Shown here in pieces: positions 1-64,000 of a stretch of DNA of 64,000 bases. The notes beneath the pieces are model-generated. The model made no database searches. It was not told the origin of the DNA and saw only the letters and a list, made by a program, of their open reading frames with translations. The stretch is from Tomocerus qinae (lineage: Eukaryota > Arthropoda > Collembola > Entomobryomorpha > Tomoceridae), in the NCBI GenBank assembly GCA_020055645.1, contig CM034549.1, positions 21,969,930 to 22,033,929 on the forward strand. The letters run 5' to 3'. Both the position numbers and the translations under genes were made by a program. Position 1 is the first letter of the stretch. Each line of letters begins with the position of its first letter.

Positions 1-3000
1 CAAATGTTGCACTTGAGCTTATCCGGAGGAAGTGGTTTAGGTAATGATACATATTTGGTCTGGTTATTCGGAACCACATTTACATCGGCATCAACGGACG
101 TTCCGCCTAAATCCGAACTCATAAACGTTTCTTTCGCAATGCTCTTGATCAGGCTATCTAACGGATCATCCGAAGGAATCGGTGTACAAGAATCCAAATT
201 AGAAGACGCAGATGTTGGACTAGGTGTGGATCTCGACGTCGGCGTTATCGGTGGAGACAATGAGCTGCCTACTGCTGGAGGTGATGACGCACGACTTCTC
301 GGTCTCAGAACTTTCGGCTCTTCATTTAACATTAAATCTACTTCCGAATTCAGGCCTGTGTCCTTATTCGTGTCAGTCTCTACAACAGTCGCTGCCTCTT
401 TTTCTTTTGCTGGCTCTACAGAAGGTCTTTGACGCTCGCGAATTATATGTGACTGTCTTCTGGCGTACCTCTGGCTCGGTCTTCTTTCGAATTGCACAGT
501 TCGGCGAGATCGATTCTGCACAATTGTTTGAACTTCTGTTCGCCCACTGAAAATAATACACAAGAGTCCACAATAAGATTCCTTGTCAACTTTAGATCTA
601 CCACAGATGATACATATATTATTCACAGTTAATTATACGTGACATTTCTTACCTATAACGGAAACGGGATCCCATTCTGAAAAAGTTCTGCCTCGCATTT
701 GGAGCCTTCACTGCTCCTTTCAAACGGAAAAATGCATGATGCTCCACGGCACATTTCCACAAATGTTTCGACGCTTTTTCGTTATGTAATCTATACAAAA
801 ACATTGCTATCAATTGATCCATAAATCACATTGTCGCACTCCCTAAGTTTCTACCATATGCTACCCAGTATTCTCTCCGTATGCATAAAAACCCAGAGAG
901 AAAGTTATTTATAAAACTCAATTGTACCTGAATACAAATGTGTGTTCTCGTTCTCGTCCCTCGTCGTCATCTTCTACGACAACTAGAGACAGTTTCTTCT
1001 TTTTGAAATCTAATCGCGTGATTTTAGGCCAGAAAAACAATCCTATTTTTTGCTGTCCCTCGAATACTAAAATTCCAGTAGGAGTTAGCCCCAATTTATA
1101 TTCGCAGCTGTCCTTTCCCTGAAATAAAAGAATTCAATTAGTTTGTTATTCTCGTTTCAATATCAAATAAACATTCATTGCATTCCATTCTTGGTTAGAC
1201 TGACAGAGAGACATAAATTTTTTCTCAGAATCAGACACCAGACTATTTGCAATTTAAGACTGTTCCCATTCTTTCGCAAAATAAACAATGACCTTATACA
1301 ATTAAATACCATCAGTCGACTGCGTGTGAGTATACTAAAATATGATTTAATTTTACTGCAATTTGATTACAATTTATTACATATTTGGTAATAAATACGA
1401 TAACTAATACGACTTTTGTATCTTCTGTCTAATTGAACCTGTACATTTTGTTCCAACTTGGATAAATAGTCCAATGTAAGCGATGAAACAGTTTGTCGAC
1501 ATTCGTGCCCGAAGCCATAACATTTTCACACAGTATTCTGTTAAATTAGTAATGACGTGGCGTAATCCTCCTAATATCTTAGCCTAACTGCTAAATCATA
1601 TCTAAATATTTGCAAAGAAGACATTTGTACCGTGAACGAATCAGGTGTGTTGCATGAATAGGCATTGTTTCTTTTTCCCTGACTCAACCTACTTACTCCA
1701 TCGTCAAACAATACTATAATAGCAATTGACAATTCTCGTTCGTGCACAAAAAAATGTTTACATGTAAGATGCGCTGTGAGTGAACCCAGTTGTTTTAATA
1801 GTAAGTAGCTTTGCTAACAGTACTTTTAATTCAATCGGTCATGTTACACTACATTAGCCTTGCAACAGTAATTATCAGAGTGTAGTCTCAACCTCATAAT
1901 GTTTACCAGAAGTTCAAAGACTCCAGAACCTCATTTTGAATGTACACATAGCATACTCAAGTATTAAAGTATTAGGTAAGTCTCTATATAATTGTAATAT
2001 GTGCTACAAGAAAAGAATATACTAATTAAAAACCTATTATGTACTATAAATTGCAATTTGCATACTAATGCAACCAAACATATTCGTACTCTTAGTACAT
2101 TTGCATTTTTATGCACAAAGATTGCGGAACAATATAGTAATTTATTATATTTAAAATATTAGAATGTCTAAGTTCGTTTCAGAGCTATAATTATTGCTGT
2201 ATTAATTATGAATTCACCGATAAGATCTGAGCATTGCTCCTTTTGTTTATCATAAACTCTTACAAAGCGCTTCTGTGTACTTACCCATGAACTATTACAA
2301 TGTAATGATATATCAGTTATCTTAACCAGTGTATTACGTGCCGAAGCGTATCTGCACCTTACTGTGCGGTATGTATGTACGTTTATGAACAATATTTATG
2401 GTTTATTGTGTGAAACCATTCCAACACTTTACCTTAGCATAGAGAAAGACAGAAAGTTTGTTGCAGTCAAAGTCAAAATAGTTATTGGTAGTCATAATAA
2501 TTTATTTAGGTTCTCACGATTTAAATAACGATTGCACACAAGAAAAAGAATTGGTTTAGAAAGTAATGTGGCTAAGGCTAACCTACAGTTCTCTATATGA
2601 TAATAATAATGCTATAAAATGATAACTGGGCTGGGGTTGCTGCCCCATTATTGCAATACTCCTGCATATTAAAACTATGTTAGTGTGTAAATTGGATTTC
2701 TTTGGTAATTAATTATAATTTAATCATCCATGCATGGTGCACAATTTACTGCATTCATAATTACTCGTAAGTACGGTTATTAAAAGATGTAAGTGACCAT
2801 TCAACATTGGATTAATGTACCTTTAACGATTTTAATACACTAAAACAATGAAATTACTAAAGAAATCCGTTTTATTACACTTCAAAGGCGTTTTCCGAGT
2901 AAAAATCATTTATCAATGTGAAGCAACAGGGAAAAGATTCTCACCAAAACCGTGTGCATATCCACTCCGTACATTTCCAACCACTTGGCTTTATTAAGGT

Positions 3001-6000
3001 AGTTCATTTCGGCTTGTGCAGGAGTTTGTCCTCTATAAATAGAACAAACAATATTTCAGGGATAAAAAATGACTATCAAACCACTGATCAATGTCACTAG
3101 TAATAAATGACATACTTTAGTTTCTTAAATTCCTCAAGAATGGCCACTTCCATATCTTCGCTTTGGTTTTGGGCGAAGCGAAATTCGGATACAAATGACG
3201 GCGTGTGAATCTCCTCTTCATAATCTCCAACTTCGGCTATAAGTTAACAATCCACACAATACTTCAATTACATTAACAATAGCTATGCATTATAAATATT
3301 CGCATTACTCTTGCAACAATCATACGTGGCAAGATCAACCTTAGTGAATAAAAAATGATGATGAGACATAAAAAGTGGCTTACATTGTAAAGCGAGGGAA
3401 GCCAACTCAATTTGTGTAGGTTGTGGAACCTCCAATTTGCCTGTGAGAACATCTTGCTTCACTTGAAGATAAAACTGATACCTATAAGAAAAAAATAACC
3501 ATTACTAACTTGATATTACTCTTTCCATTAGCATTGTGCTCAAAATAACTAAGTCAATCTAATTGTAAGATAGCAAGGTATATACTGCACGTAGGTAAAC
3601 TTAAATACCTTAGTACACAATAGCGTAATAATATCTCAAGTAAATATATTGCAACATTCCGTAATAAAATACTTTATATGGTGCTTATTCGTAAGACTAT
3701 CTTCATTCAAACGTACGAAAAGAACATCCCAACTAATAAGAACAACTTTCGCCTTCTAAATCTCCGGCTCCCCTTAACCAACAGAAAAGGAACACAAAAC
3801 AACACTCGACTCACTCTCCTTAACTAACGCAACATCCCAAACAATTCATGCAATGCAATAAATAATCATTGCTATTTTTATGTTCACTTACAAAACTTTA
3901 ACTTCAGTTAACTAACTACAAGAATGACAGTCGATAGCATTGCGAAATACTCCACTCACGACTCAATTACATTTATTTTACGATTTCATTCTCAGACCCA
4001 AAGCAATCCCATTATCAAGTGGATTATTAAATATACCTGGTGAGCTCTTCGCGTAGGTTATGAGGCTCCGATGAGTAGAATTTCACTTTCAATCGGAAGG
4101 TAAACGGAGGTCCAACTGTAAAAACAATTAATTTTACTGTTAATAAAGATTCATCATTTTCTCAGGTGATAAATTCTGTCAGTGATCTTAATTTAGTGTT
4201 AATTGCCTACAATGGCCATCCGTTATATTATTTTGCATTGAAATAATAATATCAATAGTTAATGTAACAGATATCAACATTTTTCTCCGCTTGCAATAAT
4301 GATATTTAAATTCTGATTACGCCTGACACTTATGACGTTATTTGACACAGCCCTTAAATATCTATTTTCCACTTTCTCTATATTAAGTGATGGTTCCCTT
4401 TGTATGATTGCAATGCTAGCAAATCAGACACGCCACAGTGGATTTGGAAAAGATAAATATAAACATGGGTTTAGAAGTATCGTAAGGTTTCCTGCGGAAT
4501 AATATGAGTTTAGGTATGCAAATTGGTAAAGGAATAGAAGTAAATAAAAGAGCCGTAAGTAATAAGCTTGTGGAGTTAAATAGACTTGAGCTGTCTCTCG
4601 TAATTCCATGCTTAACACGTGAAAAGCATAGTGTTGACAAGTTGATGAAAAGCATTCTTGAAATACTACTTTCCAATCCTTGTGAATGTGAACTTATAAA
4701 TCAGATTTATTCTGCCGGGCTCCCAATCCCAAACAGAAAACAAGCAATTTAACACTCCTTAAGAGCCTGCATGCTGAGTTGGTGTATTATTATGATTCGC
4801 AGACTCTGCATAACTAATGAAGTCCTAGAAGACATAAACAAACAAGAAAAGCAGTGTCATTCTCCAATGTAATTTTCCTAATGAAGTAAATGACGGATGT
4901 TTCACGAGTACTTATTGTTGTAATGGACCTCATAAAAGTACTAACGATGTCAAATAGGATAGCCATTAAGAAGAGCAATTGAATTTCTGAAGGGAAACGA
5001 TCCTTCTGTGGCTTCTTAATGTATACAAGAAGCAGTAGCAACATCAAGGTAAGTGTCATGCCCATCCGGATCATTATATAAAATCGGAAATGGTCAATGT
5101 CCTATCCGAGGAGAAGTATTAAGTAGTAGTTGGAGGCGATTCTAAACTCTCCTTACCCACTACACTTCATTCTCCTTCATTGCTCTCAGATCTCGTGCGT
5201 TTCTTTTGCTTCTACATGATCATTGCACTCGAAAATCCCCTCGGGCACCCTACAACACCACAGCGAGGGAATAAGAGATGCAATTCTTAATTAGAATCAA
5301 TATGCCTACCTACATGAACCACTACATGTAGGTACGTATTTTCAGCAAGGAAATAATACTACTTTATGCCAAGTCACGTCATTTTCGAATTATACTGCGT
5401 AGTTTCATCCTAAGGTAAACAGACTCTTAAAGTTTAATTGAGAAAATATTTCGAAATGTGCCCTAGTATTTACTTCCACTGATGATCCCTAGAAAGTTGG
5501 CGACCATAAAATGTGAATTTATTACACCATCCGTGTACACCTACACCCGCCCAGCTACAACTCAACAACAGTAATCTAACATTCTATGAAAATCACATTT
5601 TTTATAGCTCCATTTAGTTCATTCTAGAAATATGGACTTACTTATTATAGACGTACTCGTTGGCGTAGAAAGGAGATTTAAGGAACAAAAAAACTACATT
5701 ATCCATGCTGACATACTATGGGAGTCTGCATATCATGCTGATATGACGTGACATGTGTATTTTAAAAATCCACTCAAGTAACACATTTGCCTCAGCACTG
5801 CATGCCTTTGTACACATATGGAGTTGACAGCATTAAAGATTAAATAATATGGCCAAGATGTACATTGTTGTAATAGTATGTGTGTAGTAAATAGTTGAGA
5901 GGATCTTCGTGTAGGTCTCGAGCATCTTCTAATGAAATTGATATTAGAGGATATTTGCAAAAGTTGAAAAGGTTCAAGATTCAAAGAAACGAATGGCATG

Positions 6001-9000
6001 TACATGTGCATGTAACATTTAAGTCTACGACAAAGATTTATGAAATAATTTGAATCCGTGCATATCCTTTCTTTCCTTATTTACCGTGACGACTTTTCCC
6101 CATGCCAAATTAGACCTGTACATACATTAAGACAGAAGAGATTATTGAACCTGGCCTGGCTAGGCTAAAACTGATTTTATTGGCCTTGCTCGTTGTATAA
6201 TCAAGTCTAGCTATAAGCTAGTCAACGTAAAGGGAGAGAAACATTATGTCAAGCTACATTTATAATGGATGCGAGGGAAGGCGTGCCTACAAGATGAAGT
6301 TTTAGAGCCAGAACTGGTTCTTCCACCTCCAACATCCCGGCAGCGAACACTTTACTTTAGCATCACCAGACGATTATGTACTTTACGACAAATCTCATCT
6401 CCACTTACAAACAACAATGTGGCAAATTCATATACCATGCACTTATATGTAACATAAATTGAGGAACACCGAGTCTGTCTTTCAAACCAACTGATCACAA
6501 ACAAAAGAACTAGTCATGGCTGCGTAGACACAACTTAACAACATCACGATGACATTGGAGCCGAAATTCCCTAAAAAACTGACAATTACGTGGCGTCACT
6601 TAATTATACGCTAATCTTCTTACAGCCCTTTCTATTAAATAAACTACTACAGCACATCCCACACTTCTAAGAGCTATTTATTTGCTAATAATATGCATGT
6701 ACTCATCCTCATTACATAGGAAGGCATTCCTTATTATCTATCCACCTGTGTACGTAGATTTGAAGGATAAACAATTACCTAGTCCCTGCAATTAGCCATT
6801 ACCAGCTCTGTACTGTGAAATATATTGACAGGCTTAAGAAGATGAATCGATATGATGTACCAATCAAGTCCCTATCCTAACCTTTCCATAAATTACACGC
6901 AAAAATCAACAGAAACAATAATAAATTACCAAACAGAAATTGGCACTAATTGAAAAAACAAGTAAATATCATTCACTGACAATTAGACTCTCTCACATTG
7001 TTTTATAGTCATTAGTATAGTCAACAACAGCATTTTGAAAATAAGAGCTGAACTTCTTTGAACTCTTTCCAACAATAGTAATGATATAATACACTATTAA
7101 CCAATACTTGATTCTTCATTGTATTTATCATAGTGTTACCTTATAGTTATGATGTTTGGTAAATACAATAATAAAGTATGATGACCTACAAAATAACACT
7201 TCTGCTATCGAGTAATACTCAGGTCAGACTGTCTAGTTAAAAATGTTTTTAAATCTTGTCTTTGAACACTTGTTCTTATGTAACATGAAATTATTTATTA
7301 GCTGAGCAGAGAACTAGATAGAACGTGCCATCGCGTTATTAGCAATTTCATATCATGCTGTACCTGTACCTGCATGTACTATCTGATATGGGATAAGTAA
7401 ACAATCACAACAACAATGAAGTGTAAAGTTGCCGTTAAGATTTGACTTATCCACGCATACGTAATAACGTGCAACTTGGTAACTTATTTTGTATTAAGAT
7501 CATGAAACTGAAGCACAAATTAGGATTTAAAGCATTTTCCCTTACCTACCTAGTTTGCTTAGTAGGTATGTAGAGTAAGCGTTAAGAATCAATAATGATT
7601 TGAGGTATGCAAAATCCTTGCGTGTTTCCCCTACTAGTCTCATTCTCATTATTCTTATTTTTTAATCACATTTGACATTCAAAATCACCTTAAGAGCCAG
7701 GGATTCCGGTTAATAGCCCCCTTTCCTACAGCCTGGCTCTTTCAATACCTTGAAAACTTAATATTATTCCGCAGCATGCACGAATATGTAATTATTTTGT
7801 GTAATTATGTAATTAACATTTTTACTCCTCCATATTCACTAAACACAGGTGTTCTCGGTCTTTGCTATGCTAAAGAATGGATTTACTTTCTACATTCTGC
7901 AAATTATTTTTCATTGACTAAAACATGACTGCATTACCTACTTAGTATCTTCTAAACAATTTAATTCGATGATATTGATTTGATTCATATCCGAATTGTG
8001 AACATCTAAAACCTATTTAATTCGGTGAAAACATATTTGTGATTTATTGCAATTATGAATATTCGGAGAATAACTGAAAATAATCTATAAAAAATCTAAT
8101 TGGCAAATGTTTAGATAGTTTTCCTTTTTCCTTATAGACAGTTGGAGTAGAGGCAATTAATAATTAATACGAACTTTATGAAAAGAAAACGTTAATTTTC
8201 ATCACTGAATGATTTCGATTAGAGAAGTGAAAATGCTTTCCACAAAAATAAGTGCTAACGCCCACTTGAGCACGTAGTATTAGTAGGTAGCAATTTAAAA
8301 ATAGCATTACACTTGCTAATTAACGGTTACAGAGTGTCTGCCCATGTGAGTTACTAGAACGAAGTCTATATATTAGTTAAGTAGGTACTAAGTCTTAATT
8401 CGTCTCTGATAATTTGCACTGTGGTTAACAACCTAACGAGATAGCATAACAGCAATCGACAGAGCAATAAACTGTCTATTGTGTCTTGTCTGTTAAATGC
8501 TAAGTCTTGAATTGAATTAAGTCCATTACTAATTCTGGTTATACATAATACTAGATTAAGCCTACCACCTACTCGGTACCTACCTACTTATCTGCATTTT
8601 ATACAGTTTTAAAATAGGCAATAACTGAAAGAGATCCGTTAGATTGTAATACAGGCTGTGTCAATCTGTTACTGTATGCACTGTAATAAATGAATGAAAG
8701 CTGAACTTGACTTACTTTTCACTTGTTTCTTGATAGGCTTCGTAGCGTCCAGCCAATGCTGTTAATCAACAAAGCATGAAGAAAATCATTAAAGACTTCA
8801 CAAATTATTATAATGCATATACTTCATTTGCTATTTGCAATTGCTATTAATTCCGCCCATACGTAACCCAAAGTTATCGGCAACAGAATTCTTTTCTCGT
8901 CGTAACTGAAATAAAATTATGCGAGTTGTACTTATACGTAAAATAGTTACCTGAACGTGATTAGCATCGGTGAATTGAAGTCCAAAATAATCCTTTTCGA

Positions 9001-12000
9001 TTAGATCCAAATTATAGAAAACTTGTTCGTACAGATCACTCCCAAGTGCTTTTTTCTGTGAAAAAAAACGACAAAGATAAATTACACGCTCAAAACGATG
9101 TAATAAAAATTCTGTCAGCCAAAGAAAATGACATTGCATTTCTACATGGTAGTGCATTAGGTACAGTTAACAGGTTCGACTGCTAAGTCTCAATTCAATA
9201 AAGCAGGTCTTGTAAATAAATGGGAGAAAAGAACAATACCCGCAAAATGAGTAAAATAGGTAGGTCAAGTAAAGTTAAGCAGACTAAAGAATGCATATGG
9301 TTATGACTCCCACGGAAATCAACAATCCGTTCAGTGAAACAATGCAAGATTTACACAAGTACTCATGTATGTATTTTGTTACTTTGTCTGTAGTCATTCA
9401 CATAGATTATCATTAGAAAAATCTCCTTGCTTTTCCTTCCTTTAAATCCCTCCTTATCTAACTTCAGCGAATTTCGTCACGATATTATCCGCCGATATGT
9501 AACACAACAACTGTGTTTCACTGTAATAATCTACATCCTGAGTTTTATGAGTAATATTTAATTGTTTCCTTTTCATTTCTTAGATTTTTCTGTCTTTTAA
9601 CGATTTCTTTATAACATATCTCTGATTATAATCATAATATTAATATGCATACCTTACTAGTACTTATTGCACATTTACAGAATTCTACAGACTAGTAGTA
9701 GTGTAACAGAATCCTTGAGAAATTATTATTATCTCGAAAGAAATCAGATTTTACTTGTACAGATTAGCTAAACTAATAGCTACCGCTTGGATGTAAGTTA
9801 TGGATGTGTTTTACTTTTACGATATGTACAAGACAAACATATGCAGCGTAAACCTCATTGGCCTCGTTGTATAGAGTTATCAAACTTAGATCAACATCCA
9901 TTTGCAGTGGTACTTATACCGGAAGATATTTCGCATCAACAAACATTGCACCTACTTCACTATCCCATTTTAGGCCGTTCATTGTTCGAATTCTTATCCA
10001 TGTGAAAGACATAAAATATCACTCATTGGAAATAAGGCTGTGACAAAAGCGTAATTTTGCGACCGGAACGATAACGGATTTTTGTATTGAGTAATAATAA
10101 TAGGGAGAGCCAACAATCTACTAATCCACAGCTTGTCTCGGCAGCAATCAAAAAGTCAAAGTCATACAATACATATAACTCTGTTTTTAATGTTATTTAC
10201 TAATGCACTTTTATTCCCCCATAATGGATGGAGTAGTACAATAATAATTTCATCTTGTCTAGCAAAAACAATTTTGCTGACAGTGACAGCTAATGAGATC
10301 CCATCTTCTTTCTTATTCATCCGTCCTCCTTCGTCTCTATATGATTTTACGCTTCAAATCGGCTAAAGTCCATGCACGAAGAAACCCTAACACGAAAACT
10401 AAATTATATTTCTCTATTATATCCACATTTCTACACAGTTTCTTTCGACGGCAACTTTTTAGAGGCGGGTTCGCTAAACTCAGCCTTTTTTCTCTTTAGC
10501 CTTGACTCCACACATGCAACAATGATCCCTTTGTCTTGCTTTTCTGACCTGATGTTTACCAACATTTTCTGCATCTTCTTTCTTTTCGTATTTTATTGTC
10601 TTCGCCAATGCTAATTGGGAAATCTAGGAACATACTGTAAAATCTACCTCACAGCTACATACGTAACTGACACAATTTTTTGATCTAGTGCTACCAGTCA
10701 GAAGCAATTATTCATAGTATAACTAGCGAGAAGTTTTATGGCTCATATGTATCCCCAATTCATTAATTAAGTGTTAAATAAGCATTACCGAACTCCGTAC
10801 AGTAATGCGCTGATTCCTTTCTTTAACAAATTAAGATTTCCTTTACATCGACTATTCACTTTACCTATGTGGATAACTAGGAACTTATATAAATCTATAT
10901 ACCGTATACCCTTATCTTAATGTCTGACATATACTAGCATAGACGTGAGAGAGATCTAGCATACATAACAACAAGCACAGTATTATTATAACATATATCG
11001 TAATGTATTTAGGTACTCTCATCATCAGGCTAGCGTTACCGGTGAAATAGAAAGGTTGAGCTACCCTTGGTTAGTCAACCGAACTACTATCCTATTCTTT
11101 CTGGAACTAAAACCATTTAATACGTATAACAAAACGGATGAGACGAACATAGCTATGTTGTCTTAAACAGGACGCTTAATTCACGTCTAGTTCATCACTG
11201 ACTGAATTCAAAGTGTAATAGTCTAATAAACCAAACCACGGATTTAACACGTTTCTAGAAAAGCTAATTTATTCTGTCTACAAAAAGACATCTACTCTGT
11301 AAATATACACCACAAGCATATCTGTAGATAACTTACGGACAATTGAATAAATAATTCCATTTTTGGTATACTGCCTAGTCAATGCTATAAAGTAGTTCTG
11401 CATAATATACATATCCTTATATGCTACTTGTATTTATGTTCCTTGAGATTCTTGAGAAGAATAACACAATGGTGTTATTTCTTTCAGCACAGAATAAATA
11501 TTCATATTAAATATAAAATATGATATTCTTAAGCCTTATAGCTGTGGGGAACACCATAGTTTGTTACCTATAGTATAAGTAGTAGGGTAAGCATTACGTT
11601 TGAATAATTTCAACTGTTTAACCCATGCAGCAAACAAGTAAGGATTCATATTTACAATTGCAAAGTTCTGGTAAGCTAATAAGCTTTTACTTTATAATAG
11701 TAGTGAATAGAATGAGGGGCAACACCCCCTATTACTCCTACTAGTACTCAATTCTGTTGTGCCTCTACATCATCATCATACTTGAGATTTAGTCAAGGTA
11801 AGGTACTTGCTTGGATTATGGCTAATATTGATGACTCTTATGAGCATACAGAGAGCAGGAAAGAATAATAAGAAAAATTGCATGTCAGTACAATACCTTT
11901 ACTATTGTAATATTTTCCATTGGGTTGAGCATCTGTCTACAATAAGGTCTTGTCTAAATCTCAACTATTAGGTGCACACAATACAAGAGCTAGATCTTTA

Positions 12001-15000
12001 TTTAATTAAAGAAAAGGTGGTAAATGCTACAGTCATATTCTAAACTTGAGTGCTTTATCATCCCATTTACAACCCTACTAACGAACTTGAATTGTAATGA
12101 CCATAGGAATTTCTTCTTCTCTACAATTATTATTGTCATTTTGGCCAAATACAACAATGTAAACATTGCCTATTTGTTTTGTTAACTATGTGCATTATAA
12201 AGCTACCTGATTTCAATCAGAATCCTAATCTCACGCGAAAATAACTATATAGGTAGCAAGATTCAATCAAGAATGCATTCATCATAGATTTGTAAATATG
12301 GACTAAGCGTGTGTACTATGATTTATTATGACTATAAACAGATTTATATACCTGTGCCTATACTGTTTAACCCTTTTTGAATTCGTTGGCTAACTAACCC
12401 AGACCAGAGATAAATTCGATGTTGTTTTCTTTGGACAAAGTACAATTACAATGAACAATACAAGCTTGTTGACAGCCTTGACTTATACATGGTCAGGATT
12501 CAAGAGTCATAAGCATTGCTTCCTAACTTATTGTTGATAGCAAGACTCAGAGCCAAAGCCCTGAACCTTAGGTGTGGTGGCCTGTAAATATTTTATTGCA
12601 CTAATAATAATCGAGTACTTTATACTCATCTCTTATATCATTTAAATAATGCTAATTCATTCTTTTAAGCCCTGATCTTAATGCCCATTCGCGACAAACT
12701 CACTAGACATTATAAACTAATACTACAGATATGCACCAAATTAATATTATGTGCTGAAATAAATATGATACATCTTCAATGTCTAAAACAAAAAAACAAA
12801 TACACGTGTGATGCATTTAATACATAATAATATCTTCTGGTAATTTCTCATAAATAAAGAAAAGAGGACTTACTCAGATGCTAAACCTATGTAGACTTAT
12901 TTATTGGGTGCATCTGCATAGCAAAGAATTATACATTCAACCTATTTTAGAATATTATGTAATATAATTTTGCGAAAACTTTTGGTTCAGTCGGCCTGAA
13001 GAAGACAATAATATTTCCTAATTTCACGTGAGTACAAAATACAGAAAAATGTTTACAAGTTTCACTAAAAGATACGAAGAATAATTTTTCATTTCCTTTT
13101 CGGATAAGGGATATTGACTGTGACTGAGTACAATTGAAATCATGGTAGCATAAAATTAAAAGCTCTACAAATAATTATAAAACCGTACGGAGGATGTAGA
13201 TACAGTTGTTCTGATCTGGACTTGAGTTGTAAAAATATTTGTTACTTCTTAAAGTCTCCACCGTGAAAATGGCAGGCTTTGTTTGAAGTTAAATAAGCAG
13301 TTGATTTAGTTTTATCAGTCAGGTGAGCCAAGTAAATATGAAAATATTCTCGTTTGTTGATATCTGCCCGCATGTAAAGAACTTGATTTGCGTGGATGAG
13401 CTTAAAGTTAATCTGAAATAGCTCTTTGGGCTGTGAATTTCAATAGAAATGGGTGCTGTATAATGCACAAGAATGCACTTACATATAAAAAGGTAGATAT
13501 CTGCAATACTGCTGGATGGTATATAGTCATAGGTTTATGTGCATAGAAGAAGGATTTGAAATACAAGTCCATTTATTTCTCTATAACAATTTATTTAACG
13601 GTTTGTTAAAGAATGTTTCCCTATTACAATCTGCACTACAGGTAGGTACAGTTGGTATACAAGAGTATAAATTGTAAACGTCGTAAGTTTTCTAAGCTCC
13701 ATCGTGAGATTCATAAATATCAGTGTAGTTAATGGAACTGTGATGGGAACGTAAGGTAAGTGATAATTATATAGCTTCATTGTTGCATTTGGTTGTCGTA
13801 TCACATCAGTTTGTTGATGCATACACAATAGTACATGACTATAAACTATTTTCAACTTTATTCCGTTCTATAAAATTACTCTGCATATTCATACGGTCAT
13901 TTACGGCACATTTGACAATAACACATGTATAAATCTAGTCAACGGATAGATAACATTATTGTAAGTAATCGCTATACAACGTAAGTAGTACAGTAAATCT
14001 CAATATCAGCAGAATGAATAGGAGAACAATTTCCTCTAATAATCCTCACGAGCGAACAACAATGTAGGAATCAGCAAAAGAATGAGAACAGGAAACAAGG
14101 AGTCAGTTCTAACAGCTGAGAGCTATTTGATTCAATACCAGCAGCCATTAATGAAGACATGGAATTTTCTAAATAACTTACATGATAATCATAAGGATTG
14201 TATAGAAACAATGTCACAACACTTAAGCATTAGTTGAAAGCTTCATAAATGATAAAATTATGCAGACTGTTACTAACTGAAAGATTAAATCGTGCAGTAG
14301 AAGGTACTGAAACAAGGCGAAAGTATTCATCCAACGACTCAAGCTGTGCACAAATCTTTTCTAAAATCACGTCTATCTACACATTTCACCTGATTACATA
14401 ATCCATTTCGACTCCTATTTATTGCTAATGATTTTAACTAATGGTCATATTTACTAGTACCATAAAATCCTTTAAATGATATCATTTCTATACTACGAGG
14501 CTTTACTGACAAAGTATCTTTATTTATCTCCACAGAATGCACTACATTGGATTATCACCTCATACTTCATTCTGTGTACGTTCCTCATGCAAATTTACTT
14601 TTCTATTGGCGACATGATAAGCAGAGTGAGAGGAATTAGCAAATGCATACCTATCTATACCTTCATGAATAATTTAATAAATTCTGTAGCCAAAATGCAC
14701 AGCATTTTTGACCTGTGCTTTGTTTACTTATTACCCAGATAGCTAAAGGACACGTAAGATAATACCCATTTCATTATCACCACTTTAAGTGAATTATGTA
14801 TTTTTATTGAAAATGAGCGAATGCCCTTGGTAATTCACGAGTGCTATTAGTTTCCAACCATTTTGCCATTCAAATACCATACCATTAAAGAAACTTGACA
14901 TTATTTACGAACATAAAAGAATGCGACATATTTCTAACGAAGAATTTATTTACTAAACAATGAACGAATTTAATTATAGGGCGAATTTTACTACATGATG

Positions 15001-17888
15001 ATGTGGAGGAATATAATGCGTAATTTTCAGCATAACTTGATAAAAATGTCGTCATTACAGATTTGGAAACAGGGAATGTTAGCTACAGGCACAGGCTCGT
15101 TTAATTTTATTCGATAGAAACATAACGTCAAATTTTACGAGCAACTTATAATATTATTTGTATAGCAGTCATCAAGCCAGTCCTCAAACAACTCAAAAGA
15201 ACATCATCTTTATACGCTGAACTTCCTCATCACGATTTGTTCTGCCAGCATCTAAACTTTTAACTCAGCGCAATGATGTAGCATTTTTCTGTCCAACAGA
15301 GAATAACTCAACTCCACAGCTATTTTACTAGAGAATTACTACGTATACCGTTCAAAGTACGAACTGTGACTTAGGATACTTACTTACAGTTCTATCTGCC
15401 TGTACAACTCAACCGGAGAAGGCATAAGGTTAATGTCATACTATGTAGGTGCATATCTCTCCAACATTCATTGGTGTTTATCGACATTTTTTACATACCT
15501 ATGTACACTTGATTAGTTTTTTGCACAATACATAGCCCAGCATTTATTGAACGTTGCGGGTACTACTTACAAGAGAAATGTTCTCGGTCAACCTTAATTA
15601 CCATTATTAGTTAAAAAGAAGATTACAAACTTTACAAGTGTGTTATATAAGTTTCGCTTCTTTTACTCTCCTATACATATTATACTGTCTATAATGCTAG
15701 AACGCAGGTTGCCCTTGTATAAGAACAAAATTAAATCAAAATTAAAGATGTTCTAATGCCTCTGAACTTCCTATCTATTAGCATACCAAATTCTATAACT
15801 ATTTTTAATATTTCACTTGTTTGTCCATAATTTAGCCATGTAAATAGATAAAATTCGTCTACCCACCTCTTATCTTTATTTATATCTACGGTAAATATAT
15901 ATTGTATATCTTTATTGCTATTTATTAATAACTACTACGACTTCAAACTTGTACAATGCTAAAACAGAATGTGAAAAATGTCATGAAGGTCATATTTTCA
16001 TAATTTGGACTTGAAAATCAGATTAATTTAAAAACAATGTTTATAGGTAAAAAATGTTTACAATATCTCTACAGTACAACACAATTCAATGTGTTGAGTC
16101 AGTTGAGATTATCCTGTAATATGACTAATCAGTCAAGATCACAATATCAACATTTTCCATTAACAAATGTAAATATTATGTTCTGTCCTGCCAGAAAAAT
16201 AAATTGGGAATAGATCAAAGAAATCAACAAGGTTTCTTATGCATATCAGTCAATAGATTAAGTAGAATAATGCCGCATGTATTTGCCTGCTTAAGTATAA
16301 CATGAAATCGCCGTGATACTAGACTCATGGACCTCGAGCAATAATTCAAATTGAAAAGAGCATTGCGAAATGAACGTGTATGGATTTTGAACAGTGATCC
16401 TATTGTTTTATTTCTCAATGTGAATTATCTACGTTACATTTACTACAGCGAAGTTAGTTTAATGGTTATGAATTACAGATTGCTGCACACAGAGCTAATC
16501 TATATCCAACAACGCTCTTAGAATAATTCCTTCCTTTACAACGAATCTTATTCTTACGCTAATAATTTTCATCTCGCACGATTATGTTACGCTCTAGTTT
16601 GGTAATTCTCTAAGCCTTTAAAGGGGAATTAGATTTTAATCAAAATCAAACTGTAAAGTATGAAGCTTTTGATTTGCATATACTGCGCCTCTATCCATAA
16701 AAGGACACAGTTTGCAAATATTATTAGTGAGCTACCTTTACAATTTTTATATGCACATGCAGAGAGTGATAATCCGTAAAGAGTCTCCTTTCAAATTTAT
16801 TATGCTTGAAAACAACAGAAGTATTCCTAATTCACACTGTATAAGTACAAACTAAAATATCATTGAGAGATGTGACATTAGTAGTTTATGGCATTACGTG
16901 GTGATCATAATACAGGTAGGTAATAGATAGTCTATAGATATGTATGTCATATTCTGAATATTATGCAAATTACTATACACTCTCGAATAAGACTTTGCAT
17001 TCACATTGACTTATTAAATGGAGTTATGTGTTCTGAGTATAAAATATTTGTCTGTTGTACATTTCCATTTATTTTGTAGCTATGTCCTTTTTCTATATTC
17101 ATAAATAATATTGCACATCATCTGATACAGTTGTCCCAATTATTGCTCTACGAAGTGGGTAGTGAATTAATGGCATTCTCACAACTAAACAGAGAGATAG
17201 GATGAAAACAAATCAACTAATTGACAATTCCAACCTATTTCAACAATGCAGATAATTAGATTCATGGTGTTGAAGAACACAGTACTTGCATTAAATAGTA
17301 CAGAGCCGTGATGCACCATCCATTCCATTTAATTATTACATGTCCCTGATTTCAAATTGCATGAAATGAAACACTACAGAAAATTGTGTAGATTGCAGAT
17401 GCTAATTGTAACATGGTGAGCCAAGGTAAGGAGTAAGTAGTCTAAGTAATGAAACAAATCTGAGTTTCAACCAAATGGTAACAGGAGAGTTGGCCATTAC
17501 AACTTCGTTTCATTATTATTGCCCCATGTTGCCAACATTATTCTTTAAATCTTTATGAATAGTAGTGAATGCAGAACAAGATATACAAGGCATAGCAGAG
17601 AGAAGATACTAGAAGCATAAATTTATATTGATCAAAGGAGCTAAGCTGGGAGTTCCTGGTATTTGTGTAATACTATTCTAAAGATTGAAAAGAGATGATT
17701 GATTTTTGTATTCTTACATGGACTTCAATAGACAAATCTGTTCCATCCAAAACAATGACTTTACAAAGAAGGCAGTTTTTGTTAGGCTTTGGCGGAGGGG
17801 TCGCTCCTGGAGTCGAAGAGACTGTTTTCTGAGGATTTTGGGCGTTTCTGCCTTTACTCCTCCGGCTTAGAAACCGCAACATCTCCAC
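1..17888 (-). CDS. yurt: Yurt/EPB41L5-like FERM-domain protein, ten 5' coding exons, 3' end beyond window
   Basis: Coding exons in transcript order: 17718-17888, 8951-9055, 8716-8758, 4037-4115, 3384-3481, 3116-3236, 2945-3032, 928-1118, 653-790 and 546 down to 1, where the window cuts the ORF. All junctions are GT-AG and the reading frame is continuous for 526 residues. The start [13 protein letters not shown] and the stretch [16 protein letters not shown] match the EPB41L5/Yurt N-terminus. The FERM lobes follow in order: [39 protein letters not shown], then [53 protein letters not shown] and [15 protein letters not shown]. The FERM-adjacent segment begins [11 protein letters not shown] and contains FERRPSQRY, conserved in this subfamily; aPKC phosphorylates this region in Drosophila Yurt. 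Exon 10 continues as a Ser/Pro-rich linker ([19 protein letters not shown]). Family role: basolateral polarity factor that restrains Crumbs and apical membrane growth. Human EPB41L5 is about 730 residues, so roughly the C-terminal third is missing here. Subfamily assignment (L5/Yurt rather than L4A) rests on the start, the FA region and HTVLGKD. Confidence 0.93.
5307..5334. repeat. Small hairpin in yurt-like intron 3
   Basis: TACCTACATG at 5307-5316 is followed after 8 nt by its exact complement CATGTAGGTA at 5325-5334. The arms are made of the TACCTA/TAGGTA word that recurs throughout the non-coding DNA here, so this may be a by-product of that composition. Confidence 0.4.
7692..7741. repeat. 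10-bp stem with 30-nt loop in yurt-like intron 3
   Basis: AAGAGCCAGG at 7692-7701 pairs exactly with CCTGGCTCTT at 7732-7741. The stem is GC-rich against an AT-rich background. It is too short for a typical microRNA precursor and has no tRNA box motifs. Confidence 0.35.
9056..17717 (-). other. yurt: Intron 1 of the yurt-like gene (8.7 kb)
   Basis: Runs from donor GTAAG after ...SIEVH to acceptor CACAG before [11 protein letters not shown]. It separates the N-terminal coding exon from the start of the FERM core. The sequence is AT-rich with no conserved-looking exon, RNA gene or intact repeat on either strand. ORFs of 60-90 codons inside it, for example plus strand 14476-14742, are low in complexity and look like chance. 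Intronic enhancers could be present but cannot be seen by reading. Confidence 0.8.
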
Positions 17889-18734
17889 CGGTTAAAATTC
17901 AGGACTTATCTCAGTCAGATATATAAATATAATCTTCTAGAAGTTCCGTGTCTAGAAATCATGCACTAGGAGAATGTATACTCCTGCTAACCAGTATTTA
18001 TGTTGTCTTAGGCATATAATTCAGTTTTAGCCAAAGTCAGTAGTACAGATACACAGCATCTCTAACATCCGATGTGAAAACGAATGTTACATGATATGGT
18101 AATTAGCCCCAACTCGCTCTTAGACTATACTTTAATATCACTTAAGAATTGCATTCCTCTTCTCCTTTGCCACAATAGCATGATATTGCCATCCACTGCA
18201 GTGGTAGTTACAAATACGCAAGGATCAAACCGACACAACAAAACTTCAAACAGATGTTATTCGATTTAGTTTATTATTGACAACACTAACACAAACCAAC
18301 AAGGTAAAACCGTCTGTCAATACAAGAATCAGTTTGTAAAAGTCCCTTAAAACTTAAAAAAACAGGATTTGTTAGAAGTTAGTATTAAAAAGGTATTAAA
18401 AACAAATTCCACTTCGTTTAGAATCATGCACAATTTTATCGCAGTTAGTGAACTCACGAATAACTTTCCAAACGTGTAGTACACAGTATAAAGCCATGTA
18501 TTTTTCCCTGGAGAGTTTATATCATAATTTGAAAACGCGAATGATGGTTTAGATGTCAGTTGATTCCAAGTGTGTAGCTGCAAGTAGTTTAGACAGCAAA
18601 AAATGTGTGTTGCTTTAGTATAAAACGGAGTTATGTCGATGACGTAAGAAAAGTATGCTAATTATGTAAAGACTAGAAATTGTTGTCAGTGAAGGAATCA
18701 CTAGCAATTTGATAGTAATATTAAAATCAGTTAG

Positions 18735-18960
18735 TGGTTGTTTCTGAGGCTAAAATATGAGTGTGAGTGAGTCAGTGAGCCACGGCCCAGGCCAGGCAGC
18801 CAGGTAAGTCAAATCACAACCAAAGCAAATCAAACCAGGTAACAGAGGAATAAGGCAAACTGCTGAGAGTTAGACAGACAAACAGGCCAACGAGGAGCAG
18901 AGCACCAAACGAACTTCTCCGTGGCGCACCTTTCACGTTAATGTTGATATTAGCTATTCT
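18735..18960. promoter_or_regulatory. GC-richer patch, candidate promoter or 5' exon
   Basis: This patch stands out from its AT-rich surroundings. On the plus strand ATG at 18758 opens a short frame (MSVSESVSHGPGQAA) running straight into a consensus donor AG|GTAAGTC near 18803, with TCAGT initiator-like words nearby. It also sits about 0.9 kb upstream of the yurt-like start codon, where a minus-strand promoter would be expected. It could be an alternative first exon of the gene at 21.6 kb, a promoter of the yurt-like gene, or neither. Confidence 0.25.
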
Positions 18961-20591
18961 TATGAGGTATCTCTTCTTGTCTAATGGCTACCTTACCTGG
19001 TCTGGGCCTAGCTTTACCTCTATCTGTCTGTGTCTGTCTCTTCTGTACATGTATTAGTAGGTAGTACAGGGAATGCTATATAATAGTATCAACGGAATAA
19101 AATCTACTACCTACTAGGAAATTTTATATTACTCTTTCTAGTATATGCATAAGTAAGTACATGGATGTGAGTCTGTAGAAGAATAGAGAATACATTTACA
19201 CACCATAATAGCCCTCTGGCAATTTATATCTTGCATTATATCATTTATATTTATATACTATTCCACTAGGTAACATAATACATGTACACAACACCACAAC
19301 ATTCAACCACACACTCTTCTTTTGTGAACGTGTAGAATATGTGTGATATAACTTTTAACATACAAAGCATATATTATATACTTTGACTTATAAGCACTCA
19401 GATCATGTATATAATGTATCCTGTGTATACGTTCTGTGTGTATGTTATGTGCACTTGCAATCTTTAAACCATTTTACCTGCCTTTTAGCTTTACCTATAC
19501 AATTCAGCAAACTCCTACTTTATTTACTCCTTCAAATACCTTCTTCTCTCCCCAACGGATCTGTCCCTCTCCTCCAATGCTCATGAAATACAATACTCTT
19601 CATACTACTTTAAACCCCATTACTATATACTGCATTTTAGATGCCGCATAAACACAAGCATAATGTAACATAACCTTGCGCTCTTCAATGTTCAAGTAGA
19701 ACAAGATTACATATAACTACGCTCTTATAACAAACTATGCAGCCAAAAAGTAGACATGCAAAGCTACATACTCCTACAAAATTGTAATGTAATATGTAAT
19801 ACCTAAACTTACATTATTGTTACTGTAGTTAAGTGGGCAATCCATGTGTTATGTTTTACAACTTGCAGCTACATACAACTCACAAGACTTCCAAACCTAT
19901 TTGCATGTTACTTACAATTTATATAGGCACCTACATATCTAAAATAAAAATCATATCATTGTTATAATCCTTTTCTTGGAGAAACGATTTAAGCCTATTT
20001 TACAGTATATATATGATTGAAGTTAGTGTGTGCATAAGCTGAAAACTTTTTACAATGATGCAATGAGACAAACTATATATAATATATCTATAGACACTTT
20101 CATGCTAATCTTAAGATATTGGTATAGCATAAAGTATACTCCCTACTTAATATTATGATCTTCCTCTATCTATAGATCTGTAATACGTAGTACAATATTA
20201 ATAGTATTTTAATTAATTTGGACAAATTGTTACACTTATGCATGTTTGTAGGTTGATCATTCATCACAAATGAGGTTTGAATACGATACAAAAATGCTAT
20301 TAATTTATTACTTATACATTTTGGATTTACAGGTCTACATCTTAACCCTGTTACATCATAATATCATAATATACCCTAATCAACTTACTGTGTGTTAGTT
20401 TTCGGCAGTGTCTTGCCAATAAAATTTTAGACAGTTTCTATCAATACTTTTCTGCAGAGGTGATAAACCACTGTTTCTGACAATAATAATGCTCATCATG
20501 TTATTCATGCCATCCCATGCCAATTTGCCAATGTCTGTTGCTGGAGAACATTATAAATTAAATATCATGTTTATGTCTGATGCAGTTTGAC

Positions 20592-20617
20592 AATAAAGCT
20601 ATGATTTGATTTGATTT
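20592..20617 (+). mobile_element. Possible 3' tail of a non-LTR retrotransposon relic
   Basis: AATAAA at 20592-20597 is followed within a few bases by short tandem copies of TGATT(T). A poly(A) signal running into a simple pentamer or hexamer tail is a common 3' end of arthropod LINEs and their non-autonomous derivatives. No reverse-transcriptase frame is visible upstream, so any element would be a 5'-truncated relic. Confidence 0.35.
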
Positions 20618-21099
20618 AGTAAATGAATATTACACATCTAGTTTATTGGTAAATATTATTAAAATTAATAGGTGAAAAAGTTACTTTTTTTCCAAAATCG
20701 ATGTCTTTTATGTAAATGTAAGGAGGGCCTATCGTACCTCTTATATTTTATGTGCATAAGCATATCGGACGAATCAGACAGACAGAGACCGAATGACCGA
20801 ACTAAAGTTAGGATTGGGGTGAAGTGATACGATTTTGTGTGTTGTTGGAAGTCGTATTTGGTTGGCTATACATCGTTCATTGGTATCTCATATGTAGCCA
20901 ATAGCATAGCAGAGTGAGGATTCAAAAGTAGAGCTAAATCAAAGACAAGTTTATTCTTGTACAACAGCAAAACAAACCGTCAACTTTGTGTGTGTATCTG
21001 TGTATGTTGTCGAGTCGACCGTTGACGAAATTGGTTGCATTGAAGTGAAAGGACAACGACCAAACGACACGAACGAAATAAATGAAACCCGCTGAATAA

Positions 21100-21159
21100 A
21101 TACTTCTCCAGTTACTCCAGAATTCAACCCAGATCACTTTCACTTTTTGTGTTGAATCG
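21100..21159 (+). promoter_or_regulatory. Candidate 5' untranslated exon of the repeat-protein gene (end only)
   Basis: A strong donor, TCG|GTAAGTCAT, follows 21159, and a matching acceptor (TTAAAATAG) ends at 21562, eleven bases before the start codon at 21574. Joining them gives a compact 5' UTR. The 5' boundary of the exon is not visible, and the start given here is nominal. Confidence 0.35.
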
Positions 21160-21573
21160 GTAAGTCATATTACAAATTATTTAAAAAATGTCAACTTACA
21201 ATCAGTTGCAAAACTGCAACTAAGAATTGTATCAAAAAGTTAAACTTACTCAATTTCATTTTTATTGTGCACGTGCATAAATTAGAGTTATCATTAAAGT
21301 TTAAATTTTTTTGCCATTGTGACAGGAACGTCAAAATTAATCGAAAAAAATCCAATAATACTGAATTGAATGATTGAAACAAAAGTGATTGTATTGTAGT
21401 TTTTACTTAGCATCAATTTCTTGTAAGTCATGCAAGCACAAAGCATAGCAACTTTCTTTAAGTGTTAAGCTAAATTTGTGGAATAGTGAATGTAACGATC
21501 ACAATTTCACACACATGCAGAATTTGATATTCATAATTTATAATTTTGACTAATTAAAATAGAATCGAAAATA

Positions 21574-24500
21574 ATGGAGGAGTCCCATCGTATAACAATT
21601 GGCCCCAGAGGTAAAGAAGAAGAACAATACCTCATATCAAAAGGTCATCTTTTTGAGGACAGTAATGGAGAGTACCGGGACATGTCTACGTAATAACATT
21701 ATTTAACATTTGCTTAGATGCAATATTAATTTTTTTTAATTCCATTTACTTTAGGTTGTTAAAATTAATTCACTTATGTACTAATCATATTGCATAATAT
21801 CTATCTTCACATGACACATGAAGGTAGAAAGTATTCTTAATTGGAGTATAATCGGTATATAAGTGAAATCATGTCTATTAACTAGGCCCACATCTATTAC
21901 TGAAGATAAATGTAAATTACGTCTGTTTCACTTCATATAGGATAATTGACGTTTCCGATGAAGAAAGTTTTTCTGAAAAGCGTAACTACAGCCTCCCTTA
22001 CGTTGGAATTGAAAATATCAATAGTGGAGAATTTAATTATGACTCCTGCGATGATAAAGAGAATGTTCAGCCACCTCTTCCATCGGATAACTCTTACAAT
22101 GAGCAGTAAGTTGAGGTTTTTTAAAAAATAATTATTTTAGCTGGCTGCCGATTGTGTCGACTAACGTTTAAAAAATAAAAGCTGTAAAAATGAAACGAAT
22201 TTAAAATGAATGCTGCCAAAGCCGATATTACTAAGATTACTAGCCTTTTCTATAAAAAAACAGCTTTTTGAAGGATGCAAAGATCAGAATAATTAATCGT
22301 ATTACTGACGAAAGAAATAGTAATAATTTTCATTTTCATTTGAAACTTTAGATTAGAGAAAAATCTTATGGATTCATCTCTTCTAAAAAGCCATCAGATG
22401 TTTGAAAATGAAGGAGCCGTTCGAAGTCATCATACAGTAATGGAAGAGTGTAATGTAGAAGTTCAACAAGGGATGTTGGAAAAGGTCACAGAGCATCATG
22501 AAACACAGGAAATATATCCAGTAGAAGCGCAACCATTACAGGAAGTAGAAATTGAGTATTCAGGAGAAGTTCCATCCCCCCAGAAAATAACGGTCAAGTA
22601 TTCAGCCGAAGTTACAGCTCCAGAGCCTCAGAAAGTAATGGTAGAATGTTCAGTAGAAGTTCCTACTCTTCAGGAAATAGCAGTTGAATGTTCAGTAGTA
22701 GTTCCAGTTCCAGCGCATCAGGAAATTGCGTTCGAAAGTTCAGTAGATGTTCCAGCTCATCAAGAAATTGCATTCGAAAGTTCAGTAAAAGTTCCAGCGC
22801 ATCAGGAAATTACATTTGAAAGTTCAGTAGAAGTTCCAGCGCATCAGGAAATTACGCTCGAAAGTTCAGTAGATGTTCCAGCGCGTGAAGAAATGCAAGA
22901 AGAATGCGCAGCAGAAGTTGTAATGCACCAAAAAATAAATGAAAAATGCGTAATAATAGAAACACACATCCGACAGGATGAAGCTTCAGTTCACGAAGTC
23001 ATCCTAGAAGGACCTAAAAGTAATATTGAAATTGAACAAGCAAAGCCAGACGTAACTGAAAGCGAACTAGGCATACTGGAAGAAAATCTGGAATTTGAAG
23101 TGAGCTCTATGTCCATATCAGGGGTAAACAACAGAAGTTTTACAATTTCTGTGCATGAACCTGATGCAAATGAAATGTCGAATTTGGCCTTACCTGGGTT
23201 AGTGTATTCATATTCACAATTTTTTCTCGTCATAATATATTATTGAGGGTGGCTTTAGTTTACTTACTGTTTTTTTAAATTTAGATATGAACAAATAGTT
23301 TCTGAAGAATGTAGTAATGAAACTCGAGATAAAATAATCCTCCGGGAAGGTTGCAATGGTAATGCTCTAAATGAACAGCTAAAGGAAGCCAGCGATAAAG
23401 TTCAGCAGTTTCAAGAAGAAAATGCCGAAGTAGTAGAAAACTCTATTTTATCTACATCTGAAATCAACAATAGAAGTTTTACCATTTCTGTACATGATTC
23501 TGATGCTTTTGAAACATCGGGTAAAAGCGGGTTAGTTAATTTTTTTTGGTTTTACATAAATTACGCATAATGTACACTTGATCCGACAATGGATGAAACA
23601 AATGCAACAGTGGCATTTTTAATCTCTTTCAATGTTAGTCTGATCTGAGTCTCTAGTCTCAGACTTGCTAGCTCCAATTGAAGCAAATCAAAAAGTCCCT
23701 GGGTAAAATATTGTCCAATTTAATTGTTTTAAAGTTTCGTTCAAACCGGTCAAGCAGTTTCAGTTCAGAGAAATTTTGTTTATGCTTTTCTACTTCCGGG
23801 AGGTGTGTTTTTACAGGTGGCGGTCTGTTAAAATCGAGCCCATGGGCGAAAGCCCGTAGGTTCCGTCAATAAATAATAACATAAAATATCGGAAAGAAAT
23901 GTAAAGTTTTTTACATTTCCCTTAATGTCCGCATAGTATGCTACCATTTGTTGTAATGTAATCCAATATGGAATTACAATTTTTTTTTGCATAGTATCTT
24001 TTTATTCACAATTTCCCCATTCCTGGTTTTGCGGAAGACTACATTTCTTGTCCGCCGGTAAACTATGTTTAACACTTCAAAAGGGTGTAGTTTGGACTCA
24101 AAAATCAGAATAATTGATATCCTACTTTGAGTAACCATTAATGATTTCTTTGACTTCAATTAAGACGAAGTGATCAATACGTGAAGTGGTCGTGTCATGT
24201 TTCGTGGATTGTAAATTGTTTTTTAACCAAATGAACAATATCTTGTTCTATTTATCTGACTTAATGTTTTGAACTTGCGATTTTAATTTTTAGCTCCTCA
24301 GGAGATATGGATGACACAATGACTGCTATAGAGAAATTACTGGCATTGGCTGCCGAGCAGGAAGAATCCGAAATTAATGCAGAGCAAAGTAGCATCTTTG
24401 AAACTTCAGTACCGCTTCGTTCAAGCCAGTTTCCTGCTAATTCAAGCAATCTTATTGAATTAGAATCAGTAGCCATCATCGATCAAGACAATTTAATGGA

Positions 24501-25992
24501 AACCCCCGTAGAGCCGTTTCTTCAAGGTAAAGTGACTGCTTCGTCAACGGGTTCAAGGCACATTGAAACTCCCAAGTCGAGAGAAAATAGAAGTGGACGA
24601 AAGAAGTCTGAAAACTTGATGTATTTTAGCCCAGCACCGCCCTTGGTTCCGAAACGAATACTCGATCTAAAGAAAAAAGGAAAATTCTTTTCTCCAAGCC
24701 CACCTCGTCCACTTCCAAATGCACTTCCCCCTCGTGGTGTTAGGCCGGTGAAAGAAGAGGTTCAAAATGAAAACTTGTTAACTCCGGTCCAGTACTGTGG
24801 CCGAGTTTTGAGAAATGCAAGTTCGGATAAGAAGGAAAAGAAAAAAATTCATTCCGTAAACAATCTTTACGCAGATGTGAATTCCCCTGTGAAGGAATAT
24901 ATTTACGGCAGAGCAACTCCTGCTAGTTTACTAAAATCGAAGTCGACCAATGTCATTAGAAGTCTGCCCGTCCCACAACAAAAACCAGGTCAAGGTTTCC
25001 GACAGTCAGGAATTTCTTCAATTACCCGCATACCAAAGCCAAAATTATCCATTTCTTCTAACTCCAAATTGTCCATTGGAAGAACATCTAATATTAAAGG
25101 CGACTTGGTGGAAATTACCAACCACCCACAAAGTGGAATACCAAAGCCGTCAGCAATAAATAAGTTCAAAAATGACGCCGTCGTTTTTGAAGGATCCTTG
25201 AAGCAACGTGTTCACAATAATAATGACGATACTCTGTCTACCTCCCAAATAAGCGAAGCTGCTTTGCGTCACACAGGTAAATCGTCTTTTCTTGTGATTA
25301 TTTAAAAAATATTTCTACAACACACTTTATTAATTTCTCCAATGTATTTCTTGGCTATAATTGTGTTGGAATATATGAGAGCTGCAGTGTTCAAGTCATT
25401 TTGAAAACTCGGGTTCTTCTTGGGCTGCTGAAAGTACTTCATAAAACATTGGTTTTTCAGAAGAATACTTTTTTGAAAATTCACCGTTTCGAAGTTATCA
25501 CACTTTAAAATTTGTTATTAAAATAATGTTTTATGAAGTACTTTTAGCAGCCCAAGAACCCGTATTTCCAAAATGACTTGGACATTCTGTAGCTATCATA
25601 TATTACAACACAATTCACTTCAATGAGTTCGTATGTACTTATAAATACACTTTTACAATTTAGGTAAATGTTTTTTGTTTGCCATAATCTTTAAACCAAT
25701 CTGATAGTAATTAATAACTGTTATTTTTTAAGTTTTCGTTTAATGTTAATAGTCGTGCATGAGGAATCTTTTCCCAGTTCTGATTTAGTTTTAAGCTCTA
25801 TTGTGACCAGTTAGTTAAATATTAATTTCATTTTCAAAATAAAAATTTAACAATTGATTATTGTTTTAAGGTCTCCGTAATGAAAGTGGAAATGCTTCGT
25901 TACTCCTAGGGAATCCCTTGATGAAAAAATTTTATCCTACGACGCCATCAAAAACGCCAATCAGTACAAATGCCGGCAAAAGAAATGTGTAA
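21574..25992 (+). CDS. Unrecognised 825-aa repeat protein with KEN box and two SxIP-type motifs
   Basis: Six coding exons: 21574-21689, 21941-22105, 22352-23197, 23285-23530, 24294-25276 and 25871-25992 (TAA). All junctions are GT-AG and the frame is uninterrupted for 825 codons. I do not recognise the family. Visible parts: KEN at residues 78-80 (DDKENVQ), a possible APC/C degron; about ten degenerate 14-residue units of the type VPAHQEIAFESSVD at roughly residues 155-290; a motif NNRSFTISVH present near the end of exon 3 and again near the end of exon 4; then a basic Pro/Ser-rich region. That region holds TRIPKPK (702-708) and SGIPKP (738-743), both fitting the EB-protein-binding S/T-x-I-P pattern in a basic context, and CDK-type sites SPVK (655-658) and TPSK (810-813). 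No signal peptide or membrane segment is seen. A cell-cycle-controlled, microtubule plus-end role is inference from short motifs only. The first ATG after the putative acceptor at 21562 was chosen as the start. Confidence 0.85.
22530..22935 (+). repeat. Coding tandem repeat, 42-bp unit
   Basis: Within exon 3 a 42-bp unit encoding 14 residues (VPAHQEI[A/T]FESSV[D/K/E]) is repeated. The four copies at about 22711-22890 are almost identical, flanked by more diverged units on both sides. Two of the units carry a two-residue insertion (VTAPEPQK and VPVPAHQ). Near-identity of the central copies suggests recent expansion or homogenisation, so copy number may vary between individuals. Confidence 0.85.
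23636..23872. mobile_element. Possible transposon-derived segment in intron 4
   Basis: This part of intron 4 (23531-24293) differs in texture from its surroundings. It contains TTCAAACCGGTCAAGCAGTT, a phrase resembling tails of many arthropod interspersed repeats, and the GC-rich hairpin GGGCGAAAGCCC near 23843. No terminal repeats or target-site duplication could be identified. Confidence 0.3.
23896..23919. repeat. 10-bp stem, 4-nt loop hairpin in intron 4
   Basis: GAAATGTAAA at 23896-23905 and TTTACATTTC at 23910-23919 are exact complements separated by GTTT. It lies just beyond the possible transposon-derived segment and could belong to it. Confidence 0.5.
25361..25613. repeat. Inverted repeat (about 90-bp arms) in intron 5
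   Basis: Left arm 25361-25450 and right arm 25525-25613 are inverted copies with scattered mismatches and small indels. The longest matching blocks are AAGTACTTCATAAAACATT and TTGGGCTGCT. The 74-nt spacer is unrelated. It lies wholly in the last intron (25277-25870) of the repeat-protein gene, so the pre-mRNA would form a long imperfect duplex. It may be a fold-back or MITE-like insertion, or a local inverted duplication. Confidence 0.8.
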
Positions 25993-26096
25993 AAATGTTT
26001 TCTGCATTTTTCCTGCGTATACATACATAGTTCTTTTCTACATTCATGAGGTTAGTGTTTATGTAAAAGGCCATCCCGGTTTAAGACCATAGTTTA

Positions 26097-26323
26097 TAGT
26101 TTGAACCAAAGTGATTTGAATGTTTCCAGGGCTCCGCCCTCAGGGACAAAGTGACGACATGCTCCAGAAAACTGGTTTCCCCCAACCAGTTCTCCGAATC
26201 GAAATCGGGGGTAAAGTGGTTGGAAAGAACTGGTTGGGGGAAACCAGTTTTCTGGAGCATGTCGTCACCTTGCCCCTGAGAGGCGTAGCCATGGGACCAA
26301 TCAAGGCATCTTGGTTTGAACTA
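26097..26323. mobile_element. Fold-back element with perfect 43-bp inner arms
   Basis: Arms 26151-26193 and 26226-26268 are perfect 43-bp inverted copies around a 32-nt loop. The pairing continues imperfectly outward to ends TAGTTTGAACCAAAG and CTTGGTTTGAACTA, about 227 bp in all. Each inner arm is itself partly palindromic (AACTGGTT, six bases, AACCAGTT). A spurious 76-codon ORF runs through it. It sits about 105 bp past the stop codon of the repeat-protein gene and before that gene's likely poly(A) signal, so it is probably transcribed in the 3' UTR. It resembles a fold-back or MITE insertion; no clear target-site duplication was found. Confidence 0.8.
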
Positions 26324-26498
26324 AATGTTTTAAGACGATATTACGTGTGAAATGAAACAAATAATGTGTCGAAATAACTTAATTTTAGTGTTCTCTCTAA
26401 ACTTTCGTAATAGTGATAACTAAAGTTTATAGATTAAATTGTTCCCTGTTTAAAATAGTATTTGTGAATGTTGTTTTTCTGCAATCTAATTTGCAATT

Positions 26499-26504
26499 AA
26501 TAAA
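26499..26504 (+). terminator. Poly(A) signal candidate for the repeat-protein gene
   Basis: AATAAA about 510 bp past the stop codon at 25990-25992, followed by a T-rich stretch (TGTTTTATTTAATAATGT). If used, the 3' UTR would include the fold-back element. Confidence 0.5.
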
Positions 26505-28370
26505 TGTTTTATTTAATAATGTAATGTAATCAGCCATTGGAAAAAGTGCGTGATAGAAACACGAAGGAGATAAAATTCAAATGGTAAAGTGTTTTTTATC
26601 TAAGAAGAATTCTATACGTAGTACGTAAGCCATAACTATACCAGTCTAACCATCCAAATATTTTCTAATTATATAAAAGTATCAAAATTTGATGCTTTTT
26701 TATTCGGCCAAAACAGAGTTTAATCGATAAGTTTCATTCTGAGCTGGTATGCAAACTATCGCAGGAAATTGTATTTAAATATTGTAGATGTTCTATAGAG
26801 ACATTTTCTAGATTGCTAAAATAAGCGTGTCTTTGTATTGCAGTGTGTATTTAATTGTAGCATTAGTGTAGTAGTGTAGTAGTAGTTGATATTAAGATGA
26901 ACGACCTGTGGAGAGTGAGTGGATGTGCAGAGCAATGCATGTCATAATTATTTATGGTTGACTGAAAAATAAAGATGCTGAAACGGAGAGGATGGAAGTG
27001 CAAAAACGGAAAAATATAAAAGGGTATAATAACATGAGGAACATACTTATATTAAGCCTATGTATACCGAGCATCCACAGCTACATTGTATTTGCACCAT
27101 CATGTAATAATTTCATTTTATGCACGAACAAGGTGTGGAAGTAGTATTCTTACAATGCACAGGGAGATTTCTTCCCATTCTACCCCTTTCTTTTGTACAG
27201 AAGTATATTGTTTGAATACCGGTTAAGAGCAGACTACTCTGACTTGGTACCACTTCCACCTAACTACCTAACCTAACGTTTGTATAATATTAGCAAATGT
27301 GCAACAGCTTGTAGTGTCTGTTTTGCGTTTGGGAGATCAAGCTAACCTTCCTTGTCCTTCATGCTACGAGATCCTTTGCCTTAACACTTTATTATTATTA
27401 GTCATATTGTATGAAGAGCCAATTCATTTTCACTTGTTCCGTCGTCAATATTATTTCCTACTCAGTGGGTTCTCCCAAGTGTGCTGGAAAATAATTTTGT
27501 TAAACTGCCTTTTACTGACGTTTTTCTCCGATAAGGTATACAATTTATTTTACAATTTGTTGCAATTTATAAGTTATATGTAATAATGAGAATAATATTA
27601 TGAAGTTTTGTTAATTTTGTTGGTGGCATACAATATGAGTGGGCCATAATCATTTTTAAAATAAAAATGTCTTGCTCAAGAAACAAATAAAATATTAAAC
27701 CACATACTGGTTTTTAAGAATGAACATACACATAATGTAGATTGAATATAGAATAAGTTAATTAGTTTTGTAATCCTTTGTAATGTTTTTGTAAATAATA
27801 AAAATTGCAAAACGGCATAACGAAAGTTGAGCTAAGCTGTTATCTCTATATTTGCTATGGTTTATAAAGTTATATATGACCAATCAAGTTTCATCGTCAG
27901 AAACTTTATAATTCGGTAATGGCAACTTACAATTCTAACTTGGTAATCAATATAAAAACTGTCTCAAGTGTTGTGTTGTGCTGAGCATGTGTAGAAAGGT
28001 TATGCTGAGATGTTTTTTAAATAATCTAAGTTTTCATTATGTCATTGTAGGTAGGAACAGTATTCTCCAGTTTCATATTTTGTTGTGTCGAGAATATTTT
28101 TGTATAGTGTAATATATTTTTGAATCGAGAGCATTTTGCAATTAACTTAGATTGCGTAGTTTTAAACGCACTAACGCATACAGGATATGCACTGAATACG
28201 TAACAGTCACTGGCCACTGGCATCAAGAGATCACTATGCATATAGTAAATAAATATAATCTTACCGTTTAAATTGATGGGGAAATAAGGAACTTGCACAT
28301 ACTTATGTTTTATCTCCGTATACTCCGTAATAACATAGTTTATTATGAGTATAAGCTCAAAGCAAAACAA

Positions 28371-28390
28371 CTTTCCTTAATTAAGGAAAG
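28371..28390. repeat. 20-bp perfect palindrome
   Basis: CTTTCCTTAATTAAGGAAAG reads identically on both strands with no spacer. It is isolated, with no recognised gene within 2 kb. It could be a dimeric factor site or chance. Confidence 0.8.
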
Positions 28391-31300
28391 GAAACTAGGG
28401 ATTGTGAGATGTAGCACACGAGCCGGCACAGAACAGCTAACTCTGTGGGAAAATAGACAAAAACTAGAATTTATTATCAATTTTGAGACGAGCTACATAA
28501 CATGATATTACATATGCTATGAAACATTAACCGTTCTGGAAATTAAGTATACAAAGGCTTAACAGCTAAACTTCTGTGGACATAATTTCTACAAGTAGAA
28601 TAAAAGATTCTTGTCTGAATGCAGCATAATTGCCTTAATAACATTTAGATTAATGTAATTTGTGTGCAAAAGGCGCAGCAATTGCCTATGTGTTTTGTCT
28701 GCATAATTCCTAAAGATTTATTGCTCATTCTACATCAGTTTTAATCTTAATAAAATTTACGAAAGATATTACTTTTTCATTTTGTAATCGTTATAAACTA
28801 AATGCTCGATTTATACAAAGTTAAGTGGGTCTTCAGGGAATTGTGATGCAAGCATTTTCAATTGCTTCACTTAAAAAAATTCTCCTGAAGGTGGTGTTCA
28901 TTAAAACCAACATTTTTAAACAGCGGATCTCACCGCAATATTTTTGTTGCAGTCTAATTTTTTTTGTATGTAAATGTAGAATGCAATGTAGACATTTAGG
29001 TGATTGTAGTTGAATGAAAGCTTATGTAGGCTAGACTGCTCTTTGTGTTATGTTGTGAATTTCCCAGGTACTTTTGCAATTCTTTTGTTAGCTCTCTGGT
29101 TTGAAGTTGGTAATCATGGCTTTTTCATAAACATTAACTCAAAGTTGACTGGAATTGTTAGAGAAAACTGCATAAGTACATGTATAATCTGGCGGTTTGA
29201 TTATTAATGCAGGTTTTATGCCTGTATATCTTTAACAATTCATGCCTTTGATGCACGCATTATAGCATGTACGTTTTTTAGCTACTGATTCATCTTTATT
29301 TTTTCATTCTTAATGCACGTACAGAAATAAATTGCTAAGCATTAATATATGCTGTGCTACTACCTCCTATGATATGGGTCTTATTATAGAGTGCAACGGG
29401 GAGTAGCAAATTAAGATTGAAACCGAGACCAGATAGGAGGTAAGGTCTTGGTAAGTAGATTCACATTTCACATTCATGCTTCTATGCAGGATTTAAATGT
29501 ATTTAAATACATCCGAAAGGAGCCTTAGATGCATTTTGTTGTGGAGCAACTAATTTTTTGCAATTAAACATCTGCTGGCTTGCATTCTATGATCTTTAAA
29601 TGTATAATTATCCGAGAGTTTTTGCATTAATTTTCGGGATTCAGTGTAAAGAATTGGGTACCCAAAAATTAATACTATGACAGAAGCATCTGGGGTCTAT
29701 GGGGCTAAGTGGAGCCTATATTTAACATTCCTGTAATCAAACAAAGATAATCAACAATGGAAATTGTAAGGCTAAACATTTAGACAAAACGTGCATGCAA
29801 TGCATTCAGAAGTCAAAAGAACCTGTCCATGTGTGGAAAAACGGAAAGCTCAGAGGATAATAGGCAGGAAGGATGTGAAGAATGTGATGAGAACTGAGCT
29901 GTGTTATTAGAAGATATTTTATTTTAATGTGGACGAATAACTTAGTTCTCAGCGTATTAAACCACCCGACCACTTGCCAGGCTTACCGCTACCATTTAGG
30001 ATTTCGATGCTATTTTGCAATTGCAGCTCATAGTGTGTTAAGTCTATTCCAATTTTTATTACAAACCTATCGTTAAACCTTAACTATAAATTACATTAGG
30101 GATAATATAATGTGATTTAAAGGAAAATTACATTATAATACGGAAAGAATAGATATGTAGATATTAGAGCCTTGTATGATACCATTAAAGTGATTGCTTT
30201 TGTGGGAATGCATTAGACATTAAAGAAGAGGAAAGTTGGAGTACAGGACAAAGTTTGACATTCAGAAAGACAAGGAGTACATAATAAAATGACGGTGACG
30301 AGAAAAGAGGGTTCAAGCTCTACTGTGGATTGGTTGGGGTACTTGTAAGTAAAACCTCAACTTGCTCAAGAAAACTAGTAAGCATAGGATTCTAAATTGT
30401 TCACAGGGTAGAAAACTTACATACGCTGCGTTTTTCTAGCATAGAAAGTTGTCCGTCTAAAACTTTGGTCTCAGACACTAAAGATGAAAAGTCATCGTGG
30501 GCAGTTCACTTCATAACCCTTAGTATCTCCATTCAGACAGCTATAGTTATAGTATCACTCGTATTTTCTTCATTCCTAAGGAATTTAACTCTTCAAGTGT
30601 ATGCTAGAATAGCACAGGTTGGTTAGTAATCCTATAACGTAGAGTCAAATGAAATTTTGGTTAGATTTTAAAAGACTATCTCCGTATGCTAGCGGGCATT
30701 AAATGTACAGTAGATTTAAGTGTACATGCCAGTGCATAAGAAAAGCTTAGTTAGTTCATGCATGTAGATAGAAGATAGTAGGAGTAAAGAAAGATGGTAT
30801 TAGTCTGAACATGATGCATAGTGTATCTATAGATTAGAGAAGGAAAGGGAAGTAGTTTAGCCTTTAACCCTTGCAGAGAGAACAAACCTTTTTGCTTCAC
30901 ATCCCTTTCCCCCTATCTCCCGGTTATTATAAGTCACTGTGTGATACATGAATGAGAATATGATGCTTATCACGAATTTCAGGAGAGCACAGTGGGTATT
31001 GGGCGAAAAAATAACGCTAGTCAAAAATGAGTGATGGATGCTGACGATAGTGACGAAGGACCTACTTATTATTTTATGTTACCAAAAAACTCTTATATAG
31101 ATGTTTGTTTTTATAGGCATGAGATGATCAAGAGAATATTTTCTAGGCTATGTTATGAATATTTTATTATCTTGGCCTTCAATTTGTGGTTTGCCAGTGT
31201 TTAAACAGAGAAGTACGAAGACCCAAGCTAATTGTATTGTTTGGTGCATGAAATTGAGATTTAGTGGTTTGATTTTATTAAAGTATGGTTTGATTGAACG

Positions 31301-34300
31301 AGAAGGATTACTACAATGATAATGATTACCGGCAGAAGACATGAGTAAATAAACTTTTTACACTACCCAGACCTTCACCACTGACTAGTCTATTGGTTAG
31401 TCAGGGCAGTTAGCAACTATACCTAAATAACTTGTACTTTGATAAAAATTTGAAACATTTAAGCTCTGCAATGCAGTAAGAACTTGCTGTTTTATTCTTT
31501 GTTAGAATAAACTCACTTTATATAGATTAGGATAGTTTATATAGGATTTTGATACTCTATATATGGTTTGAACCACTCCAGGTGAACATATAACGAGTCG
31601 ATAAAAAGTAAACAAGTTTCAGTTATCTCAATCTGGAGATGTACCAGCGACTTTATTTGTATTCTTGCTATGAATGCAATTAGAGGATTTTTGTATGTAT
31701 AGCACCAACTGAGATCTCTCCAGAGCAAATATGCTTGGATATATTATAGGTGCATGTTTTCTGTGTACGGAATTCTCAATCTAGTGTAGTCGGCCAGTAG
31801 TACATCTACAGTAAAAACATTGCTGACTCTACTGGCTTTGGCAAATAGACAACATTGGAAAGATTATTATTATGCACAGCATTCGTCTTTAAATGGGTAA
31901 CAAGTAGCATAACAACAGGTTTCTATCATTGCAATCCCTCGTTATCCTATTGTCACACTGCAAAATTTTCTGTATTTATGTATCCACTAGAGTAGTAAAG
32001 TATGTTTTTGTTTTCAAAAATAGATTAAAGTCCCAAAGGTATATCTTCTTGATGAAATTCTGCTGTTTCTTGCTAATAAATATTGAAATATTTGGAATAA
32101 GGTATTCAAGAGGTGATGCGCTATTATAATTTACAATTACAAGGTTATCAGACAATAAATTATGACAGGACGACCGTTAGCATTTACGTCTGTACCTTAA
32201 TGCTGCATTTATCTACGTAGAGAATTAGTATGAATTATACAAGTGTAATATCATTTACTTTTACGAGCTCGTATAGTTGCGATAAGTTATTTTATAAGCT
32301 GTGCCTTTACATATTACATCAAGATTCAAAGTCCAAGTCCTTTTTCCAAATCCTGTGGCTCTACTGAGCATGAGGGTATGTCGTGTTTCTATCGTGGCAT
32401 CTTACTTGTATATTCCAGTACCTACTACATACATACCTCATTCTAAATAATATACTATGCATTTCCGAATACTAGATTTCCTTTGTTAGTTCTCCATAGA
32501 TTTCTGTTTACTATGAAGTTTGGGGTTACTATACTACTATGTTTTGTTGTGGAGCAGTTTGTTGTCTTTACAAAGCTGTCTTTGTCTATGAAGCAGTTTA
32601 GTTAATGTATTCCTCAGATGGTTATGTAAGTTACATAGGGATGGAGGCATTTGTTTTTAAGTACTTACAAAGTTATATGTGCATCAACATCAGAAACTTC
32701 TATTGTGTAGAGCAACTGAGTTAATCATATTATACAGGGATGCTGAGTAGGTATTTAAATCCTAAGTTATATAGATAAGGGATAAAGAATGTAACATTCA
32801 ACTTCAACTTCCAGGTTGCAGTTGTTTGTGATATGCATTAGCAGGAAGTAAGGCAAAGGGGGAAATTGTTGAGTGCCTTTTTCCTTCATGCTTCAAACCA
32901 TTCCAAGTACTTAGGGTAACAGTTGCATGAGACAAAAATATTATGATTTAGGTATGCATTTTCTTAAATTGTAAAAAAACATCTTGGGATTTTATTACGT
33001 ATTTATACAGCTCTATAAAATTCCCGCAGTTTGCTAACAGGATGCTTTTTTATACAAAATAATATTGCTACACCTGTAATACGTAGATCGTACACAAAAT
33101 GCAAAATAAATAAGACCAATTGCTTAAAGCTACCAGAGAAATTTTTTAGTGGGCTATAGCAATGGCGTGTTTGTTTTTTGTATTTGGAGTACGAAAGTAG
33201 TTATAGTACGTAGTAAGCTGTCAGTATACGCAGTGGACAATACATTGGTGTGGAAGAGATTTGGAATTAATATGTCATTAGCGGTAAACGTCCTATTGAA
33301 GGCTAAATAACTTTTATTCGCGCACTGATTGAAGGTTTTTGTGTCTGCACACTATAGATATAACAAGCATTATGTACATGTTTATTGAAGCGTAAAAAAT
33401 GTGCACTGCTTGTGGTATAGAGTGAGAAGTGAGTCATTCCTGTGTATGAATCAGAGGCATAATGAGCTCAAGAACTTGTGTATGTATGTAATGGGGTTGT
33501 ATATTTTACCGTCTACCAACTCAGGGTGCGAATGAACAGCCCATTATTGCTGACATAGTGTACATTGTTATTGTTTCTATTGCTTGGCTGGCTACAGGTA
33601 ATATACGTTTAATATCAGGTTAATTTGGCACTCGGAAATGACTTCTGTTATTCTCATAACAAAAATACATGCAAGATAATTTATTCTGTATCGATACGTA
33701 CCACGTTTCGTTACCAATACCTTTTTTGCCTGTTCCTGTAGTGGATAAAAGATGTAAATGCACTCTGACAGGTTGTGGGATTTATAAAAAGTGATTTACC
33801 CACGGAAAATAAAAAAAATTGGGCAAGAAGCGCATTTTTGTTGAATAAATAGTTAGAAACCAAATTGCAAAACGGAAGACGTTTGATAAGTATGTGGTTA
33901 GGCATGCAAACACGCAGGACAAAGTACATTGGCTAGAGGACACAGAGAAGTCGTCACTTTGTGCAATATTGCATAAGAAGTTGCGGTTGAATGATATAGT
34001 GATTTATTTAATGACATGGAAGTGAGCACGTGGGGAAAATGCGGATACTTGAGCTTTGATATCTTTATTAGATGTGGATTTTATTAGTTAATTCTAGTTC
34101 TGCTCTTGGGTAATTGAAAGCGATTAAATGGGCTAAAAATAACCAATAATTATAATTAGAGCTGGGAAATGAATTCTGTCAGACATAGTGCACTGTTTAT
34201 AGGGAATAATCTGTATGTGTAGCAGGGAGATCAAAACCTATTTCTACATAGCTACGTGTAGTTGGAAAGGGGCAGAAGGGCAAGTAACCACTTGCCTCAA

Positions 34301-36997
34301 GTCATCTTTACGAGCAACAGGGAGTTGAATCTATATCGTAATAGGCAACTATTATATGCCAAATAATAGGCATAATAGATATAGTAGGAACATTTTATTA
34401 TTCTTATCTGTATATAGTAACTTATTGGAGAATATACTGAGCTTTTAAACCCTATACCCATTTAAATGGTATTTTGAAGTACTATAAAGTTTTGAGGGAT
34501 GCCCATGTGGATGATCACTTTCTGACATAGTGATCGCATATATTACAAAAATATATCTATATATGGTTCAGCATAGTAACAAAGGAGATATTAAAATTAG
34601 ATGCATTTTGTTGAGAATATACAGATAAACTCCTTACACTACTATTCCCTGTTCCGTATGCAAAGACTGTCAATGATATACTTCTCTAATTTACATATGG
34701 ACAAACGTTTACACAGCTTGGCACTTTTAGTAGCATTGTTAGAGTACATGTGACTGGTGCGTGATCCTGAATCTGTCTGCTTTGCTTCATTGTCAGTTCT
34801 TTTGAATTCGACAGCTACCTATCAATCTCCTATGTACAACCTGCAGTGTAAACTGTATTTATGTTTCCGAATGACATATCAATATGTACAATATAATACT
34901 TACTTGCTCATGTAAAACATTTAACTACTATTTACATACATTGTCCACATTATTCCTTCATGATCCATAAATTAATACTGCATAATCGTCTTTTTTTAGC
35001 TAAAGACATAAAAATATGAGTTTTTATAAAGAATTATATATTTCACTGAACTTGTATTTCCTCGAGGATAGTCGGCTATCGACTGTAGGCCGAATCATTT
35101 CGTGCACGTACTACGAGGACTGACCCACTTACTATTCATATTCAATGATGTTGTGCCATCGAATTTTATCCGAGATCAAAGGTCAATAATAAGAATGGAT
35201 AGCCTTAGGATTATACTTGAGAGCTTTCAAAAGGTACACAATGAATATGTAAATGCATGCAATGACGACATGTTCGTGGTGTGCATGCTTCCTTATAAGT
35301 AGTTGATGCATCCTGGAGGGAATCACTTTCCTGTGAATTATAAGTTCCTGATAACTTTATTGTGTCCATAGTCCACTTCTAATGACATTTTATTGTCAAC
35401 ATAGTCTCTCCGTCCAGACATTATACTCGTACCTATATACAGTATCTATCACTGTAACATAACACTTGCATGCACAAACCTAATGCTTTTTATCTCCTCG
35501 TTACTAGTATTGACTTACCGATCAATACAACTAAGTATTAATAACCGATAGCATCTTTACATTTTTATGCATTTAAGATTCAATTACACTTAAGCTATTG
35601 CATGCTGCATACTACATACAATATTGTATTCTATAAGCAATATAGTAGGTAGATAAAATATAATATTACACAGCTACACTGCCACAGTAGGTAATAACTA
35701 ACAATATTTATATCTTTTAAGTAATGGACTGTAGATCGTTGTGATGTATTTCCGTTATATAATACCAAAACCACAATTTCAGTGCAGGTTTTTTAATGAT
35801 AGTCCATTGACTGAATGACGGTCACATGGATGACACGATGTAAACATGCTTTATTCATTTCTTAAAAATGAATTAAATGGACTAGCCCTAACTTACAAGG
35901 TACAAAGATTTCTGGGAGAGGAACAAGTTCATTCTCTATGTGCGTAGTAGTATGTAATAGCAAAATAATCGACCTTTAATCTGTTATTTGTGTTACTACA
36001 ATGAAACTTTTTGAGCCTGTTAAAACGGTAATTTATGTACGATGAAACTAAAAATCGTAGAAGCAAGATAAATTACATTTATTCATATCTGTCTGTTTTG
36101 ACTACTTTTATTTGGTAGGGCAGATAGAACAGGTAAACAAATAAGCTTTTATTGTGACAGGTGTAAATATTGATGTATTTGTTAATCAAGTGTCAATAAT
36201 GGTTAGGATTTGACAAAAAAACACGAAAAACGTATCATGTTATTCGTTATCGGAAATCAACTGAGATAGTCCTTATGTATGGCATTTGGCAAAGAATCGA
36301 CGATTGCAAAACGTAAATATCAATATGATTGCATCATTTCCCTTCTGCGTAATTTACATAGTAAGGTTTCCTCGCGGTTACACTATACGATGGCCAATTC
36401 ACCTCTATTGTTCTTGACGAGAAAACGAAATTCGTCACTCGAAGCCTGTATGGTTAATGCACCTACACTCCTACTGTAATAATGTTCAGAATATAAACTT
36501 TGAAAATTGTTTATTTACTCTGATTTCACTTCATTTTATCGTTCTTTGAATAATGAGCAAGCATAAACAAAACTTTAATGTGATTGCATTTTAATGGTTC
36601 GTTCGTTTTATTCATTTCACATAAGCAGCAAGTTAATAGAGTTTTATTATTGCAAAAGCCAGGCTGTTTGTGTATTTTTTGTATTGTCTGTTTATACGGT
36701 GCATCATATCGTTATTGAACTTTGAGCTCATTGCTCCATTCTATGCATTCAAATTTCACGTGATCGTTTGAGTATTTCTATTTCTATCTCAAGTTTCATT
36801 GTCCAACCTCCGCAGAACATTACCTTTGGAGCAATTCATGATAAAATTAGAAACTGAAATATGTCATGGACTACTTCGGTTAAGATTGCGTGAATTTACA
36901 CAAGAATTACATAACCACGTCCACGGTCCAGTGTAATGATGTCTGTGTCTGTAATGTGTAGTAAAAGTCAGTTTCAATAGCCGGTCTGGAGTAGTTA

Positions 36998-37079
36998 TCA
37001 GTATCACTGCACTTGTTTGGTTGGGACGAAGAGCAACTTCCAGGTTCCAGACATAGGGAATTGGATTGCAAAGGGGAAA
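36998..37079 (+). promoter_or_regulatory. Possible non-coding first exon with initiator-like start
   Basis: A TCAGT-type initiator word (TTATCAGTATCAC) near 36998 is followed by a less AT-rich stretch ending in a consensus donor AAAA|GTAAGTGAGC at 37079/37080. No TATA box is evident upstream. It could be a distal 5' exon of the membrane-protein gene at 41.3 kb; this is speculative. Confidence 0.2.
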
Positions 37080-40000
37080 AGTAAGTGAGCTTTAAGATCT
37101 TCTATTATAGGATTATTATACAAAGTTTAAATACACGGGACATGCATGGTCATTAATACTTGAGTAGAGTATGTTGAGGGGACTTTTCCATCTTGTGTAG
37201 CTACAATGCGGTGGTGTAAGCAATATTAATAAGTTAAGTAAGTGTAAGTACTGTATTCACGGAGAAATGGAGATTGGGTAGAAATGGTAGGGACAATGCC
37301 GGAGGCTGAACAGTTGGCCTTGGTTGCTCTACATTAACACAACTACATTCGAAGCTCAAGACTTGGTAACCTGATACCATTTTCTGGCGAAGTGACAGAA
37401 ACACAATAACCCGGCATAGTCTTCCCTACTCTCAAATATTCTATCAGTGGGTTTTCTTGACCAGTTCTGCGTTCACTCGGTTGATTTACCGATTTTTTCC
37501 AAAAAATCCGTTGAATCATTTTCTACGATTCCTGTTACGTAAGTATTCAGCTACCATTCCTCTTCTCAAATTACGGATATCATAGCTATTATTTAAGCTA
37601 CAGATCCTAGATATTTTTTTGACATCTAACAAAGCCCTATAATTCATCAAAGGTGTGCTCCAAATACTTTTAACGATCAGTTTCAGTTATTTTTTGCAAA
37701 CTTTTCTTGGTAGTCATTAGTTAGAAATCTAGGATGCGTATCTCCAGGTATCTACTTACTGCTCGTAGCATTTTTCTTTTTTGCCTAAAGGATAAATCCG
37801 GTTCTTATTTACCGAAGCGGAATTTTAGTTGTTAGTTATGTTTACTTTCTTTGTTCTTTGAATATCTTGCTCAATATTTTCCTTTCTCAACATTCACTTT
37901 ACATATGCAATGGATGAATGTTTCACTTTCCTCCTGAAACAAAGTAAACAAGTATCACTTATCGTAGCACGTAGGATTCCCGTACCCCATCCACTTCATT
38001 AATATCGACTAAGTACTTGCCAGTTAGAATTAAAAGCATACACAGCTGTGTCTTGAATTGATATACCTACATTATAAAAGATCAATTTCCATGAATTTTC
38101 TTTGAACAACGCTAGAGAAAAGCATGCGCTTTCATTTTCGACATTTTGAAAGTTTTTCCTCTCACCGTTATTGTTATTCTCACGGAGTCAATTAAGTTAA
38201 TTTCATCTCATTGTCAGAAAACATCCATGAATATTAATCAGAGCGGCTTCTCTCAAGAAATTAGGCATTCCTATTGCACACACGTTTTTTCTATGCATAC
38301 TGATGCTTTGCTAATACCAATTTGTAGACTTTGTCTCCTCGTCCTCTCCGTCTTGCGTAATTATGGCGAAATGTTGGTGTAGATTCGTTAAAGGGCAACG
38401 GGCTCTTATTCATACTTACATCTATCTATATATTAAAAAATTTGGTATGCACATGCTAACTAAGGGGCATAAGTAAAAGTTAAAGGACATGGTCTATAGA
38501 AAGCGAACGTTATTTCACTGTCCTACCACACATATAAATTTCATAGCTATTAAGTAGAAACTATATAGTACTTATTATTTATATAAAACCGAAATATGTA
38601 TAGCCATCCATAGATAAGCTTGTCAGATGGAATCTGAAAGATGTGCGGTTTTGGTAGTCAGAGAGAGTAATGTCATATTGAATGTGGTATAGTTATTTAC
38701 GTGCTATCACTGATACACATCAACCTTAGTCACAATTCTGAGTATAAGATAAGCTGCCAATAAAATACAAGCAGGTCTAAGAAAGCATCAAGTTTAAGGC
38801 TGCATTACATGCGACTCTCCAGTTTGCTTACATAGCATACACATGTACTTTCTGCTACATTACATCTTACATCCATATGTAGTGAAACGTGGCAGAATGT
38901 GCCGTAAATTTCAATGAATCCAATCATAGCATGGCATTGCAATGGATTCGATTCCCATAGCACAGGCTAATAGCTATGACTTTATTTGCAAATCTAATCT
39001 GCGGAATCAAGTAAACATGAACAGAATGGGTTATATTATTATAGCTCTATTCACATGTCCAATGTCACTTTGCTCGGTGCTGAACAAGCAATCCTATTTT
39101 TATAAGCACACGGCTTTAAAAACTCAGTTATGCTGATGGATTGCTGGATAGACGTTTAGTAGCCAATTGCCAACCGAGCTTATTTTGTGATACAATCTTT
39201 ATATCCCTAGATTTTTCTTTCCCTGCACTTCTAATACTTCAGATTTCATTATTTCACCCAGAATGCTGTTCTCAGGCTTTTTGCTTTTGAAACATCTCTC
39301 TCAATCCACTTGAATGTCAAACCACCTACTCCAAACATTATGTCGTTGTTTATTTTGTCATTAACTTGTCCACAAATGTATATTACAAGCAGCACGCATA
39401 TCCATCCTTCGTGTTCACATCTATAGAAAGAACCAAAGCATAAAGAGGATAATCTACTCTAGCATAAATTAAGTTGACATTTATAATTCTGTAATTATTG
39501 AAGGTTTGTGACCTTATAATTTCCATGCTTTGACATTCAACTACACAATGCTGTATTATTCTACCTATGGTATTCTGCATCTGTCAAAGTCATTAACAAT
39601 ACACATTCAGATGATATTTTACTTTAGTTTTTATTATCCTGCAAATATAATACAGCAGAATTTCTGCCATAATCTATTATATACAACACAGGGATGCTTA
39701 AGCAGTTCAGTCAGTTTAGCTTGATTGTGACTTCAATATACACTACTTAACTCATTTTATCCACTACAATTACCATATTAGTATAAATTTCATCTATTTC
39801 CTTTCTGAGAGTTATCTACGAGAATAATTTACGTCATTTTAATTTCAATGCACATTATTTGTTTCGGGAGTGCGAATTGAATTAAAAGTAAAAGCATATT
39901 TGTTAAATAATTTCAGTGTAGATTATAGATAACATCATTATTAGCCTTCAGTTATTCTACACCACGTTCATAACTTCTCTGCATCAAAATACTATGCGAT

Positions 40001-40609
40001 GAGGTAGGTAGGTTCAATGAAAGTTCTGGGTCTAACTCGAGTTGAAGTATTGCTAATGCGTCCTTTTAGCAGTTGAATAGCAGGATATCTAAATCCATTG
40101 GTGAAGTAAAGCAGTAAAACGTTTTTATCATTTATGAAGATATGTCAGATATTTTTCACTGTATGATATCATAAGTTGTGAGTAGCATAATGTTCTGGTA
40201 TACAGCTGGGGAAGGTATTTATGGTTTTGTACTAGATGCTTGAAATAGCATAGATGTTTTCAAATATTTGGATTAGGTTATGTGAGTGAATAGTAGAATA
40301 TTTGATTGAATGAAGGCATTAGCCTGATGAGTGTTACAGATTATTTGATATGCGCCTTAGTTGGTTGATAATTCGTTAACTTTTTTTCTGGATGTGGTCC
40401 TATTGATAAAGATTTAAGCGCACAATTCACCCCAGATTGTTTTCATGAGAAACAAGGGAGGACCTTGACAATCCCCTTTGAATTGAATCGGTCAAAGTAT
40501 CCTAACTTGTTTGGCGCATCGAGTTTTATTGATATAAGTATTAGTGTATAGTAAAAGTTGTGATATATATTGTACATACGAGAAGGTTCAGGTTGGGGGC
40601 TTATGAAGG

Positions 40610-40625
40610 ATTGAGCCGGCTCAAT
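40610..40625. promoter_or_regulatory. 16-bp perfect palindrome upstream of a TATA box
   Basis: ATTGAGCCGGCTCAAT is perfectly self-complementary and lies about 60 bp upstream of the TATA box at 40687. The GC-rich centre in an AT-rich region and the proximal-promoter position make a dimeric transcription-factor site plausible. I do not recognise the factor. Confidence 0.5.
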
Positions 40626-40686
40626 AGCGATACACTTTACTTAGGGTTTAGTATGTTTTAGTGAAGAGTATGTATAATAGAATAAG

Positions 40687-40717
40687 TATAAATACAGCTT
40701 TGACATATTGTACAGTG
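40687..40717 (+). promoter_or_regulatory. Candidate TATA/initiator promoter of the membrane-protein gene
   Basis: TATAAATA at 40687-40694 is followed about 25 bp later by ACAGTG at 40712-40717, close to the arthropod initiator TCAGT. The spacing is right for TATA-directed initiation. A small 5' UTR intron is possible, from a GTGAGT near 40739 to an acceptor (CTTTCTTTCGCACAG) ending near 40813. The coding start is 590 bp downstream. Confidence 0.5.
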
Positions 40718-41303
40718 TCTCTGTATGATTCTTGGAGTGAGTGTAGTGCATTTCTCCATCGACTTTAGCTTATCGTTCTCTTATTGGTATGCTATCTCTT
40801 TCTTTCGCACAGACAGACGGTTAACAGCCTAAACGGAACGTCCAAGCCAGTCAAAGTCAACTTGAGGAAAAGCCAGCTAACTACTCCCTGTGAAAAGGAA
40901 GCCATCGAATGTACTCAGTACAAAGTATTTCGTTTGGAAATCGGCTCAGCTATAAATCGATACAACATTTTCAACTTGAACTCACCAATACGTGCCTGAT
41001 CAATCCATTGCACAAGAAAACCATTTTATTCAAATGCTAACTACATAAGCATAAGTGATATATCTTCAACCGTAAGGACGACTACTGATTTGACTACTGC
41101 AGATAAGTAGCAACAGCATTTAGCCAGACAAGCTAAGTCAACCAAGAGGAGAATCTGTTCCAGGAATATATACACCTGAGTCACGGACTACTCAGAGTAG
41201 TAATCTTAAACCAGAGAGAGCTCACAGCGGAAATCTAACATTTGCCTAACAGACTCACGTCTCCGTCTCAAATTCACTTCAACTGTAAACAATCTGCAAT
41301 ACA

Positions 41304-42622
41304 ATGAGTGTTACAGAACTTCAAGTTATCCATCGGGTTATTCAAACCAACAGTCCCAGCACGGCTAGATTTCTACTCCCTAATGGTAAGCTTACTACTA
41401 CTTTACTTTCCAATTAATACTCTAGAATTTCTGCTTTATTTGCACAAATAGTTTCTCTATACTAATTAGCAAAATTTTAACAAGACCAAAGACTATTCCA
41501 TAAGGAGTTCTCAGGAAACTAAAATGCCGTAGTTGTAACCAGATACCTTCAAATTCAGTACTTGCAGTTGCATTTTGCAATTTTAATGTTTAAATGTAAG
41601 CATTTGTATTGCACTATACCTACAAGCTATTTTTCGATCATATTATAATATGGTCAATTCAGATGCAAATGGCGGTTCGCCTTTGTTTTGCGTATAATAT
41701 TGTATAGCTGGTACTGTTTTATACTTTTCTGTATACAAACAAGTTAAATATTTTCAGTTTATTTTGCAGTTGCATTGAATTGTGCTGAAAGAATTAGTCA
41801 TGGTGTGCATTTCGGTAGGAGTTAATAGATAAAGCATTAATTGATTTTGTAATCACGATTTCGTTTGTTTAGATGGAGATCATGAAGAAATGGGATTAGT
41901 GATGCGGTTGGACAGCAAAATGAAAGAGACAGCTCGCCCCTCGACAGTTCCCGTCACGACAGTGAAAACTCCAGTAACTGCTCAGTTTTGTGGACAAACT
42001 CATGTGGTAGCCGGTTGGGCATTGTGGGCTAGCTCTTTTATCCAGACCGCTCACATCTACTTCGTGAAATCCACAAGCCGAGTAAGTACATTATACATAT
42101 TACATTACAAGGAATTAAAGGGTTAGAATGGAGTAGTTATTTAGTAAGTACGTATTAAAAGTAGAATAATTAGAAAGAAACAGGCTCTTGACATTAAGTA
42201 TGTTTAAATGTGCTCACATGAGAATATTAATAGCAGTTTGGAATGATGTTGGTTTAATTAGAAGTGTGGAACTGTAATCGAATTAGATGGAATTAGCTAA
42301 GCAAGATAAAATGATGATGAAACCGATTGGCTAATTACATTTGGTGTAATTTCCTCTTGTTTTGTAGATAAGCGACGCTGTGCAACTGAGAGCGGTCCGA
42401 ATGCTGCCGTTGATGGTCTACATGAGTCTTCTAGTCTTGGCAATTCAAACGGGTGGAATTGTGTTTCTGTTTGCCATGTCAGTTTGCCCTATGGGTCTCT
42501 GGTTTCTCCTCGCATGCATCGCCAACCTAGGAGGAATTTATTGGTACACGGCACTTCCGTCTATTTCCCCTGTCAGCTCGAACAAGTTACCAACATCGCC
42601 GGTTGCGAAAGCATCATCCTAA
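41304..42622 (+). CDS. Unrecognised 181-aa three-pass membrane protein
   Basis: Three coding exons, 41304-41385, 41873-42081 and 42368-42622 (TAA), with clean GT-AG junctions in phases 1 and 0. The protein starts MSVTELQVIHRVIQTN. It has a polar N-terminal region of about 70 residues, then hydrophobic segments at about 72-92 (VVAGWALWASSFIQTAHIYF), 111-133 (PLMVYMSLLVLAIQTGGIVF) and 138-158 (PMGLWFLLACIANLGGIYWY), and a short Ser/Pro-rich tail ending AKASS. There is no cleavable signal peptide, so the N-terminus is probably cytoplasmic (inference). I do not recognise the family; the small polytopic layout resembles many orphan membrane proteins and gives no catalytic clue. The third-exon coding frame is supported by continuous hydrophobic segments and a normal stop. 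Confidence 0.75.
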
Positions 42623-45600
42623 TTCAAATAATTAGATTCCGTCAAACTTGTGTCTCGCGACCACGACTCACACACTCACTACTACACGTCGTCTCTGCAC
42701 GGGGCTCAATCAATGCAAAAAAGGAGCTGGAGAAAATTCATTCCATTAACTACTGCTTACATAATAATATTATAATCAACTATTTACACAACATAGGCAC
42801 TTTTGTTACATGTAATCTAGTTCTAAAAATACCCAGCTAGCCGAGAAGGCTTCAAACTTATCGAAATGCCAATTCAGTCCTCTCTTCCATCCACCAAAGG
42901 ATATAACCATTCCAGCCAGAGATCCCAGATATTCCAGAATTAATAAGTTGTGCAATACTCTCAGACATATTGCTGACTTTGCTCCATTTTATGTAATGCA
43001 GCAAGTAAAAGTAAAGTAAGACGACGAAACTTACTTAGATATGCAATATCTTACAGAGAATATTATTATCTTATCTGCTTCTGGTTTATTGCTTTGATAT
43101 TTTGCCATGAACTTGGCTTTAGATTTCGAGACGACCATGTACTTTTTGATTTTCGAGATTCCCAACTATATCCATGTTTTTTTAATTCTGTCATATTGCT
43201 CATTTCGAAATGCACATTTTTGCAATGATTTTTTCCCCCGCGAGACAATGTGTACGTACTAGAGGTGGATGGAAGAATTATTATAGTGGCGTACTGAAAA
43301 AAAATGTCGTACTGAATAGATAAGATGTATAACGTAGTCTTCGTCGATTTTTATACCCCACAAGTAGATAAGTCAGTTCGACTGATAATAGTTCTCTTTT
43401 GTATTAGGATGTGTATGGAGTTGAAAGGTGGACTGTAAGTTATTTGTGAGTGTATTTGAATAAGTTAGCAAATAGAGTTAGTGTAATTAACCTAAATAGT
43501 CTTTAGAAGATGATGTAGCGAGTTTTGGGAATATATGATAGTTATTACAAAATGTTATGTTTGTTTAGCTCTATTTAATTTACTTATGGTATGCTAATTA
43601 GTAATTTAAGTAACTGTAAGTCTATCTGGCTCATGATGATTCGCTTCCGTGTCATTTCAAGTACTACTAACGGTGTTTCTACAAGACTGGAGAACTCTGA
43701 CAGACGTTTTGTGATGTTGTTAATCTATTTTTGTATCATACCTCATTGTATAGATGTTATAATGTAGTGTAACTATTGCTAAAAATAAGTAAGGAGATAA
43801 TGAGCCTTGGAGTAGCATATTAAAAAGATTGTATATATAGCAGACCATTTTTTTGGAAAGTACACTTAAGCCCTTAAGATAGATAAGAAATTAGAAGTTG
43901 ACTATAGACACTTATGGTTATACATAAATACGTATAAAATGTAGAGAGCGTTTTTATGGAGCTGGGAGACATTTAGGCGGAAAAGCCCGTCTACGTGGAG
44001 CCGCTGTGTTTTTTCTACAGGCGATGAATCTCTTGTCTAGTTCGACTCGTGGCTTTAGATACACAAATCCCTGGCTCACTAACAACATAAGAAATCATCT
44101 GCTCTGCACAAATTGTCTCTCTCTACTTACAAAGTCAAATACAGATACACATTCTCATCTACAGACAGAAGATAGGTCTTCTCCTCTCGTCTCCACCATC
44201 CAAGTGTCAACTTTTACTAGGCAAATGTAAATACATTGTGCAAGGTACTAGAATTAACTGCACTTTTCTATCTGCAGTTTAGTTCTATTTTGTACTAGGT
44301 ATTACATACTTTAGTGGTCTGCTTGTATATTTTGCTAATAATGTACTTTCCTATAATGCTTAGAAACAATCACGTTAAACTTGTCCTAACTGAGCTCAAT
44401 GAAAATGCAACAAAAATAAGTCCTTAGTTTATACAACATGACTGATGGAGAAAACAATAAATTGTGCTACTAAATTGTGATGTGATGCATTATCTAATTG
44501 CTACTATTCCTATTTACATATTATACGTATCCTAATTACATTCGATACAATGTACAATCATCTATTAGTATTCCTAAATATCTGGATAGTATACGCCCGT
44601 AAACATTCTAGTAAATATAGATACAACTTTTATTGATAGTATCTCCCTGTCGATTACTTCCACCCAAAAACCAATGACCTTAATAAAGATGTACGTAATT
44701 TCTAATTCATCATCACAACTAATTACATCACAGTAGTAATTTGATAATAGTGTTAAAACATTAGTAGTTCACTCATTAAAATAAGAATACTATTGGGAAG
44801 GAAGTATTGATGACAATGATAATACAGTCAAAGATTTCTAATTTGTTATACAAAATGTCCAATATATGATTTTGTACTCTATATTGATACTGGAGCTGTT
44901 AAAGAAAGAATATTTGACTAGGTCTAGGTTGTATATGTGTGTTATCTATATGTGTCTAAATAAGCGAATAAAATCAAGTTTTCTATACTGAGAATATGAG
45001 AAGTGTGTATTTCTTTATTCATGTTTCAAACTGTAAGTGATGTATGTCATGTAAATCCGGGGTTCCGATAACAATCCGTAATAATCTAGTAATAGTCAAA
45101 GAAATGGGGTCTGTGTACAAAGGAAAAGGCAGTAAACAAAGGAGATTATTAGGGAAAGTGCAATGCGGTGGATGAAATCTGAGAAAAGCAATGAAAAACG
45201 GAGAAGATAAAATGGAGGAAAGAACTACTTTATTAGATTAGTCATGGAATAAGGCATGACTGATGTTGGTAGATTAAGTGTTGGATATTTCCAGTCAGTG
45301 GGATCTACGCTAAAATACTAATGCAACAATGCAAAAAAAGTAATTTCATATCACAACAAAGCCACAATGACTCACTCACTCACTCAGACTACAAAGTCTA
45401 CTTAGACTATTCGTGCTTGGATTCTATTCTGCAATGAAGTGACTAATAAGAGTAGAAAAAAGGTTTTCGCTGAGTTTGAAATTCTCACTAGCTTAGCAAA
45501 GAATAGAATACCTTTCTCCTGACAGTCTCGACTTGTTTGCTCTCTTTCTCTGCGGTTAATAATAGAAAATTTTATTTTCCACCCGTTCTCTAGAATGTAG

Positions 45601-48600
45601 GAAGAAGGGGAAGTGTGGGATGAATAACGTAGTAAGCGCACAAAGTGACGCCAGATTCCTACCGAGCTGCGAACAAGAAGAATTTTTATGGTTAAACTTG
45701 AAGGGAAAACGGATCTAACTGATTTAGAGAGATCTTTTGGACAACAGAACTGTGTTGCTTGCTTATTCTTGTCAAGGGAAGAAAGACGAGTGAGGAGTCG
45801 GCCAAAATACAGCCAGCTAACTAAAATTCGAGGAAATAAGGATCCAGACTCTATAAGAGCTACTAACTAAAGCAAACTACTTATTTTATTTCTTTGACTA
45901 TCATTTATTGCAATATGCTACATGGTTTTATTATATTTGCTCTAAATATCTATTCACGTCACAAGTGAAAGTTCCTCCAGTTACTCGGCCAAATGTCTTT
46001 CGAGTAATTCGCTATGTACTGTAAAGAGTCTCAATGTCTACTTACACTGTTACACTACAATATTATGAATTATATAATAGTAATAAGGATTGTGCTAAAG
46101 TAGGTACTTAACTCAGCCCACGACTAAAGACTTTCCCCAGCATACTACTGCTACACAAAAGTTTATCTTGGTTCCCAGCATTCGTCAAGGTGAGGTTAAT
46201 AACTATATAACTAATAATAACTACTAGTCTAGATATTTACATTCTTTCACGCAAACTGCCCTACTACGTCCTAAATACAATGTTGGAGCATTAGCGTAGT
46301 GAAATAAATGATGTTTGACTTTGACCGTGTATGTATCTTTAGAAGAGAGCCACACCTAACCTACTTTCTCCTCGCAATGAAATGCAATGGTAGAGAAAGG
46401 AGAAAAGCTGTTGTTCGGCGGGTTTGTTAGTTAATCTCTTATTTTACTTATCGTTACTTATTGGAGACAAGTATTGCCAGTAGATATAAGGTAATTTGCT
46501 TTTTCATTGGGCCTGAAGTGAGTTTAATGATAAGCCGTCCTCTCCCTCAACAAAAGTTAAGCCTAAGCAAAGGAAAATAAAGCCAAGCCCCTTTCCCTTT
46601 GTTTGGTTAGGTCATCGTTACACTTAGAAATCACTGTTTACCGGAAAATTAAAGCTGTCCTCATCTGATCTCTTGTACTCTACTCACAGCCTGCTTAAAA
46701 CAGTTATGCTTACTTTCTCTTTGCATCCTTTCCTTTCATACTCTCCCTCATTGTTAGAAAAAGCAATTTACTAATAGTTCTCCCATACTATACTATAAGC
46801 ATATGCCATTTGTCTATGCACACAATGGCCAACACAGTTCAATCTAGTAATTTTGCCATTTCTACCACTATCTCCAATACCCAAACACTCCCAGCACTAC
46901 TATAGTAGTACTACTGTTAAATATCTGTACAGAGTTAATATATGTATGTATGCACATAGCAAAGTAGTAGTAGCTGAGTCTTCTACCACTCAGGTACTAA
47001 CTTTCATCCTATCATCTCAAAGCTAGTGCAATTCTCTACGACTTGTACAATCACTTGAATAGTTTTACCTTTTATATTCCCAATTCTTTTTATATTACGC
47101 AGTACTCAAACCCGCTTTGATATCCTTTTATCCTGGTATAATCTGTATCAGTGTTCTAGACTAGCACTTATTATCCTTCTAATGGATCTCAAGATCTAGA
47201 AATCGATTCACAATTCTCGCACTCTTCTTGCGCTTGCTTTTCATTGCGAGACAATTCCGAGAAAATTAACTGGCTACATTTTCTTTTTCTCTCCTTTGGA
47301 TGGGCAATACATTATTTAAGATACCAATAACAATGCTCTTACTACTAGAAATAAAAGTAGATGATGGATAGTAAACGAGTAATTAACATTAAACGAGAAA
47401 CCGGAGAAGATTAACTCATGAGATAAATGGTATTTCAGAGTGCATGATTTAAATTATTGTCTCCCCTACAAAAACTCACATGTGGGATATTGTAGAATGC
47501 AACAATAAAGTTAACCAAACAAAATAGATTTCATTACGCCATAATTCGTGACATTTTACAGTGTTGGGATTCCGTAACAATAGAAAAGTTTGAGTGACTT
47601 GAATTGAAGTTTAGGTTTGATTTCATTCATTTCTTAATTACCTTGTCGTGTCTTGTTTAGCCTTGTCAAGTTATGCAGCATGTTAGTTTCTATTGTAGTG
47701 CATAGTAGTTAGGGATGTTATGTGTGCACTTGACGATGTCACGGGCTCTTTGGTGCCAAACAAAGTGGAGAAAGTGGGAAATGACTATAAAGGGTCCAGA
47801 TAAGTGTGTAGGGTTAGATATACCTAGTGAATTTATACTTTCTATTGTGCACTACGTTATCTGACTATGTTCTCTTCAGTTGTTGAACAGTTTGGTCTGT
47901 ACATATGAATAGATGAATAGAAGTCGAGTGACACTAGACACGCTCTTCAACTTCATCCATGACAGGACACTCGGTCGGTCGGTGGTTAATGGAGCTGTTC
48001 TGGAGGTTAGTCTCCAACTATTGCTCTTATATATGTATATATTTTTTACTAAGGGTATCAGTATGTGTAATAAAATACTCGCTCGTATAAAGGACGGTGA
48101 AAGTTATATGAAGTCGAGGGAAAGTTTTACATAGCCACAATTTCAACTGTAGATAAAGACAAATAGACAAGACCTACTTACAATACAAACGTCACAGGAT
48201 GAAGATGTATGTAGATTGTATTTTAGCATCCAATTTTCCTATTTGTCCCCAGTTTGTGTTCGAATGTAGTAAAACTATCAGTGTTACAACTTATGTACAT
48301 AGAAATGCATTATTCCTTAATTTTTATCTTATACATACATATCCATGTCATACACATTTATATATCTAAGGTACTTTTTCCTTTTATTTGCACATGTTCT
48401 GTTCTATGCTGAATCAACAGAGCGTATCTCCGGTTGCCCCGCAAAAGAGAAAGCTATTAAAGGATTTTATTTACTCTGTGCGACGATTCGTGAGTCGTGA
48501 CGTGACTACTCTCATCTCCTACACAATATGATCATGTTCTCTAACTTGTTCCTTAGACTTGTGAACCTGGTACTATACTTCCCAAAGCTTGAACTCTGCA

Positions 48601-49139
48601 TTGACAACTTGCCGAACTACAATACAAAATACTACACTATCCGCCCAATGTTCCCAAAACAGCTCAAGTGCATATTCTCCTTTATTCTGCATTGATAGAT
48701 AGAAACTTTATCACTTTAGCTCCAACACGACTACATATTAACTACATAACTGTATGTAAATAGCACTGGTGGAAGAGTCAAAGTAGGAACAATGACTACC
48801 AACTGTAAATTGTGGGTCCTCCCAGTAATGGAGAAAAGAGAGAAAACAGTAGTTTACACATGTATTCTATCTATACTCAAGTATAAACATGTAATTAGGA
48901 TCGTAGTATTCCGAGGCACACTCTTTAGATTCTATTACAAGTAGTGATTACATTAGTTTTGCTAAGTCCATTTGACGTGTGGCCTGACCTAACATGGCCT
49001 GAGCTTAGTGGGTAGTCTTATACGGGTAACTTTTGTCTACTTAGCAAAGTCCCAGACTGCCAGACGAAAGCTGGAAGACGACAGTTTGACTGCATTGAGA
49101 CGTTTGGTTTGAGGAGCAGCGTCATGGAGGAGAAAGTAG
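42623..49139. other. Spacer downstream of the membrane-protein gene
   Basis: The proximal part is presumably 3' UTR, with AATAAA-like words near 44455 and 44967 as the first plausible poly(A) signals. The remainder is AT-rich with no supported gene. Small frames at 45688-45870 and 47913-48134 lack splice context or family resemblance. Confidence 0.45.
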
Positions 49140-49205
49140 TATAAATTTTTTGTATTGCTCCGAGGACTGCACATGCAACTGAAACTGAAGTGAAGCTGAC
49201 TTGAC
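49140..49205 (+). promoter_or_regulatory. Candidate TATA box and short 5' exon
   Basis: TATAAA at 49140-49145 is followed about 30 bp later by a less AT-rich stretch that ends in a strong donor, GAC|GTAAGTG, after 49205. This could be the promoter and non-coding first exon of the neuropeptide-like gene at 50.8 kb (an acceptor-like CTGTTTTTTTAAG ends near 50580) or of the channel gene further right. The link is inference. Confidence 0.3.
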
Positions 49206-50799
49206 GTAAGTGTAAACGTAGTCTAAGTATTGGTACATTACATTCTATTATTTTTACTTTAGGACCCAGTACCCTACGGAATGATTACACTTTGGTTGTG
49301 CAACTATATATAGAATTCATACCTTTATTTATATATATCTGTAAGACAAGGAGGAAGGAATGCGTAGCGTCGCTCATTTCAACCCGCTCGCTCCGGCTTA
49401 AGTCAGCTCTCCGTGATAGTCCTACTATATATTGTACTGTACTTCGGGTCGATTTCGATCTTGACGACGGACGACTATGTACATATAAAGGGAAACCACA
49501 CCAGGCAGGCAGGCTGGCAGACGAACGATGCTTTGCTTTATTTTGCCATTGCTGGCTGGTGTAAACCGAAGCTGAAAGCTAAGGGAAGTAGGTATACATC
49601 TAGAACGATGCTAACAAGGACCAGAGAAAAGAACAAGAACTTGTGCTTGCTTACTACACAGCTCGACTTTTCTACCCCATTACTACTGTAGTACTCTTTT
49701 CGTTTGGAGTTTCCCCATCTCCATCCATCCTGTGACTCCGACTGTTGTTGTATTGAACTGTGGTGTAGACTCCTAGTCCACATTCCTCCATTCTCACCGA
49801 CTAAGCTTTTCCTTTGAGTTTTTACCTCCGCTCTCTCTCCCCAGTTCTATTTTGTCAAGTTCTTCCTGGCGTAAAATAGGAAAGTCTATTTACTATCTGT
49901 AGTACTATCTGTTGTTCGAGATAGAGGAAAACATTCATCCCAGTTTAGCAGTCTGCAGAGTTCTAGGGCGAGGCATGATTCCTTTTACTTGTCTTGTAAA
50001 TATCTGTACATTGTATTCATTCCCTTCTACATAGTATTCTCCTCTGCCGGCTCATCATACAATTCTATCGCGTCAGACTTGCGAGTGCTGTGCCGTGTCA
50101 TACCACAGGCAGAACCTGAAACATAGAAAAGAAATAGTCACCCTCCTTCTTGCTTAGCCCGTCTGGTTTTCTGACTGTGTACATACATAAATATATAACA
50201 AATGCCTGATTCAATGTAAGAAAAGGTAGGAAACTTCTCCAATATTGAACCCACGACTGTTTTTCAATACACACACAATTCGGTAGTATATTTAGTTTCC
50301 CTTTTAGATTTCCACTACTACAGTTGTTCGTGGCAAAGTCAGTAAGTAGATATAAGGTTTGTATGGGAGAGTTAAGCAAGTACTACTACGTTGTGGGGAA
50401 GTATGTTCGGATATTTATTTCTTACGTACGTTTGTGTCACTGCTACTTTGACTTCTTGTCGGATAGGTTTTCATTGAATATCTGTGTCTATGTAGTGTAT
50501 ACCTAAACTAACCTACCACCTTTCTTAGTAGATTCCACCAACATGTTTATGTTTCTATAAGATATTGCTGTTTTTTTAAGACATACATTATCTGTATACA
50601 GAAAGGTACATGACATCTAAGTAGTATCGGAGTCTGTAGTACATTATGTACATTATGTGTGGAATATTATGTATAGGTATTCATAATGTCTGTCGGTAGG
50701 TACCTACATAATAAGATATAGGAGACAAGGGAAGGCAAGTTTTGTGCAGTAGTATAATAAGTATGGATGTTTCGTTATTCGTAGTGAATAGTGAATATT

Positions 50800-50988
50800 A
50801 TGGTGTTAGAGTTAGCAACTTGCCTTTTGGTTGCATTGCATTGCCTTCCGACTGCCGTACATTCAGAACAGAGAAGGAGAGGACCGAGGAACGAGTGGCA
50901 GAACATGGTATGGCATCCTAGTGCTTTAACTCCCGAAATCCCGGTATACTCCCCAAACGGACGAAAAAAGACTAGCAATCTTCTTTGA
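50800..50988 (+). CDS. Putative neuropeptide precursor, 62 aa, intronless
   Basis: The first ATG after an in-frame stop (TGA at 50785) opens a 62-codon frame ending in TGA. Residues 1-22 (MVLELATCLLVALHCLPTAV then HS) look like a signal peptide, although the n-region has no basic residue. Then come EQ and a tribasic site RRR (25-27), a 26-residue segment (28-53) ending in PVYSPN, the sequence GRKK (54-57), and a five-residue tail TSNLL. Gly followed by a dibasic site is the standard signal for cleavage and C-terminal amidation, so the layout predicts one amidated peptide ending IPVYSPN-amide. I do not match it to a known arthropod peptide family. A poly(A) signal lies 350 bp downstream. Alternatives: a chance ORF, or a first coding exon spliced at the internal ATG|GTATGG. 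Confidence 0.5.
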   Translation: MVLELATCLLVALHCLPTAVHSEQRRRGPRNEWQNMVWHPSALTPEIPVYSPNGRKKTSNLL

Positions 50989-51337
50989 GTCAGTCATGCC
51001 ATAACGTTGGGCTGTTTCACATCGCATCTCGATAGCACTCTCTTTTCATCCCACGTACTTTACAAACGCTACCGTTGCATTACATTATTACTTCACGTTA
51101 ACTTACGGAACGGCTCCACGGAACGTTCAACTCACAACTCTACCATACACCCATCACATCTTCTCACTTCTTTACTTCATCTCGAACATCCTCCTGGAGT
51201 GCAATAGCTGAATAGTAGCACCTTCTTCCTCCATCCTCACCCAGTGTGATAGATGTAGTTTTTCAGACCCTTTTCTTTCCTACCCGAAGAACGGAAGAGA
51301 CAGGACACAACTTCAACCAGGATATACCTAAAATACA

Positions 51338-51343
51338 AATAAA
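51338..51343 (+). terminator. Poly(A) signal candidate for the neuropeptide-like gene
   Basis: AATAAA 350 bp past the stop codon at 50986-50988, the first canonical hexamer on this strand after that ORF that I noticed. Confidence 0.4.
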
Positions 51344-53622
51344 AACGTAACAACATTACACTCAGACACAGGCCAAGTTACGTTAGTTGTACTAAAAACG
51401 ACCCTTTTCACCCATTCATCTGAAAATATGACTGTTGACTCCGGAACTGTAAATACCACTTCAAAGCTATTTACTCATGGATCCATTCAGTTCAGATAGA
51501 TTCGTACATCATTATAATAATGTAAGTACTGTGCAGAAAGAGTGAGTGGAGCCATCGATTAATTTGCTGGAAAATGCCCGGGGTGACACAGTGACTGACA
51601 TGACATGATAGAACATGAGATACTCTCATTTGTCACAGAGTTCCACTCACGGTCAAACGAAGCAAAATTTGGCAAACCTGCGCGATCGTAGAATTGAAAC
51701 CCGAAAATTTTCACCACAGTTTATTATCAGTGCAAGAACATAAACCGGATTAAATTTCACATGTCTTGTCGAGTTAAACACCAAGTTCCCGGATAAATAT
51801 TATCTTGAGAGCATCTGTTGCTAGTAGCGTATCCGAAGCGAAGGTGGAAAGATTATCCCAAGATATACACATAATATTTCTAGGAAAAGTTCGCAGCAAT
51901 CGTATATATATTACTCCGCTATACACACTTCGAATCTACTTACAATGCTAGTAGCAAATTATATGTGAATTTAGACATCTAGTTAGTAATATTACCTATT
52001 ACATGGTTCCATCCACATCTTTCTCTTATCTATATTAGTTAGGTTAGTCGTCTGTAAAAGAGGAAGATGAGGAAACCATGTTAGAGCAAGATTAAATACA
52101 AAGTGTGGCTTATTTGTGTGAAACCAACCTGTTAGGGAGGGACTAGGGACCATGACTAATAAATGCACAAGACTTCACATGATCTTATGATTGGCTTGGA
52201 TGACGTGAGTGACACGGTTTTTGACTCTTTGGGATCAACTTGCCTTTCAGTCTCTTTTTCATCTTCACATTAGTTTTGCTATCTGCCAGCAGTTTGTACA
52301 CACTACTCCGCTAATCTTAAGATAACATTTATCTTCCAACACTCTCTGTGAAAGTTAAAATAAATCCTTGCAAACTCAATAACCTTTACATATACACAAA
52401 AACTTACACTTATTCTTCTTCGAATCGATTTAATCGCAATTTGTGATGTCGTCGTGAAGTGTTGTGCTTATTTTCTTCAAAATCAATTTTTCAAAACCAA
52501 AAAAAAATCAAGACCAAAACCATTCAGTTTTCAATTTTCTTATCTTGCTTTTCTCCGAATCTTAATCGCAAAATATTACTCGAATTATCCAGACTACTGC
52601 GCAAAATTGCTTACCTTTTGCAACACTTTTGAAGAAAAGCCATTAATTAGTGAGTAGTAGTAAACGGGGAAGTAATTTATATCACATGACAGCACAGTCT
52701 ACTTAACAGATAGAAAAGAAAATGAAAATCCTTTGTCTGCGACTGCCTGAGACGAATGAGTGAGTGGACGTAGATAGTAGGTGATGATTTTCATATGAAT
52801 GTGTTCGTATATAATGAATGTGATATATGTATTAACCTTATAGCTACTACAGGATGTATTACGAGATTGAGTTTCTTGGTGAAAACAGATAGTATCCTTT
52901 GTTTATTTCTGTGAAAGTCTGTCCATACACGCTCAGAAAATTTCCTTGTCCTGCTAGATAAAGTGACAATCAATGTGAATAAGGAAAAGCACAAAGAGGA
53001 GTAACTTTTAAAGAGTATGTCAAGGGAGGAGTGGATATAGTATGAGTTTGTGGATATAGTAATGTCATTAATAGGGCTCAACAAAAAGACAAGACATCGG
53101 AAAATAATGGGGACAGGACAAGTGATTGAATTGTAATAGTAAAGTAGAATAGGAACGATATATATAATTACATGTACTCTCAAGTATCATAGTATACTTT
53201 TCTGTTACGTAAGGTGTTTGCGCAGAGGGAGAGAGTGGCTAGATTCATTTTTGTGTTCTGTTGTGATGTGGCTGAAAAAGTTTGTCTGGCGAGGTAAATA
53301 ATAGAAGCTTATATAGAATGGAGGCGGGACGAGTGGTTGATGATGGGCCTTTCAGTCGAGCACAGCAGTTTATCATCGCCGTCGATGTGAGTTGCAAGTG
53401 CAAAGGGTGAAAATCGTAAGACTTGACAATTGAAAATACAAGTGCTACTAACTTATTGCTTTGGAAATTAGATTGTGTAATTGAGTTAATTATCACTGCG
53501 GGATTGGAGGTGACAAGAAATAATTAATTGAAACCTAGTTGGGAGAAAACAAGAAAGCCATAATATACAAAAGTAGGTTTACAAACAAATTAATCCTAAC
53601 AAAGAGTGTGGAAGACAAAAGG
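51344..53622. other. Spacer between the neuropeptide-like ORF and the ERG-type channel gene
   Basis: No gene is supported. The stretch at 52720-53500 is strongly purine-rich on the plus strand, which creates a long minus-strand open frame (52791-53183) of low complexity. The promoter and any 5' untranslated exons of the channel gene probably lie in the right part. Confidence 0.4.
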
Positions 53623-53706
53623 ATGGAATCATCAGCGAGTTTGTTGTGTCCAGTGAAGTTGCTTGGCTCTTCACTCAGAGTGAAAGTTTTCCGTGTTATC
53701 TACTAG
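53623..53706 (+). other. Upstream ORF (27 aa) in the probable 5' leader of the ERG-type gene
   Basis: ATG at 53623 opens MESSASLLCPVKLLGSSLRV... and stops with TAG at 53704-53706, 64 bp before the channel start codon. If the leader is unspliced here, ribosomes would meet this ORF first, which could dampen channel translation. It is also possible that transcription starts downstream of it. Confidence 0.35.
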
Positions 53707-53770
53707 TGAATATTTGACCAACTTCGAGTCCAGCGTCCATCGGGCCGTTGTTGGATTGCCTTTACCAAAA

Positions 53771-56700
53771 ATGCCTATTCGCAAAGGTCATGTTGCCCCT
53801 CAAACAACGCTCATCGAGTCTGTTATTCGAAAGTTTGACAGCCAGAGTAAGTTCAATTTTCCTAGTGATAACAAAGGATAGTCCAGCCCATTTTACTCGT
53901 GCATTCTTTACTGTCTCTGACTTTGCTTTTGATTTTGTACCTAGCCATACTATTATGGGCCTGTAATATTTATACACTTTACTTACCTAGCTCTATCTAT
54001 TCCTGGCGTTGTTCGATGCAATACATTGCATGCACGTTACCTTTCCCTTGCATCATATTTTATTAGTCTATATAGGCAACTGGCCTGGTTGGGTTTATCT
54101 TAAGTCCTGTCTAAACATATCTATATGCTTAGGTATTCAAAGTATATATACCTAGGAGTAGTATCTCAACTGAGTTGGATTGGGGAATCGCTTTTCACAA
54201 TGTATTATTATTACCTTTATACTAGTAAGTAGTAGCCTGCCTTGTCTTTTTACCGTGACTTGTTCCGTTACCTTGCTCCATATTCATAAAGTCAAGTCAA
54301 CTCAAGCCAAGCCCAGTCAGAATGTTTTTCATGTTCTGTTTCCTTCTCTAAGTGCAATTTTACCAGTAGTAACATAAGTTGAGAATTTTAATGCGCTGCA
54401 CTTATATTTTATGATAAAATATACTATCATGCTATACATAACTCGCTCCTAAGTAATGTTACCTAACAAATACAGAAAAACTACTTATATTCAAAAATCA
54501 AGACATGATTTTCAGGGATTTCAAAGTAAAATCCTTTTTATTTGCATGAATTTTTTTTGCTTTAGCCCTACCTTGTCTCCCGACCCTTTTCCCTTAAAGT
54601 TTTACTTTCTCCGAATGTTGACACAAGTATTCACAGATAGATGTTTACATTGCGCAAACAGTCTTATCTTCTCTGACGTTTTTTTCAAATGGCTCAAAAA
54701 CCTCATCCTCTTTCAACACAAAGAAACTTTACTTCTAAGTAAATATACAGCCAAATAAGCCTTGTCTTCCTTTTCCTACATTTTAGTTGACGTGTTATTT
54801 CTTGGACTACTTACTTATACCCCATTTTTACTTACATAGTATGTATTTTCTATACTCTAGTGCATGTTGATATGTCAAATAAATACATTCCACAAAATGA
54901 ATTCCATTCCTGGAAAATTGTAACTCATGCTACAACCTATCCTTTGTCCTCTTCAGAAAGCACCAGATACTACTTACACAAATGTAATCTTACACAATCT
55001 ATCTATAAATCAAGATACCTCGTTTTCAATTTCTTAAATATAAAACTACTCAACTTGAAGCTACCCATTCGAAAACCTGCCTCTAAGCCTGCAGTTATTA
55101 CAATGAATGTAATTCAATATGTCGTGAAGGACGTATCTAAGTACATTTACTTAACAATATCGTATCTATCTTTTCTCTGTCATGAGCATTTAGTAGTATA
55201 GTGATGCATTATATAACTGTGTTGTCTAATTGTGTCAATACAGCCGTTTATCAACAAAAGAACTTAAAAGCCTTATTATTCCTATGTTTTATCTATGTAC
55301 ATACATTACGCACTGAAGCAAGGGAATATTGGGAATAGCCTTCAATTCAAATGTAGTTTGTCGTTTGCATGCGTGCCTACCAACCTGGATTGTCCAGAAA
55401 AAACTGGGAAGCTCATAGGCTTATTATATGACATACAAATGGTCAAATTAAATTCCATCGATCAATGGCAGCCATTGAAATTGAAACTATTGTATTATTA
55501 CTAAGCTAAAAGTAAGTAAGTAGTATGTACTTAATAGGACAAAGCCACGAGTTGTCCTATCAAATCAATATTAGATTGCCTCAATTTCGCGTGCCCCTAT
55601 CAAAACTGTATACGTAAGTAAAATGTTATTAGAATCCTTACCGTATTTGCAAAAGTCAGCGACTGAAGTATCAGTCTTTTATTGTTTCTTAAAAACACGT
55701 GCTTGTACAGGTGCAGAAAATAATATTGGGTCGAAATAAGAGTATAATTATTTAACACTAGCTTTTGCGCCAAGAAATTTAAATATTTCTGTCAGTAATA
55801 TTAGATTATTAATCATAAAATTAATAGATCTATATTTTCAATGGTCTTAAACATTTTTGACATAGTTTTGAATTTACAACTTTGATACAATCATACCCAT
55901 TTCCTCCAAGGCTTAGCCCCAATAACCGAGAGAGAAGAAATTTTTTTCGCAAAAAGCTAAAATGTTTCTCGCTCCGTGCTATAATAAATTGTCTTAGGGC
56001 TACTTATGACTCATTTTTTGGCCTCTAGTTAGGTTAACATACGTAATTACGTAAGACAATGCATCAATAAATTATAAAGTGTTGCACACTATAAATTGTT
56101 GATGCTACAATTATCCCATAATTTAAAACAATAAAAGTAATTTGTTGATAAATACAGTCATTTAACGCATTACTGCGTACCAATGTAAAAAAAGTTCTTT
56201 ATTACAGGTAATACGGTAACTAGTTCGATTTAGAGTATTTCTTGAAGTGTTCTTAAGTAGTATTTTGAGGTATATGGTTTGACTTAACATGTATCCACAC
56301 ACATGTACTGAATCGTTGTCTAATGTAGAAGAGTATGCAGTAGTAGTAAGTAGTAGTGCACAGTTCATATTATTATATCTTAATTTCCTATACTGTCATT
56401 AAAACATAGGCATGTGTATCATTGTGTGTAGGTAGACAATGTCAACAATACAAGTCAGTTGAATTCAGAAAGGTGAACTCTGAACTACATATATGGAATG
56501 TATAATAGATAGTATTATACATGAATGTAAAGAATAGTAACTTGTTCAGAACACATGAGACCGGCATGTTTTTATGGAACAGCTGTGCGTTTGTGTGGCA
56601 CAAAGTGTATTATGTATCCGTGGCCACGAAGGAAATTAAGTCGACATATGAAGGTAGAATGGAACACTTGAATGACTTGCGATGGGCTTATTGATTAAGT

Positions 56701-58362
56701 GAATGAATGTAAGCGGACAAAGTAAGTAAGCATCAGGCGAGACGCAAGTCGGTGAAAGTAGATTTCTAGTGAAAAGCATTTACGAATGTATAGAGAGCCA
56801 AGGTAAAGGTAATGAACACACGACATATAAAGGATGCTATAGAAAACCACTTGAGAAAATAGAACACCACTATAAAGTAGACCTAATTATAGGCTACGTA
56901 CAAAACTGTACCTGCATAAAAAATCTAGAGCTGAGTTGACTGAGATAGAGTTATCTTTGAAATAATAGCTAAGGGTACATAGTAATTCTCTGTGAGCCAT
57001 TTGTAACTATTATCAGACAAGAATCAATTTTGGCATGTGGAAATGTATAGATACACGAGTGAGCAAATTAGTGTAACCTAATCAGAAATATTACTACTGG
57101 AGTGAGTAATAAGGACACATACCTCAGACGCATGGTGCTTATGGTGTGATGCTATTTATTAGTGATGTGTAAATGTGTGTGCTGTGTAGTCGCTTGGGAC
57201 AAGACATTAGAGAAGAGACTTGGCTTTAAACCATTATAATATTAAATTACTAGTGAAGCTTACTTATGCGCTTATAATAGAGTTGATTTAAGCTTGGGCT
57301 GCAGACAGTTATGTTATGATTATTACTGGTTTCTCTTTTGTGTGCTTTATAAATAAATAGTACAGAGTTATATACATTCAGAGAGTTTGGCACGAAGACG
57401 CTAATAATACGGAGATGGGATGATAATGTGCTTTTATGTGTTATATTAGCAGTATAGGCTAAAAGAATTGTAAATCTAATATGCATTGAAGCAAGGAGGT
57501 ATATGGATGCCAATGCCAACGGTATGCATGTCGTGCTCGTCAGTTAGCGCACTTAAGTGTTGGTTCACTACTAACAACATAACAGTGCCGGTGGTAATGG
57601 CTACTATCTTTCAGCATGCAAGCAACGCAGTTGCCACTCTTCTGGTTATACTATAAGAGTATGACTTAAGTAATTTAAGTGTGTCACAGCTTAGATGCTT
57701 TATGTGTAAAGAGGTGAGTGAGTTGAGTGGAATGAGTAAGTGAGAGAGTCTCCTAAACTAAAATATCAAACAAGAAAGAGAAAATTGCTGGCTGGGCTCC
57801 CTTTTAAATAGTAAAATGTACCTACACTTTGCAAAACCGACACTCAGCAAAGAAAATGAAACGGGGAGGATAGGAAACGAGATAGAAATACAAAACCGTA
57901 CGTACTTATTTAGGTAGGTATATCCTTAACTGCCGTATATAGCCCAGCTTCCTTTTCCTTTGGCCCTAAGCACAAATTAGATCTCGTGTGGGTATATATA
58001 AATTATATGCACCACTCACTTAAGCTGCTTTATTGCCTCGTGCTGATGCTCATGTTTTATCGGTACTCTCTCGACTGTGTACACAGTACTTATGGACTTT
58101 TACAGATAAGTGAATAATTGATGTGTTGCAGATCGGAGCTACATTCTGGGCAATGCCCAGTCGCCGGATTGTGCCATTATTTACTGCAGTGACAATTTTT
58201 GTCGGCTGAGTGGATTCAGCCGAGCAGAGGTGATGCAGAAACCAGCAGTGTGCACCTTCCTCCATGGACCACTCACATCTTCATCCGTCGTCTCGCAGAT
58301 TCGCCAGAGTCTCTTGGGTGAAGAGGAAAAGCATTTAGAAGTGCTCTTTTACAAGAAAGACG
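53771..58362 (+). CDS. sei: ERG-type voltage-gated potassium channel (KCNH2/seizure family), first two coding exons
   Basis: Exon 1, 53771-53846, encodes MPIRKGHVAPQTTLIESVIR followed by KFDSQ. This is the PAS-cap of ERG channels, matching hERG [20 protein letters not shown]. Exon 2, 58132-58362, encodes the PAS core: YILGNAQ, CAIIYCSDNFCRLSGFSRAE, VMQKPAVCTFLHGP and HLEVLFYKKDG. The junction codon (A + AT) restores the frame, and exon 2 ends in phase 1. ERG channels are tetrameric; the N-terminal PAS domain binds the cyclic-nucleotide-binding homology domain and slows deactivation. An in-frame TGA at 53681 and the fit to the family fix the start at 53771. The next exons (rest of PAS, membrane domain) are not found in the remaining 5.6 kb and must lie beyond the right edge. 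The exon 2 donor GTAGAA is weak. The PAS sequence favours ERG over EAG or ELK types. Confidence 0.93.
53847..58131 (+). other. sei: Intron 1 of the ERG-type channel gene (4.3 kb)
   Basis: Donor GTAAGTTC and acceptor TGTGTTGCAG. The left part, about 54.2-55.1 kb, is pyrimidine-rich on the plus strand, which explains its long low-complexity open frames. A stretch at 56.5-57.2 kb is richer in G and A. No embedded gene or recognisable repeat. Confidence 0.75.
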
Positions 58363-61300
58363 GTAGAAAACCTCTAAAATTCTATTATACTTTCTACCTC
58401 TAGTGTATGTACACATGTGGGACGACGCCAGGCATTTCACTACCATTTCTCTACTCTCTTCCTTTTCATCCATGATAATAATAGTAGCAGACCATTATTA
58501 TGTTACATTGAACAGACATGAAGAAATGAACAATGATGACTACCTAAAGTATACATACAGATAGTAGCATAGCTCCCGTCACATAATAGATCTTCTATAT
58601 AGGCTATAATAATATTAAATCCTTTTCTGTTTACTAATATTGTATGCAAAAAAGCAGATGAGAATGTTGGGATTAAGTTACTCTGTGGTTGATGTACATC
58701 TGCCTACATAAGTTAGCCTCTTTCTGTCTTTCTCCGTTATCTCTTGGAATAGTTATTGGTTGCAAGTGCTATTACATAGTCATGTACACATACTAATACA
58801 ACTTAAGGCTCAAACATATGCTTATAAGTGCTTGTGTTTTATTTGTCGGCTCTCTTGGCTCGGCCCTTGTGTATTCCATCTCACTCAAGGCTTTGATAGC
58901 TCTTTTTACTTTATTTTCCTCTTCTCTTTTGTAATATCTTCTCTTATGTGCATAGTAAAATCTGACTATGATTTTACTTTGTTTGAAACTGGATTAGGTA
59001 GGCAGACGCACGCTAGTGAAGGTGTGCAAGAACCTCTACTTCCACTGAATTGCAGAGTAGTAGGCCCTTCTCAAGGGAGTTGTCTTTTTCCTCCTGCTTA
59101 TATGCCTCTGGCAAGGCAGGGCAATGATTCTAGTATCTAAAAGAGGCAGAGAGATAGAAGTTCTACTTTAGTAGGAGTCACAGATTTCTTCTTACCTGCT
59201 CCGACATCATTTCCCCGTATTATACCGCAGTTGCTCTCCTTGTGGTCTGGACTCGTTGCGTTCCTTCGGTTTCCCTTGGTCGCACCGGAGCTCCTCTCTT
59301 ATCTATTTCTATGCATGGAGCCACAGATATGTTTGTTTGTTGAGCATTAAGGCATTTTAATGTAATTGAGAAATTGCTTCGCTCTCCCCGTCGCACCAAC
59401 AGACACAGCCAGCCATCCAATCTTCCGTCAGACCAGATAGGTACTTATACACAATAGAATTGCTTATCCTAATACTCTCCAAATGCTCGTTTTCACGGAT
59501 TCTACGTTTTCGTTTGTCTGGGGTTATTTATCTTAGTCTATTAACATTCATCCTCATACACAGATGTACTCCAACTTAAAATGTATCACATTATAATAAT
59601 ATTATTGTTCAAATACTGGCGAAACTCCATCATTCTCTGTTGTAACATTATCCACTCTCTACCTTATGCCGTATCCCTACACATGTTACATGTCTGCAGA
59701 TACTCTCTTCTGGCACGACCTATAAGGCTAATTTATGCTTTTAATTTTTATTTCCCTTAGCTAAACTCGAGGTTTTTATCACCACAATTAATTGATTTCT
59801 AAATATAACTCTACTAGTAAGTACCATCCAAGAATCGTTTAACCAGAGTGATAAATAAGCCACAGTAATGATACTCGTCGTATTTTCTGTTGTTATTGTC
59901 TCATGCATGAATCTGTACTTAATACCCCATCTAATCTTAATAGCCGAAGTACAAAAAAACTGTAATTAATTATGAAAAAAGCCTTTTGTTGTTCTTACAT
60001 TTTACAAGTACAGATGTTATGAGGTTTAATTGACTTTGGACATGGAGCTTAAGTATGGGAAATTTCATTAGAGACGGTACATAATTTTTTATGATGACAA
60101 CATTCAGGGGTTTGTAAAAATCCCATTTACAAGAGGTCATAATGGAAAGTAAATATATTGATCCATGTTCTTTTGGTGTTACTGCTTGTTTGACATTTTT
60201 AATGTAAATACGACACACAATTAATTTATAGGGCACCGGTGTAATTTCCTAAATCAATAGAATAGTTATAGTATAAGAGGTATATGTTTTTGTAGGTGAA
60301 AGAACTGTGACGTAGTGGTGTAGGTAGAATCACATTTTGTAAAATCATCATGCGCGACAGTATAGCTGGTTGGTATAGTTTACTCAGACGAAGTTTTGTC
60401 AACGGTAGTGATTGCAAGACTGTTTATAAGAAACTTTGAAAACTTAGTAATAGCAATAGAAGAAGATCAAAAGAAAGTATATTACAAAAGACTAAGCAAG
60501 GTTGTAATGTGAGAACATCTGCAGTATATCACTGGCGTCTTTTGCTTAGTATAGAGGAGAAGTGGTTGGTATTCTTTTTGTAGCTTTCTTCTGAAAATGA
60601 TGACATACGGGGACCAAATTGGTTTATTCTGAGGGGAAGTTTTAGAGAGGAAGGTCAATTTATTTGGAAAAGGGAAAGTCGTTGCTTATCAAGTGTAGAG
60701 CATGATCAAAGAAAAGACGTGATGGGGTAAAAGAAAGGAAAAAAATATATTTATACAAGTGTCCCACTATTCTTAATTTGAATTGGATTTAGTAAAGTAA
60801 GTCAACTAAAGCTAACTAGATAGAGCAGGTCAAGGAAACTCGTATTATTGAAACAAGAACCAACTTGAAATGAATTGAACTGAAAGAAAAAGAAACTCTA
60901 GAAAATAGAGAGATGATTCAACAACTCTGGAGACGAGACCAAAGGACCTGGGGAAAGTGCTTGTAGTAAAGTGGATTCCAAGAAAATGTCACCTAGAGAA
61001 AATAGGGAGGAGTGGTTATATGCAGGGACCTTATAAACCTATTATTACCTGTCCTTACTATAGATACGGGAAAATCGCATCAAATAATCGAGGAGACGCC
61101 CATAAAAAGAAAATTAACAGCTCGCTCGCTGCCCATGCACTTTTCTTCAAACCCCACAAACACCATGTAGACTTTCCCTTTTATTTTTCAAAAGGACATG
61201 TGTACCTCTCTGTCCTAACCACAAACTATACACAAAGATCCTAGTCAACTAAGCGATTTGTTTGAGTTGGAATAGTGTCGTTTCATTCTCACCTAAACTT

Positions 61301-64000
61301 TAGTTTACTTATTTAACGATCATATTAGGGAAATCGTTAGGAAAATTGAGACCGGGCTCAAAAGACTCACTACGATACGACACTTCAGGACAAATGCAAT
61401 AATACCAACATTATGAACTCTGATAACGTAATACGATAGCCAAATATAACGTGTCGATCTATACATCTGAGTATAAGCATCACTTTAAACTACACTTTCC
61501 AGTTGAATCAATAGTTGCCAGAAGCGTATTCCAAAAAGAGACCATGCATTTACATTTTAACGAATGTCTGTAATTCGTCCAGGCATTCGACAAAGTAACG
61601 CACTAAATTCGAAAACTAATTCAATTACCTCCCAGGAAAATTGACAATTATTTTTAGTGAATGATAAAGTTGTTGGAAATGGAGTTATTTTTTGATACGT
61701 CACCGCCTTGTTCTGAAATATTATGGTCTAAAGGAAAATAATTTATAAATCATATATGTAGATAAACCACGGGGAAAGTCAATCAGTATTCGAAATTCTG
61801 TCGTGTTTTTACTATTACTACCTGTTCATAAGTTGATGAAAAGTTTTTCTAATTGTAGATATAATGAACGGAGAAAAAGTCGAATCAAATGGTGTTTAGT
61901 TTCCGGTTTGATTAGAAATAGGTAGAAGAGCTATTTTTTGGAACAACAGAAACTTTTCTTGATTGCTTAAAAATACATTTGTAATTGAAAGTAAGTAGAC
62001 AGAATCATCCATTTTTGTTCTCAGAGAATTATTAAGTTTTGTGCTATCCCATTGTGACAGTTACTAACATTTGACACAGTCGATGAAATGCTTTTATGGT
62101 CGACTGACATAGATATCTGAGAGATAATTAAAGATGTAGTAGTTGGTTGAAGAAGGTTAGTAGGTATAATGGGAGGATGAAAAGTCGAAAGTTACTAAAT
62201 GGCATTTTCGTCACTGGGTAACTAAGTTTGTAATTGTAGAAGAAGCGTAAAATTGGGATGAAGGAATGCGAAAATAATTTAAGGAATTTGAAAGAGAATT
62301 CGGAATAGGTGGGAGCACTTAATGGAGTTGAGGATGAGGCTGTTTTAGAGAAGATAAGAGTCGGAATGCTCAGAATGTCGGTTTGTTACTTGATGTTTGA
62401 CTTGTGACACGACTTTAAAAGAGCGTGAAATGCAGAAAAAGTGGTGAAAGCAATTAATTGTTAGCTGTAAGATCATGCGACGGGTGGTAGCCGTGCCATT
62501 ACAATGTCATACGAACTAGACCAGGGTAAGATATATAGTGAAGATAGAGAGTGATGTAAAAGGCGATTGCCTCTAGTTAGTTTCATTGTTCCTTAGAGTG
62601 AGGATTACATTGCAATGCAATAGTAGATTTGGCTCTGAGTCAGATAAGATGGAAGATAGTTGAGAATTAGTAAGTCGGGCCAAGCCATCAAAGAGTTTCC
62701 GTTCCAACTTGGTTTTGCAATGGATGTTCTCAGAATACAAGAGAGATAGCGAACTATAGGTTAGTAATACATAAGAGATAGAGAAGATAAGCAATTGTCT
62801 CAGATAGGAGATACTTGTGTGTAGCATTCGATGGGTTCTCTTTTCAATTTCATTTCGACATTCAGCGTGGATGGAGTCTTCTAGTCTTTGTTATACTTGT
62901 AAGAATGAAAAAGGAAGCGCTTTTTACTTGACTCATTGCATAATAAAAAGTCAACGAATAATTTCTAGCTTTGGGGATTTTGGGAAAAGAGGTTATCTCA
63001 CGTCTGTTCTGTAGTGCAAGTTGCTTGAAATTCTGAGAGTTGTACTTGTTCTGGTGCATATTATGTCGCTTAGACAAAAAATGAGTGTTCTTTTACTATT
63101 TATATAATACGTACGTACACCAATGTAGGTATATTCCCGTCTCTGTCTAATGATGAGTTTTCCTCCTATTATACGGTGATTCTTTCTGTTCAAACAAGAG
63201 TAAACTATATTTACTAAATCCTTGGTAGGGATAAGTAGTATTAGAGAGGATAATTTTATAAGACATAGCCAGTATAGTACGGGGACATAATCGTCAATTC
63301 TGACTTGAGTTAACTTGACAGTCTGGAAAAGGCATGAATCCTCCTCAAATTATTCTGACTAAATTCAAGTTAACTTAAACTAATGTGATGTTTACAGCAA
63401 GATGCATAGTTGGACTATATTCTCGAGCTGGTCTTGGAAGACAAAAGCATAAAACGGCGACATTTACATTTACCGTTATCAATCTACGTCCCCTGTTGAA
63501 AACAAGTGGGCCTTTCCTAACTTTCCTTCAACTTCAACTACGACATCATTTTATGTTTACCAAAAAGTATATTGAAGAAATGAATTAGTCTTGATATATT
63601 TGCTACTTTGAAACGTGCATTCCTCTTTGCACTTCCGTTGTTCCCTCATCCTCCGTTTTCTTCTCTGGAAAGAGAGACAGGTTTTATAGGCACAAAGGAA
63701 TATATTTAGTGAAAATAGATAATAGTAAGAGAATATTATATATTATAGATATATCAGTATATACTATAGAATGGTAAATATATAGATATTATAGTCAACA
63801 ATGAGAGGATGATGGAACCTGGTGTAAGTCTAGTTTTCTCTCCTCTGAAGTCGGTATGGACTCCCTGGAACAGAGAGAGGATGATTTTCACTCTCACTTG
63901 CTTACTTAGTCAGTCAAGTCAAGTCGCTCGTTTAAAAGCCCATCCCCTTTTCGCCGTTCTTACTTCCCATTGCCATCACTATTACCAAGCTATCACCAAA
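58363..64000 (+). other. sei: Intron 2 of the ERG-type channel gene, incomplete at window edge
   Basis: No exon resembling the end of the PAS domain, the ERG linker or the membrane domain was found. Left part (58.7-59.7 kb) pyrimidine-rich, middle (60.4-62.8 kb) conspicuously purine-rich on the plus strand. A slightly GC-richer open stretch at 58985-59140 lacks any channel similarity. An AT-rich stretch with short inverted TATA words lies at 63715-63795. Confidence 0.6.

Follow-up and report, generated by a model that had tools for sequence, protein, structure and literature searches.

The question raised by this locus is whether a 62-residue open reading frame (ORF), which has the outward form of an amidated neuropeptide precursor, encodes a secreted peptide or is a reading frame that arose by chance. 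We analyzed it within the whole 64,000-nucleotide stretch of Tomocerus qinae DNA in which it lies, hereafter the window. The 62 residues and the stop codon that follows them are a direct translation of the forward strand (Table 1). The preliminary description of this DNA had listed a hydrophobic leader, a tribasic site, a 26-residue peptide, Gly-Arg-Lys-Lys and a tiny tail, and translation reproduces each of these elements in that order. RRR and GRKK are separated by 26 residues, and the five-residue tail TSNLL leads from GRKK to the stop. At the level of motifs, RRR before the 26-mer and GRKK after it represent both of the site types found in amidated neuropeptide precursors. An in-frame TAG TGA lies 18 to 13 bases 5' of ATG 50800, so that the ORF cannot extend 5' and does not represent the end of some longer frame. 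Among the 156 ORFs of 40–150 aa in the window, it is the only one with the full anatomy.

Table 1. Positions in the window of the ORF, its parts and the neighboring features.
Feature	Position	Strand	Basis
62-residue ORF	50800..50988 (stop included)	+	Translation; product MVLELATCLLVALHCLPTAVHSEQRRRGPRNEWQNMVWHPSALTPEIPVYSPNGRKKTSNLL
Signal-like leader, residues 1–22, predicted cut AVHS/EQ	50800..50865	+	Reconstructed von Heijne matrix, 9.24
Tribasic RRR, residues 25–27	50872..50880	+	Translation
26-residue segment, residues 28–53, GPRNEWQNMVW...IPVYSPN	50881..50958	+	Translation
GRKK, amidation-like site, residues 54–57	50959..50970	+	Translation
Overlapping 52-aa ORF, other frame, upstream start	50763..50921	+	A at −3, G at +4
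GC-rich block holding the ORF	50800..51299		GC 0.458 vs 0.349, the mean of 500-base windows
Probable first coding exon, ERG/seizure-type (KCNH) K+ channel	53771..53846	+	tblastn with ERG-type N-terminal query; donor by eye
Probable second coding exon (PAS domain), same channel gene	58132..58362	+	PAS matches; in-frame AG and GT taken as ends

The leader was scored with the 1986 eukaryotic matrix of von Heijne in reconstructed form (15 position columns, each summing to 161; usual cut-off 3.5), which was used in place of SignalP. By this measure the leader, cut between residues 22 and 23, scores 9.24, the highest value among the 156 ORFs of 40–150 aa in the window, of which 23 lie at or above 3.5. 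Across 1000 simulated windows, 9.24 was reached by 0.35 ORFs per window. By its matrix score the leader qualifies as a signal peptide of the kind an amidated precursor carries, with an n-region that is acidic and not basic. The absence of positive charge there had already been conceded in the preliminary description, and Glu occupies position 4. The leader is good despite this Glu and the lack of any basic residue in the n-region.

How often would chance assemble the same parts? We searched random DNA for a leader, a basic pair and, 5–45 residues further on, G[KR][KR] with no more than 15 residues of tail behind it. With a crude definition of a hydrophobic leader, this anatomy appeared in 18 of 400 simulated 64-kb windows (order-3), and with a signal score of at least 3.5 it appeared in 19 of 1000 (order-3 Markov). 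At the same score, an order-4 null yielded 208 ORFs with the anatomy in 8000 simulated 64-kb windows, and a GC-rich null, built from 11 further blocks with a GC content of 40% or higher, yielded 351 in 4000. At a score of at least 9.2, a threshold chosen post hoc and close to the ORF's own 9.24, there were 3 ORFs in the 8000 order-4 windows and 6 in the 4000 GC-rich windows, which corresponds to one per 2667 or one per 667 random windows at the ORF's score level. Because the ORF itself set this threshold, a fair chance figure lies between the two thresholds. By extrapolation from these rates, a gigabase would hold 6 to 23 chance ORFs of the ORF's own score level; with the 3.5 threshold the figure would be about 400 or higher. 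The anatomy is unusual for a single window and not unusual for a genome scan; the preliminary description had itself noted that short ORFs arise by chance. The extrapolation also provides a yardstick: at this quality, chance would supply several to about 20 ORFs with every precursor hallmark in each gigabase, and therefore the anatomy alone is not sufficient ground for reporting a gene.

The surroundings of the ORF bear on both possibilities. The block that holds it ranks fifth by GC content of 1271 500-base windows (45.8% vs a mean of 34.9%) and can be a promoter, a 5' untranslated region or an exon. In such a block stop codons would be rarer and codons for Arg, Gly, Ala and Pro commoner, which would raise the chance that one short frame combines a leader with clusters of basic residues and a Gly-basic site. 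Downstream lies what is probably the start of an ERG/seizure-type potassium-channel gene. An ERG-type N-terminal query matches 53771–53848 (tblastn, E = 9.31e-14), and GTAAGT directly after base 53846 forms the donor of this exon. The second exon matches the human ERG PAS domain 1byw_A (E = 1.7e-27) and Pfam PAS_9 (6.3e-10), and the AG before 58132 joins with the donor at 53846 in phase to read ...FDSQN RSYILGNAQ.... With these two exons identified, the ORF is placed 2.8 kb 5' of the start of the channel gene, on the same strand. The intron between the exons is of phase 1 and about 4.3 kb long; a channel query stretch used to look for a third exon had no match in the window.

We also asked whether the frame is written like a coding sequence. 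Its codon log-likelihood ranks 60th of the 158 ORFs of 40–400 aa and its synonymous choice alone ranks 148th, in a test that is weak: the training set was small (790 codons in all; of its five likely exon pieces, two belong to the channel and three to ORFs at 22–25 kb), most of its codons came from the 22–25 kb ORFs, which have no family match above cut-off, and these same ORFs are also among the 158 ranked. The codon usage of the ORF is unlike that of the window's likely exons, which is weak evidence. The overlapping 52-aa frame that starts at 50763 ranks 6th by codon log-likelihood, so this measure means little here.

ATG 50800 has A at −3 and G at +4, and ATG 50763 is identical to it in both positions. 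The 300 bases 5' of the ORF contain nine ATGs; from the one at 50767, a frame of five codons runs to the TAG of the in-frame TAG TGA. A scanning ribosome would have free access to 50800 only if the transcript began after 50767; otherwise leaky scanning would be needed. No weight was given to a TATA-like TATAAG at 50556, 244 bases 5' of the ATG, because seven of the nine upstream ATGs fall between it and the ORF. The AATAAA at 51338, downstream, was discarded as gene evidence because the two strands of the window together carry 182 copies of this pattern. This count compares with 141 expected from shuffles and 179 in the largest of 100 shuffles. A scan for bacterial promoters and terminators was set aside as irrelevant to an animal gene.

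Pfam returned no match above cut-off for the ORF, the sole row being DUF5527 (E = 0.052, 13.6 bits vs a cut-off of 28.5); PDB sequences gave no match at E up to 10; and the strings searched, from the end and interior of the peptide, had no relevant match in the papers covered. The preliminary description could assign the peptide to no known family. A ghrelin acyltransferase paper returned by the string search is unrelated, and the string 'Namide' is absent from the main text of PMC4237046 (termite and locust neuropeptides). Pattern searches of viral and prokaryote contigs produced 19 and 261 matches, none of them confirmed as a relative; since these collections are viral and prokaryote, not animal, the null there was not counted against conservation. 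Neither the Rfam nor the tRNA scan returned a match.

In layout, the ORF resembles the general arthropod type of single-peptide amidated precursor, to which corazonin-, SIFamide- and allatotropin-like precursors belong: it is likewise short, with a leader, a basic site and a Gly-basic amidation site. It differs from them in having no Pfam match and in being known from sequence alone. To our knowledge, no known family has a -YSPN-amide end. The YSPN before Gly recalls the FSPN of adipokinetic-hormone-type (AKH) peptides, which are 8–10 residues long, follow directly after the leader, begin with pGlu and carry Trp near the end. In contrast, the peptide of this ORF is 26 residues long, does not directly follow the leader and lacks both an N-terminal Gln and a Trp before the amide. 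With no Pfam match either, membership of the AKH family was rejected.

Read at face value, the ORF would be a lineage-specific amidated neuropeptide precursor: a single-copy gene with one coding exon, just 5' of the ERG/seizure channel. Signal peptidase would cut after residue 22, a convertase would cleave behind RRR and inside GRKK, and the amide nitrogen would come from Gly54, leaving GPRNEWQNMVWHPSALTPEIPVYSPN-amide, a 26-mer of no known family that ends IPVYSPN-amide and would act on a presumed receptor. Were this reading true, the signalling peptide would be new and its receptor an orphan still to be found. We regard this reading as unlikely. The complete anatomy in correct order, the signal score and the rarity of such an ORF in both nulls speak for it, but the anatomy was itself the selection criterion, the n-region is acidic with no basic residue, the codon usage is unlike that of the likely exons, another frame overlaps from upstream, and the Pfam, PDB and literature-string searches gave no match. 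The tests beyond anatomy thus lean weakly against a precursor, and of the preliminary proposal of a neuropeptide gene the anatomy and the matrix-scored leader stand, while codon usage, the overlapping frame and the lack of a family match weigh weakly against it.

Two further explanations take the channel gene or splicing into account. The ORF could belong to a 5' untranslated exon of the ERG-type channel and act there as an upstream ORF, whose effect would at most be to adjust how the channel is translated; its peptide would be irrelevant. Like upstream ORFs of animal 5' untranslated regions, it is short and lies on the same strand 5' of a gene, here 2.8 kb from the channel ATG and in a GC-rich block, and acceptor-like sites at 53679 and 53707, just 5' of that ATG, could mark a spliced leader. 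Unlike them, it lies in a block whose transcription is putative, and no donor of at least 6/7 was seen at or just past the ORF, the only one found being at 51522, in a weak consensus scan that missed the channel's own exon 1 donor. We consider this explanation improbable. It is more improbable still that a longer secreted protein has its first exon here, with a splice within the ORF that removes the GRKK end before translation: the leader is strong and a donor-like ATG/GTATGG can be seen in frame in the letters, but as a donor it is a weak match that the consensus scan did not pick up, and no downstream exon was identified. In our judgment the ORF probably arose by chance in the non-coding DNA 5' of the channel gene and gives rise to no peptide, and it may perhaps lie inside the promoter or 5' untranslated region of that gene. 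Random sequence gives the anatomy under both the order-4 and GC-rich nulls and at both thresholds, the codon usage departs from that of the likely exons, an overlapping frame and nine ATGs lie upstream, no relative was found in Pfam, PDB or the searched strings, and the ORF sits 2.8 kb 5' of the channel start in the same orientation. Against a chance frame stand the best leader of 156 ORFs, the rarity per window of the anatomy at this score, the fair start context, a GC rank such as an exon might have, and the weakness of the codon test.

Elsewhere in the window, the forward-strand ORF at 22368–23246 has 292 codons and contains a tandem repeat with a period of 42 bases (5.6 copies, 22644–22884) encoding a repeated unit of the PAHQEI type. 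It is followed by further long ORFs at 23259–23570 and 24307–25305, with no Pfam match above cut-off. Just downstream of the latter, an inverted repeat at 25417–25558 has arms of 39 bases that are 92% complementary and 64 bases apart. A second inverted repeat, at 26139–26280, has arms of 55 bases that are 96% complementary and 32 bases apart, and could be a small hairpin-like mobile element.
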